From Exiguobacterium sp. J17977 (GTDB lineage: Bacteria > Bacillota > Bacilli > Exiguobacteriales > Exiguobacteriaceae), in the NCBI RefSeq assembly GCF_018616375.1, contig NZ_JAEQBB010000002.1:248001-312000 (forward strand): a stretch of DNA of 64,000 nt. Direction: 5' to 3'. This document shows, one piece after another, positions 1 through 64,000 of the stretch (position 1 is the first letter of the stretch; each line of letters opens with the position of its first letter). The position numbers were made by a program, and so were the translations under genes. The notes under the pieces were generated by a model. That model saw only the letters and a program-made list of their open reading frames with translations. It was not told the origin of the DNA and did no database searches.

Positions 1-862
1 CGGGTCGATTCGGAAGGCCGAGGGGCGGACCGTCCTCGCCGAGGTCATCCCGACCGTGCAGCCGCTCTATCCGGAAGTGACGAACGCCGAACTCGCTCGG
101 GCGTTCGGGGCTGATATGATCTTGTTGAATATGCTCGACGTGTTCCATCCGTACATAAAGGGTCTCGAAAGCCACGCCTTGTTCGGCAACGTACCGGGTG
201 AGACGATGTCTGACAATCCGATTATGGAATTGAAACGGCTCGTCGGTTTGCCGATCGGGGTCAACCTCGAACCGGTCGACTTCTCCGAGAAATCGGAGGA
301 CATGTATGACGTGAAACAAGGACGGCTCGCGACACGGGAGGCGTTCGCGCGAGCGTCCGAGCTCGGCATCGACTTCATCTGCTTGACCGGCAACCCGAAC
401 ACAGGGGTGACGAACGAGGCAATCGAGCAAGCCATCATCAACGCGCGCCAAGAGTTCGCGGGCGTCATCATCGCCGGGAAGATGCATCAAGCCGGTGTCG
501 GCCGCGTGCTCGATCAAGAGGCGTACGTCCGTTTCGCTGAGGCTGGGGCCGACATCATCTTGATTCCAGCGCCCGGCACCGTTCCAGGCGTCCGCGAAGA
601 TGAATTCTATGAAGTCACGCGCGAGATTCAAGCGTTGAACAAACTCGTCGTCGCCGCCATCGGTACGTCGCAGGAAGGGTCCGATGAGGCGACGATTCGT
701 GACATTGCCTTGTCCTCGAAACGCGGCGGGACCGATCTGTTCCATATCGGCGATGCCGGCTTGTCCGGAATCGCCACACCGGAGAACATTCAGGCGTTAT
801 CAATCGCCATCCGGGGACGGCGCCATACGTATATCCGCATGGCCGCCTCGGTCAACCGCTAA
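1..862 (+). CDS. Conserved TIM-barrel-like protein, 5' end outside window
   Basis: The frame is open from base 2, so the true start lies left of the window and about 286 residues are visible. The sequence has the alternating hydrophobic strand and glycine-loop pattern of a TIM barrel (for example GADMILLNMLDVF, GIDFICLTGNPNTGVTN, GADIILIPAPGTVPG, and DLFHIGDAGLSGIATPENI near the end). From memory it resembles a family labelled DUF7916, often annotated loosely as haloacid dehalogenase-like or PEP phosphonomutase-like; I see no HAD DxDxT motif in the visible part. The reaction is unknown. It converges on the histidine operon and shares a bidirectional terminator with hisE. The family name is tentative; a conserved cytosolic enzyme is likely. 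Confidence 0.6.
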   Translation, partial: GSIRKAEGRTVLAEVIPTVQPLYPEVTNAELARAFGADMILLNMLDVFHPYIKGLESHALFGNVPGETMSDNPIMELKRLVGLPIGVNLEPVDFSEKSEDMYDVKQGRLATREAFARASELGIDFICLTGNPNTGVTNEAIEQAIINARQEFAGVIIAGKMHQAGVGRVLDQEAYVRFAEAGADIILIPAPGTVPGVREDEFYEVTREIQALNKLVVAAIGTSQEGSDEATIRDIALSSKRGGTDLFHIGDAGLSGIATPENIQALSIAIRGRRHTYIRMAASVNR

Positions 863-863
863 T

Positions 864-901
864 CAAAAGGAACGAGGCCACAAACGGCTTCGTTCCTTTT
901 A
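864..901. terminator. Bidirectional intrinsic terminator
   Basis: An A-rich/T-rich flanked stem pairs AAAGGAACGA...GCC with GGC...TCGTTCCTTT across a short loop. It lies between the convergent ends of the left-edge gene and hisE, so it can stop both transcripts. Confidence 0.85.
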
Positions 902-903
902 TG

Positions 904-1212
904 TTACCAGTCAGTGACGTCACGGCGTGGTTTCGCCGGAGTCGTCGTCCCATGTCGTTTGGCGAGGAGCGTCTCGACGTCCTGCAACGATACCCCTTTG
1001 GCGGCGAGCAAGACGAGCAAATGGTACAACAGATCGGCCGACTCTTCGACTAAATCTTCATCGTTCAATGCCGCGATGACGACCTCAAACGACTCTTCTC
1101 CAAACTTTTTGGCAATCTTATCGACACCTTGGTCGAATAGATAAGACGTATATGATCCTTCTTTCGGTGATGCCTGTCGTTCTTGAATCAACTTCTCTAA
1201 TTCGTGAATCAT
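904..1212 (-). CDS. hisE: Phosphoribosyl-ATP diphosphatase HisE
   Basis: Hydrolyses phosphoribosyl-ATP to phosphoribosyl-AMP and pyrophosphate, the second step of histidine synthesis. The product is 102 residues and has the all-helical MazG-like pattern with the acidic metal-binding run KFGEESFEVVIAAL and the helix DLVEESADLLYHLLVLL. I chose the ATG at 1212 because a GGAGGTG site precedes it by about 5 bases and the ATG overlaps the hisI stop (ATGA); a longer frame upstream only reads through hisI. It is the last gene of the operon. In B. subtilis this activity is fused to HisI; here the two are separate overlapping genes. Confidence 0.95.
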   Translation of the reverse strand: MIHELEKLIQERQASPKEGSYTSYLFDQGVDKIAKKFGEESFEVVIAALNDEDLVEESADLLYHLLVLLAAKGVSLQDVETLLAKRHGTTTPAKPRRDVTDW

Positions 1213-1541
1213 CCTTCCACCTCCGTGAAAAAGCAGCTTCGATTTCCGGTATGGCACGTCGGCCCGTTGGCACGGACCCGGACCAACAGCGCGTCTTGGT
1301 CACAATCGACGTGGATGCTCTCGAGTTCAAGCGTATTTCCGCTTGACTCTCCTTTCATCCAGAGTCGCCCTTTCGAACGTGACCAGAACGTGACCGTGTT
1401 CGTCTCAAGCGTCTTCTGAATCGCCTCATCGTTCATGTAGCCTAACATGAGGACGGCGCCATCCTCTGTAGATACGATGATGGCTGGAATCAATCCGTTG
1501 GTGTCGTAACGAACCGCATCGGCAAGTTGTGCTCGCTGCAT
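1209..1541 (-). CDS. hisI: Phosphoribosyl-AMP cyclohydrolase HisI
   Basis: Opens the purine ring of phosphoribosyl-AMP, the third step of the pathway, using zinc. The 110 residues show the family motifs in order: LMLGYMNDEA, FWSRSKGRLWMKGESSGN, the metal-binding VDCDQDALL and the C-terminal CHTGNRSCFF. An AGAGGTGA site lies about 8 bases upstream of the ATG. The start lies 52 bases inside hisF, and the stop overlaps hisE by the ATGA arrangement, so the three genes are probably translationally coupled. It is a stand-alone cyclohydrolase, without the HisE domain found fused in many Bacillus species. Confidence 0.95.
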   Translation of the reverse strand: MQRAQLADAVRYDTNGLIPAIIVSTEDGAVLMLGYMNDEAIQKTLETNTVTFWSRSKGRLWMKGESSGNTLELESIHVDCDQDALLVRVRANGPTCHTGNRSCFFTEVEG

Positions 1542-2257
1542 ACGTGTTTCACCTCTTCCACTGTCGTTTTCCGGTCATGCAAAATCGAGGCGAGTAGCGC
1601 CGCATCGACCTTCTCGAGCGCGTCCACGACATGATTCGCGTTCCCGGCACCGCCAGAGGCGATAATCGGGATATCGACGGCGTCCCGGAGCAAATCAAGG
1701 ATTCTCAAATCGTAGCCGCTCTGTCTCCCATCCTGGTTCATCGACGTGACGAGCAGTTCACCCGCTCCGAGAGCGGCCACTTGCTTCGCCCAATCGACGG
1801 CCCGCAACTCGGTCCGATGTTTGCCACCATACGTATAGACGAAGTATTCATCGTCCTCAAACTTGACGTCGATGGCGATGACGATACATTGTGACCCGAA
1901 CCGATCAGCGGCCTGTTTAATCAAATCGGGTGATTCGACGGCGAGCGTATTGAGGGACACTTTATCGGCTCCGGCCTTTAACAGTGAAGAGATGTCTTCA
2001 AGCGACCGGATGCCACCGCCGACCGTGAGCGGGATGAACACTTTCCGCGCAACGGCACTGACGACGTCGAGCATCGTCTGACGGCGCTCTGTACTCGCGG
2101 TGATATCGAGAAACACAAGTTCATCGGCACCCGAGGCGTCATAATATTTGGCAATCTCGACCGGATCGCCGATATCGCGGAGTGCCACGAACTCGATTCC
2201 TTTGACGACACGGCCGTCTTTCACATCAAGACAAGGGATAATCCGACGTTTAAGCAT
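1490..2257 (-). CDS. hisF: Imidazole glycerol phosphate synthase cyclase subunit HisF
   Basis: Forms IGP and AICAR from PRFAR using ammonia delivered by HisH. It is a 255-residue TIM barrel, close to the usual 250. The two catalytic aspartates are visible: Asp11 in PCLDVKDGRVVKG and Asp130 in IVIAIDVKF. Phosphate-binding glycine loops occur at LTVGGGIRS and near IIASGGAGN. It overlaps hisA by 8 bases upstream and hisI by 52 bases downstream. It works as a heterodimer with the HisH protein encoded two genes upstream. Confidence 0.97.
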   Translation of the reverse strand: MLKRRIIPCLDVKDGRVVKGIEFVALRDIGDPVEIAKYYDASGADELVFLDITASTERRQTMLDVVSAVARKVFIPLTVGGGIRSLEDISSLLKAGADKVSLNTLAVESPDLIKQAADRFGSQCIVIAIDVKFEDDEYFVYTYGGKHRTELRAVDWAKQVAALGAGELLVTSMNQDGRQSGYDLRILDLLRDAVDIPIIASGGAGNANHVVDALEKVDAALLASILHDRKTTVEEVKHVCSEHNLPMRFVTTPTD

Positions 2258-2963
2258 GGCGCGCCTCCCACTCGATCAAGTCATCGAGACTGACTTGGCC
2301 GGAGAGTAGTGCCTTCCCGACGACCGCCTCATCGATGCCGGCCGCTTGAAGTGCTTCGACGTCAGCCTCGGTCGTCACACCGCCCGAGGCGATGAGCGTG
2401 ACCGATACGGCTTCACGGAGCGCCTTCATCCGTTCAAGGTTCGGTCCGTTCAACTTCCCGTCCGATCCGATGTCCGTATAAAGAATCGTCTTGACGCCAC
2501 GGGCAACGAGCCCTTTCGCGGCATCGATATCTTTCAAGTCGGTCGCTTCTTGCCAGCCGTTGACGGCGACGATGCCGTCATAGGCATCGAGGGCGACGGC
2601 GACGCGATCACCGTACTTCGCGAGCGCCCGATCCAAGAAATCTGGGTCCGTGAACGCTTTCGTCCCGAGCAAGACCCGGTCCGCGCCGGTCGCCATGACC
2701 GCGTCGAGCGCTTCCTCGGAACGGATGCCGCCGCCGGTCTGAACGAAGAAACCGCACGTTTTGGCGAAGCGGACGACATCGAGATGTCTCGGTTCGCCAG
2801 CTTTCGCCCCTTCGAGATCAATCAAGTGGAGCATCGGGACACGCCCTTGCCACTCCTTCAATTTCTCATACGGGTCCCCGTACTGTTCTTCTGTATTGAA
2901 ATCCCCTTCTGTCAAGCGGACGATTTTTCCGTCAATCAAATCAATGGCCGGTAGTAATCTCAC
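2250..2963 (-). CDS. hisA: ProFAR isomerase HisA
   Basis: Catalyses the Amadori isomerisation of ProFAR to PRFAR. The 237-residue TIM barrel is a paralogue of HisF. Asp8 (LLPAIDLIDG) and Asp126 (VALDAYDG) fit the acid/base pair, and the phosphate loops are at VQTGGGIRS and LIASGGVTT. The start is GTG at 2963, preceded by AAGGAGG about 10 bases upstream, and lies 23 bases inside hisH. The order hisH-hisA-hisF matches consecutive pathway steps. Confidence 0.97.
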   Translation of the reverse strand: MRLLPAIDLIDGKIVRLTEGDFNTEEQYGDPYEKLKEWQGRVPMLHLIDLEGAKAGEPRHLDVVRFAKTCGFFVQTGGGIRSEEALDAVMATGADRVLLGTKAFTDPDFLDRALAKYGDRVAVALDAYDGIVAVNGWQEATDLKDIDAAKGLVARGVKTILYTDIGSDGKLNGPNLERMKALREAVSVTLIASGGVTTEADVEALQAAGIDEAVVGKALLSGQVSLDDLIEWEARHA

Positions 2964-3528
2964 GTTCGACCGCCTCCTTCCATTCTTTCAATAAACTGAG
3001 TCCAAACGCGCCGCTCTTCTCCGGATGGAACTGCATTCCCGTGACGAGTCCTTTTTGCACGATGGCCGGCACGTCTTCACCCATATAATCGGCAGAGGCG
3101 ATTACATTTACCGGGTCGGTCACGACGTGATACGAGTGAACGAAATAGACGTCCTCGTCTCGCAAAATCGAGTTCCAGCCGACGTGCGGCAGACGTTTCG
3201 CACGCATCCGTTCAACGCGGCCTTCAATCAAACCAAGCCCTTCCGTCGGGATCCCTTCCGTGCTCGACTCGAATAACAGTTGCATGCCAAGGCAAATGCC
3301 AAGGAACGGCTTCTCCTGTGCCGAGCGCTTCAACAACGGAATCAGTCCCGTCTCGTTCAGCGATTGCATCGCCTGCGGGAACGCCCCGACGCCCGGCAGC
3401 AAGATGGCGTCCGCCGCCTCGATGACGACAGGATCGTTCGTGATGGTGACATAACAGCCGATGGCTTGGAGCGCCCGTTCGACGTTGAACACGTTGCCCA
3501 TTCCATAATCGATGACCGCGACCTTCAT
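2941..3528 (-). CDS. hisH: Imidazole glycerol phosphate synthase glutaminase subunit HisH
   Basis: A class I glutamine amidotransferase that supplies ammonia to HisF. The catalytic triad is Cys79 in GICLGMQLLF with His168 and Glu170 in MQFHPEKSG; the oxyanion segment LLPGVGAF is also present. The product is 195 residues, normal for HisH. The ATG at 3528 overlaps the hisB stop (ATGA), so coupling to hisB is likely; a good ribosome binding site is not obvious directly upstream. Confidence 0.96.
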   Translation of the reverse strand: MKVAVIDYGMGNVFNVERALQAIGCYVTITNDPVVIEAADAILLPGVGAFPQAMQSLNETGLIPLLKRSAQEKPFLGICLGMQLLFESSTEGIPTEGLGLIEGRVERMRAKRLPHVGWNSILRDEDVYFVHSYHVVTDPVNVIASADYMGEDVPAIVQKGLVTGMQFHPEKSGAFGLSLLKEWKEAVEREITTGH

Positions 3529-4112
3529 CCTTCAATCAGTCCTTTCGTCGAAGGCAGTCGATTCGATCCGTCTTGCCCGATCGCTTCGGCGAGGGCGCGA
3601 CCGAACGCTTTGAACAGTCCTTCAATCATATGGTGCGAGTTCGACCCGTATAGCACTTCAAGATGCAGTGTCAAGCGAGCGTTCATCGCCACGGCCCGGA
3701 AAAACTCTTCGGCGAGCTCGGTATCAAAATCACCGAGTTTTGGATTTTTAATATCGGCCCGGTAGACGAGGAACGGTCGGCCCGACACGTCGACGACCGC
3801 ACGCGCGAGCGTCTCGTCCATCGGCAAATAACTCGTGCCGTAGCGGCGGATACCGATTTTGTCACCGAGCGCTTGATTGATCATCTGGCCGAGGGCAATC
3901 CCGACGTCTTCGACCGTGTGGTGGGCGTCGACCCACGTGTCCCCTTCGACATGGGCCGTCAAATCGATTTGGCTATGGAATGCGAACAGGGTCAGCATGT
4001 GGTCAAAGAAGCCGACGCCTGTCTTGACGTCACTTTGTCCCGTCCCGTTCAAATCGAGTTTAAGTTCGATGTTCGTCTCTTTCGTCTCTCGTTTCGTCTC
4101 AGCTGTTCTCAA
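3525..4112 (-). CDS. hisB: Imidazoleglycerol-phosphate dehydratase HisB
   Basis: Dehydrates IGP to imidazole acetol phosphate at a di-manganese site. The 195 residues include the paired histidine motifs GFFDHMLTLFAFH, DAHHTVEDVGIALG and SHHMIEGLFKAF. It is the monofunctional form: there is no N-terminal histidinol phosphatase domain as in enteric HisB, which fits the separate hisJ gene. The start is TTG at 4112, with AGAGGTGA about 7 bases upstream, 14 bases inside hisC. Confidence 0.96.
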   Translation of the reverse strand: MRTAETKRETKETNIELKLDLNGTGQSDVKTGVGFFDHMLTLFAFHSQIDLTAHVEGDTWVDAHHTVEDVGIALGQMINQALGDKIGIRRYGTSYLPMDETLARAVVDVSGRPFLVYRADIKNPKLGDFDTELAEEFFRAVAMNARLTLHLEVLYGSNSHHMIEGLFKAFGRALAEAIGQDGSNRLPSTKGLIEG

Positions 4113-5112
4113 GTGAAGTCACCTCTTCTATCGTTTGTTGAAGCAAGCGGTACGCCTCGTCCGTACCGGCACTGACACGAATCCCGTCTGCGAACGCGCG
4201 AACGTGCACGTCTTTTTCAAGGAATCGGGCGGCCCAGGCTTCGCTGTCCGGTGTCTCGACGTATAGGAAGTTGGCACGGCTCGGCAAGACGTTCCCGATC
4301 GGTGCGAGCAACGCCTCAAGCTTTTGTCGCTGCGTTTGATGGAAGTTGATCGACTCATCGATATAATCGGGGTCGTTCAAGACGACAGTCGCCACGGCCG
4401 CACTCAACCCGCTCACATTGAACGGAGAGCGGAACCGGTCAATCTTCTCGATTAAACGCTCGTCGGCAATCATGAAGCCGATGCGCAGATTCGCGAGTCC
4501 GAACGCTTTCGACAGCGTCCGGAGAATGATGACGTTCGCATGCTTCGCCAGGCGGTCTTTGAATGAATCTTCCATCGTGAAATCGATGTACGCCTCATCG
4601 ACGACCAAATACGGGACTCGGCTGGCAATCGCTTCGAGATCATCGAGCGACCACATCTTTCCGGTCGGATTGTTCGGATTCGAGATGAGTACGAGTTTCG
4701 GCCGTTCCGCCTCAATCGTCTCCATCAGCGCCTCGAACGATAGTCCGTTCGCATCCGGCTGCACGAAATTCCCACGGGCGATGTGCGTATATATCCCGTA
4801 CATCGAAAAGTCGGGAATCGGTGCGGCGACGACGTCCTCGGTATCGAGGATGGCCTGACAGAGAATCGCGAGCAATTCATCGCTGCCACTGCCGACCATG
4901 AGTTGTTGTGGGCTTACACCGGCATATGCCGCATAGCTTTGTTTCAACGCCGTCAACTCGTCGACCGGATAATGGCTCAAGTCGAGCGGCAGCTCACGTA
5001 TCGCCGTCTTCAAGCGCTCAGGGAACGCATACTGGCTCTCATTTTGATTCAACGCGTGCCCTTTGACCGCATGCGGGACGTAGCGTGGAATCGATTCATA
5101 GTTCAGTCTCAT
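4099..5112 (-). CDS. hisC: Histidinol-phosphate aminotransferase HisC
   Basis: PLP-dependent transfer of an amino group from glutamate to imidazole acetol phosphate. The 337 residues include the start-proximal LNQNES signature, LISNPNNPTG, the DEAYIDF aspartate region and the PLP lysine Lys202 in RTLSKAFGLANL followed by LRIGF. It is somewhat shorter than the common 350-360 residue forms, but all core motifs are present. The ATG overlaps the hisD stop. In B. subtilis hisC lies in the trp-aro cluster; here it is inside the his operon. Confidence 0.95.
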   Translation of the reverse strand: MRLNYESIPRYVPHAVKGHALNQNESQYAFPERLKTAIRELPLDLSHYPVDELTALKQSYAAYAGVSPQQLMVGSGSDELLAILCQAILDTEDVVAAPIPDFSMYGIYTHIARGNFVQPDANGLSFEALMETIEAERPKLVLISNPNNPTGKMWSLDDLEAIASRVPYLVVDEAYIDFTMEDSFKDRLAKHANVIILRTLSKAFGLANLRIGFMIADERLIEKIDRFRSPFNVSGLSAAVATVVLNDPDYIDESINFHQTQRQKLEALLAPIGNVLPSRANFLYVETPDSEAWAARFLEKDVHVRAFADGIRVSAGTDEAYRLLQQTIEEVTSLENS

Positions 5113-6326
5113 ACGTCCTCCAATCGGACCGCCATCGCCCGGGCGTGGCCGTCAAGTTGTTCTTGTTTCGCGATTCGAATCGCAGCACGTGTGATGCGTT
5201 CATCGAGTTCCGTCATTTGTAGGAACGTCTGGCGCCGGTAAAAATCATCGACCGAGAGTCCGCTCGAGAAGCGGGCCGTTCCGCTCGTCGGCAGGACGTG
5301 ATTCGGTCCAGCGATGTAATCCCCAAACGCCTCCGCCGCTTCATGACCGAGGAAGAACGATCCGCCGTGGCGGATGGCTTGCATGTAGTCTTCCGGGTCG
5401 GCGACGGCGAGTTGGACGTGTTCGGCCGCCATCTCGTTCGCATGACGAATCGCCTCAGCCTTCGTCTTCACGAGGACACCCCCTCGCTTCATCGCCACCG
5501 TCGCGATCTCACGGCGCGGCAGTTCGTCCAACTGTCGGTCCAGTTCTTGTCGAATCGATTCAGCCAACTCCTCTGTCGGAACGAGCGCGAGTGCCGTCGC
5601 TTCGATATCGTGCTCGGCTTGAGCGAGCAAATCGGCGGCAATCCATCTCGGGTTGGCCGTCTCATCGGCGATGATAAGCACCTCTGACGGTCCTGCGACC
5701 GAATCGATGCCGACGATGTGGGACACGAGCGATTTTGCCGTCGCGACATAGGCGTTCCCGGGCCCGACGATTTTATCGACCGGCTGAATCGTCTCGGTGC
5801 CGAACGCCAAGGCGGCCACGGCTTGTGCGCCGCCGACGAGATAGCATTCATCCGCCCCGGCGATTTTTGCTGCAATCAATAACGATAAGTCGATGCCATC
5901 TTGTTTCGGCGGCGTCACCATGACGACCCGTTTCACGCCGGCCACTTTCGCCGGAATGATGTTCATCAACACGCTCGACGGATAGACGGCCGTCCCGCCC
6001 GGCACGTACACACCGACCGAGTCGAGCGGCATGAAACGTCGTCCAAGTCGGAACATCTCGTCTTCATACACGTCGTCTTGGCGTAGCTGGCGCTCGTGGA
6101 ACGTGCGAATCCGTTCGGCCGCGAGCGTCAACGCCTCGGTCAGTTCAGCATATGCTTCAGGTGGTGTGAACGTCGTCAAATCGACCGTTTCGATTTTATC
6201 GACACCGTCAAATTTCTTCGTGAACGCGAGAAGCGCCTCGTCCCCGTTCGACTCCACGGCCTCGAGAATCGGTTTGACCGCTTCCGCCCAGCTTTCTCGC
6301 CGGGTCCGGTTCGTTTCCGTACTCAT
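5109..6326 (-). CDS. hisD: Histidinol dehydrogenase HisD
   Basis: Oxidises histidinol twice to histidine with NAD+ and zinc, the last step. The product is about 405 residues from the ATG at 6326, chosen because AGGAGG lies 7 bases upstream and the ATG overlaps the hisG stop. Visible motifs are VGPGNAYVATAK, DSVAGPSEVLIIAD, LLAQAEHD (zinc-binding Gln/His), AAEHVQLAV and GPNHVLPTSGTARF, ending in the conserved LDGHARA. A frame 11 residues longer lacks its own ribosome binding site. Confidence 0.96.
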   Translation of the reverse strand: MSTETNRTRRESWAEAVKPILEAVESNGDEALLAFTKKFDGVDKIETVDLTTFTPPEAYAELTEALTLAAERIRTFHERQLRQDDVYEDEMFRLGRRFMPLDSVGVYVPGGTAVYPSSVLMNIIPAKVAGVKRVVMVTPPKQDGIDLSLLIAAKIAGADECYLVGGAQAVAALAFGTETIQPVDKIVGPGNAYVATAKSLVSHIVGIDSVAGPSEVLIIADETANPRWIAADLLAQAEHDIEATALALVPTEELAESIRQELDRQLDELPRREIATVAMKRGGVLVKTKAEAIRHANEMAAEHVQLAVADPEDYMQAIRHGGSFFLGHEAAEAFGDYIAGPNHVLPTSGTARFSSGLSVDDFYRRQTFLQMTELDERITRAAIRIAKQEQLDGHARAMAVRLEDV

Positions 6327-6931
6327 TTCGCTTCCTCCTTGCTCAAGCGACGAATCCAAGCCTTCAATTCATCGGGATTGTTGGCGAGAGCCGCCTCACT
6401 CGTGATGAACTTGGCGTTCACCGTGAAAATCGTCTCGTATTCTTCAAGGTCGTTCGCGCGGAGCGTCGCCCCCGTCTCGACGATGTCGACGATGCAATCG
6501 GCGAGTCCCGTGAGTGGTGCGAGTTCGACCGATCCGTTCAACGCGATCACTTCGACGTTCTGTCGCTTCGAGGCGAAGTGAGAGATGGCGATATTCGGAT
6601 ATTTGCTCGCGACTTTCAATTTTTTCGTCCCGTTCTTTCGTTCTTTCGGTCCGCAGACCGCCATACGGCAACGGCCGAATGGTAAGTCGACGACTTCAAG
6701 CACGCCCGGTGTCTTCTCGCGCAAGATGTCTCCGCCGACGACACCGACATCTGCCGCGCCGTGCATGACGTATTTGTAGACGTCATCCCCTTTGACGAAG
6801 ATGAACTCATGCCCGTCGACTTCGACCGTCAGTTCGCGGCCACGCTTTTCGGGCCAAACGGTAAGCCCGACTTGTTCGAAATAGTCTCGGGCCGCTTTCT
6901 CAATGCGCCCTTTGGCAATCGCTACTTTCAT
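6323..6931 (-). CDS. hisG: ATP phosphoribosyltransferase catalytic subunit, short form HisG
   Basis: Joins ATP and PRPP in the committed step of histidine synthesis. At 202 residues it is the short HisG form that lacks the C-terminal regulatory domain and requires HisZ, whose gene lies directly upstream with a 4-base overlap. Features are the start MKVAIAKGRI, the substrate-lobe segment GAADVGVVGGDIL, and the PRPP-binding loop IVDIVETGATLRANDLEEYE (split here only for description). Feedback control by histidine is expected through the HisG-HisZ complex. Confidence 0.95.
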   Translation of the reverse strand: MKVAIAKGRIEKAARDYFEQVGLTVWPEKRGRELTVEVDGHEFIFVKGDDVYKYVMHGAADVGVVGGDILREKTPGVLEVVDLPFGRCRMAVCGPKERKNGTKKLKVASKYPNIAISHFASKRQNVEVIALNGSVELAPLTGLADCIVDIVETGATLRANDLEEYETIFTVNAKFITSEAALANNPDELKAWIRRLSKEEAK

Positions 6932-7851
6932 AAAATCACCTCACCTAACTGTTCTAAATCAAGGGACAGGCCGAACGCCCGTCGCGATTGGCCGAAATGT
7001 CCGTATAGTGAATCATAGCGACCGCCCGAGAGGACGCGCCGTCCGTCGATGCTGCCTGTCACCGTCAATCCTGAATAGTAATCAAAATCACCGGTCTGAC
7101 CAAAGTCGTACGAGACGTTCAAACCGATGGACCGTAAATGTTCGACCGCCCGCTCGACTTCCTCGATTGCAGCCGTCAAGCTTGGCTCAGCGACTTCCCG
7201 TAACTCATCAAGTGCCGAGTCACCAATCAGGAACGGTAATTTCGCGATTAACGGGTATTGATACGTATCGGCGAGTTCTCGGAGCGATTCCAAGTTACGG
7301 AGCGCCAAATATTGGCGTAACGTCCGTTCTGGGATACCGGCCTCGTCCGCCACTGCGGCGACCAAGGCAGCCGATCCAACTTGAATCCGGAGTCCGTCTT
7401 GCGGCAGGACGCGCTCGGTCATACTGAGAAACGAGGCGATCAACTCCATATCTGGAGCGTCCCCGTCAATCCATTCGAGACCGAGCTGTTGACGTTCGTG
7501 CGGCTGTCCCGAGTGCTTCGGGGTACGCCGGTACACGGCACCGGCGTACGCGACACGCATCGGCTCATGACCGTCCGCGAGTTTCCGGGCGATTTGTAAC
7601 GTATAGTCTGGGCGCATGACGAGCAATTCGCCGTCATTCCCGAACAGACGATAATAGGCCGACTCATCGAACAAGGCCAAGTCTTGATAGTGCGAATAAT
7701 ATTCTACGAGTGGCGGTTCAATCACGCTATAGCCGTTTGATTCGGCTCGCTCTAGAAATGATAACATCCACTGCTTCGGACGCAGAACGTCCTCCCCTTG
7801 CAATTCGTGCCATCCTTCCGGGATGGATCCTTTTGTATTAAACCAAATCAT
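6928..7851 (-). CDS. hisZ: ATP phosphoribosyltransferase regulatory subunit HisZ
   Basis: A histidyl-tRNA-synthetase paralogue with no aminoacylation role; it forms the allosteric partner of short HisG. The 307 residues keep class II synthetase-like segments such as VMRPDYTLQIARKLA and the C-terminal SGGRYDSLYGHFG, but the anticodon domain is missing. I prefer the ATG at 7851, with AAAGGGTGA about 7 bases upstream, over a GTG three codons earlier. It is the first gene of the ten-gene his operon. Confidence 0.92.
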   Translation of the reverse strand: MIWFNTKGSIPEGWHELQGEDVLRPKQWMLSFLERAESNGYSVIEPPLVEYYSHYQDLALFDESAYYRLFGNDGELLVMRPDYTLQIARKLADGHEPMRVAYAGAVYRRTPKHSGQPHERQQLGLEWIDGDAPDMELIASFLSMTERVLPQDGLRIQVGSAALVAAVADEAGIPERTLRQYLALRNLESLRELADTYQYPLIAKLPFLIGDSALDELREVAEPSLTAAIEEVERAVEHLRSIGLNVSYDFGQTGDFDYYSGLTVTGSIDGRRVLSGGRYDSLYGHFGQSRRAFGLSLDLEQLGEVIL

Positions 7852-7960
7852 CGATATCACCCTTTACCTTATTATCACTTTACCAAACTAAAGTAGTGTG
7901 TTAAATTTATCAAACCAAGCCGGTGCTGTCAACCGGCGAACTCGAAAGGAATGTCGCCTG
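7852..7960. promoter_or_regulatory. Divergent his operon / hisJ control region
   Basis: The 109-base space between divergent hisZ and hisJ must hold both promoters. An inverted repeat ACTTTA-N6-TAAAGT at 7877-7894 is a candidate operator. For hisJ a plausible sigma-A promoter is TTTACC (7879-7884), 17 bases, TAAATT (7902-7907), which overlaps that repeat. A small GCCGG...CCGGC hairpin lies at 7919-7937. There is no room for a T-box leader and no T-box motif is visible, so control by a repressor seems more likely (inference). Confidence 0.5.
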
Positions 7961-8773
7961 ATGATTGACTTTACCCGTGATGGTCACCTTCATACCCCAT
8001 TTTGTCCACATGGCTCGACAGACCCGCTCCAGGCGTATGTCGAGCAGGCGTTAGCCCGTGGAATCAAGACGCTAACGTTCACCGAACACGCTCCGCTCCC
8101 GGCCCGGTTCCTCGACCCGACACCCGACAAAGACTCAGCCATGTCGCTCGAGTCGTTGCCGCTTTATATTGAAGCGATTCAGAAGCTGAAGTGGTCGTAT
8201 CCTGAGCTCGATTTACGGCTTGGCCTAGAAATCGACTATTTGCCTGGTTGTGAGTCCGAGACGTTGGCTTTGCTCGAGCCGTATGCCGACGTACTAGATG
8301 AAACAATCTTGTCTCAACACTTTCTACTCGTCGACGGTGAGCTCCTGCCAGTCGATTTCTCGCTCGAGACGTTTCAAGTCCTCGTCGAACGTGTCGGTTC
8401 GTTCGAGGCCGTGATGAAACAATACTATACGGCGCTCGCTGCCGGACTCGCCTTCCCTTGGGAGCGTCTGAAAGTGGACCGGATCGGGCATATCGATTTA
8501 CCCATCAAATATCAGACCAATTATGAATGGGACCGCTCCAACGTCCAGGCCGAACAGTCGCGCCTGCTTCAGACGGTGGCCGCCCGCGGTTTCGGGCTCG
8601 ATTTGAATACGGCCGGACTCCGCAAACCCGAATGCGGACAGCCGTATGCGATCGAGGTCGCGTCTGAGGCGACCGGACTCGGCATCCCGTTCGTGCTCGG
8701 TTCGGACGCCCATATTGCCAAAGATGTGGGTGCCGGATTCGAAAGCATACAAAAAAAAGCCACGTTCCTATGA
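7961..8773 (+). CDS. hisJ: Histidinol-phosphatase, PHP family HisJ
   Basis: Removes phosphate from histidinol phosphate, the step between HisC and HisD. The 270-residue product starts with the PHP metal motif DGHLHTPFCPHG and shows TFTEHAP, GLEIDYLPG and the late FVLGSDAHIAKDVG metal site. The ATG at 7961 has AAAGGA about 10 bases upstream; the longer frame has no site of its own. It is divergent from the his operon and supplies the activity that the monofunctional HisB lacks. The last five codons and stop form the left arm of the terminator. Confidence 0.93.
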   Translation: MIDFTRDGHLHTPFCPHGSTDPLQAYVEQALARGIKTLTFTEHAPLPARFLDPTPDKDSAMSLESLPLYIEAIQKLKWSYPELDLRLGLEIDYLPGCESETLALLEPYADVLDETILSQHFLLVDGELLPVDFSLETFQVLVERVGSFEAVMKQYYTALAAGLAFPWERLKVDRIGHIDLPIKYQTNYEWDRSNVQAEQSRLLQTVAARGFGLDLNTAGLRKPECGQPYAIEVASEATGLGIPFVLGSDAHIAKDVGAGFESIQKKATFL

Positions 8774-8785
8774 ACGTGGCTTTTT
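8754..8785 (+). terminator. Terminator overlapping the hisJ stop
   Basis: A perfect 14-base stem, AAAAAGCCACGTTC paired with GAACGTGGCTTTTT around a 4-base loop. The left arm is coding (final Lys-Lys-Ala-Thr-Phe) and the TGA stop runs into the right arm. Confidence 0.9.
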
Positions 8786-8791
8786 CACAGC

Positions 8792-8809
8792 GATCTAGCT
8801 ATCTAGATC
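8792..8809. repeat. Short perfect inverted repeat GATCTAG-CTAT-CTAGATC
   Basis: Seven-base arms with a 4-base spacer directly after the hisJ terminator, in the 150-base space before the next gene. No T-tract follows it, so it is not an obvious terminator; the role is unknown. The rest of 8810-8900 is AT-rich and shows nothing I can name. Confidence 0.4.
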
Positions 8810-8900
8810 CCCATTTTTGGTTGTCGATAACGATATGGCGTTCCATTTCTTCATCTATTGACAATAATACCATACTAATTCGGCAATGCAACCTAAAAAT

Positions 8901-8927
8901 GAAAAAAGGATGACGGAATTGTCATCC
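8901..8927 (-). terminator. Intrinsic terminator of the 8936-9292 gene
   Basis: On the minus strand a GGATGAC-AATTCC-GTCATCC hairpin is followed by six T residues, starting nine bases after the TAA stop. Confidence 0.9.
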
Positions 8928-8935
8928 ATTGCTAT

Positions 8936-9292
8936 TTAGACCGCCATTGCAGCGTATAAATCTTTTAATTCATTCGTAGCCGCTTCGTCCATCTGTAACG
9001 CGACGAGTTCGACGAATTGAAGGGCTGGATCCTTGTCGCCCGACATCCGAACGATCTCGGCTGCCGCATCGTCGAGCGCGAGCAAGATACCCGATACACC
9101 GAGCGTCGGGTAGTAACGGAGCAACGCGCGGACATGTTTCATTTCTGAAATATCGTTGCCATTAATCTTTAATGCTTTGACCGCCAACTCTTTATGCGTT
9201 CCAATTGCGAATTTATCTTCCCACACCTCTTCGAGTGTGATCAACGCTTCCACATCATAGGCACCATCTGTGAAACAAACTTGTTTTTCCAT
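8936..9292 (-). CDS. Hypothetical protein, 118 residues
   Basis: Not recognised. The product is acidic and mostly helical, with no signal peptide or membrane segment; the middle part (LGVSGILLALDDAAAEIVRM) could be an amphipathic helix. AGAGGGGA lies about 8 bases before the ATG and a strong terminator follows, so it is a real monocistronic gene. Neighbours (hisJ on the other strand, a deaminase upstream with its own terminator) give no functional hint. It is probably a soluble cytosolic protein of unknown role. Confidence 0.75.
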   Translation of the reverse strand: MEKQVCFTDGAYDVEALITLEEVWEDKFAIGTHKELAVKALKINGNDISEMKHVRALLRYYPTLGVSGILLALDDAAAEIVRMSGDKDPALQFVELVALQMDEAATNELKDLYAAMAV

Positions 9293-9405
9293 GTAACATT
9301 TCCCCTCTCGTTAATCTACTTTCATTATAAGAGAGAAACACACTGAAAGTTTGTGAAATATTGAACATTATGTGGAATTTTTATCTCACCTAGATGTGAA
9401 CATAC

Positions 9406-9430
9406 AAAAAAGGTCCCTCCGAAGAGAGAC
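9406..9430 (-). terminator. Terminator of the deaminase gene
   Basis: On the minus strand GTCTCTC-TTCG-GAGGGAC (one G-T wobble) is followed by CTTTTTT. It lies about 65 bases after the deaminase stop. Confidence 0.8.
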
Positions 9431-9484
9431 AAATAATGGAAGAGTAAAACACCATTGGCAGTACATTAATAATATAACACCGAA

Positions 9485-9498
9485 TGTAAACGTTTACA
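9485..9498. promoter_or_regulatory. Perfect cre-like palindrome TGTAAACGTTTACA
   Basis: This 14-base perfect palindrome fits the CcpA catabolite-response consensus TGWAARCGYTWNCW at every position. It overlaps the TAA stop of the deaminase gene (9494-9496), an unusual location with no start codon immediately downstream on either strand. Binding is inferred. Confidence 0.5.
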
Positions 9499-10069
9499 AT
9501 GTGTTTTTAAAACTTTTTTCAAGTGGCATATGTACCACGTCAATCCCGCTCTCGCGCATCAAGTCGAGGCCATCACCGTGTTCATATCCGACCGCATAGA
9601 CGACACGGGCGACGCGAGACGCAATCAAGGCAAGCGAGCAGGCGTGGCATGGCGAATGGGTCACGTAGGCCGTCGCCCCGAACGCGTTCGTCGAGTCGGC
9701 AGCTAACTTTCCGATTGCATTGATTTCGGCATGTATCTCATGCTGCTTCGACCAATTGTGATGATCGTACGGGTCTGAGCATTTGATATAGGTCACACCA
9801 TCATGGATGATTTGGACCGGCGTCTCGAGCAAGTCGACCGCGTTCGCTGATACGTACTCGGCCCGCTTATAAAACCCGTCGTCTCGCTTTATGAAGATTT
9901 CGTTGCAGTTCGTATGCCCCGGCGGCGTGCCGTTCAGACCGATCGAGATTGGTTTCTCGTCTTTGACGATGACGCAAGCGACACTTTTAGAGGCACATTT
10001 CGAGTGACGGACCGCCATCATATCGGCAAACTGTAACCACGTCTCGTCCCATAGGTGCTGTTTATCCAT
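9494..10069 (-). CDS. Cytidine/deoxycytidylate deaminase family protein
   Basis: Zinc-dependent deaminase fold, most like dCMP deaminase, which makes dUMP for thymidylate synthesis. The 191 residues contain the catalytic EIHAEINAIG (His and Glu) and the zinc cysteines in THSPCHACSLAL, plus the substrate-loop segment IGLNGTPPGHTNCNE typical of dCMP deaminases. It is longer than a minimal cytidine deaminase and resembles phage-type and ComEB-type enzymes. GAGGAGG lies about 7 bases before the ATG. The gene stands alone between two terminators. Substrate assignment is by family resemblance. Confidence 0.82.
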   Translation of the reverse strand: MDKQHLWDETWLQFADMMAVRHSKCASKSVACVIVKDEKPISIGLNGTPPGHTNCNEIFIKRDDGFYKRAEYVSANAVDLLETPVQIIHDGVTYIKCSDPYDHHNWSKQHEIHAEINAIGKLAADSTNAFGATAYVTHSPCHACSLALIASRVARVVYAVGYEHGDGLDLMRESGIDVVHMPLEKSFKNTL

Positions 10070-10091
10070 TGTTCATCCTCCTCGAAGAAAA

Positions 10092-10117
10092 GGAAAGTCT
10101 GAGTGCTCAGACTTTCC
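10092..10117 (-). terminator. Terminator of the xpaC-telA operon
   Basis: GGAAAGTCTGAG and CTCAGACTTTCC form a long perfect hairpin just after the telA stop, followed on the minus strand by TTTTC. Confidence 0.85.
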
Positions 10118-10121
10118 CCGT

Positions 10122-11351
10122 TCAATATCCAGTCTCTTTTGGCAACTCTTTGTTTTTTGAGGCAATCTCGATGACTTTTTCTTTCAACTCGTGCTCCATC
10201 CGATCGAGTTCACGTTCCGCCTCACGACGCTTCTGACGTCCCTCTTGTTGAATTCGAAGCGTCTCATCGAGCGTCGAGAGCAAGTTCTCGTGCGCCACTT
10301 TGAGCGACTCGACCGAGACGATACCTTTCTCGTTCTCTGTGGCAATCTCGATGGACGAGTCTTTCAACATCTTCGAGTTCTGCTCGAGCAACGTGTTCGT
10401 CGTCTTCGTGACGTCTTGCTGCATCCGGAGCGCCGTCTTTTGTCGCGTCAAGCTGAGGGCGAGCACGACTTGGTTCTTCCATAGCGGAATCGTATTGACG
10501 ACCGCCGACTCGATTTTCTCGGCTAGAATCTGGTTGTTCTGCTGGATGACCCGGATTTGTGGAGCCATTTGCAGGCTGATCGTCCGGCTCAGTTTCAAAT
10601 CGTGCAACTTTTTCTCGAACCGGTCCGCCAGTTGAATCATGTCGTTCAACTGCTGCAGTTTGACCTGGTCTTTCGACATCTCGACTTCTTGACGAAGCGG
10701 GGCAATCTCATAGCTCCGTACGTGATCGAGTTTCGTCTCCCCGGCGGCGATATAGACGTTAAGCTCCTCGAAGTAGCGTTTGTTCTTATCGTACATTTGA
10801 TCGAGCATCGTGATATCCTTCATCAATCCGAATTTGGCTCGGTCTAGATTATGGATGACCTCTTCTAAATAGACGCTCATCTTTTCGAACTGTAACTTAT
10901 AGTTCTCGGCTTTCTTCTTGGCACGACCGATGAGCGGCAGGTTGTCCATGAAGCTCTTCTTCTCCGGTTGCAACATGTCCGGGTCCATCTTGCGCACGTT
11001 CTGCATCAAGTCGGACAATAGTTTGCCGGCGTCTCCGCCATCTTTCATCCGGACCTCGGTCAAGATTTGGTCCGAGAATTGTGATAGTTCACGTTGTACA
11101 TTCGAGCCGAACAGCATAACCGAATCCGTCTTTTTAATATCGATCGACTCCGCGATGCGCGTAATCCGTTCTCGGTGCGCTTGTGGGACGTCGGCATTCA
11201 CTTGAATGGCCGGCACCTCATGTTTCTCGGTCATCGCTGACCAGTCCACGGACGGGTCCGAAATCGCGTCGGTTTCCGTCTTCGTTTTCGTTTGGGAAGT
11301 AAGTTCTTCTTCTGGCCATGACTGCCAGTTCGTTTCATTCGATGAAGTCAT
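10122..11351 (-). CDS. telA: Toxic anion resistance protein TelA family
   Basis: A 409-residue soluble, strongly helical protein of the TelA/YaaN family, linked to tolerance of tellurite and of cell-envelope stress; the biochemical role is not known. The first 50 residues are polar and low-complexity, followed by the conserved helical core (LMLFGSNVQRELSQFSDQIL, PDMLQPEKKSFMDNLPLIGRAKKK) and long coiled-coil stretches near the C terminus (EAERELDRMEHELKEK). The start lies 17 bases inside xpaC, so the two are co-translated. A SigW-type promoter upstream of xpaC probably drives it, which is how the B. subtilis xpaC-yaaN pair is controlled as I recall. Confidence 0.9.
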   Translation of the reverse strand: MTSSNETNWQSWPEEELTSQTKTKTETDAISDPSVDWSAMTEKHEVPAIQVNADVPQAHRERITRIAESIDIKKTDSVMLFGSNVQRELSQFSDQILTEVRMKDGGDAGKLLSDLMQNVRKMDPDMLQPEKKSFMDNLPLIGRAKKKAENYKLQFEKMSVYLEEVIHNLDRAKFGLMKDITMLDQMYDKNKRYFEELNVYIAAGETKLDHVRSYEIAPLRQEVEMSKDQVKLQQLNDMIQLADRFEKKLHDLKLSRTISLQMAPQIRVIQQNNQILAEKIESAVVNTIPLWKNQVVLALSLTRQKTALRMQQDVTKTTNTLLEQNSKMLKDSSIEIATENEKGIVSVESLKVAHENLLSTLDETLRIQQEGRQKRREAERELDRMEHELKEKVIEIASKNKELPKETGY

Positions 11352-12051
11352 GCTTTTTTCTCCCTTCTGGTTGATCGGCCAACACTCTCTCCATCATGAT
11401 CAACTCTCGTTCAAAATCGACCGCGTCATCTTCGAGAAGACGACTGCGCTGTTGTTTGAACTTGTCGACGATGAGTCGCATATTGGTCATCAACTGTTCA
11501 CGTGTCTCTTCTTGAATGACGACGCGTTTTCCTTCTAGTTCTTTGAATTTCAATACGACCGATACGAGTGAGTCCAAGTAGAACGTGAACAAGTCACGGA
11601 CATGCTTGGCATCTTGAGGGTTCTCGAACAGCTCAGCGAACAGTTCGTGTGCTTCTTTCGAGACCGCCTTCATCTCACGTCGCACCTCGATGTCTTTAAT
11701 CTCAGGCAGGACGCGGTCAATCTGTTGTAACTTCTCATAACCTTGTTCAATCGTCCGCTGTAAAAATTGAAGCTCTAAATCATCTGTCGCTTCGAATTGA
11801 CGCACCGGCGCCGCTTCTTCGAGCGGTTTCAAGATGCGTGAACCGACGAACGGTTCGTCTTCATCAAGCAACAGTTTCTTTTTGGCCCGCTTGGCGACGG
11901 GCGCCGGGGCCCGTTTCCGGCGTTTGTTGTTCGACCACACTTCGTTCAATACGAGCGCCCCGACGATGATAAACAACCAAGAGAAATCAAAAACGCTTAT
12001 GGCAAAATATAGGATCGCCCCGGTCAGGGCCCATTTCATCCATGTTTTCAT
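11335..12051 (-). CDS. xpaC: XpaC-like membrane-anchored protein
   Basis: Named for hydrolysis of 5-bromo-4-chloroindolyl phosphate in B. subtilis; the true role is unknown. The 238 residues begin with two hydrophobic segments (about residues 5-35, WALTGAILYFAISVF and LFIIVGALVL) followed by a basic Lys/Arg patch and a long soluble helical domain with charged heptads. I chose the ATG at 12051: GAGGTGA lies 6 bases upstream, while the GTG three codons earlier is part of that site. It is the first gene of a two-gene operon with telA. Confidence 0.88.
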   Translation of the reverse strand: MKTWMKWALTGAILYFAISVFDFSWLFIIVGALVLNEVWSNNKRRKRAPAPVAKRAKKKLLLDEDEPFVGSRILKPLEEAAPVRQFEATDDLELQFLQRTIEQGYEKLQQIDRVLPEIKDIEVRREMKAVSKEAHELFAELFENPQDAKHVRDLFTFYLDSLVSVVLKFKELEGKRVVIQEETREQLMTNMRLIVDKFKQQRSRLLEDDAVDFERELIMMERVLADQPEGRKKHDFIE

Positions 12052-12088
12052 CCGTTTCACCTCGTCTCATGATACTTCTATTGTACCT

Positions 12089-12114
12089 TACGTGACCCTT
12101 CAAAAAAAGTTTCG
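12089..12114 (-). promoter_or_regulatory. SigW-like ECF promoter of xpaC-telA
   Basis: On the minus strand CGAAAC, a 16-base spacer that begins with seven T residues, and CGTA match the SigW pattern TGAAAC-N16-CGTA with one mismatch. It lies 38 bases before the xpaC start. A sigma-A-like TACAAT (12081-12086) is nearby but has no good -35. The rest of 12115-12190 shows no gene. Confidence 0.65.
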
Positions 12115-12190
12115 TCATCTTTATAAGCTTAGCATAACGTTCCTACTCACTCTCTCGGTCGCAAGAACGAAAAGTACTAAAGACGACTGT

Positions 12191-12223
12191 AAAAAAAGCC
12201 TCCTGATTCGACGAATCAGGAGG
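12191..12223 (-). terminator. Terminator of the symporter gene
   Basis: CCTCCTGATTCG and CGAATCAGGAGG pair around one base (a larger loop in practice), followed on the minus strand by seven T residues. Confidence 0.88.
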
Positions 12224-12232
12224 TTGCTTCCG

Positions 12233-13591
12233 TTATAATGTGATCCACGTCGATACCATGACGATCGCGACGGTCACCGGGATGACGTAACGAATCAACA
12301 AGTGCCAGATTGGATACAACTTCACACCAATGTTTGACGTTTGAATTTCTTCTTTCAAAATGCGCTGATCGACGACATAGCCGACGAAAATCGATGTCAA
12401 GAGTGCACCGACCGGCATCAAGACGTAACTGACGATGTAATCCATCGAATCGAAGAACGTACGACCGTTCAAGAACTGCATCTCGCTCATGACACCGAAC
12501 GAGAGCGCCGACGGAATCCCGACCGCAAAGACAGCCGCTGCCAAAATCAACGTCACATTGCGCTTCGACATCGTCTGTTTCTTCTCGTTCAATTTATCCG
12601 TCACACCCGCGACGACGACTTCAAGCATCGCAATCGACGATGTGATTGAGGCGAACGTGAACAAGAGGAAGAACAACACCATGAAGAATCCACCGAGCGG
12701 CACTTGATTGAAGACAGCCGGCAAGACGACGAAGAGAAGTGCCGGTCCTTCTGCCGGGTCAAGACCCGAAGCGAAGACGGCCGGGAAAATCGCAAGTCCT
12801 GCCAAGAGCGACACGGCAATGTTCAACAGTACAATCATGTTCGCCGAACGATTGAGCGTCCCTTTCGTCTGAATGTACGACGCGTACGTCAACATAGCCG
12901 CAACCCCGAGCGATAGCGAGAAGAACGCTTGACCGAGAGCGAACAAGACCGATTCTCCGCTCAACGCCGAGAAGTCCGGTTGTAAGAAGAAGCGAACCCC
13001 TTCCATCGCCCCGTCGAGCGTCAACGAACGGATGACGAGCACGATGAAACTGACGAACAAGAGCGGCATTAAAATCTTACTCATGCGCTCGATGCCAGCC
13101 TCGACGCCTTTTAGGACAATCAAGAGCGTGATCAATAAGAACAAGAACTGACCGAACACGGCGATGCCTGGTGATGAGACGACATCTCCGAACACGGCAC
13201 CGAATTCGTCAGGCGAACGTCCGTTCAACGTCCCGCTCAGTCCGAGCCCGACATAAATCAAGACCCAACCACCGATGACACTGTAGAATGAGAGCAATAA
13301 GAAACATGCGATGACACCAAGGTAACCGACGACCGTCCAACGGCCGGGGCCTAATTTTTTGAAGGCGAGCAGTGCCGTCTTTTGTGTCGAGCGTCCGACG
13401 ATGAATTCACCGATCAATAACGGTAACCCGAGTAAGAGCGTGAACGCTAAAAACATGAGCAAAAAGGCGCCGCCTCCACTTGTGCCGGTGACATACGGAA
13501 ATTTCCAGATTGCACCGAGACCAATCGCAGACCCTGCGGCCGCTAAGATGAATCCAATTTTTGAGGCGAACGAATTTTGCGCCATTACCAT
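12233..13591 (-). CDS. Sodium-dependent neurotransmitter:sodium symporter family transporter
   Basis: A LeuT-fold secondary transporter that probably imports an amino acid with Na+. The 452 residues carry about 11 membrane helices. TM1 has the broken-helix substrate/ion site (AAAGSAIGLGAIWKFPYVTGTSGGGAF, given in parts: GSAIGLGAIWKFPY then GGGAF), and TM6 shows the SLSLGVAAMLTYASY region. Eleven helices and this length match bacterial NSS members such as MhsT. Two in-frame ATGs are possible (13591 and 13585). The gene is monocistronic, with its own promoter carrying an inverted repeat. The substrate is unknown. Confidence 0.9.
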   Translation of the reverse strand: MVMAQNSFASKIGFILAAAGSAIGLGAIWKFPYVTGTSGGGAFLLMFLAFTLLLGLPLLIGEFIVGRSTQKTALLAFKKLGPGRWTVVGYLGVIACFLLLSFYSVIGGWVLIYVGLGLSGTLNGRSPDEFGAVFGDVVSSPGIAVFGQFLFLLITLLIVLKGVEAGIERMSKILMPLLFVSFIVLVIRSLTLDGAMEGVRFFLQPDFSALSGESVLFALGQAFFSLSLGVAAMLTYASYIQTKGTLNRSANMIVLLNIAVSLLAGLAIFPAVFASGLDPAEGPALLFVVLPAVFNQVPLGGFFMVLFFLLFTFASITSSIAMLEVVVAGVTDKLNEKKQTMSKRNVTLILAAAVFAVGIPSALSFGVMSEMQFLNGRTFFDSMDYIVSYVLMPVGALLTSIFVGYVVDQRILKEEIQTSNIGVKLYPIWHLLIRYVIPVTVAIVMVSTWITL

Positions 13592-13614
13592 CCCTACTTC
13601 CTGTTTTCATATCT

Positions 13615-13637
13615 TATTTCATAATAATAGTGAAATA
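13615..13637. repeat. Inverted repeat TATTTCA-N9-TGAAATA over the symporter promoter
   Basis: Perfect 7-base arms between the -10 region and the ribosome binding site of the NSS gene, touching the -10. A repressor operator is a reasonable inference. Confidence 0.4.
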
Positions 13638-13663
13638 CTAACACGGTTCAGAAACGAGAACAA
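13635..13663 (-). promoter_or_regulatory. Sigma-A-like promoter of the symporter gene
   Basis: On the minus strand TTGTTC (13663-13658), a 17-base spacer and TAGTAT (13640-13635), about 45 bases before the start codon. Confidence 0.5.
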
Positions 13664-13668
13664 CTAAA

Positions 13669-13700
13669 AACAGAGAAAAGTCTGAATTCTTTTCTCTGTT
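13669..13700 (-). terminator. Terminator of the ABC transporter-lipid kinase operon
   Basis: AACAGAGAAAAG pairs with CTTTTCTCTGTT around an 8-base loop, followed by a T run on the minus strand, 18 bases after the lipid kinase stop. Confidence 0.85.
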
Positions 13701-13718
13701 GGCAATGTTTATCGTTTT

Positions 13719-14597
13719 TTAGTGTGACGGGACAAGAAATGACATCTCGCTCGGCAAGACATGGATGTCCAACCGCTCCGCCTCAAAGTGCTCCCCATCG
13801 ACGTCGATGATTTGAGATTCACTTAAATGGACGCTTAGTTGCGACATCTGTAGATGCACCCATTCCGGGGACGACTGTTCGAGTCCAAGTTGTTGGGTCA
13901 ACAGTTGACGAATCATCGGGAAGCCGATGGCCGAACTATGGACGACTTCGACGAGTCCGTCCGTGAACGACTGGGTCGGGAGCTTCGTCGGCACCGTCCC
14001 GAGATAAGCCCCGTTCCCAACATATAAGAAGCTGACCGGTCCATCGTGGACGATTTTCCCGCCGTGTTCGATGCGGATGTCGAACGGGTCGGCTTCCCGA
14101 AATTGGCGAATCGTCGCCAAGAAATACCCGATCGACCCGAGAGATTCTTTTTGGAGCGGGTCGATTTGTCTCGAGGCATCCGCAATCAGCCCGACGCCGA
14201 TAAAGTTAAGTCCATATCGTTCGTTCACTCGCATCACATCGACCGCTTGGGCATAACTCATCTTGAACAAGCGGGCCGCCTCGATTGGTTCGACCGGTAG
14301 TGCGAGAGCACGGGCGAAATCGTTGCACGTGCCGGCCGGAATCAGACCGATTGTCGGCCGTTCGTCCCGAGGAAGCTTCATCAAGCCGTTGACGACCTCA
14401 TGGAGCGTCCCATCCCCACCGATGACAATCAAGTGCTCATAAGCACCGCTCTCTTCGGCGAAGCGGCCGGCGTCTCCTTGCGCGAGCGTTTTCCGAATCA
14501 AAATCTCGTCGTACAACGATTCAATCGTCCCGACGACCTCACCGAGCATTGTCTCATTTCCGCCTGACGCCGGGTTGGAGATAATCAAAGCTCTCAT
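13719..14597 (-). CDS. Diacylglycerol/lipid kinase family protein (YegS/BmrU type)
   Basis: Phosphorylates a membrane lipid with ATP; family members include DgkB and YegS. The 292 residues start with LIISNPASGG and contain the nucleotide site VIGGDGTLHEVVNG and the GLIPAGTCNDFARAL loop, followed by the two-layer beta-sandwich domain. The ATG overlaps the stop of the upstream permease gene (ATGA), so it is the third gene of an ABC transporter operon. That linkage suggests a joint response to membrane or osmotic stress, but this is inference. The lipid substrate cannot be told from sequence. Confidence 0.87.
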   Translation of the reverse strand: MRALIISNPASGGNETMLGEVVGTIESLYDEILIRKTLAQGDAGRFAEESGAYEHLIVIGGDGTLHEVVNGLMKLPRDERPTIGLIPAGTCNDFARALALPVEPIEAARLFKMSYAQAVDVMRVNERYGLNFIGVGLIADASRQIDPLQKESLGSIGYFLATIRQFREADPFDIRIEHGGKIVHDGPVSFLYVGNGAYLGTVPTKLPTQSFTDGLVEVVHSSAIGFPMIRQLLTQQLGLEQSSPEWVHLQMSQLSVHLSESQIIDVDGEHFEAERLDIHVLPSEMSFLVPSH

Positions 14598-16099
14598 AAT
14601 AAGCCCGCCTGCTCCAAGAAGTCTTTCGCGACATCGTACGCTCGCTCGTTCCCGTACGCGACGCGACGGTTCAATTCAGACATCTCTTCGTCTGTGATTT
14701 GGCCGCCCAATTGATTGAGGGCGTCCTCGATTTCCGGGTGTTCGTCGAGCGTCTCTTGTTTCACTAACGGAGCTCCTTGATAAGGCGGGAAGAACTGTTG
14801 ATCGTCCTCGAGGACTATCAATTCGTTCTCCGCGATATCCGGGTCGGTCGCGTACGCGTCGACGAGATTGACGTCCCCGCGGGCGATGGCACGATAGCGC
14901 AACTTTTGTTCCATCGACACGACCGATGGGAAATCGAGGCCATACGCTTGTTGGAGTCCCGGGTATCCGTCTTCACGGTCCGTGAACTCGAGCGTGAACC
15001 CGGCTTTAATATCTGATTGCACGTTTCGTAAATCTGAGATGGCCGTGATGTCTTCTTGCTCGGCATAGTCACGTGGAATCGCGATGGCGTAGGTGTTGTT
15101 GAACTGCATCGGTTCAAGCAACGCATAGCCATCATCGGCGAGTGCGTCACGAGCCTGTTCATACACTTCGCGGGCGTCGTTCGAGTTCGGTGTCTCTTTC
15201 ACGAGACTTGCGAGCACCGTTCCCGTGAACTCTGGATAGATGTCGACATCTCCGGATTGCAGTGCACCCCAGACGAACGTCGTCTCTCCGAAGTTCGGAC
15301 GGACAGATACGGACAAATCGGTCTGATCTTCAATCAACAACTTATACATGTTCATTAAAATCTCAGGTTCAGGCCCGAGTTTCCCTGCGATGACGAGATC
15401 GGTCTGCTGTGTCCGACCGAAGGCGAGCGGGGCCGCGATGATGAGCGCCAACACGGTCGAGACGGTTATCAATTTCGTCTTGTTGCGTGTCGCCGTCGCA
15501 CCTTCCATTTGGCGGAGCAAGAAATCGAACAACAAGGCAAGGATGGCGGCCGGGATTGCCCCGAGGAGAATCAAATAGTTGTCGTTCCGGTTGATTCCGA
15601 GAAGGATTAACGTCCCGAGCCCACCTGCACCGACGAGGGCGGCAAGTGTCGCCGTTCCGACAATCAGCACCATCGCCGTCCGAATCCCGGCCATGATGAC
15701 CGGCAGTGCGAGCGGCAGCTCTACTTTCATCAAGCTTTGGTTCGGTTTCATCCCACAAGCACGGGCCGCTTCGATGAGCGATTTGTCGACTTCGTTCAGC
15801 CCGGTGAATGTATTTCGTAATATCGGGAGCAACGCATATAACACGAGGGCAATCGTTGCCGGTAAAGCACCGATTCCGACGAGCGGAATCATGAGACCGA
15901 GGAGCGCCAAAGAAGGAATCGTTTGAATGATGGCGGTAACGCCGATTGCGGTCTCAGCCACTTTCTTGCGGCGTGTCAACCAAATCCCGAGCGGAACGGC
16001 GATTAAGACGGCAATCAAGAGTGATACGACGGAGAGCTGCAAGTGCTCAATCAGCGCCTCAACGAGTTCTCCGCGCCGGTTTTGAAATGTCTCAAGCAT
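14594..16099 (-). CDS. Fused permease and substrate-binding protein of a betaine/choline-type ABC importer
   Basis: The first ~210 residues form an OpuC/ProW-type permease with about six membrane helices and the EAA loop (LIEAARACGMKPNQSLMKVELP). A further membrane segment (about 215-235) tethers a C-terminal OpuAC/OsmF-like binding domain (about 240-501; LVIAGKLGPEPEILMNMYK, GDVDIYPEFTGTVLASL). The fused layout occurs in osmoprotectant, BilE bile-exclusion and EgtU ergothioneine systems, and sequence alone does not separate these. It overlaps the ATPase gene by 8 bases. Products would form a membrane importer; the ligand is probably a quaternary amine. Confidence 0.85.
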   Translation of the reverse strand: MLETFQNRRGELVEALIEHLQLSVVSLLIAVLIAVPLGIWLTRRKKVAETAIGVTAIIQTIPSLALLGLMIPLVGIGALPATIALVLYALLPILRNTFTGLNEVDKSLIEAARACGMKPNQSLMKVELPLALPVIMAGIRTAMVLIVGTATLAALVGAGGLGTLILLGINRNDNYLILLGAIPAAILALLFDFLLRQMEGATATRNKTKLITVSTVLALIIAAPLAFGRTQQTDLVIAGKLGPEPEILMNMYKLLIEDQTDLSVSVRPNFGETTFVWGALQSGDVDIYPEFTGTVLASLVKETPNSNDAREVYEQARDALADDGYALLEPMQFNNTYAIAIPRDYAEQEDITAISDLRNVQSDIKAGFTLEFTDREDGYPGLQQAYGLDFPSVVSMEQKLRYRAIARGDVNLVDAYATDPDIAENELIVLEDDQQFFPPYQGAPLVKQETLDEHPEIEDALNQLGGQITDEEMSELNRRVAYGNERAYDVAKDFLEQAGLL

Positions 16100-16826
16100 C
16101 TACCTCACCTCTTCCGCGTTGTGTAAAGTCGAGGACGAACGGGTCCGTACTCGCTCTGATTTCATCCGGAGTACCGATGACGACCAATTCGCCATCACGC
16201 ATCAACGCGATGCGGTCACCCAACTTCATCGCTTCTTGCATGTCATGGGTCACGAACAGAATCGTCTTCCCGAGCTCATCGTTCAAGCGTTTAATATCGT
16301 CTTGAAGCTGACCGCGGCTAATCGGGTCGAGCGCCGAGAACGGTTCATCCATCAGGATGACTTCCGGGTCGGCTGCGAGCGCCCGGAGAACGCCGACGCG
16401 TTGTTGCTGGCCGCCGGATAGTTCGGTCGGCTTTTTCGCGCGCAAGACCGGGTCGAGCCCCGCAATCTTCATGAGTTCAGTCACCCGGTCCTTCGTCTTC
16501 TGTTTCGGCCATTTCAATAATTCGGGAACAACAGAAATATTTTCCTCGACCGTTAAATGAGGGAATAAGGCAATTTGTTGAAGCACATAGCCAATGTTAC
16601 GTCGCAACTCGTATATATCGAATTGATAAATCTCTTTCCCGTCGATGAGGATTTTTCCATCTGTATGGTCAATCAGTCGATTCACCATCTTCATCGTCGT
16701 CGTCTTCCCGCACCCCGATGGTCCGATTAAGACAAAAATCTCTCCTTTACGTACTGTCAAATCCAAGTCTCTGACGGCTAGCGTCCCGTCTTCGTAGCGC
16801 TTGGATACATTTTGAAATTCTATCAA
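16092..16826 (-). CDS. ABC transporter ATPase, betaine/choline/ergothioneine type
   Basis: Energises the fused permease encoded downstream. The 244 residues contain Walker A GPSGCGKTT, the Q-loop VLQQIALFPHLTV, the signature LSGGQQQR, Walker B VILMDEPFSALDP and the H-loop VTHDMQEA. It lacks the C-terminal CBS domains of OpuCA-type osmosensing ATPases; it ends 20-30 residues after the core, with FVLDFTQRGRGEVDA. The start is TTG at 16826, with GGAGGGG about 6 bases upstream. It is first in a three-gene operon. Confidence 0.9.
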   Translation of the reverse strand: MIEFQNVSKRYEDGTLAVRDLDLTVRKGEIFVLIGPSGCGKTTTMKMVNRLIDHTDGKILIDGKEIYQFDIYELRRNIGYVLQQIALFPHLTVEENISVVPELLKWPKQKTKDRVTELMKIAGLDPVLRAKKPTELSGGQQQRVGVLRALAADPEVILMDEPFSALDPISRGQLQDDIKRLNDELGKTILFVTHDMQEAMKLGDRIALMRDGELVVIGTPDEIRASTDPFVLDFTQRGRGEVDA

Positions 16827-16954
16827 CTCTACCCCTCCTCGGCTCGTAACTTTTCATGAAAGTCAGATATTAGTTTGCCCGTTTCCAACGTTTGTTAAAC
16901 AATTGGACGTGCTAATCTGGTGCCTGCATCCACCAGAATCATGAGACAAGACAC

Positions 16955-16983
16955 AAAAAAAAGGTCCTCCTGAAGGAGAACCT
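16955..16983 (-). terminator. Terminator of the 3D-domain gene
   Basis: On the minus strand AGGTTCTCC-TTCA-GGAGGACCT (one T-G wobble) followed by eight T residues, immediately after the stop. The remainder of 16827-16954, upstream of the ABC ATPase, shows no gene and no convincing promoter. Confidence 0.88.
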
Positions 16984-16987
16984 GGTG

Positions 16988-17740
16988 TTATGGAAGTGTA
17001 ATTGTGATGTGACGGCGACCCCAGTTGATAGCCTCGTCTTTCGTATCAACGAGCAAGTCGACGATATTTCCTTTAATGCGTCCACCGGTATCGAGGGCGA
17101 TTGCTTGACCGACACCTTCGATTTGAACGACCGTTCCAAGTGGGATGACGGCTGGATCGACGGCGATGATGCGCATGCCGTTATAGTAAATCGAATCCGT
17201 GACATCATGCCCGGTCGCCGTCAAGACGCGCCCCCCATATGAGCCGTTGTCGGCTGCATCGTTCGTGTACGCCGTCGATTCGGCTTGAATGGAGCGTCCT
17301 GCTGTTGACACCGGAGTTGCGGTTGCCGTCGGCGCGGACTGCTTTTTCGCAGCTACAGCTTGGCGTTTCGCTTCTTCTTGTCGTGCCTGCTCGGCAGCGA
17401 CACGTTTTTCTTCGGCCAAACGTTCTGCTTTGGCTTCACGTTCCGCCTGCTCACGCTCAGCTTTCTCTTCGGCCGCTCGTTTTTCTTCCGCAATCCGTTT
17501 CGCTTCAGCGACACGTTTTTCTTCAGCGATCCGTTTCTGTTCGGCTAGTCGTTTTTCTTGTTCAATCTGTTGTTGACGTTCTTGCTCGATTGCTTTTCGT
17601 TCCAATTCAAGTGGGTTTTGGACAATTTTTTGTTCCGTCCCAATCCCGATTTGGGCGGCATCGGCCGTCGCGGCAAACGCGAACGTTCCAACAGCCATAA
17701 GTAGGAGAGTCATCATATATTTTAAGGAATGCATAATCAA
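16988..17740 (-). CDS. Secreted coiled-coil protein with 3D domain
   Basis: Probable cell-wall enzyme. A signal peptide covers about residues 1-28 (TLLLMAVGTFAFAATADA). Residues ~45-130 are a highly charged Glu/Lys/Arg/Ala coiled coil with repeats of the type AEEKRxAE. The C-terminal 3D (Asp-Asp-Asp) domain, a double-psi barrel related to MltA-type lytic transglycosylases, is seen in AVDPAVIPLGTVVQIEG, ALDTGGRIKGNIVDLLVD. B. subtilis YocH joins LysM repeats to 3D; here a coiled coil replaces LysM. The start is TTG at 17740 with AAAGGTG 8 bases upstream. WalR boxes lie upstream. Confidence 0.88.
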   Translation of the reverse strand: MIMHSLKYMMTLLLMAVGTFAFAATADAAQIGIGTEQKIVQNPLELERKAIEQERQQQIEQEKRLAEQKRIAEEKRVAEAKRIAEEKRAAEEKAEREQAEREAKAERLAEEKRVAAEQARQEEAKRQAVAAKKQSAPTATATPVSTAGRSIQAESTAYTNDAADNGSYGGRVLTATGHDVTDSIYYNGMRIIAVDPAVIPLGTVVQIEGVGQAIALDTGGRIKGNIVDLLVDTKDEAINWGRRHITITLP

Positions 17741-17880
17741 TAGGTCAGCACCTTTCTCGTCATCTAACGAACAGGAGTTAATTTACCATGCCCGTCGGAC
17801 CCCGAGAAGGGATTTTGATGAAGTGAAATATTTCTGACATATCGACTCAATGCCGGTTACAATCTGTAACATTTACAAGA
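17741..17880 (-). promoter_or_regulatory. Long 5' leader of the 3D-domain gene
   Basis: If transcription starts after the -10 at 17881-17886, the mRNA has about a 130-base untranslated leader. It holds a GC-rich patch (17788-17812 region, CCCGTCGG...GAGAAGGG on the plus strand) and several TGTAAC/GTTACA half sites (17856-17877). I do not recognise it as a known riboswitch. Confidence 0.35.
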
Positions 17881-17909
17881 AACATAGCATTACCAAGCGT
17901 TCTCATAAA
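17881..17909 (-). promoter_or_regulatory. Candidate promoter of the 3D-domain gene
   Basis: On the minus strand a weak -35 TTTATG (17909-17904), 17 bases, and an extended -10 TGCTATGTT (-10 hexamer 17886-17881). The weak -35 directly downstream of a WalR box fits an activated promoter. Confidence 0.5.
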
Positions 17910-17911
17910 AA

Positions 17912-17953
17912 ACTACAGATTCGTTACAACATATCGTGTAACAAACCTGTAAT
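17912..17953. promoter_or_regulatory. WalR (YycF) box pair
   Basis: The WalR consensus is TGTWAH-N5-TGTWAH. A perfect match lies on the plus strand at 17937-17953 (TGTAAC-AAACC-TGTAAT). A near match on the minus strand at 17928-17912 (TGTAAC-GAATC-TGTAGT) abuts the -35. Wall hydrolases including YocH are known WalRK targets. Confidence 0.65.
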
Positions 17954-17960
17954 CTGATTG

Positions 17961-18425
17961 TCATTCTGTTTCAGCTTCGGTCGAGCGCAAATCGTGAGGT
18001 CTTACCATGCCCCAAGGTGCCACATCGACGTCGACCTCGAACGACTTCGCCCCTTCGATTGCTGATGTTTCTTCCTCAGCGACACGATACGAACTCATGT
18101 CATCAATATACACTTGGCGATCGTAATAGTTGGCCCGCGTGCCACCGAAGAACGGCCGCGAACTGACCCGGTCGATGGTCGCATAGCCATCGTCGCCCGT
18201 TTTGAACGACACGTATACCGTCCCGGATTCGACATCTTGTCTGCCTTCGAACGAGTCATACTCCAAGTAGACAAAATCTCCAAAGAACGGGTCATACGGT
18301 TCGTATGAGGTCGCTTTGAACGTATACGTCTCCCCGAACCAAGAGACCGCATAGACGAGCAGTATAAACCCGACGGCAATCAACACTTGCACAATCGGCA
18401 CTAACCAAGGCGTCAATCGTTTCAT
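17961..18425 (-). CDS. GDYXXLXY-domain membrane-anchored protein
   Basis: A 154-residue protein with one N-terminal membrane segment (about residues 8-30, PIVQVLIAVGFILLVYAVSW) and an external domain carrying the family signature FFGDFVYLEYD. The function of GDYXXLXY proteins is unknown; they commonly sit beside DUF2157 membrane proteins, as here, where the ATG overlaps the DUF2157 stop by ATGA. AGAGGGGA lies upstream. The two products are probably partners at the membrane (inference from coupling). Confidence 0.82.
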   Translation of the reverse strand: MKRLTPWLVPIVQVLIAVGFILLVYAVSWFGETYTFKATSYEPYDPFFGDFVYLEYDSFEGRQDVESGTVYVSFKTGDDGYATIDRVSSRPFFGGTRANYYDRQVYIDDMSSYRVAEEETSAIEGAKSFEVDVDVAPWGMVRPHDLRSTEAETE

Positions 18426-19603
18426 GTCTGAGCATCCCCTCTCGTACGACTACGGCTGCGCCACCACAAGGCGAGCGACAATGCGAAGACGATCAATGCT
18501 CCGATGAGGAAGAAGAGCGAAATGTCGAGTTTGTCCCAAACGTAGATGAAGTAAATCGTCATTTGAACGAGCAAGAAATAGATGAAAGCGAGCACGATCG
18601 GTTTGCGATTGTGGTCTTGATAGACGAGATAAGCGAGGGCGACCACTTCAAGCAGGATGGCCAGCAAGATGCCCGAATCCTCGAATAATGAGAATGGGAT
18701 GACGGCGAGCAGGCTGACCCACATCAAATCTGGACGTCGGTGCAACAAATAGACGGCGACCAGTACGACCGAGAGAACCGTCGCCTCGATGACCGACGGC
18801 GTTCGTTGCGACAACCACCCTTCCGTCGCATTGATCAAGTAACCGATCGATAGGACGGCTGCGACGAAGAGATACAGATAGTTCCATTGAGCCCGCTCCC
18901 GATACACAAGAAACAAGACATGCAACGCGGCGAGTGCCCATAGCGGCCAAAAGCGGCCTTCATAGTCGACGTACTGACCGATTGTGATCAATAGGCCGTA
19001 GAAGCCGAACCAGGCGAAGATGCGATCGAGCTCGTTGTCCCCATAATGGAACCAGACCCACGTGACGATCAATCCGAACGCAATCAATGTGATGCCGATG
19101 CCTTCAAAACTATTCGTGATGGCCAAAAAGGCAGCGAGTGCGGCCAAAAACGTAAAAATCGGATGTTTGAAAATCAATTTGTGCATGACGGCGACGGCAA
19201 GGAAGAGCCAGAATAAGAACGGAATTTGCGAGGACAGATTATACGTGGTAAAGATGACAATCATCGTGGCGACGAAAAAGGCGACACCTAACAGCCGGAA
19301 CAACGTCACATAGCGTGACGCCTTCACTTGCAGCCGTTCGGCGGTCACATACATCCCGACCATAAACACAAGGAAAATGGCGACTTTCACAAGGTCAGGA
19401 ATCGCTTGCCAATTGGCCGCGACGAAACTGAAGAGACTAAGTGCGAGCAAGATTGATCCAATAATCACAAGAATCGGCGGTTTGTGCTCACGTTTGTCAC
19501 CGACCGCCAATTTCTTATGTTCGTACTCGACCAAGCGCTGACCGGTCACTTCATCTAGTAAACCGGCCTCTTCCCATTCACGAACTTTTTTGTCAATGGA
19601 CAC
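18422..19603 (-). CDS. DUF2157 multi-pass membrane protein
   Basis: After a cytosolic N-terminal segment of about 45 residues (REWEEAGLLDEVTGQRLVEYE, the DUF2157 region) come roughly 11-12 hydrophobic helices to near the end, finishing in a basic tail. No transporter motif is recognised. I prefer the GTG at 19603 because GAAAGGG lies about 9 bases upstream; the ATG three codons earlier abuts that site. It is first in a two-gene operon with the GDYXXLXY protein. Function unknown. Confidence 0.8.
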   Translation of the reverse strand: MSIDKKVREWEEAGLLDEVTGQRLVEYEHKKLAVGDKREHKPPILVIIGSILLALSLFSFVAANWQAIPDLVKVAIFLVFMVGMYVTAERLQVKASRYVTLFRLLGVAFFVATMIVIFTTYNLSSQIPFLFWLFLAVAVMHKLIFKHPIFTFLAALAAFLAITNSFEGIGITLIAFGLIVTWVWFHYGDNELDRIFAWFGFYGLLITIGQYVDYEGRFWPLWALAALHVLFLVYRERAQWNYLYLFVAAVLSIGYLINATEGWLSQRTPSVIEATVLSVVLVAVYLLHRRPDLMWVSLLAVIPFSLFEDSGILLAILLEVVALAYLVYQDHNRKPIVLAFIYFLLVQMTIYFIYVWDKLDISLFFLIGALIVFALSLALWWRSRSRTRGDAQT

Positions 19604-19629
19604 CTGAATCATCCCTTTCGCTTAAAAGG

Positions 19630-19830
19630 TCAGCTGGCGCGTTCGATCAGTTCCAAATCTTTTTTCAGTAAAACTTGCTTCTCAAATTCGAGACCAAGCT
19701 GTTGAAATTCTTCCATGATGGAAACGTCCCCGATGACCGTATTGGTCAATACGGCAGTCACTTCTGCGACCCAACCTTCACGAGTTGACTTGACGATATC
19801 ACCCACAACGAATTCTACAGACACACCCAT
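19630..19830 (-). CDS. DUF2187 family small protein (YkvS-like)
   Basis: A 66-residue protein with a small beta-barrel-like pattern (FVVGDIVKSTREGWVAEVTAVLTNTVIGDVSIM) like the YkvS/DUF2187 family, which resembles KOW-type nucleic-acid-binding folds. Function is unknown. A GGAAGTGA site lies just before the ATG. It precedes the DUF2157 gene by 27 bases on the same strand and may be co-transcribed with it. AT-rich promoter-like sequence fills 19831-19871. Confidence 0.7.
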   Translation of the reverse strand: MGVSVEFVVGDIVKSTREGWVAEVTAVLTNTVIGDVSIMEEFQQLGLEFEKQVLLKKDLELIERAS

Positions 19831-19871
19831 TCACTTCCAATCTTAAATTTGTTTCTATCATTATAACGAAA

Positions 19872-20498
19872 TTATATCGGTTTGAATACGTTTTCTTTAA
19901 GCCGTTTAATAAATTGTGTCAAAATTTTTCCAGTCAATCCCCAAATAATGTAGTCTTCATGTTCATAAAAAGGTTCTCTCATTTTAATTACCCGTTTTTC
20001 ATACGCTTTAGCATTCGCCATCCGGTCAAACGGAATATTTTGATCGGGATTCATCGTCCATTCCATCTCACCGTGGAATGGGTCGAGTAACAAGAGCGTC
20101 TCGACCGGGATGGAGAACAAATGGTCGACTTCGTCGGTGTGACGGACATCGGGGATTGCCGGAATCACTCCGACGAACGGATAAATCAATTGCCGGTGTG
20201 GCGTCGCGAGCGGTTGCAGGCGACCGATTACTTCAATCTCTTCCAGCGCGAGCAACAGCTCCTCACTCGTCTCGCGAACAGCCGCCTCGACCGGAGTCTC
20301 GCCCAAGTCGAGACGGCCGCCCGGGAAAGAGATCTCTCCAGGCTGACGCCGCATCGTGTGGGCGCGCACTTCAAAGATGACATGCCACGCCCCATCGACC
20401 TCGGCCAATGGAATCAACACGGCAGCCGTCTGTTCATAGTTCTCCTCCATCGAGAAACTGTCACGTAATTGTTGTTCCGTGATCCATGATTGTTTCAT
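19872..20498 (-). CDS. CoA-pyrophosphatase-type Nudix hydrolase
   Basis: Probably hydrolyses CoA or oxidised CoA to phosphopantetheine and 3',5'-ADP. The 208 residues hold the CoA-Nudix segment RRQPGEISFPGG directly before the Nudix box (GGRLDLGETPVEAAVRETSE then EL), as in NudL/YeaB enzymes. I chose the ATG at 20498 because GAGGTGG lies 6 bases upstream. It is divergent from a flavin monooxygenase. No metal ligand is missing from the Nudix box. Confidence 0.85.
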   Translation of the reverse strand: MKQSWITEQQLRDSFSMEENYEQTAAVLIPLAEVDGAWHVIFEVRAHTMRRQPGEISFPGGRLDLGETPVEAAVRETSEELLLALEEIEVIGRLQPLATPHRQLIYPFVGVIPAIPDVRHTDEVDHLFSIPVETLLLLDPFHGEMEWTMNPDQNIPFDRMANAKAYEKRVIKMREPFYEHEDYIIWGLTGKILTQFIKRLKENVFKPI

Positions 20499-20572
20499 TC
20501 TTTCCACCTCATTCTCTTTGTTTCTACACTTCCACCATTGTCTCCTCGTTTAAACGCATCAAATGTCGGAAA

Positions 20573-20589
20573 TATCATTATTAATGATA
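20573..20589. repeat. Inverted repeat TATCATTA-T-TAATGATA before the monooxygenase
   Basis: Perfect 8-base arms around one central base, touching the AGGAG ribosome binding site of the monooxygenase. Its position between two divergent genes suits an operator for a local repressor, but no regulator gene is adjacent. Confidence 0.45.
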
Positions 20590-20602
20590 GGAGATGGTAG
20601 AT

Positions 20603-22138
20603 GTGGTGGACAAACAAGTTGATGTATTGATAGTCGGGGCGGGCCCGACCGGACTCACGCTCGCGCTGACGTTGGCCAGATATGGAATCTCTTTTGAAAT
20701 CATCGATCGCAAGACGACGCCGTCGAACAATTCCCGCGCCATCGGGATTCAACCGCGGACGATTGAAGTCTTTTCTCGGCTCGATGTCGCCAAAGAAGTG
20801 CTCGGTCGGGCGCGGACAATCGAGAAAGGAAATCTATATTTCTCAGGGCAATGGACGGCCAAGCTCGAGTTCTCCCGTCTCGTCACGCCCTATCCGTTCG
20901 TGACGTTGCTCCGTCAAAACGAGACCGAGGCGATTCTCGAGGCGGCGTTAAACGAGCATGGGCATTACGTTCAACGCGGTGAATCGCTCGTGTCACTGAC
21001 ACATTACCCGTCCCGCGTGCTCGCGCATCTGGAATCGGACTCAAACCGTACCATCGAGGCCAAGTATGTCGTGGCGGCCGACGGGGCGAACAGCTCGATT
21101 CGACGCATGCTCGCTCTTCCGTTCAGTGGAAAATCGTTCAAGGAATCGTGGGTGCTCGCCGACATGAAAGCCAAATGGAACATTTCACGTGAAGAAGTGC
21201 ATATCTTCTTTTCGGACCGCGGCGTGTTGGAAGTCTTCCCGCTCACGGACGACACGATTCGCATCACCGGCAATCTCGCGAGCGATGAATCGTTCAGCGA
21301 GGCGGAACTGCGTGAGTTGATTGAACAGCGCAGCCATATGGATGTCGAAATCGACGAGGTCGAATGGTTCTCACTGTTCCGGGTCCATAACCGCATGGTC
21401 GACTCGTTCATTCACAATCGCGTCATCCTCATGGGGGACGCCGCCCATATCAATTCACCTGTCGGCGGACAAGGGATGAATACCGGCATCGCCGATTCGT
21501 TCAACCTCGGCTGGAAGCTGTGGCTTCATCTGAAGGCGGGTGCCCCGTTCCGCGTCGTCGATTCGTATCGCGATGAGCGCGAGCATGTGGCCCGAAACGT
21601 GCTACAGACGACGAACGTGGCGACCGAAGTGTTACAGACGACGCTCCCGGTCCTGCTGCCGTTCCAAGCGCTCGGCGCCGACGTCTTCACGCGTGTCAAT
21701 CTCATCAACCAAAAAATCACGGAACGGATTGCCCAGTTACACTTGTCGTATCCCGGACATTCCCGCGTGCCGTTCTTACGCGTCACTGAAGGTAAGATCT
21801 TCCCAGAGATCGAGATTATCCGAACGGACGACGGACTCCGTACGAAGATTTCAGAAGTTGCCGACGGCCGCTTCCAAGTACTCGTGCTCGACGACGATAA
21901 ACGGGACGCGAGTGCGTTGTACGACTATTTGAACGACCATCAATCGTTCTTCCAAATCATCACGCTGTCGAAGACGAGCCGTCCCTTCTTCGATCAAGGT
22001 AACGAGCTCGCGAAATCGCTGTTCATGAAACGCGGCGTCCTCGTCATCCGGCCGGACGGGTATCTGCTCCACAAACAGCGGCACCTTCGCCCGGAATCGC
22101 TACAAGCGACAATGGCAGCTTGGTTGCCGTCCCCATGA
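20603..22138 (+). CDS. FAD-dependent aromatic monooxygenase family protein
   Basis: A group A flavoprotein hydroxylase of about 511 residues. It has the N-terminal Rossmann motif VGAGPTGLTLALTLARYG, the DG motif VVAADGANSSIRRM and the GD motif ILMGDAAHINSPVGGQGMN, followed by a C-terminal thioredoxin-like domain typical of PheA/TfdB and rifampicin-monooxygenase-type enzymes. NADPH and O2 would be co-substrates; the organic substrate is unknown. An AGGAG at 20589-20593 abuts the first in-frame ATG (20594) but is 9 bases from the GTG at 20603, which I prefer. It has its own terminator. Confidence 0.85.
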   Translation: MVDKQVDVLIVGAGPTGLTLALTLARYGISFEIIDRKTTPSNNSRAIGIQPRTIEVFSRLDVAKEVLGRARTIEKGNLYFSGQWTAKLEFSRLVTPYPFVTLLRQNETEAILEAALNEHGHYVQRGESLVSLTHYPSRVLAHLESDSNRTIEAKYVVAADGANSSIRRMLALPFSGKSFKESWVLADMKAKWNISREEVHIFFSDRGVLEVFPLTDDTIRITGNLASDESFSEAELRELIEQRSHMDVEIDEVEWFSLFRVHNRMVDSFIHNRVILMGDAAHINSPVGGQGMNTGIADSFNLGWKLWLHLKAGAPFRVVDSYRDEREHVARNVLQTTNVATEVLQTTLPVLLPFQALGADVFTRVNLINQKITERIAQLHLSYPGHSRVPFLRVTEGKIFPEIEIIRTDDGLRTKISEVADGRFQVLVLDDDKRDASALYDYLNDHQSFFQIITLSKTSRPFFDQGNELAKSLFMKRGVLVIRPDGYLLHKQRHLRPESLQATMAAWLPSP

Positions 22139-22139
22139 C

Positions 22140-22171
22140 AAAAGCTCCGCTCGAAAATGAGCGGAGCTTTT
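22140..22171. terminator. Bidirectional terminator after the monooxygenase
   Basis: AAAAGCTCCGCTC pairs perfectly with GAGCGGAGCTTTT around a 6-base loop, between convergent genes. Confidence 0.92.
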
Positions 22172-22173
22172 GA

Positions 22174-22422
22174 TTACGCTTGGTTATAATAAAGCGTCCC
22201 TGGTTTCGACAGCGTCAAGTCGTAGAATGCCTCGAACGCTTCCATGTCTTCCAACTTGCGAAAATCGACTTTGTCCGTCTCTTCATTCGGGATTGCGACG
22301 ATAATGCCATCATCGGTCTGTTTGATCATCCCGGTCTGTCCATTATGGATGCGGATGTAGAGCACGTGCTTGTCTTCTAGCAGCGTCACGGCTTCGCGAC
22401 GCGATTGAATCGTTGTTTTCAT
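22174..22422 (-). CDS. Hypothetical protein, 82 residues
   Basis: Not recognised. A small soluble protein with a strand-rich first half (HVLYIRIHNGQTGMIKQ, GIIVAIPN) and an acidic helical second half (DFRKLEDMEAFEAFYDL). I chose the ATG at 22422 because GGGGG lies 6 bases upstream; the ATG two codons earlier abuts it. It converges on the monooxygenase terminator and is divergent from the next small gene. A real gene by its site and terminator; role unknown. Confidence 0.7.
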   Translation of the reverse strand: MKTTIQSRREAVTLLEDKHVLYIRIHNGQTGMIKQTDDGIIVAIPNEETDKVDFRKLEDMEAFEAFYDLTLSKPGTLYYNQA

Positions 22423-22464
22423 AGTCATCCCCCACTTTCTTTTGAGTATACCGGTCCATCGTTG

Positions 22465-22493
22465 TTGCTTTCAAGCGGTTGCGCCCTTAAAAT
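22465..22493 (+). promoter_or_regulatory. Sigma-A-like promoter of the 22518 gene
   Basis: TTGCTT (22465-22470), 17 bases, TAAAAT (22488-22493), 24 bases before the TTG start. Confidence 0.55.
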
Positions 22494-22517
22494 TATGTAA
22501 AGAAGGGGTTGAACGCT

Positions 22518-22811
22518 TTGAATTTGGAAACTATTTTAATTATCGTCTTAGGCATCACATTCGTCGTGCTCGTCTCGATCCGCGCCGTCCGCAATTTGCA
22601 GTGGGTCCGCTTCGGTGAGGCGTTCGGTAAACAAGGCGAGGCGCTCCTAGACGACTATACGTATTTGACGGAACAAGGCATCACGTGCCGTGTCGAACAT
22701 GGCTTGCCGACCGGACGGCTGTTCCGCCCGCTCGCCAAAAACTTGGACGATCGGGTCGCCTTGTTCGTCCATCGCAAAGATGAACAGAAGGCTCGACAAT
22801 TATTGAAATAA
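22518..22811 (+). CDS. Single-pass membrane protein with DUF2007-like tail, hypothetical
   Basis: A 97-residue protein with one N-terminal membrane helix (about residues 4-22, ILIIVLGITFVVLVSI) and a basic cytosolic domain. The latter contains TYLTEQGITCRVEHGLPTG and VALFVHRKDEQKARQLL, a pattern like small signal-transduction domains that end in helix KDEQKAR; assignment to a family is weak. The TTG at 22518 is preferred: the earlier TTG abuts the AGGGG site, this one is 9 bases away. Function unknown. Confidence 0.65.
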   Translation: MNLETILIIVLGITFVVLVSIRAVRNLQWVRFGEAFGKQGEALLDDYTYLTEQGITCRVEHGLPTGRLFRPLAKNLDDRVALFVHRKDEQKARQLLK

Positions 22812-22838
22812 AAATGGCGCTGACTCTTCAGCGCCATT
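22811..22838. terminator. Bidirectional terminator
   Basis: AAATGGCGCTGA pairs with TCAGCGCCATTT around CTCT, between the convergent 22518 gene and the NERD-like gene. Confidence 0.92.
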
Positions 22839-22839
22839 T

Positions 22840-23415
22840 TTATTTATGTAGTTGACGTTCCGAGCAATAATAGGCGATCTGTTTAATCGTCGCCTCGGAC
22901 AACAACTCGAGCTTCGTCTTCGTGATGACGTCATCCATCACGTCGAACGTCTCGGCACAGTTCGCTTTAATCCGTTCCACTTTGAGACGCGGTGTCTCCG
23001 GGAATATTAAAAATGACGTGACGGGGACAGCTTGTCCGCATTGCCTCTTCAAGACGCTCCGGACGTGCTTCGTCATCCGCTCAAGTTCTTCCATCGGATG
23101 CGGATAGATGTTTTTCCAACCGAGCGGCGTCTCGAGACGACAATCCCGGTTCGTCATATGGACGGCCGACGTCGTCCGGTTGATGCGGACTAAAAAGACG
23201 CCTTTCGGCCCGACCAACACATAATCGAGCACGTCATCGCCGAGCTGGACGTGTTCAATCATCATCCAATCAAATCGACATGTATGACGAATGATCTCGA
23301 CAATCTCGTCCGTGTACGATTTCGGTGGTGCGATGACTTCTTCTTTCGTGCGGAACAAGCCTTTCGTCTGTCGTTTCTCAGGTTCTTTCTTGACGGCCGT
23401 CAATACTTGTAACAT
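22840..23415 (-). CDS. NERD-like protein with altered active-site positions
   Basis: A 191-residue protein whose middle part (about 60-90: DDVLDYVLVGPKGVFLVRIN) aligns with the NERD nuclease-related core, normally D-x-V-V-V-...-GVFVIExK. The Glu and Lys of the ExK motif appear as Arg and Asn here, so nuclease activity is doubtful. The rest is helical and basic. I chose the ATG at 23415 because AGGAGGTG lies 8 bases upstream; a GTG three codons earlier is inside that site. It follows gpsB by 18 bases on the same strand. Family placement is by pattern only. Confidence 0.6.
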   Translation of the reverse strand: MLQVLTAVKKEPEKRQTKGLFRTKEEVIAPPKSYTDEIVEIIRHTCRFDWMMIEHVQLGDDVLDYVLVGPKGVFLVRINRTTSAVHMTNRDCRLETPLGWKNIYPHPMEELERMTKHVRSVLKRQCGQAVPVTSFLIFPETPRLKVERIKANCAETFDVMDDVITKTKLELLSEATIKQIAYYCSERQLHK

Positions 23416-23433
23416 CTTCTCCACCTCCTCCCT

Positions 23434-23733
23434 TTATTCGCTTGGACCGACCTGTTTTCCAAAGACGGCCTTTTCTAAATTCGAGATGCGACGCAACATG
23501 TCATAGTTCGATGCGACAGGCTGGGCCGGTTTGACCGGTTCTGCTACTTGTTCATTCGAACCGCGACGGAGCGACTCGTTCTCTTGACGCAACCGTTCGA
23601 TTTCTTTCGTCATCTTCTCGTAATCGCGGATGACGACGTCCAAAAACTGGTCGACTTCTTCTTGTGAGTAGCCACGGAGGGCGGTCTTGAATTCTTGTTT
23701 ATAAATGGCTTCAGCTGTTAGTTCGGTCTGCAT
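23434..23733 (-). CDS. gpsB: Cell division protein GpsB
   Basis: A 99-residue DivIVA-like adaptor that shuttles the class A penicillin-binding protein PBP1 between side wall and septum. The N-terminal membrane-binding coiled coil is clear (ALRGYSQEEVDQFLDVVIRDYE), followed by heptads (IERLRQENESLRRG), a Pro-rich linker and the C-terminal oligomerisation helix (YDMLRRISNLEKAVFG). GGGAGTGA precedes the ATG. It lies just after ypsA as in B. subtilis, and its partner ponA is encoded 5 kb away in this window. Confidence 0.96.
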   Translation of the reverse strand: MQTELTAEAIYKQEFKTALRGYSQEEVDQFLDVVIRDYEKMTKEIERLRQENESLRRGSNEQVAEPVKPAQPVASNYDMLRRISNLEKAVFGKQVGPSE

Positions 23734-23739
23734 GATTTT

Positions 23740-24285
23740 TCACTCCCAATGTTGTTCCCATTGTTTTTCTTCTTCGATTACACGTAACTCTTCCGGCGTA
23801 ATCAAGAATAACTCCATCTGGTGTTTTCGTTTAGCCCCTTCGACGAGAAAACGAGGGCTTCCCCCCGTCTCTTCGTCATACAGCGTGATTAATCCTGCTG
23901 CTTTGTCCAAAAAGAAGGCGGTTTTTGCGCGCAATTGGCTCGGGTCCTCATATGGACGTTGGGTCAGCGGTTCAAAAAAGTCAGCCTCGAGCTGCATGCG
24001 GATGAACAGTTCTTGTTCAAACGGCTTATATTTCTCTTCCATCTGTAAAAAAGGTGGAAAGACGGCAATTTTGATTGGATACGTTTCCCTTAACTCTAAC
24101 AATACTTCTCCAGCCCACAATTCACAACCGTTCGTCCCACTAAAGATGAACCATTCGGCCCCAAGTTCGATCGCTTCCATTATCTTTCGCTCGTACGCTT
24201 CCTTGATGATATCGATGCCGGGATGGTCGGCTTTGAAGATGCCGAGCTCATGTGGACGATATCCGGTGATGGCGACAACTTTCAT
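23740..24285 (-). CDS. ypsA: SLOG-domain protein YpsA (DUF1273)
   Basis: A 181-residue Rossmann-like SLOG protein. YpsA affects cell division in Firmicutes when overproduced; its ligand is not settled. The fold is indicated by VVAITGYRPHELG at the N terminus, WFIFSGTNGCELWAGEVLLEL with the glycine-rich nucleotide loop, and AAGLITLYDEETGG. The ATG at 24285 overlaps the mrfB stop by 4 bases, so it is co-transcribed with the upstream repair genes and with gpsB downstream (gap of 6 bases). Confidence 0.92.
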   Translation of the reverse strand: MKVVAITGYRPHELGIFKADHPGIDIIKEAYERKIMEAIELGAEWFIFSGTNGCELWAGEVLLELRETYPIKIAVFPPFLQMEEKYKPFEQELFIRMQLEADFFEPLTQRPYEDPSQLRAKTAFFLDKAAGLITLYDEETGGSPRFLVEGAKRKHQMELFLITPEELRVIEEEKQWEQHWE

Positions 24286-25439
24286 GACCGCTTCCTTTCT
24301 AACCGGCTCATCCGATGACGGAGTGCCCGCATCTCGGTCAAGGCGGTCTGTCGAAGTACCGTCTCTTTCCGTTCCGAGAGCGTCAGCGCCTGCTCGGTGA
24401 ACGTGATGGCTCGGTTGATGTCTTTTTGGTGATGCTCGGCATATTTCGCCAACTCGACGAGCGCCTCGACCGTACCGACCTGTTCGAACAGCGGTAGCGC
24501 CTGCTCCATCTGCCCGGTCCGTTTCAACAGGAGCGCTTGACGCATCAAGGCACGTTTCGTCGGCCGCTCAAGGCGTTCATATTCTTGAAGCGCCGCCTCG
24601 GCGTTGCCGAGATCGTTCAACCAATGGGCCCGCTCTTCCCCGAACGGCGTCTCATCGGCTTCGACGAGATGACAAAGCCGTTTATAGAGTGAGACGAGAC
24701 TCAAGCAGTCGGCATGGTGGTGCTCGATGACGGGCTGGATGATATCCGGTTCCCGCTCCTTCACGTATTGGAAATAGTGCATCGGCGCCAAAAAGCCGGG
24801 CATGTCGTCCGTCCGGGCATGGCCGAAGTGGGCCTCGACCGCTTTGAGCGAGACCGATTCAAGCGTCGGTTTCAACAGACGACGTGAGGCATGCAACAAA
24901 TCGACGTGGCCGACGGCCGGGAGCGCCTTCACTTTTGAACGGACGAACGTGTGCCTTGTTTTGATTTGGGGCCAGTCGAACGACTTGCCGTTATACGTCA
25001 CGAAACGAACCTCGTCGCCGATGTCGTTCAAAAAGTGATAATAGAACGCCGTCTCGAACGCCGGGTGCGGCAACACATATTGAATCATCTCCAGATGATC
25101 GTCTTGGAAGCGCGCGAACCCGATTAAAAAGATTGAGGTGCCGGAGCCACGAAGCCCGGTCGTCTCGGTGTCCATGAACAGTACTTGTTCGGAGGGGACA
25201 TCGACTTGAAAGAACGGATGGGTCGATGTCGCGAGCGAGGCTTTCGCCGCTCCGAACGTATAGTCGTGATACGTCTCATCGAGTGGATACATCTGTTTCA
25301 AGCGGACGCACCACTCTTGCTCGAACGTCAAAATCTCTCCGCCGCGCTCGCGCCATTTCGCCTGTTCAACGTCGTCCGGCGTCACGGTCACTTGTTTCGG
25401 TTCATTCGTTTTAATAAGTCGTGATAGTTTTGCTTTCAT
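24282..25439 (-). CDS. mrfB: RNase H-like exonuclease MrfB (YprB) with TPR tail
   Basis: A DEDD-family 3'-5' exonuclease that acts with the MrfA helicase in mitomycin C lesion repair in B. subtilis. Of 385 residues, about 90-260 form the nuclease: FMDTETTGLRGSG (two acidic residues), FVTYNGKSFDWPQIKTR, and EHHHADCLSLVSLYKRL (late His/Asp). Residues 270-380 are helical TPR-like repeats (WLNDLGNAEAALQEYERL, GQMEQALPLFEQ). The ATG overlaps the mrfA stop by 4 bases, confirming the pair. Confidence 0.9.
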   Translation of the reverse strand: MKAKLSRLIKTNEPKQVTVTPDDVEQAKWRERGGEILTFEQEWCVRLKQMYPLDETYHDYTFGAAKASLATSTHPFFQVDVPSEQVLFMDTETTGLRGSGTSIFLIGFARFQDDHLEMIQYVLPHPAFETAFYYHFLNDIGDEVRFVTYNGKSFDWPQIKTRHTFVRSKVKALPAVGHVDLLHASRRLLKPTLESVSLKAVEAHFGHARTDDMPGFLAPMHYFQYVKEREPDIIQPVIEHHHADCLSLVSLYKRLCHLVEADETPFGEERAHWLNDLGNAEAALQEYERLERPTKRALMRQALLLKRTGQMEQALPLFEQVGTVEALVELAKYAEHHQKDINRAITFTEQALTLSERKETVLRQTALTEMRALRHRMSRLERKRS

Positions 25440-27685
25440 ATCGTTCCTTTCAATGCTTGCAACTGTCTGACGACCTGTTGTTTAAAGTCACCGTAGCCAA
25501 TCATCCCGACACAGCGCGGACAGCCGCTCTCGCACGGACAATCGTCGACCGTGCGAATGGCCGCGTCCAACACGTCGTCGGCGTCGCGATAGAGTGCCTC
25601 GCTCAGCCCGATGCCGCCCGGGTAACGGTCATATAAATAGACGGTCGGTTTACTCGTATGCGTCGCTTTCATTTGAATCGTCGTGAACAGATCGAGCGTG
25701 TCGCACATCAAATAGAGCGGGGCCAAGCGTCGCAACAGGTCGCTGACCGCTTCGAGCTGGTCTTCCATGTCGGCTTCCGAGTAGGCGAACCGCTCATCGA
25801 GCGTGAACCAGGTCGCGGTCGTATGCAGTTCCCGTTCCGGCAAGTGAATCGGTCCGGAACCGATATTCTCATGCGTCCCGAACTTGATTTTCTTGAACAG
25901 TGTCGCCATCGCGATGACCGACACTTCCCCGAACGTCTTCACGCCGGTCGTATTGTTCTCTTCCAACACTTTCAGTTCGACCGCCAAATTGGCGTCCGTA
26001 TAGTAGTCGACGTCGACACGTCGGACGTACGCTTTCTTCTCTTCGAAGTCGAGCCGTTCGACTTGATACTGCTCGGCGCCATGTAAATAGATGGCTTCGT
26101 CATGAAGTAACGTCATCGCGCTGAACGTATCCATCTCGCCGATGACTTGGTTCTTCGCGGTTTGATCGACGATGACGACGTTCTCTTGGTCACTCGTTCG
26201 AAGCGAGATGTCATGGGCCGGGAACGCATCGGTCATCCAATAATATTTATCGGCCCGTTCGTGCAGGATGTGGGCGTCCGTCAAGAAATCGAGAATCTCT
26301 TCCGTCTCGACCGTTCCGAATCGCTCCCCTTTCTGGAAAGGCAGTTCGAAGGCGGCACATTTCATATGGTCGACGAGGATGATTAAATTGTTCGGATCGA
26401 GCCGCGCCGCTTCCGGAGACCGGTCTAAAATCAAATCGGGTTGTTCGACGACGAGTTGATCGAGCGATGACGACGAGGCGACGAAGATGACGAGCGCCTC
26501 GGAATGACGGCGTCCGGCCCGCCCGGCTTGTTGCCACATCGAGGCGACCGTGCCCGGATAGCCATTTAAGACACACGCTTGCAATTGGCCGATATCGACG
26601 CCGAGTTCGAGCGCATTCGTCGAGACGACGGCTTTAATCTCTCCGTTACGGAGCCGGCGTTCGATTTCGCGACGCTCCGATGGCAAATAACCACCCCGGT
26701 ATCCGACAATCGATTTAGGACCAAGCTCGCGCCGCGTCAATTCTTGTAAATACGTCAACAACACTTCGACCCTTACGCGTGAGCGGGCGAAGACGATCGT
26801 CTGGATGTCCGCCTCGACCAGTTTTGAAGCGATGCGCTTCGTCTCGAGCGTCGCACTCCGGCGAATACCCAGCGCTTCATTGACGACGGGCGGGTTATAG
26901 AAAATCAAATGCTTTTTGCCTTGTGGTGCCCCGTTATTGTCGACGAGGACGACGTCTTCTTCGGTCAACAGTTCAGCCAGCTCGACCGGGTTGGCAATCG
27001 TCGCCGACGTCATAATCCATTTCGGATGACTCCCGTAATAGGCGCAAATCCGTTTCAGGCGGCGGAAGACGTTGGCGACATGGCTGCCGAATACACCGCG
27101 ATACGTATGCAACTCATCGACGACGATATATTCTAAATTCTCGAACAAGCGAATCCATTTCGTATGGTGCGGCAAGATGCCGGAATGTAGCATGTCTGGA
27201 TTCGTGATGACGATATTGCCGGCGTCACGTACTTTCGTCCGGGCTGCCGGTGCCGTGTCGCCATCATAGGTGAAGCAACGCAAATCGCCCTCGAGCGCTT
27301 CGACCATCTCCATCAAATCGCTGTTTTGGTCTTGCGCGAGCGCCTTCGTCGGGTACAGGTAGAGCGCCCGAGCATTCGGTTGTTCAATCATTTTCGACAG
27401 GACGGGCAGGTTGTAACAGAGGGTCTTCCCGGAGGCGGTCGGTGTGACGATGACTGTCGAGTTTCCACGCGACGTCTGCTCGATCGCTTCAGCTTGATGG
27501 GTGTACAGTTGTTCAATTCCCCGGCCATGCAGCACCCGGACGAGATCTGGTGGCACACTCGACGGAATCGGTGCATAGCGGGCCGGTTTCGCGTCGACCG
27601 TATGCCAATGTGTCACGTTTTGAGAAAAAACCGGGTCGGTCTTGAGCGTATGGATCATTTCTTCCACGGAACGTTTTTTCCGCAT
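25436..27685 (-). CDS. mrfA: DEAD/DEAH-box helicase MrfA (YprA)
   Basis: A superfamily 2 DNA helicase of about 749 residues with Walker A VTPTASGKTLCYNLP, the DEXH box YIVVDELHTYRGVFG, motif VI QQAGRAGRRHSEAL and a C-terminal DUF1998/MZB-like domain with the four-cysteine cluster CPCESGCPRC. MrfA and MrfB form a nucleotide-excision-independent repair route for mitomycin adducts in B. subtilis. I chose the ATG at 27685, with GAAGGTGA about 7 bases upstream; the longer GTG start is part of that site. The Cys cluster is intact. Confidence 0.94.
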   Translation of the reverse strand: MRKKRSVEEMIHTLKTDPVFSQNVTHWHTVDAKPARYAPIPSSVPPDLVRVLHGRGIEQLYTHQAEAIEQTSRGNSTVIVTPTASGKTLCYNLPVLSKMIEQPNARALYLYPTKALAQDQNSDLMEMVEALEGDLRCFTYDGDTAPAARTKVRDAGNIVITNPDMLHSGILPHHTKWIRLFENLEYIVVDELHTYRGVFGSHVANVFRRLKRICAYYGSHPKWIMTSATIANPVELAELLTEEDVVLVDNNGAPQGKKHLIFYNPPVVNEALGIRRSATLETKRIASKLVEADIQTIVFARSRVRVEVLLTYLQELTRRELGPKSIVGYRGGYLPSERREIERRLRNGEIKAVVSTNALELGVDIGQLQACVLNGYPGTVASMWQQAGRAGRRHSEALVIFVASSSSLDQLVVEQPDLILDRSPEAARLDPNNLIILVDHMKCAAFELPFQKGERFGTVETEEILDFLTDAHILHERADKYYWMTDAFPAHDISLRTSDQENVVIVDQTAKNQVIGEMDTFSAMTLLHDEAIYLHGAEQYQVERLDFEEKKAYVRRVDVDYYTDANLAVELKVLEENNTTGVKTFGEVSVIAMATLFKKIKFGTHENIGSGPIHLPERELHTTATWFTLDERFAYSEADMEDQLEAVSDLLRRLAPLYLMCDTLDLFTTIQMKATHTSKPTVYLYDRYPGGIGLSEALYRDADDVLDAAIRTVDDCPCESGCPRCVGMIGYGDFKQQVVRQLQALKGTI

Positions 27686-27699
27686 GAGGTTCACCTTCT

Positions 27700-28260
27700 T
27701 TACGATTTCGAAGGTGCGAGTCGCTCCACGATTGCTTTCACTTCGCCAATCCGTTCATCGCGCACGAGCCGATGGACGGCAGGTAAACGCAGCACAGCCA
27801 TTTCTTTGAAAGACTCGGCGACATGTCCATTCTCTTCTTCGAGTCGAATGATCGCATCGTCGTACAACCGTTGCGTCGACCGTCCGAACAAGACGATGGT
27901 ATGTAGCTTCGTACATTTCGAATGAACGGCTTGCAAATGTTTCGTGTAACGCTGCACCGCTTTATGGTAGTCTTCATGCGTTGCGAGCGCTTGACGCTTG
28001 CCTCGCAGAAGTTCTGGATAGAATGGTTCGTCGCCGAGGAACATCGTCTCGACGCCGATTCGTTTCAAATAAGGATGGCCACTGGCCTCGGCTATCGCTT
28101 GATCATCAATCAAACGTCCGAACGGAATCGACTCCTCGACGAGCAATCGGCTCATTTTCAAGCCGTTGATACCGTGTAACGGAATACCTAAATCATCGTC
28201 TTGCAGTCGGTCGATCACAAACAACACTTTCATCTTGCGTTTCAGTGAGAGTTGTACCAT
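27700..28260 (-). CDS. Hypothetical protein upstream of mrfAB, 186 residues
   Basis: Not recognised. The start KVLFVIDRLQDDDLGIPLHGINGLKMSRLL and the later LHTIVLFGRSTQRLYDDAI look like strand-helix units of an alpha/beta fold; the pattern is faintly like uracil-DNA glycosylase-type proteins, but I cannot defend that. It ends 14 bases before the mrfA start on the same strand and is probably co-transcribed with mrfA-mrfB. AGGATGGTG lies upstream of the ATG. Its position suggests a DNA-repair-linked role (inference only). Confidence 0.72.
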   Translation of the reverse strand: MVQLSLKRKMKVLFVIDRLQDDDLGIPLHGINGLKMSRLLVEESIPFGRLIDDQAIAEASGHPYLKRIGVETMFLGDEPFYPELLRGKRQALATHEDYHKAVQRYTKHLQAVHSKCTKLHTIVLFGRSTQRLYDDAIIRLEEENGHVAESFKEMAVLRLPAVHRLVRDERIGEVKAIVERLAPSKS

Positions 28261-28309
28261 GTGTCACCATCCTATTCGCTTTCTTTTCATTATAGCAAAC
28301 GAAACAGAA

Positions 28310-28336
28310 AAACAGGGCGCTGATGTCGCCCTGTTT
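28310..28336 (-). terminator. Terminator of recU-ponA
   Basis: AAACAGGGCG and CGCCCTGTTT with a 7-base loop, then TTTTTC on the minus strand, 14 bases after the ponA stop. Confidence 0.88.
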
Positions 28337-28350
28337 CCTGTGAATCGGTT

Positions 28351-31002
28351 TTAGTCACGATCACCGTTGCCATTCCCGTTGCCGTTACCCCGGCCATTCG
28401 AGTCTGTCGATTGACGGCTGACGTCTCCGTTCGAATCCGTTTCGCCATCAGTCTCATCTGCTGGCGGTTCTTCTTCGGTCGGTGGTTCCGTGTTCTCGTC
28501 TTCGGTGTTCGTGTCGTTCCCGTTATTCTCATTGTTACCATTATTGTTATTGCTGTTATTGCTGTTATTGCCGTTGTTGCCGTTGTTCTCATTATTTTGA
28601 CCATCGGTTTGATCGCCTTCTTCTTCAGGCGGCGTCTCTTCCGTGGTTGGCTCTTCTTCCTCTTCGGCCGGAGGCTCCTCGCTCCGTTCGACGGTATACG
28701 TAGTCTGAAGCGGGCTCGATTGTTGATCGCCGACGAGCGCGTTCGTCGCGTTGGCGACAATCGTGAACGTCGTCTGACCTGAAGCGAGATCAGCGATAGC
28801 GATGCTCGTGTCCTCGGTTGTCCCGACGACACGCTCGCTTCCGTCCGGACGTTTTTCGGTCACCGTGAACGAAAGTCCTTGGTAGCCAGCGGCTTGTACC
28901 CCTTGTGTGTCATAAGACCACGAGAGTGTACCCCTTCCAGCAGGCACATCATAGTCAATCGATGCGCCGGTCGGAGCGGCCAGTTTATCCGGCTGTAAGT
29001 CTTTCGGTTTCGTCCCTTTGACGTACAACTCGTTGCCGAGCGAGAGCACCGACTCCGGTTGTTGGAAGCGTTCCGGCTGACCCGTCGCATTCGTCACTTC
29101 TTGCATCATATACTCGAAGTAGTACTGAGCATGGTCCTCCGCGAGCGCATTCTTATCAGCTCCTGGTGCTTTCCCGGTCCAGACCGAAATCGAATAGTCG
29201 GTCGTATAACCCGTGAACCACTTATCATTCGGATTTTTATCTTTATCGTTCGTCGTCCCGGTCTTACCGGCGACGTCCCAAGGGAATGCACCTGGTTTGT
29301 ATGTCCCGTTCGAACCGCTGACGACGTCACGAAGCATATCCGTCAACATGTAAGCTGTGTAGTCTTCCATCGCCTGTTTCGCCTTAATCGGTGAGTTGAT
29401 GGTCGAGCCGTCATTGAATTCAATCTTTTGAATCAAGTGCGGCTTCGTATACATGCCGTTCGTGCCGAGCGCGGCATAGGCAGCCGCCATTTGCGTCGTG
29501 CTTGCTTCCGCTACACCGAGACTGTTCGCAGGTAGCATCTCGTCACCCGAACGCGCCGGTTCGATGCCGACATTCTCGACGAATGATTCAATTGCCTCAG
29601 GTCCGAACTCTTCTTTTACTTCATTGAAGGCACGGACGGCCGGCGTGTTACCCGAAATTGTCAAGTAGTAGCGCATCGTGTTGGCGCCGCGATATCCTGT
29701 GTAATAGTTTCCAGGATTAAATTCATCCTCGCCAAACGGTTCATCCATCAAGATTTTCCCGGTCGACCATTGCGCGTTCTCAATCCCTGGACCGTAATCG
29801 AAGAACGGCTTCGCCGTCGACCCGATTTGGCGCTTCTCACGCGAATAGTCGCGATAGTTCTTATCGCCTTGTTTCGCTTGTTCACTGTCGATGACGGCGA
29901 TAATTTCACCTGTCTTCGTGTTCAATACGGTCGCCCCCATACGAAGATCGTCCGGGAACTCACTAGTTTGAAGGTTGACGTTATCATTCTTGATGTCGCT
30001 ATTGAACTTCGTGTGCAATTCTTTATTGATTGACGTGTACACTTTCAACCCTGTCCCGTAAATGTCCGCCTGCTCGAGACCGTAATCTTCTTCAAGCTCA
30101 GCTTGGACGCGAGCGTAAATCGAACGTGTATACGACTCTTCTTCCGATTGGGCACCTGGTGAGATGATGTCCGCAATCTCGACGTCGAGCGCCTCGTTGT
30201 ATTGTTCTTCCGTGATGTGACCGTCACGTTTCATCGACGAGAGCACTTGCTCTTGACGGTAACGCGTGAGTTCTTGGTCGCCACTGATCGGGTCGTAGGC
30301 GCTCGGACGTTGTGGGAGACCGGCCAAGATGGCCGCCTCTTGATAGTTCACTTCCGAGACCGGCTTATTGAAATACGTCTTCGAAGCCGCTTGGACGCCC
30401 CATGCCCCTGAACCGTAATAGTTCTTGTTCAAGTACATCTCTAAAATCTGTTCTTTCGTGTACTCACGCTCAAGTTTGATGGCAAGCCACTGTTCTTGCA
30501 GTTTCCGTTTCAACTTTTTATCCGTTGATAAGAACGACTGCTTGACGAGCTGTTGCGTGATCGTCGAACCACCTTCGGCTCCGAAGCCGTCGGTCACGTT
30601 CGCGAGCACGGCGCCACCGATACGGCGCAAGTCGACCCCGTTATGCTCATAGAAACGACGGTCCTCAATCGAGATGACCGCTTGTTGCATCACTTCTGAG
30701 ATATCGTCGATTGAGACGTACTCACGGATTTGTCCGTTCTCCTCGAGCGGTTCTCCTTCAGCCGATAACAGCTGAATCGGGTACGTATCGACCAATTTCT
30801 CTTCATCGAGCGGTGGTGCTGTCGCGATCGCATACGCGGTGTATGCGCCGCCGGCGATGACGCCGATGATGAATAAAATCCCTAAAATCGTTATGATGCG
30901 TCGAAACTTCGATTTCTTCGCTTTTGGTTTTGGCTTTTTGGCCGCTGGTTTACGTTTATTGGTCGTCGTGTCTTGTCGACGTGCCATCCGACTTCGTTCC
31001 AT
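28351..31002 (-). CDS. ponA: Class A penicillin-binding protein PBP1
   Basis: Bifunctional peptidoglycan glycosyltransferase and transpeptidase, 883 residues. Order: basic cytosolic tail, membrane helix (about 34-58), glycosyltransferase domain (EDRRFYEHNGVD, GGSTITQQLVKQ, KLEREYTKEQILEMYLN), transpeptidase with STAKPF (SxxK), SGNTPA (SxN) and VAGKTGTTND (KTG), a fibronectin-III-like domain (about 690-790), and a low-complexity tail rich in Glu/Pro/Thr then Asn and finally Gly-Asn repeats. The Asn-rich tail varies in length between strains of related species. The ATG has GGAGTG 8 bases upstream. GpsB binds the cytosolic tail of PBP1 in relatives. Confidence 0.96.
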   Translation of the reverse strand: MERSRMARRQDTTTNKRKPAAKKPKPKAKKSKFRRIITILGILFIIGVIAGGAYTAYAIATAPPLDEEKLVDTYPIQLLSAEGEPLEENGQIREYVSIDDISEVMQQAVISIEDRRFYEHNGVDLRRIGGAVLANVTDGFGAEGGSTITQQLVKQSFLSTDKKLKRKLQEQWLAIKLEREYTKEQILEMYLNKNYYGSGAWGVQAASKTYFNKPVSEVNYQEAAILAGLPQRPSAYDPISGDQELTRYRQEQVLSSMKRDGHITEEQYNEALDVEIADIISPGAQSEEESYTRSIYARVQAELEEDYGLEQADIYGTGLKVYTSINKELHTKFNSDIKNDNVNLQTSEFPDDLRMGATVLNTKTGEIIAVIDSEQAKQGDKNYRDYSREKRQIGSTAKPFFDYGPGIENAQWSTGKILMDEPFGEDEFNPGNYYTGYRGANTMRYYLTISGNTPAVRAFNEVKEEFGPEAIESFVENVGIEPARSGDEMLPANSLGVAEASTTQMAAAYAALGTNGMYTKPHLIQKIEFNDGSTINSPIKAKQAMEDYTAYMLTDMLRDVVSGSNGTYKPGAFPWDVAGKTGTTNDKDKNPNDKWFTGYTTDYSISVWTGKAPGADKNALAEDHAQYYFEYMMQEVTNATGQPERFQQPESVLSLGNELYVKGTKPKDLQPDKLAAPTGASIDYDVPAGRGTLSWSYDTQGVQAAGYQGLSFTVTEKRPDGSERVVGTTEDTSIAIADLASGQTTFTIVANATNALVGDQQSSPLQTTYTVERSEEPPAEEEEEPTTEETPPEEEGDQTDGQNNENNGNNGNNSNNSNNNNGNNENNGNDTNTEDENTEPPTEEEPPADETDGETDSNGDVSRQSTDSNGRGNGNGNGNGDRD

Positions 31003-31023
31003 TCACGCTTCACTCCTTCTATT

Positions 31024-31611
31024 TCAATCGAGCCATGCTTCAATCGCCGTCAAATAATCGATGGCGGGCATCGCCCGGGTTGGAACTTCAATTGCTTCTT
31101 GCTCGATATAGGAGAGCGGAATCGACTTGCGTCCCGATTCGCGCTGTTCCCACCAAACTAATAATTGCTCCGTTGATAACACATATTGCGTATTATAGCG
31201 GCTAAACCGAATGATGACAAAACAAATCCCTCCATGCCGCTCACACTCGCGCATGTGGTGGATTTGGTGGTCGTGGAAGTTTCCGAGCGGAAACGACGTT
31301 TTATTGTTCGTCTCTTTCGCTTCGAAATCGATATACTTGCCGCGATACACCCCATTATAATCGGTCGTCGATGCTTGCTTGAAATACGCCTCGGTCACTT
31401 TTGCCGCACTCCGTTTCGGATAATCGACTTTCACGATTTGCAGCGGCGTCGGTTTCTTATGGATGACCGCCCGACTGTGGAGCCGATAAAACTCGTTCGT
31501 GTCGTTCAGCAGCGTCTCGAGGTTCATCCCTCGGTTCGCATACGTCTGCGGATTCGAGCGGGCCGGTCCAGCCGAAGGTTTCGGCTTTTTTCCGTTTGGA
31601 TAGTGGAACAA
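31024..31611 (-). CDS. recU: Holliday junction resolvase RecU
   Basis: Cleaves four-way junctions in recombination and chromosome segregation. The restriction-endonuclease-like core is seen in GKYIDFEAKETNNKTSFPLG (Asp, Glu-x-Lys) and HDHQIHHM. I chose TTG at 31611: AGGGGTGA lies 5-6 bases upstream and the resulting start, Met-Phe-His-Tyr-Pro-Asn-Gly-Lys, lines up with the MIRYPNGK start I recall for B. subtilis RecU. A GTG three codons earlier is inside the ribosome binding site. It is co-transcribed with ponA, 21 bases downstream. Confidence 0.95.
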   Translation of the reverse strand: MFHYPNGKKPKPSAGPARSNPQTYANRGMNLETLLNDTNEFYRLHSRAVIHKKPTPLQIVKVDYPKRSAAKVTEAYFKQASTTDYNGVYRGKYIDFEAKETNNKTSFPLGNFHDHQIHHMRECERHGGICFVIIRFSRYNTQYVLSTEQLLVWWEQRESGRKSIPLSYIEQEAIEVPTRAMPAIDYLTAIEAWLD

Positions 31612-31629
31612 TGTCGTCACCCCTAATAT

Positions 31630-31753
31630 CTAGTTTAACAGGTTCGCCCAGCCGTTCCTTCCGTCTGAAGTCTGATTGTCGAGTTCTGTCGCTCGACTCC
31701 TGCGTGGATTTTCCGCAACCCATATCGTACCAAACTCCCGTATGTTAAACTAG
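31630..31753. repeat. Long-range inverted repeat bracketing the recU leader
   Basis: Perfect 11-base arms CTAGTTTAACA (31630-31640) and TGTTAAACTAG (31743-31753) enclose 102 bases with an internal 6-base hairpin GTCGAG...CTCGAC (31678-31697). The left arm ends about 6 bases from the recU ribosome binding site. The segment could fold as a leader RNA or hold two copies of a protein site. On the minus strand TTGACT near 31775 could be a -35. Confidence 0.5.
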
Positions 31754-31973
31754 TATGTAGTGTATTGTGTAGTCAAATTGACACGACCTTGTTACGGAAC
31801 AGCTATTTATTTTTCTGAAATAAGTCTTGTACTTATTAGCCAGTATCAGGCCGGATTAAACGCAGATTGACGGAAGTTTTTAAAAAGTGTGCAATAAATA
31901 GTGTAAACCAAGGTTGATAAACAATGAGCAGGCCCGCTTTTATAAGCAGTAGAGCCATGGTTGGAGGAGTAAG
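31754..31973. other. AT-rich intergenic region upstream of the DUF3800 gene
   Basis: No gene seen. Two hairpins that share bases and exclude each other lie at 31807-31823 (TTATTT-N5-AAATAA) and 31819-31837 (AATAAGT-CTTGT-ACTTATT). A plus-strand promoter candidate is TTGACG (31867-31872), 17 bases, TGCAAT (31890-31895). The region is more AT-rich than its neighbours. Confidence 0.5.
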
Positions 31974-32825
31974 ATGGAAACACAAAAGAAGTATGTCATG
32001 TTCGTCGACGAGACGGGGACGCCCAAGGGGAACACGCAATTCAACTTGACCGGCGTCTTGATGGAATATAAATATGCAATTGATGCCGACGAAGCCGGTA
32101 TGCCTTGCGAATTGAAACGTCGGTTACACGCCTTCAAACGCGACGTGTTCAAGACAGAGAACATCCCGCTCCATTTAAAAGAGATTTTAAAGGCCGAGCA
32201 TCCTTACGGGAAAGAAGACGGCATCACGATCGATATGCTTCGTGATTTCTGGAACAAGTTGCCTGATTTCTTGCGCGATATCGACTGCACGATCGTCAGC
32301 GTCGAGGTCGATAAACAAAAGCTACATGACTTCTACTCGACACCGAAAGACCCGTACGTCGTCGCGTTCGCCCACTTGATGAAATCGTTTTATGCGTTCT
32401 TGGAAGAGACGGAAGCCGTCAGCGCCCGCGTCGTCTTGGAGTCACGAGATGACTATCAGAACTTGCTCATCCAAAAAGCGTTCTTCGATATCTTCAATTC
32501 GGGAACGGTCCATCTCGATGTCGAGAAGAGCCGTCAAAAAATCAAAGGTTTCATCTTTTCCGAGAAGCAGAACACGGTGTATCAGTCTGGGCTTGAAATC
32601 GCTGACCTCGTCTGCCTCCCGCTCTCGCGTGTGCGCCGCGGCGTCATCGAAGTAAAACCACGGTTCGTCCATTATGGGGATGAGAACCGCATCTTTAAAG
32701 CCATCAAGGACAAGATTTACATTCGTAAAGAAAGTCCTGACCAAGATTTCCGCAACTGGGGATTCAAAAAAGTACCGATTACGAAAAAGCGCCGCGAATG
32801 GAGCGACCATCCGTGGAACCACTAA
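31974..32825 (+). CDS. DUF3800 domain-containing protein
   Basis: A 283-residue soluble protein starting with the DUF3800 signature YVMFVDETGTPKG and containing the late ADLVC motif (GLEIADLVCLPLSRV). DUF3800 proteins are predicted to have an RNase H-like fold and often occur in variable or defence-rich regions; no activity is established. GGAGGAG lies 6 bases before the ATG. It is the only plus-strand gene between 22.8 and 46.6 kb and occupies the place where B. subtilis has ypoC, between nth and ponA/recU. Codon use looks like its neighbours. Confidence 0.85.
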   Translation: METQKKYVMFVDETGTPKGNTQFNLTGVLMEYKYAIDADEAGMPCELKRRLHAFKRDVFKTENIPLHLKEILKAEHPYGKEDGITIDMLRDFWNKLPDFLRDIDCTIVSVEVDKQKLHDFYSTPKDPYVVAFAHLMKSFYAFLEETEAVSARVVLESRDDYQNLLIQKAFFDIFNSGTVHLDVEKSRQKIKGFIFSEKQNTVYQSGLEIADLVCLPLSRVRRGVIEVKPRFVHYGDENRIFKAIKDKIYIRKESPDQDFRNWGFKKVPITKKRREWSDHPWNH

Positions 32826-32862
32826 AAACTGCCTTGCCGACATGTTCGGCAAGGCAGTTTTT
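32824..32862. terminator. Bidirectional terminator between DUF3800 gene and nth
   Basis: AAAAACTGCCTTGCCGA pairs perfectly with its complement at 32846-32862 around CATGT; both strands end in a T run. Confidence 0.94.
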
Positions 32863-32866
32863 ACGT

Positions 32867-33529
32867 TCATTGTCCGGTCGCTTGCTTGGACTTCATCCGT
32901 TTCTTCCCTTCGCGGCACATATCGAGCAGCGGGCACTTCTCACAAGCAGGACGTTGTGCCTTGCAGTGATACCGGCCGAAGAAGATGAACTGGTGATGGA
33001 GTTGCGACCATTCGTCGCGCGGGAACTTCTTCATGAGCGTGTCCTCGACTTGACGGACGTTGTCTTTCCAACGGCAGATGCCGAGACGTTTCGAGACGCG
33101 CTCGACGTGCGTATCGACGGCGAATGCCGGTTCGTGAAACGCGACCGACAAGACGACGTTCGCCGTCTTTCGTCCGACACCAGGCAACGCCTCGAGCGAT
33201 TCACGGTCGGACGGGACGATTCCGTCGTGACGTTCCACGATTTGCATCGAGAGCGCCTTCACGTTTTTCGCCTTGTTCCGATACAGACCGATACGTTTGA
33301 TTAACGCCTCGATATCGGCAACCTCAGCTGCTGCCATCGCTTCGACGGTCGGATACGCCTCGAACAGACCTGGCGTCACTTTGTTGACGAGCGCGTCGGT
33401 CGCCTGTGCCGATAACGCCACGGCCACGACAAGCTCGAACGGATTGCGATGCGTCAACTCGCAGTGGGCGTCCGGGAACATGCGACGCATCGTGTCAGAC
33501 ACTTCGGTCAATTGGGCTCTCGTCAACAT
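32867..33529 (-). CDS. nth: Endonuclease III Nth
   Basis: Base-excision repair glycosylase and AP lyase for oxidised pyrimidines. The 220 residues contain the helix-hairpin-helix LPGVGRKTANVV with catalytic Lys121, catalytic Asp139 in FAVDTHVERV, and the iron-sulfur cluster cysteines in CKAQRPACEKCPLLDMC. The ATG at 33529 overlaps the dnaD stop (TGATG), with GGAGG 8 bases upstream. Last gene of the aspB-asnS-dnaD-nth run, an order also found in B. subtilis. Confidence 0.96.
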   Translation of the reverse strand: MLTRAQLTEVSDTMRRMFPDAHCELTHRNPFELVVAVALSAQATDALVNKVTPGLFEAYPTVEAMAAAEVADIEALIKRIGLYRNKAKNVKALSMQIVERHDGIVPSDRESLEALPGVGRKTANVVLSVAFHEPAFAVDTHVERVSKRLGICRWKDNVRQVEDTLMKKFPRDEWSQLHHQFIFFGRYHCKAQRPACEKCPLLDMCREGKKRMKSKQATGQ

Positions 33530-34116
33530 CACTTTTTCCTCCGTTGATAATCGACGAGGTCCTCGAGTGATTCGACGTTATGGTCTTGCCACACTCGGAG
33601 AATCTTGTCCATATATTTAAAGTTGCGTACGTTACGCAGTTTCGCCTCCCGGAGCGCGGCCATAATCAGCTCTTCGCTGAAGCCGTCCTCGGTCAGCCAA
33701 CCGACAATCTGTTCAATCTCGAACGGGGTGATTGTCCCGAATTCGCGCTCAAACGTATGAATGATGCTTTCATTCAACGAATGGGTCGACGCTTCCGGTG
33801 TCACTTCTCCGTCGAGCGCCGTAAACAACGGCAATAAGCTATATCGTTCGACCTCGGCCGACGCGTCGATGGCAATCAACTCTTTTTGAAGCAAACCGAG
33901 CAAGACGGCGCGGGCCTCGCTCTCGGCCACGTTCATCCGGTCGCCGAGTTCGCTCGGGAGCGGCATCTCGATGCCCTCCCCCGTCATCTCTAACAAGTGA
34001 ATGATGAGATTGAACTCGACCGGACTCAAGTTGAGGCGACGCGCCTCCGTGAATAGTTTTCTCGGAACGACGACTGGATTTTGTTCGAACAGCTTGATTA
34101 GATTATGTGCATCCAT
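33529..34116 (-). CDS. dnaD: DNA replication initiation protein DnaD
   Basis: Primosome protein that helps load the replicative helicase with DnaB and DnaI. The 195 residues have the N-terminal winged-helix domain (LSPVEFNLIIHLLEM, MNVAESEARAVLLGLLQKE) and the C-terminal DnaB/DnaD domain (about 110-180) ending in the motif NVRNFKYMDKIL. I chose the ATG at 34116: AAAGGATG lies about 8 bases upstream and two earlier Met codons abut it. A hairpin separates it from asnS. Confidence 0.93.
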   Translation of the reverse strand: MDAHNLIKLFEQNPVVVPRKLFTEARRLNLSPVEFNLIIHLLEMTGEGIEMPLPSELGDRMNVAESEARAVLLGLLQKELIAIDASAEVERYSLLPLFTALDGEVTPEASTHSLNESIIHTFEREFGTITPFEIEQIVGWLTEDGFSEELIMAALREAKLRNVRNFKYMDKILRVWQDHNVESLEDLVDYQRRKK

Positions 34117-34141
34117 GTCGCACATCCTTTCTAGACAAATC

Positions 34142-34170
34142 AATCGGGGAAGACGAAGTCATCCCCGATT
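34142..34170 (-). terminator. Hairpin between asnS and dnaD
   Basis: AATCGGGGA and TCCCCGATT pair, with a further GAC/GTC inside after one A-A mismatch. On the minus strand only TTTG follows, so it may be a weak or partial terminator that lowers dnaD-nth expression relative to asnS. Confidence 0.5.
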
Positions 34171-34175
34171 GGCGA

Positions 34176-35483
34176 TTATGGGTGAATACGGTTCAAGAGG
34201 CGTGGGAACGGGATTGCTTCGCGGATATGCTCGATACCGCTGATCCAAGCGACCGTACGCTCAAGGCCAAGACCGAAGCCAGAGTGCGGGACCGACCCGT
34301 ATTTGCGGAGTTCGAGGTACCAGTCGTACGCGTCCGTCTCATCGAGACCTTCTTTGATAATTTCTTCTTTCAATCGGTCGTAATCGTCTTCACGTTGCGA
34401 ACCGCCGATAATCTCACCGTAGCCTTCCGGTGCGATCAAGTCGGCACAGAGGACGAGTTCCGGGTTCTCCGGGTCGACCTTCATATAGAACGGCTTGATG
34501 TCTTTCGGCCAGTGCGTGATGAACACCGGGAGGTCATGCGCGTTGGCGATGGCCGTCTCGTGCGGGGCACCGAAATCGTCGCCGTACTCGATGTCGTCGA
34601 AGCCTTCGTCTTTCAAGAACTTGATCGCATCCGTGTAACGGACACGTGGGAACGGTGCTTGGACTTTCTCAAGTTTCGACAAGTCACGTCCGAGCAGTTC
34701 CAATTCGTTGCGGCAGTTCTCGAGCGCCGATTTGGCGATATACGAGACGTAGCGCTCTTGGAGCTCAAGGCTCATGTCGTGATCGAAGAATGCCATCTCC
34801 GGCTCGATCATCCAGAACTCGATCAAGTGGCGGCGCGTCTTCGATTTCTCGGCCCGGAACGTCGGTCCGAAAGAGAATACTTTGCCAAGTGCCATCGCGG
34901 CAGCTTCCATGTATAGCTGGCCCGTTTGTGACAAGTAGGCCGGTTGTCCGAAGTAATCTGTCTCGAACAACTCAGTCGTGCCTTCCGGTGCGCTCGATGT
35001 GATGATCGGTGGATCGATTTTGACGAACCCTTCTTGGTTGTAGAACTCATACGTCGCCCGAATCAATTCGTTACGGACTTTCATGATGGCGTGCTGGCGA
35101 CGCGAACGGAGCCAAAGGTGACGGTTGTCCATCAAGAACTCGGTACCGTGTTCTTTCGGTGTGATCGGATAGTCGACCGATTCTGCAATCACTTCCATCG
35201 CCGTCACTTCGAGCTCGAAGCCGAGCGGCGTGCGTCCGCCGTCCGATTTGACCGTACCCGTGACCCAGACAGACGTCTCTTGTGTCACGCCTTTGGCGAG
35301 CGCGAACAATTCTTCAGCTACATCGGCTTTGACGACGACCGCTTGAGCGAAGCCGCTCCCGTCACGAAGTTGAAGGAAAGCAATCTTTCCGCTCGAACGT
35401 TTGTTGGCGATCCAGGCTCCGACGCGTACCGTCTGGCCTTCGTAATCTTTAAATTGGCTAATTGAAATTGTTGTCATGTCCAT
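34176..35483 (-). CDS. asnS: Asparaginyl-tRNA synthetase
   Basis: Class IIb synthetase that charges tRNA-Asn. The OB-fold anticodon domain is at the N terminus ([23 protein letters not shown], in parts), followed by class II motif 2 ([17 protein letters not shown]) and motif 3 ([16 protein letters not shown]). Three Met codons lie close together; the ATG at 35483 has the best spacing (6 bases) from AAAGG. It follows aspB by about 15 bases, so aspartate-family supply and asparagine charging are co-expressed. No T-box leader is seen. Confidence 0.96.
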
Positions 35484-35497
35484 ATCCATCCTTTCGC

Positions 35498-36685
35498 TTA
35501 TCGAGCGTTACGTGTAATGAAGTCTTCTACTCGATCGAGCGCTTCTAATACCCGTTTCAATTCTGTTGCATAAGACAAGCGGACGTAGTCGTCCTGTCCG
35601 AAACCTGAGCCTGGGACGAGGGCGACGAACGCTTCGCCGAGCACGGCCTCACACCATGCGTCGACCGAGTCGTATCCGCTCATCGTTGCCGCCTCTTTGG
35701 CGTTGGCATATAAGTAAAATGCGCCTTGCGGCTTCAAGCATGTGATGCCAGGGATGGCAATCAGACGCTCATAGACGATCTCGAGTCGTTCCGCGAATGA
35801 GACGCGCATCATCTCGACGTCGTCTTGTGGTCCATTATACGCTTCGACAGCCGCCGCTTGGGCGATTGACGTCGGGTTCGATGTCGAGTGCGATGCGAGG
35901 TTCGTCATCGCCTCAATAATCGTCTTATCGCCGACCGCATAGCCGATGCGCCATCCGGTCATCGCGTGTGACTTCGAGACACCGTTGATGATGATTGTCC
36001 GCTCCAACATCCCTGGAAGCGTCGCGATCGAGACGAACTCCGCATCGCCGTAGACGAGTTTCTCATAAATCTCGTCACTGACGACGAGCAAATCGTGTCG
36101 TTTGATGACGTCCGCGAGTGCCGACAGTTCGGCCTCGGTATAAATCATACCGGTCGGGTTCGACGGACTGTTCAAGATGACCGCTTTCGTCCGATCCGTG
36201 ATGGCCGCCTCGAGCAACTCAGGCGTCAATTTGAACATCGTCGCCTCATTCGTATCGACGTAGACCGGGACGCCGTCGGCGAGCTTCACTTGCTCCGGAT
36301 AGCTGACCCAGTACGGCACCGGGATGATGACCTCGTCGCCTTCATCTAAAATCGCTTGGAACAAGGTATAGAGGGCATGCTTCGCACCAGAGGCGACCAT
36401 GACCTCTGCACGTGTGAACGTCAAATTGCTGTCGCGCTTTGTCTTTTCGATAATCGCGTCTTTCAATTCGACCGTCCCGCCGGATGGCGTATACTTCGTG
36501 TCACCATCGCGCGCGGCCTGACAGGCTGCCTCGATGATGCGTTCCGGGGTATTGAAGTCCGGTTCCCCGGCACCGAGGCCGATGACGTCTTGTCCCGAAG
36601 CCTTTAACGCTTTCGCTTTCGCCGTGATGGCGAGTGTCGTTGAAGGTGTCAACTGCTTGACACGTTGTGCCAATAGATGTTCCAC
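35498..36685 (-). CDS. aspB: Aspartate aminotransferase AspB
   Basis: PLP enzyme interconverting aspartate/oxaloacetate and glutamate/2-oxoglutarate. The 395 residues show the subgroup Ib pattern: [35 protein letters not shown] and the PLP lysine motif [16 protein letters not shown]. The start is GTG at 36685 with a GGGGGAG site about 8 bases upstream. It sits between ypmB and asnS as in B. subtilis. Confidence 0.95.
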
Positions 36686-36706
36686 AAAAACTCCCCCTTG
36701 GTTTTG

Positions 36707-37183
36707 TTACGAGTCCGTCAATTGGACCCGTCGAATAAATTCGCCCGCTTGGAGCGTATAATACGAATACGTATACGATGCGCCCGATTTCGTCACGACC
36801 TCGATCAAGGCCCGTTCGTCAAACCCGTATTTACAGCTGACGAGTGACCCGCCCGTTTCTGCGACCGATTCGGCACAGACTTGGTCGAGGTCGATAGACG
36901 CGATGTCACGCGTCACGATCGGCAACTCTTCATCGACCGGCACGAACTGGACTTGATCCGTCTCCTCGAAGACGACGTACGGTTCCGTCCCGTTATACAG
37001 CTCGGCCCGTTCGATGTTAACGGACGGTTGTTCGGTCTCGAGACGCTCACGTGCCGCCTCAATCATTTTGTCTTTCGCGCGTTCGGTATGACCGACCGTG
37101 AACCAATAGATGCCACTAAATACGATGACGACACCGATCAGTGCCGTCATGAACGCAACCACTACTTTGGTCTTCCGTGTCAT
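36707..37183 (-). CDS. ypmB: YpmB-like membrane-anchored protein (DUF5590/PepSY-type)
   Basis: A 158-residue protein with one N-terminal membrane segment (about residues 7-30, VVVAFMTALIGVVIVFSGIYW) and an extracytoplasmic domain like the YpmB/PepSY-type fold. Assignment rests mainly on position between ypmA and aspB, the same as in B. subtilis, and on length. Two cysteines (VCAESV, VSCKYG) in the external part could form a disulfide. Function unknown. Its start overlaps the ypmA stop. Confidence 0.8.
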   Translation of the reverse strand: MTRKTKVVVAFMTALIGVVIVFSGIYWFTVGHTERAKDKMIEAARERLETEQPSVNIERAELYNGTEPYVVFEETDQVQFVPVDEELPIVTRDIASIDLDQVCAESVAETGGSLVSCKYGFDERALIEVVTKSGASYTYSYYTLQAGEFIRRVQLTDS

Positions 37184-37365
37184 TCCGTCCGATAGATGGT
37201 GAACACCATCTCTTCTTTCTTCGGATCATTCACTTTTTTCTCTAAAGCAAGACCGAACATTAAATCTTGGCCCTTCAACGTGCGATTCAACAAGTCGACA
37301 ATTTTGTATACATCTGCCGTCGGCTCGATTCGAACCGTCGCCAACGTCTCAATATTCGAATTCAT
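37180..37365 (-). CDS. ypmA: YpmA-like small protein (DUF4264)
   Basis: A 61-residue cytosolic protein matching YpmA/DUF4264 by size, start (MNSNIETLATVRIEP) and place just after dinG. I chose the ATG at 37365 because GAAGGAGG lies about 7 bases upstream; the longer frame has no site. Function unknown. It overlaps ypmB by 4 bases. Confidence 0.8.
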   Translation of the reverse strand: MNSNIETLATVRIEPTADVYKIVDLLNRTLKGQDLMFGLALEKKVNDPKKEEMVFTIYRTE

Positions 37366-37431
37366 GATTACTCCTCCTTCAAAAAACACTATACCCATCA
37401 TTATAAAACGATAATATCACGATGCCTAGCG

Positions 37432-40242
37432 TTATCTCTGATTTCCTAGGCCGGTCTTCTCTTTCTCGTCTAAAAACAGCTCCAGTTCGGCGAGTGCGGT
37501 CTCGAGCGGACCGTCGATTCGGTCGACGGCCGGCAAACTGTTGATGAACTGCTTGCCATAACGGGTCGTCTCGACACGACGATCGAAGACGAAGATGGCG
37601 CCGTAATCCTCTTTCGAGCGAATCAGACGGCCGACCCCTTGTTTGAAGCGGATGACCGCTTGCGGGAGTGACAGCTCAAAGAATGATGATTTGCCGGTCG
37701 CCTCAATTTTCTCGGACCGCGCCTGCATGACCGGTTGGTCGGGCGGGGCGAACGGGAGGCGGACGATGATGAGGCAAGTGAGTGCCTCACCCGGAATGTC
37801 GATGCCCTCCCAGAAGCTGGCCGTTCCGAACAAAATCGCTTGGTCAATGCGCTTGAACTGTTTCGTCAATCGGCTGCGTGACCCGCCGCTGACACCTTGG
37901 GCGAGGAGTGTATAGCCCTCATCGAGCTGGTCTTTGACGGCCTCATGGGTCAATCGCAACAGTTCGTTCGATGTGAACAAGACGAGCATCCGCCCTTTCG
38001 TCACATTGGCGATTTGAGCGATCGAGTCCGCGATTTGTTCGACGAACCGTGGCAACGGAACTTCGTTGATGAGCGGGATGTCGGATGGTACGAACAGTTT
38101 CGCTTGTTTCTTGAAATCAAACGGTGACGCCAGGACGACGCGACGGACATCTTCGCCGTCGAGTCCGAGACGGCGTTCGATGAATCCGAATCGGCCTGAA
38201 ACGGTCATCGTCGCCGACGTCAAGACGGTCGGACGCTTGGCGAACAATCGTTCATGCAAGAGTGGACCGATTTCGACCGGTTGCGTATATACCGAGGTCA
38301 ACTTACGGTTGGCCAGGTTGAGTTCGACCCAACTGACGGCATCGTCATCCCGCGTGAGCATCGTCTCGTAGAGCACGCTCTCGATATCGCGCACGTCCCC
38401 GATGAACGCCTTCAAATCGCCGAGCACGGCCCGTTGTTTGAACGTCATATGTTCTTTATGCTCATCGAGGAGGCGATGGAGTTGCCGGAGCGTCGTCCGC
38501 AGCGTCCGCAGACGGTCTTCCAATCGCTTCGCCACTTCCCGAATCGGACGGAACGGCTCCCCTTCCCGCTCGAAGCGGACGGTTTGACGTTGCTCCCGTT
38601 TTTTCCCGAGTGACTGGAGCGCCGTGAGCAAATCGTTCAGCTCATCGTCGACGCGGGCGAGCGCTTGATCGGTCGCCTTGCTGAACGCCTCGGCTTCTTC
38701 TGAGACGGCCGTCAAATCAGCGAGTCCGAGCACGCGTGAATGGAACTTGCCATCGGCACCGTAACCGAACCACTTGAACAAGCGGTCGAACTGAATCGCG
38801 TCGAACGTCACACCGAAGTGATGCGACGCGACTTCCTCGACTTGATGGGCCTCATCTAAGATGAGCGGCGTATCGGTCGGAAGAATCCCGGCCTGATGCT
38901 GCAAATCGGAGAACAATAAAGCGTGGTTCGTCACGATGATATCGGCCTCTTTCGAGCGCAAAACGGCCCGGGTGAAGAAGTCTCGGCTATACCATGGGTC
39001 GAAGCGGCCAAAGTCCGAGGCCGCGTCTGCTTGGATAAGCCGTTTGAACGAGGCCGGCCCTTGTGACGCCGCGCCCGGTAACGACAACTCTTCCAAGTCG
39101 CCCGTCTCCGTCTCGGTCAACCAGACGAGCACCATCGCTTTGCACATCGCTGGGAGTAAGCCTTCGTTCGCCTCCTCAAGAATCATCTCGAACTTGCGGA
39201 GGTCGATGTAATTGCGTCTCCCTTTCAACAACGTGAACTCGACTTCAGGGAAAATCGCTTTTAAAATCGGCAAATCTCGAGTCAACAGCTGTTCCTGCAA
39301 TTGAATCGTATGTGTGCTGACGACGACCGGACGTTTCGTCTCGAGCGCATGATGGGCGCTCGGAATCAAATATGCCAACGTTTTTCCGGTCCCTGTCCCC
39401 GCCTCGACCAATAGCGTTGCTTCGTCATCGAGCGCCTTATAGACGTGGCGCATCATCTCGAACTGGCTCTGTCGCGGCTCGAATTGGCCGAACAGTGCCG
39501 GAAGCGTCTCTTCAATCGTCCGGTGAAGGAACGGCTCGAACGGCTCGCGCTCGACGGCGGGCTCGAACGTGTCGACGAGACGTCTTAGTGCGATTTTCCG
39601 ATGAATATCGTACGTCGTCTCATCGTCGGCCCGGATCCCGACTTGAATGATCAACTCATCGAGCAGCGGCTCGACGTTGCTCGTCCACGACTCGGACAAC
39701 CGCCGTAATTGTTTCAGCGTGACGAGTGGTAACGCGCGCAACCGCTCGACCAAACGAACGAACAGCTCCGCTGTCGCCTCGGCATCACTGAGCGCGCGGT
39801 GCGCGTCGGTGTGGACGAGGTTGAACGTCTCGGCGAGCGACTCGAGCGCGTGGCTCTCGAGCGTCGGGTATAGAATCCGTGCCAGCTCGACCGTGTCGAT
39901 GGCCCGTCCCTGGAACGGGATATACCCGGCCAACTCTAAGCTTTCATTCAAAAAATTCAAATCGAACGATACGTTGTGGGCGACAAAAATCCGCCCGTCT
40001 AGCATCTTCCATATATCAGGGATCACTTCCTCAAACGTCGGGGCTTCCGCCACGTCTTGATTCGTGATCGTCGTCAACTGCGTGATAAAAGGCGGGATTG
40101 GGCGACTCGGGCGAATCAAGGTACTGTAGCGCTCTATCACTTCACTCCCTTGAACGACCACCGCCGCAAATTCAATCAATTCGTCGCCGGACTTGACGGA
40201 ATGACCAGTCGTCTCCAAATCCACTATCACATAGGTGTCCAT
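37432..40242 (-). CDS. dinG: DinG-type protein with DnaQ exonuclease and XPD-like helicase domains
   Basis: About 936 residues. The N-terminal ~190 form a DEDDh exonuclease: VDLETTG, FVAHNVSFDLNFL and HRALSDAEATAEL. The rest is an XPD/DinG-like superfamily 2 module with Walker A EAGTGTGKTLAYLIP, LILDEAHQVEE and GVGRLIRSKEDYG. The four cysteines of an iron-sulfur cluster between Walker A and DEAH are not seen (one Cys only), as in S. aureus/B. subtilis DinG, where exonuclease rather than helicase activity was reported. The ATG at 40242 puts the exonuclease motif at the usual distance from the start. Confidence 0.92.
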   Translation of the reverse strand: MDTYVIVDLETTGHSVKSGDELIEFAAVVVQGSEVIERYSTLIRPSRPIPPFITQLTTITNQDVAEAPTFEEVIPDIWKMLDGRIFVAHNVSFDLNFLNESLELAGYIPFQGRAIDTVELARILYPTLESHALESLAETFNLVHTDAHRALSDAEATAELFVRLVERLRALPLVTLKQLRRLSESWTSNVEPLLDELIIQVGIRADDETTYDIHRKIALRRLVDTFEPAVEREPFEPFLHRTIEETLPALFGQFEPRQSQFEMMRHVYKALDDEATLLVEAGTGTGKTLAYLIPSAHHALETKRPVVVSTHTIQLQEQLLTRDLPILKAIFPEVEFTLLKGRRNYIDLRKFEMILEEANEGLLPAMCKAMVLVWLTETETGDLEELSLPGAASQGPASFKRLIQADAASDFGRFDPWYSRDFFTRAVLRSKEADIIVTNHALLFSDLQHQAGILPTDTPLILDEAHQVEEVASHHFGVTFDAIQFDRLFKWFGYGADGKFHSRVLGLADLTAVSEEAEAFSKATDQALARVDDELNDLLTALQSLGKKREQRQTVRFEREGEPFRPIREVAKRLEDRLRTLRTTLRQLHRLLDEHKEHMTFKQRAVLGDLKAFIGDVRDIESVLYETMLTRDDDAVSWVELNLANRKLTSVYTQPVEIGPLLHERLFAKRPTVLTSATMTVSGRFGFIERRLGLDGEDVRRVVLASPFDFKKQAKLFVPSDIPLINEVPLPRFVEQIADSIAQIANVTKGRMLVLFTSNELLRLTHEAVKDQLDEGYTLLAQGVSGGSRSRLTKQFKRIDQAILFGTASFWEGIDIPGEALTCLIIVRLPFAPPDQPVMQARSEKIEATGKSSFFELSLPQAVIRFKQGVGRLIRSKEDYGAIFVFDRRVETTRYGKQFINSLPAVDRIDGPLETALAELELFLDEKEKTGLGNQR

Positions 40243-40309
40243 AACATCCATCCCATCTTCGGCACGCTCGTGCTTTCTGTCTGTCTCATCTTACCATAGA
40301 ACGATACAC

Positions 40310-40345
40310 GAAAAAACGGGGATGCCTCTCGCGGACATCCCCGTT
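40310..40345 (-). terminator. Terminator of panBCD
   Basis: AACGGGGATG and CATCCCCGTT form the stem, followed by six T residues on the minus strand, just after the panD stop. Confidence 0.9.
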
Positions 40346-40349
40346 CGTC

Positions 40350-40733
40350 TTATAAAATCGTATGGGCGATCTCTTCATATAGAAGTTGATCGATCTCGTT
40401 TCGCTCGTTCAACACGGCGACTTTCGGACGATGTTGCTTCGCTTCTTCGGCCGTCATTTGACCGTATGCCATGATGATGACGACGTCGCCGACTTGGAAG
40501 TGACGGGCCGCAGCACCGTTCAAACAGACGACGCCTGAACCCCGTTCGCCTTTGATGACGTACGTCTCGATGCGAGCGCCGTTATGGTTGTTCGTGATGT
40601 GGACATGCTCGTTTTCCATGATCCCGACCGCATCCATTAAATCTTCATCGATCGTGATCGAACCGACGTAATGCAAGTTCGCCTCTGTGACGGTCGCCTT
40701 GTGTAGTTTTGCGTGCATAAATGTTCGAATCAT
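40350..40733 (-). CDS. panD: Aspartate 1-decarboxylase PanD
   Basis: Pyruvoyl enzyme making beta-alanine for pantothenate. From the ATG at 40733 the product is 127 residues and the self-cleavage site Gly24-Ser25 (HYVGSITID) is at the standard position; conserved [13 protein letters not shown] and [13 protein letters not shown] follow. Two upstream in-frame ATGs lack spacing from the GAGAGG site. It is the last gene of panB-panC-panD, 5 bases after the panC stop. Confidence 0.96.
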
Positions 40734-40738
40734 TGGAT

Positions 40739-41569
40739 TCATCCTCTCTTCCAAATCACATTATCAATCAAGCGGGCCCGTTCGAACTGCACCGCTACAG
40801 CAATCAATAGTTCGGTTGACGCGGAGGTCACCTCGGTCAACGTCGGATAATCTTTGATCTCGACATAGTCGATCGTACTGTTCGGAATGTGCTCCAAGCG
40901 CCCCTCGAGCCGTGCCATCACGTCTCGAATCGCCTCGCCTTGCGCGAGGGCATCTCGCGCCTCGACCAAGGCACGGTTGATGTCACTCGCATCCGCCTGC
41001 TCCGTCTCCGACAGATAGACGTTACGGGACGATTTCGCAAGGCCCGACGGTTCACGGATAATCGCACAGCGCCGAATCTCGACCGGGACGAAATAGTCAC
41101 GGACGTAGCCTTCGATTAAAGCGACTTGTTGCGCATCCTTCAACCCGAAGTAAGCGCGGGTCGGACGGACGAGATTGAACAGTTTCGAGACGACGGTCAA
41201 GACGCCATCGAAATGACCGGGACGACTGGCCCCGCATAAGACGTCAGCGCCGGTGCGCACCGTCACACGTGCCATGTCGAGCGGATACATCGTCTCCGTG
41301 TTCGGATAGAACAAGACGTCGACACCCGCCTCGCGAGCGAGCGCTTCGTCCCGCTCGAAATCACGCGGATAGCGGTCGAGGTCCTCGTTCGGACCGAACT
41401 GGGTCGGGTTGACGAAAATGCTCATGACGACGAAGTCATTTTCCGACTTGGCCGCCTCGACGAGACTGAGGTGCCCTTCATGCAAATAACCCATCGTCGG
41501 GACGAAACCGATCGTTCCGACACCTGTCAATGCCTCCTGTAACGAACGTGGGGTCGTGACGATGTTCAT
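40739..41569 (-). CDS. panC: Pantothenate synthetase PanC
   Basis: Joins pantoate and beta-alanine using ATP. The 276 residues include the HxGH-type motif [12 protein letters not shown] (His30, His33), the [19 protein letters not shown] substrate loop and KDAQQVALI and the KSSRNVYLS (KMSKS-like) motif. The ATG overlaps the panB stop by 4 bases. It uses the products of its two operon partners. Confidence 0.97.
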
Positions 41570-42402
41570 GCCTTGCCCCCGTAGAGCGTGTCGAGTAATG
41601 ACTCATCCATCGTGAACGTGTGCCGTTCGAGCGGGAACGAGCCGTCTTTCGTCGCATCGACATAATTGCGGATCGCCGCCGTCGCCACTTCGTTCACGTC
41701 GGCGTACGCCTCGACGAACTTCGGAAGGCGGTCGACGCCGTATTTCAAGATGTCGTGATAGACGAGCACTTGGCCGTCCACATCGGCACCCGCCCCGATT
41801 CCGATGACCGGGATGGTGAGCGCCTCGGCAATCTTTTTGGCCAACTGATGCGGCACACATTCGAGGACGAGCATTTTCGCACCGACCCGCTCCGCCTCGA
41901 GGCTATCGGCAATCAACTGTTCCGCGTCCTCGAGCGACTTGCCTTGTACTTTATACCCTTCGAGCACACCGACCGACTGCGGGGTAAGGCCAAGGTGGGC
42001 GACGCACGGCATACCGACTTTCGTCAGCCGCTCGATCGTCTCAAGTACCTCGCCAGCCCCTTCAAGTTTAATCGCATCAGCCTGTCCGTCTTGGAACAAC
42101 GTCGCGGCCGCTTGGAGCGTGCGGTCGAAATCACCGTGGTATGTTGCGAACGGCATATCGACGACGACGAACGTGTCTCGTGCCCCACGGCGAACGGCTT
42201 TCGCATGGTGGACCATGTCCGAGATTGTCACCGGAATCGTCGAATCGTAACCGAGCACGACCATCCCGAGCGAATCCCCGACTAAAATGATATCGACGCC
42301 TGCAGCCTCGGCCAGTTTTGCGGACGGATAATCGTAGGCGGTCAACATGACCAATTTCTCTTCTTGTTTCATCTTCTTCAATAACGAAGTCATCGTATGC
42401 AT
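41566..42402 (-). CDS. panB: Ketopantoate hydroxymethyltransferase PanB
   Basis: Transfers a hydroxymethyl group from methylene-tetrahydrofolate to 2-oxoisovalerate. A 278-residue TIM barrel with [18 protein letters not shown], the metal-site [13 protein letters not shown] and IKLEGAGEV. The ATG at 42402 has AGGAGG 8 bases upstream. It is the first gene of panBCD and is preceded by a ~190-base leader with a conserved-looking RNA hairpin and an intrinsic terminator, so expression is probably controlled by attenuation. Confidence 0.97.
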
Positions 42403-42433
42403 ATGCTTCTCCTCCTAATGTGGAGACAGGTTA

Positions 42434-42469
42434 GAAAAAACGCCTTCCTACACGAATGGTAAGAAGGCG
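42434..42469 (-). terminator. Leader terminator (attenuator) of panBCD
   Basis: On the minus strand CGCCTTC-TTAC...GTAG-GAAGGCG (one T-G wobble) is followed by six T residues, 32 bases before the panB start and after the pan promoter. It therefore lies inside the panB leader. An AGAAGG segment earlier in the leader (42504-42499) could pair with its left arm CCTTCT as an antiterminator. Confidence 0.75.
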
Positions 42470-42555
42470 CACGAAAACAATCTCAAGTAGATGAGTGTCC
42501 TTCTGTCCCTGTCAAAATGATCAAGGCAGACAAAAAAATGTAGTGACGGTCTGCA

Positions 42556-42591
42556 GTGCTGGTACACTTCGCGAGCGATAGCGTCCGGCAC
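42556..42591 (-). ncRNA. pan-motif-like RNA hairpin in the panB leader
   Basis: The minus-strand RNA folds as GTGCCGG/CCAGCAC (one C-A mismatch), a bulged A on the 3' side, ACGCT/AGTGT, a bulged A on the 5' side, TCG/CGA, loop CTCG. A hairpin with two bulged adenosines upstream of panB is the definition of the pan RNA motif of Firmicutes, whose ligand is not known. It begins at or near the predicted transcription start. Confidence 0.68.
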
Positions 42592-42595
42592 ATTC

Positions 42596-42624
42596 ATTAT
42601 AGACCACGAATCCGTTTCCATCAA
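42596..42624 (-). promoter_or_regulatory. Sigma-A promoter of panBCD
   Basis: On the minus strand TTGATG (42624-42619), 17 bases, and a perfect TATAAT (42601-42596). The -35 overlaps the birA stop codon. The start of transcription would be at about 42590, the first base of the pan hairpin. Confidence 0.82.
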
Positions 42625-43583
42625 TCATTCCAAACCGCGATCTCGGCCGAGTAAATCGGCTCGACCGTCCCCTCCTGTTCGAGCAGGAGCGCCCCGTCCT
42701 CTGAAATACCGCGCATCGTGCCGCGTCGTGGCTTCCCGGACGCCGTCAACGTCACGGATTCATTCAAATAGGCGGCGTGTTCGAGCCAATGGGCGCGCAC
42801 AGGCCCAAACCCTGACGCGAGGAACAAATCGTACTCCGTCTCGAGCTCAGCGAGCAAGTGGGCGAGCAGTTCGCTTCGCTGATACGTCTGTTTCATTTCA
42901 AGCTTGATGGACGTCGCGCGATGGACCAGCTCGTCCGGGATGACGTCGCTATTGACGTTCAGCCCGAATCCGAGGATGACGGCTTGAATCCGGTCCCCTT
43001 CCGTCTGCATCTCGGTCAAGATACCGCCGATTTTTTTCCCGTTGAGCAACAAATCATTCGGCCATTTGATGTTGGCCGGGATGCCTTGCGCATGCAGGGC
43101 GCGCGCGAACGCGCTCGCCGCCATGAGCGTCAGCTTCGAGGCGTCGCGAATCGGCAGCGCCGGACGCAAGATGACGCTCGCCGCGATATTGACGCGGCTC
43201 GGATTATACCAGTTCCGGCCGAGTTGGCCTCGGCCCGCCGTCTGTTCCTCGCTGATGACGAGCGTGCCTTCAAGGACACCCTTTTGCGCCAATTCATGGG
43301 CGATGCGTTGGGTCGTATCGACTTGCTCATACGCATGGACGACTTGTCCGAATCGCCCTTTCCGGAACGAGACGAACGCCGGTTCATCGAGCCGGTCGGT
43401 CTGGCCGAACAGTTGATACCCTTTTCGCGGGATCGTCTCAATCGCATACCCGTCTTGTTTTAACGTCTCGATATGCTTCCAAATTGCGGTACGTGAAATA
43501 TTTAATTGACGGGCCAACTCTTGACCGCTCCAGACGGCCCCGTCCTGTAACAGGTTCAATACTTTTCCGCGTGTCGAAGCCAT
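42621..43583 (-). CDS. birA: Biotin operon repressor / biotin-protein ligase BirA
   Basis: Attaches biotin to carboxylases and represses biotin genes. The 320 residues begin with a winged helix (SGQELARQLNISRTAIWKHI), then the ligase core with TAGRGQLGRNWYNPS (biotinyl-AMP loop) and IKWPNDLLLNGKKIGGIL (catalytic Lys), and a C-terminal SH3-like domain (ESVTLTASGKPRRGTMRGI). It starts 28 bases inside cca. It contains the DNA-binding domain, so it is the bifunctional type. Confidence 0.96.
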   Translation of the reverse strand: MASTRGKVLNLLQDGAVWSGQELARQLNISRTAIWKHIETLKQDGYAIETIPRKGYQLFGQTDRLDEPAFVSFRKGRFGQVVHAYEQVDTTQRIAHELAQKGVLEGTLVISEEQTAGRGQLGRNWYNPSRVNIAASVILRPALPIRDASKLTLMAASAFARALHAQGIPANIKWPNDLLLNGKKIGGILTEMQTEGDRIQAVILGFGLNVNSDVIPDELVHRATSIKLEMKQTYQRSELLAHLLAELETEYDLFLASGFGPVRAHWLEHAAYLNESVTLTASGKPRRGTMRGISEDGALLLEQEGTVEPIYSAEIAVWND

Positions 43584-44695
43584 TGCTCGGCCTCCTTTCG
43601 TAACGGTTCCGGCTCGTTAGCGAGCTCGCCGTCCAGCACGAGCCGTTCGACGTGGGCGAGCACTTGTTTGATGCGCGGGCCTCGGGCCCCGATTTCCAGT
43701 GCGTCGCGACCGTCGAAACGAAGCTCCCGGCGCGATTGAATCGGCAACTGCCGCTTCAACTGTTCAGCCGTCTCAGTCCGACCCGACATGTCGAGATACG
43801 TCGAGAGCGTCGCCGTCGTCGTCTCATAAATCGTGAACGTGTCGAGGCCGGTCGTGAACAAGCGGGCGAGCACGTTCGCCTCCCGCTTCAGCGCGTTCGA
43901 ACGTTTCCACGGCGTCAACCAATCGGGCGCAGCGGCATGATGGACGAACAGCGCCCAGCCGCCGACCGGATTGACCGGTGTCCGTCTGTCGGCGATGACG
44001 CGCTCCATCAATTCGGCTGACACGTTCGGCAGATACTGATGGATGCCGAGGTCTAGCATCGCCCCGAGCGCTTTTCGATACGCCGGGCCGACCATCAGCT
44101 TTTCGAACTCGATGGCGACCCGCTCCATTGCGATGTCTTGCAGCTTGTGACCGAGTTCGCGTGAGGCCCGTTGCACGTCGTCGTCGAGCCGGAAATCGAG
44201 CTGGGCCATGAAACGGAACGCCCGCATGATGCGGAGCGCGTCCTCATTGAAGCGTTCGTACGGACTGCCGACGGTGCGGATGACACGTGCCTCGAGATCC
44301 ATCCGTCCGCCGAACAAGTCGACGACGTTGCCGTCGTGGAACGCCATCGCGTTCATCGTGAAGTCGCGCCGTTTCATGTCCTCCTCGAGCGAGACGCCGA
44401 GCGACACGTGGTCGGGCCGTCTCGAATCTGAATACGTCCCTTCTGACCGGAACGTCGTCACTTCGAACGGATGATGATCAAGAATGACCGTCACCGTCCC
44501 GTGATCGATGCCGGTCGGCACCGATTTCGGGAACAAGCGCATGACCTCGTCCGGGAAGAGCGAGGTGGCGATATCGATATCGTCCGGGAGCGTCCCGAGC
44601 ATATAGTCACGGACGGCCCCGCCGACGATATACGCTTCCCCGCCATGGGCGTTAATCGTCTCGATAATCCGTTTGGCGTATTCCCATTCTGTCAT
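43556..44695 (-). CDS. cca: CCA-adding tRNA nucleotidyltransferase
   Basis: Adds or repairs the 3' CCA of tRNAs. Class II signature motifs: YIVGGAVRDYMLG, the metal DxD DIDIATSLFP, RRDFTMNAMA and the nucleotide-reading motif EDALRIMRAFRF (EDxxR). The 379 residues match the usual size. Its ATG follows bshA with a 4-base overlap; downstream overlap with birA is 28 bases. The bshA-cca-birA-panBCD order matches Bacillus. Confidence 0.96.
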   Translation of the reverse strand: MTEWEYAKRIIETINAHGGEAYIVGGAVRDYMLGTLPDDIDIATSLFPDEVMRLFPKSVPTGIDHGTVTVILDHHPFEVTTFRSEGTYSDSRRPDHVSLGVSLEEDMKRRDFTMNAMAFHDGNVVDLFGGRMDLEARVIRTVGSPYERFNEDALRIMRAFRFMAQLDFRLDDDVQRASRELGHKLQDIAMERVAIEFEKLMVGPAYRKALGAMLDLGIHQYLPNVSAELMERVIADRRTPVNPVGGWALFVHHAAAPDWLTPWKRSNALKREANVLARLFTTGLDTFTIYETTTATLSTYLDMSGRTETAEQLKRQLPIQSRRELRFDGRDALEIGARGPRIKQVLAHVERLVLDGELANEPEPLRKEAEQWLRHAEKY

Positions 44696-45813
44696 GGGCG
44701 CACCACCTGTTCATAAAGTTTCTCATACGCCGTGACGATATCGGCCGAGGCGAACTGTTTGGCCCGTTCGAGTCCGTTCGTACGGAAGCGCGCATGCAGT
44801 TCCCCGTCAAGCAAAATCGCTTCGAGTGCCTTCGTCGCCGCCTGCGCGTCGCCGCGTTTGACGACGAAGCCTTCCGCGCCGTCGGTGATGACTTCCGGCA
44901 ATCCGCCCGCATCGCTGACGACCGACGGGACGCCCGTCGCCATCGCCTCAAGGGCGACGAGACCGAACGCCTCTTTGTCCGACAACAGGATATGGACGTC
45001 ACTAATCGACAAAAGTGCCGCCACTTGTTCTTGTTTCCCGGCAAAGATGACTTGTGTCTCGAGGTCCATCTCGCTCACGAGGCGACGCATCGCCCCCATG
45101 AGCGGCCCGTCACCGACGAGGAGCAGTTTCTTGTGCGGGACGTCCATCTGCTGGAACGCCTCGAGCACGAGATCGATCCGTTTCACTTGCCGGAAGTTCG
45201 AGATATGGATGACGACCCGGTCCTCGTCTGACAAGCCGTACCGTTCGCGGAGCGACGTGTCGGCCTGCGGTTGATAGACCGCCTCATCGATGAAGTTGTG
45301 GATGACGTCGATTGACAAGTCGGACCCGATCCGCTCGAGCGTCTCTTGCTTCAAACTGTCCGAGACGGCCGTGATGGCATTCGATTGGCGTAAGCCGTAC
45401 AAAATCGCCGGCTTCAATTCTTCATCTTCCCCGAGCACGGTGATATCGGTGCCATGGAGCGTCGACACGATCGGCGTCTTCGTCCCGGCCATCTCGCGCC
45501 CGAGGGCGGCACAGACGGCGTGCGGCACCGCATAGTGGGCATGGATGACATCGAGACCGAACGCTTTGATGACGCTCGCAATCTTCGACGCCAACGTGAT
45601 GTCGTACGGGGGATACCGGAACACCGAGTATTGGTTGATCTCGACTTGGTGGAACGTGATGTTCGGATGATAGGCGTTCAACCGGAACGGGATGCTCGAC
45701 GTGATGAAATGGACGTCATGACCTCGGTCGGCCAGTTTCATCCCGAGCTCAGTGGCGAGGATGCCTGACCCCCCGACCGATGGATAACAGAGAACTCCGA
45801 TCCGTAGACTCAT
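44692..45813 (-). CDS. bshA: Bacillithiol glycosyltransferase BshA
   Basis: Joins L-malate and UDP-GlcNAc, the first step of bacillithiol synthesis. A GT4-family GT-B enzyme of 373 residues: LCYPSVGGSGILATELG, DVIHAHYAVPHAVCA, STLHGTDITVLG, VIHNFIDEAVY and the donor-site SDKEAFGLVALEAMATG. The ATG overlaps the bshB1 stop. It is encoded directly after the deacetylase of the next step. Confidence 0.95.
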   Translation of the reverse strand: MSLRIGVLCYPSVGGSGILATELGMKLADRGHDVHFITSSIPFRLNAYHPNITFHQVEINQYSVFRYPPYDITLASKIASVIKAFGLDVIHAHYAVPHAVCAALGREMAGTKTPIVSTLHGTDITVLGEDEELKPAILYGLRQSNAITAVSDSLKQETLERIGSDLSIDVIHNFIDEAVYQPQADTSLRERYGLSDEDRVVIHISNFRQVKRIDLVLEAFQQMDVPHKKLLLVGDGPLMGAMRRLVSEMDLETQVIFAGKQEQVAALLSISDVHILLSDKEAFGLVALEAMATGVPSVVSDAGGLPEVITDGAEGFVVKRGDAQAATKALEAILLDGELHARFRTNGLERAKQFASADIVTAYEKLYEQVVRP

Positions 45814-46493
45814 GTGAGCTCACCTGCCTGATGGACGACGTACGGGCGGCTCGTCATCAACCCTTCCGCATACGCGGTCCCGATTAAACTGCCGAAATGA
45901 CGTTCACGGGCCAACACCCGCTCGAGATAGGCGTCCGTGAGTGGTGTCGCCACACCGTCGACCGGTGTGAACTGACTGGCATAGGCCTGTAAAGCGTTCA
46001 GTTTATGTTCGATCGTCCCCGTGATGTCGATGCAGACGTCCGGTGTCGTATGGGCGTTAATCATATATTGATAGACGCTCGTCGGCCGATACGCCGGGAT
46101 GTCGGGCAAGTATTTACGGATTCCGGCGTTAAAGAGCGCCTCCTCGACGAGTCGGGCGCAGGCGCCGTGGTCAGGATGGCGGTCGATGCCGTATGGATAT
46201 AGGACGTGTGTCGGACGTTCGGTCCGAATCAATCGGACGATCGCCTCGAGTTGCGTGGCGTCCCCGGTCAAACCGCGGTCCGGGAAACAGAGATTGATGC
46301 GGCGGATACCGAGCACCCGATCGGCCGCTTCGGCTTCAAGGCAGCGCGTCACGACGTCCCCGTTCGAAGACAGCTCCGCTCTCGTCAAATCGACGTATAC
46401 GACGTCGACTCCGGCCTCGGTCCATTGGGCGGTCATGCCGGCGATTCCGATTTCGATATCGTCCGGATGGGCCCCGATTGCTACTATTTTCAT
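45810..46493 (-). CDS. bshB1: Bacillithiol deacetylase BshB1
   Basis: Zinc-dependent LmbE-type enzyme that deacetylates GlcNAc-malate. The 227 residues show the metal motif GAHPDDIEIG (His9, Asp11, Asp12) and RHPDHGACARL. AGAGGTGA lies about 4-5 bases before the ATG. It is first of the bshB1-bshA-cca-birA run. The mgsA/dapB genes that precede it in B. subtilis are absent from this locus. Confidence 0.95.
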   Translation of the reverse strand: MKIVAIGAHPDDIEIGIAGMTAQWTEAGVDVVYVDLTRAELSSNGDVVTRCLEAEAADRVLGIRRINLCFPDRGLTGDATQLEAIVRLIRTERPTHVLYPYGIDRHPDHGACARLVEEALFNAGIRKYLPDIPAYRPTSVYQYMINAHTTPDVCIDITGTIEHKLNALQAYASQFTPVDGVATPLTDAYLERVLARERHFGSLIGTAYAEGLMTSRPYVVHQAGELT

Positions 46494-46604
46494 AAAATCA
46501 CCTCTTCTGTGAAAAGTATATCGGACTCATCGCGGAATGTCATATGTAGAGGGTAGTCAATCGAGAGGTTTTTCGAGTACGCTACTAGGTGGGAGGTGAA
46601 CCAA

Positions 46605-47480
46605 ATGACGGTACAATTACCGATCCGGTTTCGCAATATATTCTTTATTTTAATTGGTTCCTTTATTTTCGCGTTCGGCGTCTATCATTTCAACGTCCAG
46701 AACAATTTGGCGGAAGGCGGATTCACGGGCATCACGTTGATTCTGCGTGGTTTGTTCGACTGGTCGCCGTCAATCACGAACTTGGCGCTCAATATCCCGC
46801 TGTTTTTCGTCAGCTACAAGCTGCTCGGGCGGACGACGTTCATCTATACGCTCATCGGGACGTTCAGTTTCTCGCTCTGGTACGCCCTCATCGCCAAGTA
46901 TTCGAACTTGATTATCGATTTGACGGACGACATGGTGCTCGCGAGTCTGTTCGCCGGTCTCTTCATCGGGGTCGGTCTCGGCATCATCTTCAACAACGGT
47001 GGGACGACGGGCGGCGTCGATATCATCGCCCGGCTCGTCCAACGCTATGTCGGCTGGTCGATCGGCAAGACGTTCCTCGTGTTCGACTTTTTCGTCATCG
47101 TCCTCAGTTTGACGTATCTCGATTATCGCGAGGCGATGTACACGCTCCTCGCCGTCTATATCGGCGCCCGCGTCATCGACTCGATGCAAGAAGGGACGTA
47201 TGCCGGCAAGGCCGCCATGATCATCAGCGACCACCGGACGGCCATCGCGGACGGGATTCACGCCACGATGAACCGCGGGACGACCCGGCTCCTCGCCAAG
47301 GGCGGCTATTCGAATAAAGAGCTCGAAGTGCTATACGTCGTCGTCGGGCGCAACGAGGTCAACCGGTTGAAGACGATCGTCAGACAGATCGACCCGCACG
47401 CCTTCGTGACGTTCCATCACGTCTATGAGGTCGGAGGTGAAGGGTTCACGTTCGACGAGAACCGTGTCCCGCTGAAATAA
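46605..47480 (+). CDS. YitT family membrane protein (DUF161 + DUF2179)
   Basis: About 291 residues: five or six membrane helices in the first ~170 (IFFILIGSFIFAFGVYHF, LAEGGFTGITLILRG, NNGGTTGGVDIIARL), then a cytosolic DUF2179 domain (VLYVVVGRNEVNRLKTIVRQIDPHAF, in parts). This is the YitT/YpjC architecture; function unknown. I chose the ATG at 46605, with GGAGGTG 7 bases upstream; the GTG three codons earlier is part of that site. It is divergent from bshB1, with about 110 bases holding both promoters. Confidence 0.88.
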   Translation: MTVQLPIRFRNIFFILIGSFIFAFGVYHFNVQNNLAEGGFTGITLILRGLFDWSPSITNLALNIPLFFVSYKLLGRTTFIYTLIGTFSFSLWYALIAKYSNLIIDLTDDMVLASLFAGLFIGVGLGIIFNNGGTTGGVDIIARLVQRYVGWSIGKTFLVFDFFVIVLSLTYLDYREAMYTLLAVYIGARVIDSMQEGTYAGKAAMIISDHRTAIADGIHATMNRGTTRLLAKGGYSNKELEVLYVVVGRNEVNRLKTIVRQIDPHAFVTFHHVYEVGGEGFTFDENRVPLK

Positions 47481-47493
47481 GTCACGACAAACG

Positions 47494-47519
47494 ACGCCCC
47501 GTTCGGATGAACGGGGCGT
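47494..47519. terminator. Bidirectional terminator
   Basis: ACGCCCCGTTC pairs with GAACGGGGCGT around GGAT, between the convergent YitT-type and Gre-type genes. Confidence 0.9.
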
Positions 47520-47523
47520 TTCG

Positions 47524-47988
47524 TTATGGCTCGATCTGGACAATCTCAAAGTCGATTTGGCCGCTCGGTGAAGCGATTGATACGGTTTGCCCGACGACGC
47601 CGCCCATCAATCCGCTGCCGAGCGGGGACGACACGGAAATCGTGCCTTCCGCCAAATCGGCCTCGAGCTCACCGACGAGGCGATACGTCTCATCATTCCC
47701 GTCCGGTAATTCCCGAATGATGACACGGCTCCCGAACGCGACGACGTAGGGTCGACCCGCGTCGACGATGACGGCATCGGCGAGCAGACGCTCGAGTTCG
47801 ACAATCTTGGTCTCAATCCGCTCTTGTTCCCGGACCGCGTCCGCATACGTCACGTCTTCACGGAAATCACAAAACTTCCGGGCCGTCTTGACGCGTTCGA
47901 GCGCCTCGCGCCGGCTATCGCCACGCAACGTCTCGAGCTGTTCCTGCAAGCGGAGACGCCCCGCTTTCGTCAATCGTGGGTGATTCAT
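47524..47988 (-). CDS. GreA/GreB family transcription elongation factor paralogue
   Basis: A 154-residue Gre protein with an N-terminal coiled coil (LTKAGRLRLQEQLETLR) and a C-terminal FKBP-like domain ending SSPLGSGLMGGVVGQTVSI. Gre factors enter the RNA polymerase channel and stimulate transcript cleavage. The coiled-coil tip reads ARKFCDFREDVTYADA; it keeps an Asp and Glu where GreA has GDLSENAEY, but with Cys, Phe and Arg changes. It may be a second, specialised Gre. It is encoded away from the usual greA context; single gene with its own promoter region. Confidence 0.85.
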   Translation of the reverse strand: MNHPRLTKAGRLRLQEQLETLRGDSRREALERVKTARKFCDFREDVTYADAVREQERIETKIVELERLLADAVIVDAGRPYVVAFGSRVIIRELPDGNDETYRLVGELEADLAEGTISVSSPLGSGLMGGVVGQTVSIASPSGQIDFEIVQIEP

Positions 47989-48014
47989 CGGCTGCTCCTT
48001 TCAAAAGCGAAATG

Positions 48015-48040
48015 AAAAAGTCCCGTCACGTGGACGGGAC
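48015..48040 (-). terminator. Terminator of the YugP-type gene
   Basis: GTCCCGTC and GACGGGAC pair around 5 bases, followed by five T residues on the minus strand. Confidence 0.86.
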
Positions 48041-48048
48041 CCTTGATT

Positions 48049-48732
48049 CTACTCATCACGTGGCATAAAGACGATGAGCGCCAAACGGATCAGTTCGGCG
48101 ACGGCGACGAGTGTGGCCGCCACATATGTCCAAGCTGCCGCGTTGAGCACTTTGCGTGCGCCCGACTCTTCCGTTGCCGTGACGATACCGTGGCTCGTCA
48201 ATTCGGCCATGGCCCGTTTCGAGGCATCGAATTCGACCGGTAACGTGACGAGCTGGAACACGACCGCCCCGAGCATCATGATGACACCGAGTTGGGCGAG
48301 ACCCATCGCGCCGAGCAAGAAACCACCCAATAGAAGTGGGAACGACAAGTTCGACGTGATGTTCACGACCGGGACGAGACGATGACGGACGCGCATCATC
48401 TTATAATCGGTCGCATCTTGAATCACGTGGCCGATCTCGTGGGCCGCAATCGCAGCCGATGAGATTGTCGAACCTTGGTATACTTCGCGCGACAGACGGA
48501 CGACTTTATTGACCGGATCGTAATGGTCACTCATCAAGCCATCGACCATCTCGATCCGGACGTTGTGAACGCCGTTCTGTTTCATGATGAAGTCAGCGAC
48601 TTGTGCACCTGTGACGCCGCTTTGAATCGGTTGTTGGAGAAACTTTTTGTACGTACTTTTCACTCGCATCTGGGCCCATAACGGGATGAGCATAATCAGT
48701 GCAAGATAGAAAATATAGCCACCTAATGACAT
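48049..48732 (-). CDS. Membrane zinc metallopeptidase, YugP family
   Basis: About 227 residues with an N-terminal membrane helix (GGYIFYLALIMLIPLW), the zinc motif AAHEIGHVIQD (His98, Glu99, His102) and further hydrophobic helices (about 120-170 and the C terminus). The family is peptidase_Mx-like; substrates are unknown. I chose the ATG at 48732: GAGGTGA lies about 8 bases upstream and the GTG four codons before is inside it. It follows ypjA by about 40 bases. Confidence 0.9.
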   Translation of the reverse strand: MSLGGYIFYLALIMLIPLWAQMRVKSTYKKFLQQPIQSGVTGAQVADFIMKQNGVHNVRIEMVDGLMSDHYDPVNKVVRLSREVYQGSTISSAAIAAHEIGHVIQDATDYKMMRVRHRLVPVVNITSNLSFPLLLGGFLLGAMGLAQLGVIMMLGAVVFQLVTLPVEFDASKRAMAELTSHGIVTATEESGARKVLNAAAWTYVAATLVAVAELIRLALIVFMPRDE

Positions 48733-48770
48733 GTTCTCTATCACCTCTGCGTGTATTTGATAATCTGATT

Positions 48771-49385
48771 TTACATTCTTATGAACTTATTATCAAGCGA
48801 AGTGCGTAGGATGATGTGGTATCCCATAAAAAAACATATTCCGGTCAACCAGAACGACCCGTAGCCGATCCAGGCGATATGCTCGGCGAGTGACGGATAG
48901 CGCGGCCATTGCCCGAGCACGTAGTCGACGACATCGTTATGGATGACCCAGACGAGCGTCAAGACGAACGAACGGACCGTCCATCTCATGAAGGGCGCGT
49001 ATAACAGCGCCTGGAATGCCATCGCCCCGTGTGACACCATCAACATGACGGCCATGAGCACGGTGAACGTCTCCGCATCCGGTCCGAGTTCCCGTAAGAA
49101 CAAGATATTCATGATGACGGCCCATACCCCGTATTTGATGAGCGTCACGAAGGCGAGCGTCTCCATGAGCGGCGACTTCTTCCCGGCAATCCATAAACCG
49201 AGTACGACCGTGAAGAAGAGCGAGGCCGTCGGACTGTCCGGCACGAACGGCCAATAAATGAATGGCGTGTCACGGAGCTGGGGCTCATACCAGACGTATC
49301 CGTAAATCGTGCCGAGCAAGTTGATGATGAACAGAAGCACCAAGACGATTCGATGGGTGAGGATTGGGCGTAACATATGTATCAT
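48771..49385 (-). CDS. ypjA: YpjA-like membrane protein (DUF1405)
   Basis: A 204-residue protein with about six membrane helices (VLVLLFIINLLGTIYGYVWY, LFFTVVLGLWIAG, FVLTLVWVIHNDVVDYV). Position just after qcrC and the conserved start LRPILTHRIVLVL match YpjA of B. subtilis. Function is unknown. AAAGGATGG lies upstream of the ATG. It has its own start after the qcr terminator. Confidence 0.85.
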   Translation of the reverse strand: MIHMLRPILTHRIVLVLLFIINLLGTIYGYVWYEPQLRDTPFIYWPFVPDSPTASLFFTVVLGLWIAGKKSPLMETLAFVTLIKYGVWAVIMNILFLRELGPDAETFTVLMAVMLMVSHGAMAFQALLYAPFMRWTVRSFVLTLVWVIHNDVVDYVLGQWPRYPSLAEHIAWIGYGSFWLTGICFFMGYHIILRTSLDNKFIRM

Positions 49386-49435
49386 GCGTGGATTCCATCC
49401 TTTTTTTCTCTATTGTAGCGCAACGGAGCCGAAGT

Positions 49436-49473
49436 AAAAAGAAGCGTGACCCGTTAGACGGGCCACGCTTCTT
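49436..49473 (-). terminator. Terminator of qcrABC
   Basis: AAGAAGCGTG-CCCGT and ACGGG-CACGCTTCTT pair with one internal mismatch, followed by a T run on the minus strand. Confidence 0.88.
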
Positions 49474-49484
49474 GAACCAATCGA

Positions 49485-50279
49485 TTATTGGTTGTTTTCG
49501 CCGCCTTCACCGTATGAAGCGATGAATTCAGACATGGCTTGGAGATCTTCATCCGAACCGTCCCATTGACCGGCTGGCATCGTACCGACACCGTTGACCG
49601 CGATATCCGCGATCTCTTCGGCCGTATACTGTGTGCCGACGAGGGCTGGAGCCGCTGCTCCGCCTTCGAGGTTCTGACCGTGACAGTTCACACATGACTG
49701 TGCCGCGTAAATCTCATAGCCAGGTGCGGCCGTATCGATTTCAGGGCCTTCGCCCGGAACTTCCAAAATCCCTTGTTCATGAACTTGATCCCAGTGCGTC
49801 GTTTGAACCGATTCCCACGTCAAGTAGAACACCGATAAGACGCCGAGCAACATGAAACTGATGGCGACCGGACGTTTCGCCGGACGGCGTTCAAGCCCTT
49901 GGTCGAGCCATGGTGCGATCAAGAGCGCCGTGAAAGCGACCCCTGGCAAGATGACCGTCCCGAGCAAGATCCAATCCCCTGCTGCGAACTGATACTTGAG
50001 CAATTGATACAAGAACAAGAAATACCAGTCCGGAAGCGGAATGTATGACGTGTTCGTTGGATCGGCGATGTTTTGGAGCGGTGGTGCCTCGACAATCGTC
50101 AAGGCGATGAATCCGATCAAGAAGACCGAACCGACCATCCACTCTTTCAACAAGAAGTTCGGCCAGAACGCTTCCGTGCGCCCTGGGTACTCTGAATAGT
50201 CTTTAGCAATATTTTGTTTCCGATTCGAGATTCCTACTCGAGAGTCGGTTACAAATTTCATCCCTTTACCGCGATGCAT
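49485..50279 (-). CDS. qcrC: Menaquinol:cytochrome c reductase cytochrome b/c subunit QcrC
   Basis: Third subunit of the Bacillus-type bc complex: a subunit-IV-like membrane part fused to a c-type cytochrome. The 264 residues start MHRGKGMKFV, as in B. subtilis, contain about three membrane helices (about 45-160) and end in a heme c domain with CVNCH (196-200) and a Met ligand in GTMPAGQW. The heme domain faces outside. Encoded after qcrB with 33 bases between. Confidence 0.96.
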   Translation of the reverse strand: MHRGKGMKFVTDSRVGISNRKQNIAKDYSEYPGRTEAFWPNFLLKEWMVGSVFLIGFIALTIVEAPPLQNIADPTNTSYIPLPDWYFLFLYQLLKYQFAAGDWILLGTVILPGVAFTALLIAPWLDQGLERRPAKRPVAISFMLLGVLSVFYLTWESVQTTHWDQVHEQGILEVPGEGPEIDTAAPGYEIYAAQSCVNCHGQNLEGGAAAPALVGTQYTAEEIADIAVNGVGTMPAGQWDGSDEDLQAMSEFIASYGEGGENNQ

Positions 50280-50312
50280 ATCGTTTCTCCTCCTTTTTGT
50301 CTTCGAATCGGC

Positions 50313-50984
50313 TTATAGCGGTCCAGATACCCCTTGTTTACGAATCATCAAGAAGTGGGCTCCGAGGAGTCCGAACAAGGCCGCCGGTAAGAAGAAGACG
50401 TGAATGGCGAAGAAGTTCGTGAGCGTCCGTGCGCCGACGATCTCACCACCGGCGAGAAGCGTTTTGGCGATACCACCAATGACCGGGACACTCTCGGCAA
50501 TTTGAAGTGTAACTTTCGTCGCGAACAACGCTTTCATATCCCACGGCAACAAGTACCCTGTAAGACCGAGCGCCAAGACGACGAAGAACAAGAGAACGCC
50601 GACGACCCAGTTGAGTTCGCGTGGTTTCTTATACGACCCGGTAAAGAATACGCGGAGCGTATGTAAGAACAACATGACAATCGCAACCGATGCGCCCCAG
50701 TGGTGCATCCCACGAACGATTTGTCCGTGCGCGATCTCGTTTTGAAGATAATACACCGACGCGTGCGCGTTGATGATGTCTGGTACGTAGTACATCGTCA
50801 AGAACATCCCTGACAGAATTTGAATCACGATCGTGAAGAACGTCAGACCGCCGAAGCAATAAACAAATGCTGAAAAGTGATGGGCAGGGTTGACGTGTTC
50901 TGGAACTTCATGGTCAGCGATGTCGCGCCATAACGGCGTGATGTCGACGCGTTCATCGACCCAATCATAAATTTTTTGTAACAT
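50313..50984 (-). CDS. qcrB: Menaquinol:cytochrome c reductase cytochrome b subunit QcrB
   Basis: Cytochrome b6-type subunit of 223 residues with four membrane helices and the bis-heme histidines (HHFSAFVYCFGG, RGMHHWGASVAIVMLFLHTLR, and FFAIHVFFLPAALFGLLGAH, in parts). The b6-size confirms the split b6/IV arrangement, with the remaining helices in QcrC. It oxidises menaquinol and passes electrons to heme and the Rieske centre. Confidence 0.97.
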   Translation of the reverse strand: MLQKIYDWVDERVDITPLWRDIADHEVPEHVNPAHHFSAFVYCFGGLTFFTIVIQILSGMFLTMYYVPDIINAHASVYYLQNEIAHGQIVRGMHHWGASVAIVMLFLHTLRVFFTGSYKKPRELNWVVGVLLFFVVLALGLTGYLLPWDMKALFATKVTLQIAESVPVIGGIAKTLLAGGEIVGARTLTNFFAIHVFFLPAALFGLLGAHFLMIRKQGVSGPL

Positions 50985-50999
50985 CGACTATTCCCCCTC

Positions 51000-51503
51000 T
51001 CACAACTGTGCGACTGGACTGCCCAAGTATAGGAAGCCGTCTTTTTCTTCTTTTTCGTAGCGTGCAAGTGGTGCAGTCGGAGGCGTACCAGGAATGTTCG
51101 TTCCATCTTTCTCATAGCGACCGAAATGACACGGGCAGAAGAATTCTGTCGGTCGAGTCGGGTCTCCACCATATCCTACTTGGCAGCCGAGGTGCGTACA
51201 AATTGGAGACAAGGCGATAATTTCGCCGCTCTCATCTTTAAATACCCACGCCGAAAGCGTTTCTTCAAATTCATACCAAGCATCTTGCGTTTGTTTCTTG
51301 TAGTCGACACGTTGCGGCTCAGTCGTGATCTCATCAAGACTGATGACTTTTACTTTATCGCCCGCTCCCGATTTTTTTAAGACCGGATCGATCGCAAAGT
51401 TGACCATCGGACTGATCAATGTTGCCGCCATAAAGCCACCTACACCAGTCAACGTATACGTTAAGAACTGACGGCGTGTGACTTTTGACCCATTTTGAGC
51501 CAT
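51000..51503 (-). CDS. qcrA: Menaquinol:cytochrome c reductase Rieske subunit QcrA
   Basis: Iron-sulfur subunit of 167 residues. A twin-arginine-like signal anchor VTRRQFLTYTLTGVGG begins it; the [2Fe-2S] ligands are Cys102, His104 (CTHLGC) and Cys123, His126 (CPCHFG), with the extra cysteines of the disulfide. GGAGGGGGGAA-type site precedes the ATG. It is first of qcrABC and follows its own sigma-A promoter. Confidence 0.96.
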   Translation of the reverse strand: MAQNGSKVTRRQFLTYTLTGVGGFMAATLISPMVNFAIDPVLKKSGAGDKVKVISLDEITTEPQRVDYKKQTQDAWYEFEETLSAWVFKDESGEIIALSPICTHLGCQVGYGGDPTRPTEFFCPCHFGRYEKDGTNIPGTPPTAPLARYEKEEKDGFLYLGSPVAQL

Positions 51504-51579
51504 TTCGTTCCCCCCTCATTCGTGTGCATAACCCCATAATTCTTTATGCATTCTTCACAAAAATTTCTCACTCAACAAA

Positions 51580-51608
51580 ATAGTATATCAATAAAACCTC
51601 CACGTCAA
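51580..51608 (-). promoter_or_regulatory. Sigma-A promoter of qcrABC
   Basis: On the minus strand TTGACG (51608-51603), 17 bases, TACTAT (51585-51580), 77 bases before qcrA and directly after the ypiF stop. Confidence 0.65.
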
Positions 51609-51613
51609 CCGCT

Positions 51614-52054
51614 TCATGTCGCCATCCAACGGCTCGAAAGCTCGGTGATGACTTGCGTCGCAAAATTTTGAACCATCGTGTGCGACTGCTCGCCGGACAT
51701 GCCTTTCAAAGCGAGCGGCGGCACGAAAATAATCGGCAGTTCAGAGCCCTTGAAACGCAAATCCGAGGAGATGAACAACACGTGGGCAAACCCCGATGCC
51801 GTCGCTTGGACGGTGACTTGTTCGGCGAGCGAACGTCCGGCTTCCACGTCGACATAACTGAGCGTCGGGCTGAGCATCGTCCGTCCGGACAGTTGGCGTT
51901 CGGTCTCGAGTGCCACCGCTTGGATGACTTCGTTCCCTTCGGCTTTCCGCACCATGTCCTCATCAAACGCGAGTTCGACGAGCGGGACGACGAGCGTGTC
52001 GACGTATTGGCGTTCCGTCAGCGACTTCATCGCGTCTAGACCATCGAACCTCAT
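51614..52054 (-). CDS. ypiF: YpiF-like protein (DUF2487)
   Basis: A 146-residue soluble protein with alpha/beta character (DTLVVPLVELAFDEDM, HVLFISSDLRFKGSELPIIFVPPL, split) matching YpiF by size and place directly before qcrA. Function unknown. I chose the ATG at 52054 with AGGAGG directly upstream; the earlier ATG makes that site coding. It could be read into qcrABC, although qcrA has its own promoter. Confidence 0.82.
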   Translation of the reverse strand: MRFDGLDAMKSLTERQYVDTLVVPLVELAFDEDMVRKAEGNEVIQAVALETERQLSGRTMLSPTLSYVDVEAGRSLAEQVTVQATASGFAHVLFISSDLRFKGSELPIIFVPPLALKGMSGEQSHTMVQNFATQVITELSSRWMAT

Positions 52055-52093
52055 CTTCCTCCTCCTCTCCATTCGACATACATCGTTATGTTC

Positions 52094-52112
52094 ATTGTAG
52101 CGTACCTACAAT
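52094..52112. repeat. Inverted repeat ATTGTAG-CGTAC-CTACAAT before ypiF
   Basis: Perfect 7-base arms about 40 bases before the ypiF start; its minus-strand copy contains the promoter-like TACAAT. Candidate operator. Confidence 0.4.
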
Positions 52113-52180
52113 CGTTCCCTTTGCAAAACTTATGAACGAAATGTGAAATTATTGTGTATTCCTACGTCATTAATATACCA

Positions 52181-52218
52181 AAAAACAAGCGCAACCCATA
52201 ACGGAAGCGCTTGTTTTT
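52181..52218. terminator. Terminator of ypiA-reoY
   Basis: AAACAAGCGC pairs with GCGCTTGTTT; the minus strand continues into T residues right after the reoY stop. Confidence 0.85.
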
Positions 52219-52219
52219 A

Positions 52220-52753
52220 TTAAAATAATTTTGAGGCCCGGACTTGATGGAGTTGACTCGTCAAGTTGCGGAACAATTTCTCGTCCCGGCGGTCGAGCGC
52301 CTTGTCGATCTCGACGAGCAGACGCTCCTCCTCGAACTGGGCGACCGAGGCTCGGATGACCGTCTGGGCCGACGTCGTCACTTCATCTTTCACTTCGGCG
52401 ACGGGTTCGAACGGATTCAATTCCACGATATCAATCCATAGCTCATCAATCATCATGCCTTGAAAGTTTAACTCCACGTAGATGGCGCCGTCGTGGAGTC
52501 GGATGTCGTGATACGCCTTCTCGGGATTGACCGTGATGAGGTCACCCCGACGGTAACGGAACGGTTCGCCGTCAAATCCATACGCCGTCATGATCAGACT
52601 ACGCGGTGAGACCGAGGCGTTCGTGACGAAGTGAACGTTCCCGAGTTTTTCTGGATGTCTGAGCCAGTAGTCGATAATCCACTTGGCTTCTCGTTTACGA
52701 AGCGTATGATGAGCGAGGAATCGCTTTAAAAATGTTCTTTTCCGCTCGACCAT
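52220..52753 (-). CDS. reoY: ReoY (YpiB, UPF0302) proteolysis-linked factor
   Basis: A 177-residue protein of the UPF0302 family. In Listeria, ReoY acts with ReoM and the PrkA kinase to control ClpCP degradation of MurA, and so peptidoglycan synthesis. The N-terminal domain (LRKREAKWIIDYWLRHPEKLGNVHFV, in parts) and C-terminal IDEP-like acidic helix (EEERLLVEIDKALDRRDEKLF) are typical. It lies directly after the TPR protein YpiA, with 24 bases between. Function is transferred from family knowledge. Confidence 0.88.
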   Translation of the reverse strand: MVERKRTFLKRFLAHHTLRKREAKWIIDYWLRHPEKLGNVHFVTNASVSPRSLIMTAYGFDGEPFRYRRGDLITVNPEKAYHDIRLHDGAIYVELNFQGMMIDELWIDIVELNPFEPVAEVKDEVTTSAQTVIRASVAQFEEERLLVEIDKALDRRDEKLFRNLTSQLHQVRASKLF

Positions 52754-52777
52754 ATGACCCCATCTCCTTTATATCGT

Positions 52778-54049
52778 TTAATCGTGATCTGTCAATCGCT
52801 CGAGCCGCTCTTCAAGTGCTTGGCGGTCATCGACATCGACGCTGAGCGCAAGCGTTTGCTCGAGCACTCGTTGCGCTTGGTCACGCTGCCCTTCTTCTAT
52901 CAATAGTGTAGCCCATTCGATCGCAAATGACACGTCCTCTTTATAAACTTGCTCGATCGACCGATATAACGCGACGGCCGTATCGTAGTCCTCAAGCTCA
53001 TAGGCCGCTTTCGCCTTGTACCATGTCATGAGCGGAGACGTCGAATGTTCCTCGAGCGCATCGATCGTCTCGAGCACAGCCTCCATGTCCCCAGCCTCGA
53101 ACAACACAGATAAGAGCAACTCGGTCGCCTGGAGCGACTCCGGATTCAAGGCGAGTGCCTCGCGCAGTTCCGTGACCGCCTCATCCGTCCTGCCTTGTTT
53201 CAAGAACAGCTTCGCTTTCACCGTGCGCAACTCGTCGTTATAGTCGTCACGGTCGATGCCTTGGCCAATCACCTCGAGCGCCTCATCGAAGCGGCCGAGT
53301 TCGTCGAGCGCTTCCGTATAAGGCAGATAGAGCGACGTGAAGTCCGGGTCCATCGAGCGCAACGACTCAAACTGTTTGACGGCGATTTCGTCACGGCCGA
53401 TGCGGTGGGCCGTCATGGCGTGACCGAAAATCGTGTTCAAGTTGCGGTCTTCCGCTTTCTCATACTCATCGAGCGCCTCCTCGAACGAGCCGATCATCGT
53501 GAGCGCCTCGGCGTAATCGGCCTGATAATCGAGTTCTTCCGGCAAGCGCAAGTGCGGCAGACGCGCATACAGCGGGACCGCCTGTTCGAACGAGCCGATT
53601 GACGCATACAACTCGGCCAGTCCGTAGATGAGGAGCGGTTCGTCCGGGTTCGCCTCGAGCGCCTCCATCAGTTTCTTGACGGCGACCTCGTCCAAGCCTT
53701 GCGATTGATATAAATCGGCGAGGAGGACGAGGCTGCGCATATGCGCCTCCTTGTCCGTCGTATCGATTTTCTCGAGGACGGCAATCGCCTCTTCTTCCCG
53801 GTCACTATCCAAGTAGGCCTCAGCGAGCGACAAGGCGACGTGCGGGTTGCCCGCATAATCGACATAGAGCGCCGCGAGCAACTTGACGGCCCGATCGGCG
53901 AGGCCGAGTTCGAGGTAGAGATCGGCGATAGCCAATCGGTCCTCATCTGACCCTTCCTTCTCGAGCGATTCGAGATGCATGAGGGCATGTTCCGTCTCAC
54001 CTTTTTCAAGCATCTCAATGATATGGTTTAATTCTGTTTCGTCTAACAT
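52778..54049 (-). CDS. ypiA: TPR-repeat protein YpiA
   Basis: A 423-residue cytosolic protein built of about ten tetratricopeptide repeats (for example LADRAVKLLAALYVDYAGNP, SFEQAVPLYARLPHL, RFDEALEVIGQGIDRDDYN). The composition is very acidic. YpiA, the neighbour of ReoY throughout Bacillales, is thought to be a scaffold; its exact role is unknown. AGGAGG lies about 10 bases before the ATG. Probably one transcript with reoY. Confidence 0.9.
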   Translation of the reverse strand: MLDETELNHIIEMLEKGETEHALMHLESLEKEGSDEDRLAIADLYLELGLADRAVKLLAALYVDYAGNPHVALSLAEAYLDSDREEEAIAVLEKIDTTDKEAHMRSLVLLADLYQSQGLDEVAVKKLMEALEANPDEPLLIYGLAELYASIGSFEQAVPLYARLPHLRLPEELDYQADYAEALTMIGSFEEALDEYEKAEDRNLNTIFGHAMTAHRIGRDEIAVKQFESLRSMDPDFTSLYLPYTEALDELGRFDEALEVIGQGIDRDDYNDELRTVKAKLFLKQGRTDEAVTELREALALNPESLQATELLLSVLFEAGDMEAVLETIDALEEHSTSPLMTWYKAKAAYELEDYDTAVALYRSIEQVYKEDVSFAIEWATLLIEEGQRDQAQRVLEQTLALSVDVDDRQALEERLERLTDHD

Positions 54050-54085
54050 CGTCCAAATTCCTCCTAGCGGCTACTCGTATTGACG

Positions 54086-55336
54086 TTATTCTATCTCACG
54101 ACCGAGTCGTTGTAAATCGTCACGGAAGCGCGGGTAACTCACGTCCGCTGCCTCGACGTCGTCAATCGTCACATGTTCCGTCGTCAATAAGTCCGCGATT
54201 TGGAGCATCATCGCCAGACGATGGTCTCCATGCGAGGAGACGCGTCCCCCGTGCAAACGGCTCGGATAGACGTCGAAGCCGTCATCCGTCTCGCGAAGGT
54301 CGACGCCGAGCGCCTTCAATTCGCTCGCGACCGTCTGAATCCGGTCCGTCTCTTTCACGCGGAGCTCCCCCGCATCCCGAACCGACGAGGGGGTCGACGC
54401 CTGCGACGCGACGAGTGCGAATAACGGCAACTCGTCGATTTGATGCGGGATGGCGGTCCCGTCCAACCGGATGCCGTGGAGCGTGCTCGTCGACACGGTG
54501 ACGTCCCCGACCGATTCTTCCCCGAGAGCGCGCACGTTCGTCACGTCAACGTGCGCTCCCATCCGTTCAAGTGTGCGCAAAAAGCCGATCCGTGTCTCGT
54601 TTAAGCAGACGTCGGTCGTCGTGACGCGGCTGTTCGGGACGAGCGCGGCCCCGGCCCACCAAAAGGCGGCCGAGGACGGGTCGGCCGGGACGGCCACTGT
54701 CGCCCCTTCGAGAACGGACGGTGTCAGCCGAATCGACCGCACCCCTTCGTCCGAGGTGATTTCAATCTCCCCTTTGAACAGCGGCAACATGCGCTCGGTA
54801 TGGTCCCTTGACAACACGGGCTCGCGCACGATGGTCGGACTGTCCGCACGAAGTCCGGCCAATAAGATGGCCGATTTCACTTGCGCGCTCGCGACGGGCA
54901 ACGTGTAATCGATGCCCGTCAACGCCCGCCCGCGAATATGGAGCGGGGCGACGTCACCTGCCAAGTCAGCTCCCATGGCACGCAACGGGGCCGTGACACG
55001 ACGCATCGGTCGTTTCGAGAGCGAGGCGTCGCCAGTGAGCATGAACGTCCCGTCGTAGCCTGCAAGCAGTCCCGTCAAGAGACGCATCGTCGTGCCGGAA
55101 TTCCCGCAATCGAGTTCCGCCGACGTGAGCGACGGGCTGCCGGTGATGACGAGTCGGTCCGCTTGTTCATCGACTTGTGCGCCCAAACGTCGGATTGCCT
55201 CGAGCGTCGACCGGCAATCCTCACCGAGGAGCGGGTCGTACACTGTCGTCTGTCCGTGTGCAACGGCCCCGAGCAATAACGCCCGGTGCGTGATTGACTT
55301 ATCGCTCGGTACGCGTATGAATCCGTTCAATCCCAT
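54086..55336 (-). CDS. aroA: 3-phosphoshikimate 1-carboxyvinyltransferase (EPSP synthase)
   Basis: Adds enolpyruvate from PEP to shikimate 3-phosphate. The 416 residues show the N-terminal PSDKSITHRALLLGA, GNSGTTMRLLTGLLAG, the SLSKRPMRR loop and the late VKETDRI and DHRLAM motifs. The Gly-Ala region LTGLLAG is of class II-like Gram-positive type. The ATG follows the aroB stop after a single base. With aroB and aroC it gives three shikimate-pathway steps in one run; aroH, trp and tyrA found here in B. subtilis are absent. Confidence 0.96.
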   Translation of the reverse strand: MGLNGFIRVPSDKSITHRALLLGAVAHGQTTVYDPLLGEDCRSTLEAIRRLGAQVDEQADRLVITGSPSLTSAELDCGNSGTTMRLLTGLLAGYDGTFMLTGDASLSKRPMRRVTAPLRAMGADLAGDVAPLHIRGRALTGIDYTLPVASAQVKSAILLAGLRADSPTIVREPVLSRDHTERMLPLFKGEIEITSDEGVRSIRLTPSVLEGATVAVPADPSSAAFWWAGAALVPNSRVTTTDVCLNETRIGFLRTLERMGAHVDVTNVRALGEESVGDVTVSTSTLHGIRLDGTAIPHQIDELPLFALVASQASTPSSVRDAGELRVKETDRIQTVASELKALGVDLRETDDGFDVYPSRLHGGRVSSHGDHRLAMMLQIADLLTTEHVTIDDVEAADVSYPRFRDDLQRLGREIE

Positions 55337-55337
55337 C

Positions 55338-56384
55338 TTAAAACCACCCTTTCAGCTGTTCGTACGCATCGACGAGCCGCTCGGTCGTGACGCTCGTCAC
55401 GGTCACGTCTTCACCGAGCAGGACGAAACGTATCTGTCCACTCCGATTCTTCTTATCGTGCCCCATCGCCTCGAGATACGACTCGAACGGCTGCCAGACG
55501 ACCGGCGTGATCGCTTGCCGTTTCATGAATCCGGCGAGCGTTTCCGCGCGTGTGACGTCCCCGCCGACTAGGAAGGCGAACACCATCCCGTATAGGATGG
55601 CCTCCCCGTGCGCTAATCGATACGCCTCGACCGACTCTAACGCATGGCCGAACGTATGGCCAAAGTTCAGCCATGCCCGCACGCCTTGCTCTCGTTCATC
55701 GGTCTCGACGACCACTCGTTTCACTTCAATCCCACGCGCGAGCCACGCCTCCCATTCGAGCGGCCCCCGGGCGAGCGCCGTGAACAGTTCGGTCTCGAAC
55801 GAGCGCTCGAGGACATATCGTGACAAGTAAGCGTGTTTAATCAATTCGCCGAGTCCGCTCAGCACATCTCGGTCCGTCAACGTCTCGAGACGGTCGACGT
55901 TATAGTGGACGCCCGCTGGCTGATAAAAGGCACCGATCGCATTTTTTGCGAGCGGATGGTTGACCGCGACTTTCCCGCCGACGGCCGAATCGTGGGCGAG
56001 CACCGTCGTCGGCACTTGTATGTAACGCAGGCCGCGCATATAGACACTCGCCAAAAAGCCGGCCAAGTCGCCAATCATGCCGCCGCCAAAGGCGACGATG
56101 AGCGTGTCCCGGTCGCAGCCAGCCGTCAATCCGTCCGCGACGAGGCGTTCGATTGTCGAAAGTGATTTCGATCCGTCACCCGGACGAACGACCGACCAGA
56201 CGATTGGACGCGCGTTTGCTTCAAGATGAGCGCGAAACGCCGTCCCGTGCAGGCGGTCCACCGTCTCGTCCGTGATGACCCAAACAGTCGAGCACGTGAA
56301 GTAAGGGACGCGGTCGAGCCAGGCGTCCCCTCGTTCAATCGTGACATCGTACGGCGTCGAGGCGTTCACTCGAATCGTCACCAC
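55338..56384 (-). CDS. aroB: 3-dehydroquinate synthase AroB
   Basis: Converts DAHP to 3-dehydroquinate with NAD+ and a divalent metal. The 348 residues contain the NAD-binding [22 protein letters not shown] (in parts), [18 protein letters not shown], metal ligands in [10 protein letters not shown] and [12 protein letters not shown]. The start is GTG at 56384 with AAGGAG 8 bases upstream, overlapping the aroC end by 7 bases. Confidence 0.96.
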
Positions 56385-57538
56385 GTGCGAATCTCCTTAC
56401 GATACGCGTCGACGCGCGCTTGGATGCGCCCGACCGTATCATGTCCGAACGTCTCGCATAACTCACGGGCGAGCTCGAACGCGACGACGGCCTCGACGAC
56501 GAGTGAGGCGGCCGGGACGGCACAAGCGTCACTTCGCTCGATTTGGGCGAGGAACGGTTCTTTCGTATCGATATCGACGGATTGGAGCGGCTTGTAGAGC
56601 GTCGGGATCGGTTTCATCACAGCGGTACAGACGATTGGCATCCCTGTCGTCATCCCGCCTTCAAAACCGCCGAGATGGTTGCTCAGCCGAGTATAGCCGT
56701 CTGGACCATAAGCAATCGGGTCCATCACTTCCGACCCTGGTCGATACGCCATCTCAAACCCGTCGCCGAACGCGACACCTTTGATGGCGTTGACGCTCAT
56801 GACGGCGCGAGCGATGGTCGCATCGAGTTTCCGGTCGTATTGGACGTACGATCCGAGCCCTGGGATGACGCCATGCACTTCCGTGCAGACGACACCGCCG
56901 AGCGAATCGCCGGCTGCTTTCGCCTCATCGATTCGCTGCATCATCGCCTGGCCTGCTGCCTCGTCCATCGTCCGGACCGGCGACGCCTCGATCGTGGTGC
57001 GCAATGTCTCGAGCGATTCATAAGAGGCATCGGCCTCGACGCCGCCAATCACTTTGACGTAGCTGACGAGCGACATCCCGACGGCAGCGAGCAACTGTTT
57101 GCTGAGTGCGCCGACGGCGACGCGGGCGGCCGTCTCACGTGCGCTCGATCGTTCGAGGACGTCACGCAGGTCACGATGGTCGTATTTCAAGCCGCCGACG
57201 AGGTCTGCATGTCCCGGTCGCGGACGGACGACGCGGCGTTTGATTTCCACGTCCGCATCGATCGGTTCGGCCTGCATGACGTTCCGCCAATGGGTATGGT
57301 CCTTATTCTCGATCCAGAACGAGATTGGGGCCCCTGTCGTCACCCCGTGACGAATGCCGGCCCTCACCTCGATTCGGTCTGACTCAATTTGCATGCGGCG
57401 GCCGCGGCCATAGCCGGACTGCCGTTTCGCGAGTTCCGCATTGATGGCTTGCACATCGACCTCAAGCCCGGCCGGTACACCCTCGATAATGATTGTAAGT
57501 CCAGGTCCGTGCGATTCTCCTGCCGTCAAATAGCGCAT
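56378..57538 (-). CDS. aroC: Chorismate synthase AroC
   Basis: FMN-dependent last step to chorismate. From the ATG at 57538 (GAGGTGG 6 bases upstream) the product is 386 residues, starting [15 protein letters not shown]. Signatures include [26 protein letters not shown] and [17 protein letters not shown]. The earlier frame start lies within cheR's 3' end. Chorismate from here feeds menaquinone and aromatic amino acid synthesis. Confidence 0.97.
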
Positions 57539-57548
57539 AGCTGCCACC

Positions 57549-58331
57549 TCACTCTTCAAATTTTTCGTAGAAGAAGCTCTGCTTCATCTTATAGCCGTAT
57601 CGCTTCGGTTGAAAGATTTGTTCGGTCCCTCCGACGAAGAGGATGCCGCCTGGTCGAAGCGATCGGTGGAACGATTTATAGACTTTTTCTTTCGCTTCCT
57701 CGGTGAAATAAATCAAGACGTTACGGCAGACGATTAAATCAAAGTTCCGCTCGTACACGTCGGCCAGCAGATTGTGTTTTTTGAACGTTACCAACTTTTT
57801 GATGTCCTCTGTGATGTAATAGTCATCACCGCGGCGGGTGAAGTAACGTTGCCGAAACTCTACGGGCAAGTCGACGAGCGCCCGCTCATGATACTTGCCT
57901 TGTTTCGCTTTTTCGATCACCACGTCATCTAGGTCCGTCGCCGTGATTGTGAACTGTGCGGGTGACAAATGTTTCGATAACAGCATCGCCAACGAATACG
58001 GTTCTTCGCCCGTCGAGCACGCCGCGCTCCAGACGCGCAACTTACCTTGGCTCTTCCGGATAAGTTCTGGCAAGATGTCCGTTTCCAGTTGCTGCCAGCG
58101 AACCGGATTCCGGTAAAACTCACTCACGTTGATGGTCATGCGATCCAAAAATTCATCATATAAGCCCCGGTCTGACTCCATCGCTTTGAAGTATTCGATA
58201 AACGTGGCATACCCTTTCTTCTCGCGGAGCGCAATCATGCGCCGCTTCATCTGGGCTTCTTTATATAGATTTAAGTCGATCCCCGACTTCATATAAAACT
58301 TTTTTACGAAGATGGCATAATCATTTATCAC
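57549..58331 (-). CDS. cheR: Chemotaxis protein methyltransferase CheR
   Basis: SAM-dependent methylation of chemoreceptor glutamates. The N-terminal helical domain ([35 protein letters not shown]) precedes the SAM-binding Rossmann domain with [17 protein letters not shown] and [22 protein letters not shown] prefer the GTG at 58331, which puts the start level with B. subtilis CheR; TTG codons nearby (58346) are alternatives. An upstream ATG gives 16 more residues. Located between ndk and aroC as in Bacillus. Confidence 0.9.
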
Positions 58332-58409
58332 CAGTTCCAACCTCAATTCTTTCTCTTCTCCTAGATCATGTCGTGCCAAAACGTGCGAAAGCGCTTCAAT
58401 CCCAATAAA

Positions 58410-58438
58410 AAAAGGGACAGGAGGCTCCCGTCCCTTTT
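58410..58438 (-). terminator. Terminator of ndk
   Basis: AAAAGGGAC pairs with GTCCCTTTT around a GC-rich inner loop, followed by a T run on the minus strand. Confidence 0.85.
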
Positions 58439-58445
58439 ATCGTCA

Positions 58446-58862
58446 TCAAACGTGTGATGCTTCAGTGGCGAACCAGAGTGACAATTCACGCTCTGCGCTC
58501 TCCACGCTATCTGAACCATGGATGACGTTTTGTGACATCGTCGAGGCCAAATCGCCACGAATTGTTCCAGGTTGTGCGTCCAGCGGGTTCGTCTTCCCGA
58601 TCATCAATCGAGAGACGGCGACGATATTTTCGCCTTCCCACTCCATCGCTACAACAGGACCAGACGTTAAGAATTCGACAAGCTCTCCAAAGAACGGCTT
58701 TTCCTTATGTTCCGCATAATGCGATTGTGCGACTTCAACCGACGGTGTCAATAGTTCGAGACGGTTCAACGTATATCCTTTCGTTTCGAAGCGCGAGATG
58801 ATTTCCCCAATCAGACCGCGTTTCACTCCATCCGGTTTTACCATTAAAAATGTTTTTTCCAT
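58446..58862 (-). CDS. ndk: Nucleoside diphosphate kinase
   Basis: Equilibrates nucleoside di- and triphosphates through a phospho-histidine. The 138 residues include [17 protein letters not shown], and the active His115 in [15 protein letters not shown]. The size is typical. It stands between hepT and cheR with its own terminator. Confidence 0.97.
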
Positions 58863-58953
58863 TCCCCTAATCCCCCTAAATCAATATGTGTACCATGTAC
58901 TTTATTAGTTTACACGGTCATCTTGATTATTGAAAGGGTTTACAAGGTGGTTT

Positions 58954-59916
58954 TTACCATTTACGTTTCCCGATATACTCGGCGATTTCAATGAGCGAGC
59001 GCTTGTCCGGGACATCCGGCAAGCCATCGAGACGTTGAATCGCCCGGTTCACGTACCGGTCAATCGTCCGCTGGCTTCGTTCAAGCGTCCCGTTGCGCTG
59101 CACTTCACGAACGAGCGTATGGGTCGTTGCGTAATCGGACGATTGGTTGACCTGTTGCAACCGGCCAAAGAATTCAGGGTCTTCGGCTGAATAGAAGAGC
59201 GGCAACGTTTTATGGCCGTGCTTCAAATCTTCTCCGACCGGTTTTCCGAGTTGAAAACTTTTCGCGGTGAAGTCGAGCAAATCGTCCGTCATTTGAAACG
59301 CCATCCCGATATCATAGCCGAACAGCCGCAACTGTTTGACGACTTCGGGTGACGCCCCTGAGACGACGGCACCGGCCGCACAACTCGTCTCGATCAAGAG
59401 CGCCGTCTTCCGGGCAATCCGATCGAGGTATCGTTTCGGGGACTGGCCCCAGTCGTATTGGTCTTGGATTTGATTGATTTCACCGATGCAAATCAGTTCC
59501 ATCGTGTCGGCCATGATTTGCATCACGCGCGGCGAGTCGACCTCAGAGACGAGCCGAATCGCTTCGCCGAACAACGTGTTCCCCGTATACATCGCGACCT
59601 GCTCATCGTAACGTTCCATGACGGTCGGTTTGCCCCGGCGGAGTGTGGCGTCATCGATGACGTCATCATGGACGAGTGAGGCCATATGAATCAGTTCAAG
59701 ACTCGCCGCCACTTTCGTCAAGCGGATATCTTTCGCTTGTCCGAAACCGGCGCTCAGCAATACGAACGCCGGACGAATCCGCTTCCCGCCCGCATCAAGC
59801 AGTTGTTTCGAGGCCGCCTCGATGACCGCATGATCTGAATGGACCCGCGTCGACAAGAATCGGTCAATCTGCTCAATCTCTCGGTTCATGTGGCGATAAA
59901 GTCGCTTTAAAGACAT
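58954..59916 (-). CDS. hepT: Heptaprenyl diphosphate synthase component II
   Basis: Chain-elongating prenyltransferase that makes the menaquinone side chain with HepS. A 320-residue isoprenoid-synthase fold with both Asp-rich motifs, LVHDDVIDDATLRRG and FQMTDDLLDFT, and GGKRIRPAFVLLS near the start. It lies 3 bases after menG. The small partner gene hepS is two genes upstream. Confidence 0.94.
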   Translation of the reverse strand: MSLKRLYRHMNREIEQIDRFLSTRVHSDHAVIEAASKQLLDAGGKRIRPAFVLLSAGFGQAKDIRLTKVAASLELIHMASLVHDDVIDDATLRRGKPTVMERYDEQVAMYTGNTLFGEAIRLVSEVDSPRVMQIMADTMELICIGEINQIQDQYDWGQSPKRYLDRIARKTALLIETSCAAGAVVSGASPEVVKQLRLFGYDIGMAFQMTDDLLDFTAKSFQLGKPVGEDLKHGHKTLPLFYSAEDPEFFGRLQQVNQSSDYATTHTLVREVQRNGTLERSQRTIDRYVNRAIQRLDGLPDVPDKRSLIEIAEYIGKRKW

Positions 59917-59919
59917 CGG

Positions 59920-60621
59920 TCACCACTTCTTTCCTAGGTGCATCGCACACGCGCCGCCGGAGAATGCCTTCACGTCGACTTGTTCGAAGCCTGCCGTCTC
60001 GAACATGCGCTTTAGCGTTAACCGGTCCGGGAATTGGTCGGTCGACTCTTGGAGCCATTTATATTGATCGTATGAGCCGGCAAACACTTTCCCGAATAAT
60101 GGCATGACCGAGCCGAAATAAAAGCGATACAGCTCGCTGAACAGCGGCGCTGTCGGTTGGCTCGTCTCGAGACAGACGACCGTCCCGCCCGGCTTCAACA
60201 CCCGGTGCATCTCACGGAGTACCGTCATGTAATCGGGTACGTTGCGAAGGCCGAAGCCGATCGTCACATAGTCAAATGAGTGATCTCCGAACGGCAATGC
60301 CATCGCGTTACCATGGATGAGTTCGATCGTCGGATAAGCGGCCACTTTCTCTTGGCCGACCGCGAGCATATTCTCGGAGAAATCGAGACCTTTGACGACA
60401 CCAGTATTCCCGGCCGCCTCGGCGAGTTGAATCGTCCAGTCGGCCGTCCCGCAGCAGACGTCGAGACATTTTGCGCCCGGGAACACTTGCATGCGACGCA
60501 TCGTCGCTTTGCGCCACCATTTATGCAAACGGAAACTGATGATCGAGTTCATCGTATCGTAGCTCGGTGAGATTGATTGAAACACGTCATATACTTTTTG
60601 CTCTTTTTCTTTCGGTTGCAA
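59920..60621 (-). CDS. menG: Demethylmenaquinone methyltransferase MenG
   Basis: SAM-dependent final methylation of menaquinone. The 233 residues have the UbiE/MenG pattern: [45 protein letters not shown] and the [13 protein letters not shown] motif. The start is TTG at 60621, with AAAGGATG 7 bases upstream. Set between hepS and hepT, as in B. subtilis. Confidence 0.95.
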
Positions 60622-60641
60622 TACGTAACATCCTTTCCGTT

Positions 60642-61214
60642 CTAAGCGACAGCGTGCGCCAGAAGCGTCGTTAGCTGTTCTCGTTGATCTTGGCGCAGTA
60701 CTGTCGCCTTTCGTTCGATGATCGCTTTTCCGTATGTGGTCAAATAGGACCGACCTATCACTTCAGAAAACGTTTTAATCAATCCGAAGTTCGCTTCCAT
60801 CCAAGTCGTGACGGATACGTCCGCATCGAGTGCGAGCGTACATTTCGCCCCATTGACAAGCTGGACCGACCGACCGAAGCGATTGCTATAGTCGGCAGGG
60901 AACAGTGCCAATATTTTATAAAATTGAGCCGAGGCGAAGTCGCCGGCGAGCACTTTGAGTTGCCGCTCGAGCGAGCCGTTCGGGCAATCCTTTACTTGAT
61001 CGTGCAGTTCAAGTGCTTGATGTGCAAAATATGTCGCAAGCACGAGCTGACGTTGTTGATTCGATTCGATTTCAATCATCTCGACCATCCAACGAAGTAA
61101 AGGCATGTCGACTACGGGTACAATCTCGTGTCTCGTCAAATACGGATGGTTCATGCGTTCTTCGATTTGACGAGCAAGGTCGGTGACAACGGTTTCGTAT
61201 GTCATCTGTTCCAT
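60642..61214 (-). CDS. hepS: Heptaprenyl diphosphate synthase component I
   Basis: Non-catalytic small subunit that sets chain length with HepT. The product is 190 residues from the ATG at 61214, chosen because GAGGGGGGAT precedes it; the open frame runs 87 codons further but through intergenic sequence and the hbs terminator. It is helical with few strict motifs ([33 protein letters not shown]), which is normal for HepS. Assignment also rests on position before menG. Confidence 0.88.
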
Positions 61215-61303
61215 GCTATCCCCCCTCGTCCTCTTCGTTGTCATTCTGACATAGTATAGCACATTTTTGTCACATTCACGCCATGTGAACTCGCTTTCCG
61301 ACA

Positions 61304-61329
61304 CAAAAAAAGCCGCCTTTCGGCGACTT
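61304..61329 (-). terminator. Terminator of hbs
   Basis: On the minus strand AAGTCGCC-GAAA-GGCGGCTT (one T-G wobble) followed by seven T residues. Confidence 0.88.
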
Positions 61330-61341
61330 ATGTATTGCCCA

Positions 61342-61614
61342 TTATTTGACCGCATCTTTAAGCGCTTTACCTGCTTTGAAGGCAGGAACTTTGCTTGCCG
61401 GGATTTCGATATCTTCTTTCGTACGTGGGTTGCGACCTTTACGGGCAGCGCGCTCACGAACTTCAAAAGTACCAAAACCGATCAATTGAATTTTATCACC
61501 GTTTTGGAGTGCTTCAGTGATAGATTCGAAAGTAGCTTCTACAACTTGTGTAGCTTCTTTTTTCGAAACATTTGCTTTCTCCGCAACTGCTTGGATCAAT
61601 TCAGTTTTGTTCAT
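61342..61614 (-). CDS. hbs: DNA-binding protein HU
   Basis: Abundant histone-like protein that bends DNA. The 90 residues are fully typical: [19 protein letters not shown], the beta-arm [19 protein letters not shown] with the conserved Arg/Pro tip, and [23 protein letters not shown] lies 6 bases upstream of the ATG. In B. subtilis spoIVA lies upstream and mtrAB downstream; neither is here. Confidence 0.98.
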
Positions 61615-61652
61615 CACGATTCACCTCCTCTCACTGAGAGTTTACGGGATTA

Positions 61653-61681
61653 ATCATATCGTACAAACGTTGATATGACAA
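61653..61681 (-). promoter_or_regulatory. Sigma-A promoter of hbs
   Basis: On the minus strand TTGTCA (61681-61676), 17 bases, TATGAT (61658-61653), about 40 bases before the start. Both boxes are 5/6 matches, suiting a highly expressed gene. Confidence 0.75.
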
Positions 61682-61723
61682 CATTTTTTAAGCAATCGGC
61701 CCATATTCGACCCACCCAGTCGC

Positions 61724-62434
61724 TCAGTTGTTTAAAAACTCGACTTCACCTTGTTCATTAATCGTATACCCTTGCGAATAAGCCGGGGCGAATGGGGAGT
61801 CATTATAGAGCAAATACCGAATGTCCTCACCGACTTTTGGCTCTACATCCGTGTTCTCAAGGGCGGCCTCCAGGTCAGCCCGGTAGTCGACAAATAATTG
61901 TCCGGTGCCGTCGACATAGATCGGCAACTCGTTTTCCGTGTACGGGCTCGGAATACTCGGCTCTTCAGAGACGAAGATGAGATCGTAATCGATCGTGAAT
62001 TGATTCTTTCCGAGCGACCCGTCAAACGGGAACTTACCTGCTTTGGCCCGGAACGCGTTAATGTTCGTCTGCAACTGCTGCAAACTTTCAGACACTCGTA
62101 AATCAATGAGTTTGACCGTCGGCTCCGTTTCAGCGTCCACGAGGACGTACAAAAATAGGCCGCCTCCTTCAAAGCTGTTCGCCGGCGGGTCAGCCAAATA
62201 CCCGGGCACGAGCCGAGCGAACTCGACCGGATAGCGCTCCATGAGCGGCGTCTCGGCCGGTCTTGTCTTTATCGGCAACACGCCGGTCGTCTCCTTGAAC
62301 GAGTCGACGGCCGTCTGTACCGACTGCAGTTGGTCTTCATACGGGACGTTGTCGACCCGGTTCGAATCCGGGAACATACATCCACTGAGCACGGTCGCCG
62401 CCAATAGACTCACGACCAAAAAAATCCGTTTCAC
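61724..62434 (-). CDS. YphF-like lipoprotein
   Basis: A 236-residue exported lipoprotein: signal peptide with lipobox LSGC (Cys19) and a soluble, acidic domain. Two similar halves appear (LQSVQTAVDSFKETTGVLPIK and LQQLQTNINAFRAKAGKFPF), suggesting an internal duplication. Place before hbs and after a YphE-like gene, and size, match B. subtilis YphF. Function unknown. The start is GTG with AGGGGG about 8 bases upstream. Confidence 0.8.
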   Translation of the reverse strand: MKRIFLVVSLLAATVLSGCMFPDSNRVDNVPYEDQLQSVQTAVDSFKETTGVLPIKTRPAETPLMERYPVEFARLVPGYLADPPANSFEGGGLFLYVLVDAETEPTVKLIDLRVSESLQQLQTNINAFRAKAGKFPFDGSLGKNQFTIDYDLIFVSEEPSIPSPYTENELPIYVDGTGQLFVDYRADLEAALENTDVEPKVGEDIRYLLYNDSPFAPAYSQGYTINEQGEVEFLNN

Positions 62435-62437
62435 GTC

Positions 62438-62638
62438 TTATCCCCCTGTCGGTCCTGAAGCGACCACATAAATCATGATGATCGTTCCAAATAAAAATAT
62501 GACGAATGCGATGACGCGGACGAGCGCCGCAAACCATCCCGTTAGTTTCGTATGGCTGACTGCCACCATGAGCGCGGCGATGGCAAACGCCCCGATGCCC
62601 GCAAATGAAATCCACATCTTGATCAGTGACGGTGTCAC
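62438..62638 (-). CDS. YphE-like small membrane protein (DUF2768)
   Basis: A 66-residue protein with two membrane helices (IKMWISFAGIGAFAIAALMVAV and ALVRVIAFVIFLFGTIIMIYVV, in parts). I chose the GTG at 62638 because GAGGGG lies 6 bases upstream, which gives the 66-67 residue size of YphE. The longer frame has no site. It overlaps nothing and ends 3 bases before the lipoprotein gene. Function unknown. Confidence 0.75.
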   Translation of the reverse strand: MTPSLIKMWISFAGIGAFAIAALMVAVSHTKLTGWFAALVRVIAFVIFLFGTIIMIYVVASGPTGG

Positions 62639-62690
62639 GTCTATCCCCTCGACTTTCTCTATAATTCTAGCTCCGTACATTAGTGTAGCA

Positions 62691-62730
62691 AAAAAAACAA
62701 AGGAACTGAACGAAAACGTCAGTCCCTTTG
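62691..62730 (-). terminator. Terminator overlapping the gpsA stop
   Basis: CAAAGGGACTGA and TCAGTTCCTTTG (one G-T wobble) pair on the minus strand and are followed by eight T residues. The first arm encodes the last residues of GpsA. Confidence 0.85.
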
Positions 62731-63762
62731 CTCTACGTCGCCTTCGAAATGGAACACTTCTTCCATTTCATGCTTCTGTGGGCGTCTCATTAACTTTTGT
62801 ACTTCATCGTGCGGACTCTTGCCTTCGAATAACACGTTGTAGAGCGCCTCTGTAATCGGCATCTCGACACCGGCTTCTCGAGCAAGCGTATGCGCCGCTT
62901 CACAGGCACGAACACCTTCCACGACCATGCCCATTTGACCGAGCACATCCTCGAGCTTCTCGCCGCGACCGATCGCGTTCCCGGCGCGCCAGTTACGGCT
63001 ATGCTGAGACGTGGCCGTGACAATCAAATCGCCGATTCCCGTCAAGCCAGAAAACGACGCCGGGTTGGCACCGAGTTTGACCCCGAGCCGGGCGATCTCG
63101 ACGATCCCGCGTGTCATGAGGGCCGCTTTGGCGTTATCGCCATAGCCGAGCCCGTCCGTCATTCCTGCGGCGAGCGCAATGATGTTTTTAAGCGCGCCCC
63201 CGTACTCCGCCCCGATGACATCCGAATTCAAATAGACCCGGAACTGATCGTTCGTGAGCAACTCTTGAATCTCATCGGCCACATCCAAGTCCTCGCAAGC
63301 GATGGTGATGGTCGTCAATTTACGGACGGCCACTTCCTCGGCATGCGTCGGTCCCGTCAAGACACCGATGGCCCGACGTTTCGACGGGTCGATCTCTTCG
63401 GCGATAATCTCCGACAGACGCTTATGCGTCTTCGGTTCGATTCCTTTGGCGGCATGCACGATGACCGCCGGTTCCGTAAGGAGCGCGTTCAATTCTCGCG
63501 ATACCGGACGGATTGCCGAACTCGGGACGACAAGGAACACGATGGAGCGGCCTTTGACCGCTTCCGCCAAGTCTGTCGTCGCCCGAATCGAAGTCGGCAA
63601 CGGTGCGTCTTTCAAATAGGTCGCGTTCGTATGGGCCGTGTTGATTTCATGAACGTGATCTTCCTCACGTCCATACAACAGAACATCATGCCCATTGTCA
63701 GCGAGGACGAGCGAAATCGCCGTTCCCCAGCTCCCCGCGCCGATGACAGCTACTTTTGCCAT
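62719..63762 (-). CDS. gpsA: Glycerol-3-phosphate dehydrogenase [NAD(P)+]
   Basis: Makes sn-glycerol 3-phosphate for phospholipids. The product is 347 residues from the ATG at 63762 (GGGGGTG 6 bases upstream). The Rossmann start AVIGAGSWGTAISLVLADNG, VIVHAAKGIEP, the catalytic-lysine region EYGGALKNIIALAAG and GLTGIGDLIVTATSQHSRN are all present. It follows der as in Bacillus. Confidence 0.97.
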   Translation of the reverse strand: MAKVAVIGAGSWGTAISLVLADNGHDVLLYGREEDHVHEINTAHTNATYLKDAPLPTSIRATTDLAEAVKGRSIVFLVVPSSAIRPVSRELNALLTEPAVIVHAAKGIEPKTHKRLSEIIAEEIDPSKRRAIGVLTGPTHAEEVAVRKLTTITIACEDLDVADEIQELLTNDQFRVYLNSDVIGAEYGGALKNIIALAAGMTDGLGYGDNAKAALMTRGIVEIARLGVKLGANPASFSGLTGIGDLIVTATSQHSRNWRAGNAIGRGEKLEDVLGQMGMVVEGVRACEAAHTLAREAGVEMPITEALYNVLFEGKSPHDEVQKLMRRPQKHEMEEVFHFEGDVEQRD

Positions 63763-63779
63763 AGGAGGCACCCCCATTA

Positions 63780-64000
63780 CTAGTTTTTCTGACGAGCCAC
63801 GATATGAATCGGTGTACCAGTAAAGTCAAATGCGCGGCGAATCTGGTTATCTAGATAACGTTTGTATGAGAAGTGAAGCAACTCTGGATCGTTGACGAAC
63901 AACACGAACGTCGGCGGCTCGATGGCCACTTGCGTCGCGTAGTTAATCTTGAGTCGTTGTCCTTTATCCGTCGGTGTCGGGTTCATCGCGACAGCGTCAA
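63780..64000 (-). CDS. der: Ribosome biogenesis GTPase Der (EngA), C-terminal part only
   Basis: Only the last ~73 residues are visible; the gene continues past the right edge. They form the C-terminal KH-like domain, with the conserved [39 protein letters not shown] and the ending [11 protein letters not shown]. Der uses two GTPase domains to help mature the 50S subunit; those lie outside the window. It is just upstream of gpsA, the conserved order. Confidence 0.93.

Follow-up and report, generated by a model that had tools for sequence, protein, structure and literature searches.

In the window, as the whole 64,000-nucleotide stretch of Exiguobacterium sp. J17977 DNA is called here, the interval from birA to panB on the minus strand carries a promoter, a pair of hairpins and an intrinsic terminator. 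This arrangement raises the question of how, and in response to which signal, the pantothenate genes behind it might be controlled.

The pan RNA and its promoter

The genes, the promoter and the hairpins of the locus were placed as follows:

42621-43583, minus strand: birA, biotin ligase (NCBIfam TIGR00121), directly upstream
42619-42624, minus strand: -35 hexamer TTGATG, overlapping the birA stop codon; read as TTGATG or TTGAAT in all 19 genus loci
42596-42601, minus strand: -10 hexamer TATAAT; read as TATAAT or TATACT in all 19 genus loci
42561-42587, minus strand: pan hairpin 1 (hp1; pairs 42586-42561), with two bulged A, about 2-3 nt past the predicted +1; built alike in all 100 Bacillota loci
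42503-42529, minus strand: pan hairpin 2 (hp2), with two bulged A; pairs invariant in the genus and covarying across Bacillota
41566-42402, minus strand: panB, ketopantoate hydroxymethyltransferase (NCBIfam TIGR00222), ATG at 42402
40739-41569, minus strand: panC, pantoate--beta-alanine ligase (NCBIfam TIGR00018)
40350-40754, minus strand: panD, aspartate 1-decarboxylase (NCBIfam TIGR00223), with a listed TTG start that is provisional
37432-40251, minus strand: dinG (NCBIfam NF005981), the next gene downstream

The NCBIfam cut-offs were exceeded by panB, panC and panD. The TTGATG-N17-TATAAT promoter proposed in the initial annotation was found, with 10 of 12 consensus matches and a 17-nt spacing between the hexamers that is kept in 19 of 19 genus loci. 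It was the sole promoter-like site in 42250-42850, for which shuffled sequences give an expectation of 0.4. The putative +1 was placed from the position of the -10 hexamer.

Scoring with the Rfam covariance model, as the initial annotation had suggested, confirmed the pan identity. Positions 42587-42499 (minus strand) gave a full-length match to pan (RF01749; model positions 1-92) of 51.8 bits, against a gathering score of 36.2, with an E value of 4.1e-6, and this was the only RF01749 match at E <= 10 in the whole 2.94-Mb genome. The model covers both hairpins, which stand in tandem, 31 nt apart in the window, and are built alike: three pairs, a bulged A on the 3' side, five pairs, a bulged A on the 5' side, at least two pairs and a loop. 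The hairpin with two bulged adenosines that had been noticed near the predicted +1 is therefore real, at 42586-42561, while its second like, at 42529-42503, had been missed. With two conserved bulged A in the stems of both hairpins, the tandem arrangement and the position upstream of panB-panC-panD, the window element is an ordinary member of the known RNA family pan.

The closest described system is the pan motif itself (Weinberg et al., 2010; PMC2864571), to which the window element corresponds in its tandem hairpins with two bulged A each, its place before panBCD and its occurrence in a Bacilli genome. According to the passage devoted to the motif, most, but not all, of these RNAs are tandem. 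That passage mentions operons of panB, panC and aspartate decarboxylase only, covers three phyla and describes no terminator switch, so that the antiterminator, the uptake and kinase genes and the further phyla presented below are additions to it. Pan RNAs are also listed before panB-panC-panD, in the gene order of the window, in RNA-seq studies of Bacillus methanolicus (PMC4342826) and Paenibacillus riograndensis (PMC5670726), whose relevant passages give no mechanism or ligand. In the literature covered, supplementary files and most subscription papers aside, no ligand, protein or mechanism for pan was found; pan, pantothenate and coenzyme A are all missing from the main text of a paper on attenuators (PMC2965389), and a paper on former orphan riboswitches (PMC7266159) contains no pan term.

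A predicted three-strand switch

Between the hairpins, and between hp2 and panB, the following further features were located:

42549-42554, minus strand: spacer hexamer GCAGAC, able to pair with GUCUGC (42531-42526) at the hp2 base as a possible anti-hp2 helix
42499-42504, minus strand: AGAAGG, the predicted antiterminator strand, made of the last two hp2 bases and the conserved tail
42482-42495, minus strand: small stem CTCA/TGAG between the antiterminator strand and the terminator, in which 86.3% of the cells pair in genus alignment A1
42462-42467, minus strand: CCTTCT, a segment of the terminator 5' arm able to pair with AGAAGG (6 of 6 pairs, as CCUUCU)
42434-42470, minus strand: intrinsic terminator, stem of 12 pairs and T tract, the latter ending 32 nt before the panB ATG

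The intrinsic terminator reported earlier 32 bases before panB was recovered, as a stem at 42470-42440 followed by a T tract. The 601-base region contained two terminator-like sites, where 0.7 (sd 0.9) would be expected.

On these features, the pan RNA at the 5' end of the panBCD transcript probably acts as a feedback transcription attenuator that is OFF when bound by its effector and that follows a signal from the CoA pool. In the OFF state hp1, hp2 and the terminator would all be formed. For the ON state, the hp2 3' strand and its tail (AGAAGG) are predicted to pair with the terminator 5' arm (CCUUCU), and therefore neither hp2 nor the terminator would be completed. An effector bound to both hairpins would keep hp2 closed and lead to termination. 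This direction is predicted from the pairing: hp2 and the antiterminator are mutually exclusive, since the 3' strand of hp2 and the tail are common to both, and OFF is thus expected when the effector stabilizes hp2. The switch foreseen in the initial annotation consequently stands as regards the AGAAGG antiterminator, but it had been drawn between the first hairpin and the terminator; AGAAGG is the 3' end of hp2, and the exchange would be between hp2 and the antiterminator. In attenuators that exchange an antiterminator and a terminator, whether controlled by a riboswitch or by a protein, one strand is common to the sensing hairpin and the antiterminator, and pan resembles them in this respect, its sensor being only putative. 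The predicted switch, made of the hp2 5' strand, the hp2 3' strand with the tail and the terminator arm, is amenable to compensatory mutants.

The predicted energies are compatible with such a choice. For a window transcript ending just past the terminator 5' arm they were -32.6 kcal/mol when folded freely, -32.4 when hp2 was imposed and -31.1 when the antiterminator was, all three values at this decision point lying within 1.5 kcal/mol; these are equilibrium predictions, effector-free and without co-transcriptional kinetics. On the same terms, the minimum for the growing transcript was ON-like at about 120-144 nt and OFF (hp1, hp2 and terminator, -48 kcal/mol) from 150 nt. The pairs of the minimum-energy ON-like fold are partly other than AGAAGG/CCUUCU.

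Conservation in the genus was complete. One pan match above the cut-off was obtained in each of the 19 Exiguobacterium genomes searched, the window's own included, while among 14 control genomes only B. subtilis gave a match. The covariation check suggested for related leaders was run on alignment A1, where 569 of 569 lettered cells of hp1, hp2 and the terminator pair, with no change on both sides of any pair; every lettered cell of the 11 counted terminator pairs is standard-paired in the 19 sequences. AGAAGG and CCUUCU are each invariant in 19 of 19 genomes, and neither the antiterminator nor the anti-hp2 helix varies. The outcome, 100% pairing with no compensatory changes in near-invariant sequences, does not discriminate between explanations, because almost nothing changes within the genus.

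The GCAGAC/GUCUGC helix is likewise present and invariant in 19 of 19 genus genomes. A general anti-hp2 spacer strand was rejected: outside the genus, 3 of 100 Bacillota loci reached p<0.05, which is the chance level. At the site of the small CTCA/TGAG stem, a second clade seems by eye to carry another stem.

Covariation across Bacillota

Pan matches were detected in 152 of 398 sampled Bacillota genomes at E <= 0.001, 139 of them above the cut-off. A set of 100 loci from 87 of the matching genomes was analyzed; most of the weakest matches were left out of it, and the set is therefore biased toward tidy members. Both hairpins, each with its two bulged A, were recognized in every one of the 100 Bacillota and 19 genus loci by a detection that itself demanded these A and no fewer than 8 of the 10 pairs; under a stricter placement rule both were found in 109 of the 119 loci. 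In hp1 (83 distinct rows), 94.9% of the cells are paired, against 72.3% after column shuffling (sd 0.9 points), and both-side changes occur at 10 of 10 pairs. The corresponding values for hp2 (40 distinct rows) are 93.2% and 83.7% (sd 0.9), with both-side changes at 8 of 10 pairs. Both pan hairpins thus covary across the 100 Bacillota loci. Pair 9 of hp2, beside the bulged A, is U-A in 62 and G/A in 30 of these loci; the replacement of U-A by G/A, and not by another standard pair, suggests a non-canonical contact.

A terminator-like hairpin was found within the 125 nt downstream to which the search was confined in 88 of 100 Bacillota loci, the other 12 lacking one by the same criterion, and in 19 of 19 genus loci. 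The tail lies at most 40 nt from the terminator in 77 of the 88. The pairing of the strand at the end of hp2 and in the tail with the terminator 5' arm of the same locus scored 13.76 on average (89 distinct loci). When partners were permuted among loci the score was 12.12 (sd 0.26, maximum 13.01), and none of 5000 permutations reached the true value; shuffling the letters of the strand gave 10.97 (maximum 11.58) and shuffling those of the arm 10.23. When the strand window was slid along the RNA, the score peaked within 2 nt of the tail and dropped to about 9-10 at distances of 7-14 nt on the downstream side and 14-30 nt on the upstream side. A score of at least 12 was attained by 65% of true partners and by 46% of mismatched ones, which also pair fairly well because many loci share the consensus.

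The second position of the strand illustrates its double use. Within hp2, A stands opposite U in 25 of 25 loci and G opposite C in 71 of 73. Against the terminator arm, A meets U in 12 of 15 and never C, and G has C as its partner in 27 of 37 cases and U in 9; these last counts were taken, in the register chosen for best pairing, from the 52 loci (of 89) in which 6 or all 7 antiterminator pairs can form, the other 37 having fewer. After thinning at identity limits of 75, 70, 65 and 62%, to 50, 28, 14 and 9 loci, the true value was reached by 0, 456, 2 and 141 of 5000 permutations, respectively. Support for the antiterminator is therefore good but not uniform, and the claim that AGAAGG pairs with the left arm of the terminator, complementary at 6 of 6 positions in the window, is borne out by the Bacillota covariation, with mixed results once similar loci are thinned. 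As judged from these comparisons, an attenuator mechanism in Bacillota appears well supported.

Two rival readings were also considered. The element might be constitutive, with hairpins that just protect the 5' end and a terminator that sets a fixed readthrough. A hairpin at +1 is a common stabilizer, which would suit this explanation, but the terminator arm and the hp2 tail co-vary in Bacillota, and pan stays linked to one pathway in loci of several phyla; we consider it improbable. Alternatively, AGAAGG could be the Shine-Dalgarno sequence of a short ORF lying over the terminator, with attenuation through a leader peptide. An ATG at +4 to +11 past the tail is present in 27 of 100 Bacillota loci, against 14.4 in shuffled sequences (sd 3.6, maximum 24), and in 7 of 19 genus loci, five of which share a similar peptide (MKTM.LFFVRLLA...). 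The other two genus ATGs are however in another frame, 12 of 19 genus loci, the window included, have no ATG there, the TTG-started frame of the window stops inside the terminator, and the 27 Bacillota peptides look unrelated, many of them being very short. A leader peptide is thus a highly improbable explanation, and as the main mechanism it was set aside, a similar ORF being conserved in only 5 of 19 genus loci. The preferred reading is still the attenuator in which hp2 and the antiterminator compete.

Genes behind the element and a possible signal

The first labeled gene in the 100 Bacillota loci was a DUF2520 panG-like gene in 48, panB in 23, panC in 12, an SBF transporter in 4, a BioY-like gene in 3, an OPT transporter followed by a type II pantothenate kinase in 3, BirA in 2, panD in 1 and an ECF S component in 1, with 3 loci unlabeled. 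Labels were assigned by BLAST against a single seed for each class; Pfam agrees, for the seed or for another member, in all classes except panB, panC and panD, and the type II pantothenate kinase is above its NCBIfam cut-off. In at least six of the panB- or panC-first loci the labeled gene begins 700-900 nt downstream, so that an unlabeled gene is probably first. The element precedes, besides the synthesis genes, SBF/PanS-like, ECF S and OPT transporters and pantothenate kinases of type II or III. The SBF transporter scored 298 bits against the PanS model, below its 400-bit cut-off. Assignment of the ECF S component as PanT was rejected; its substrate is a guess, because only Pfam PF12822 was matched and the NCBIfam match, to a folate family, was sub-threshold.

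By eye, in four loci (L148, L283, L284 and L285) the hp2 tail, GGGAUGGGAGG, resembles the ribosome site of an ECF S-component gene that probably starts at AUA or AUU and not at AUG. In two others (L127 and L282) pan stands before an amidohydrolase-family gene and then CoaX, with BirA in addition in L127. A further locus (L053) is the second pan element of its genome; it has a terminator, and behind it the same strand shows just short ORFs, of which the first encodes 78 aa with CxxC motifs.

PanC was undetected in 13 of the 152 pan-positive genomes. None of these 13 had a detectable match to PanD, and PanB was matched in 5 (in one as a contig-edge fragment) and not in 8. Of the eight genomes without matches to PanB, PanC or PanD, seven have pan above the cut-off, where it is followed by an ECF S component alone (2), ECF S-CoaX (1), BioY-ECF S-CoaX (2), BirA-ECF S-CoaX (1) or OPT-type II kinase (1). 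Since pan stands before transporters and kinases, also in these seven genomes, a signal from the CoA pool is indicated, and with a kinase within the regulon a signal made after the kinase fits more easily. The effector would report the CoA pool either as CoA or a relative acting on the RNA or through a dimeric protein responding to it.

The persistence of pan in genomes without PanB, PanC and PanD makes these proteins unlikely as a general effector. Autogenous control, in which one of them or a pantothenate kinase would bind its own leader, agrees with the position of pan mostly before those genes, but it must account for the seven genomes and also for four pan-positive ones in which no CoaX match was detected, one of these having a type II kinase and none a type I match. 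Although two of the four are only 63 and 82% complete, we regard such control as very unlikely. CoaX presence as such was useless as a predictor of pan, 358 of 398 genomes having CoaX.

The sensor may be a protein or the RNA itself. A dimeric RNA-binding protein, with one hairpin per subunit, could cause termination when CoA or pantothenate is plentiful. The spacer between hp1 and hp2 ranges from 10 to 75 nt in the 100 loci, so no fixed RNA geometry is needed, and the conserved letters are the bulged A, which detection required, and the neighboring pairs. No candidate protein emerged. PanB, PanC and PanD were undetected in the seven pan-bearing genomes, and CoaX in four, two of them 97 and 99% complete. 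Simple tandem hairpins can bind small molecules too, as in guanidine-II (mini-ykkC), for which protein binding was reportedly assumed first and metabolite binding found later; the likeness to pan lies in the tandem hairpins, since sequence and genes differ, and no homology is claimed. All considered, a protein site is a serious possibility that falls a little short of an even chance. It was the suggestion of the discoverers, whose argument was that the structure is simple and mostly in tandem (Weinberg et al., 2010; PMC2864571, passage on pan), and the description of pan as an orphan riboswitch class, adopted in the initial annotation, is accordingly not established.

Direct binding of CoA or a close relative by the RNA seems to us possible but rather unlikely. 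It would suit a regulon of synthesis, uptake and pantothenate kinases of two types, the retention of pan in genomes without detectable panBCD, and the mention of CoA, in passages of two reviews (PMC9971707 and PMC10043782), as a major cofactor lacking a known riboswitch. Few conserved unpaired bases are offered for a selective pocket, however, and pan seems to occur with a single hairpin in other phyla. The coupling of a sensor domain to an expression platform was found, the hp2 3' strand doubling as the antiterminator strand, but this is not decisive for a riboswitch because a protein-controlled attenuator would be expected to have it as well.

Given its wide distribution (152 of 398 sampled Bacillota genomes) and a regulon that, in the loci analyzed, includes uptake and kinase genes, pan is a good place to seek a sensor of CoA levels, be it RNA or protein. 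A more far-reaching conjecture, which we hold to be doubtful, is that pan is the missing natural sensor of the CoA pool: the bulged-A hairpins of this small RNA would read CoA or a post-kinase precursor and switch off pantothenate synthesis, import and phosphorylation together, through attenuation in many of the Bacillota and perhaps, in other loci, through occlusion of the ribosome site, also in organisms that do not synthesize pantothenate.

Finally, an exact-pattern scan of GTDB genomes for hp2 gave at least 120 stretches, 80 of which were analyzed. Among the matches listed, the phyla, as labeled in the records, included Bacillota, Nitrospinota, Hydrogenedentota, Chloroflexota and Acidobacteria, with Deltaproteobacteria, Myxococcales, Binatia, Dadabacteria and Dormiibacterota as further labels. 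A gene labeled as belonging to the pan pathway or its neighbors was among the first ORFs in 74 of the 80 listed. In the non-Bacillota loci, 318 of 5000 permutations reached the true antiterminator score (34 loci with a terminator, of 57 examined). In 18 of the 80 matches listed, hp1 was doubtful (1) or not found (17), and none of these 18 loci reached the gathering score of the Rfam pan model. From these sequences, a single-hairpin form of pan seems to exist in other phyla.

Several minor observations were made on these loci. By eye, in some of the hp1-poor ones, such as L164, a promoter-like sequence stops just before hp2. Ten loci of Nitrospinota or Acidobacteria type (L153, L157, L161, L207, L221, L225, L179, L220, L229 and L219) carry hp2 without a clear hp1, candidates with 9 of 10 hp1 pairs being seen only in L153, L219 and L225, and in the same ten the 5' strand and loop of hp2 appear by eye to encode the last residues of the upstream gene, PLGS, and its stop. 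In loci of Hydrogenedentota type (L156, L166, L168, L189, L190, L196, L205 and L227), GAACCG was noticed by eye before hp2 and its complement CGGTTC after it, the latter usually beside the purine-rich ribosome site of the first gene, and this pair is perhaps a different, translational platform.
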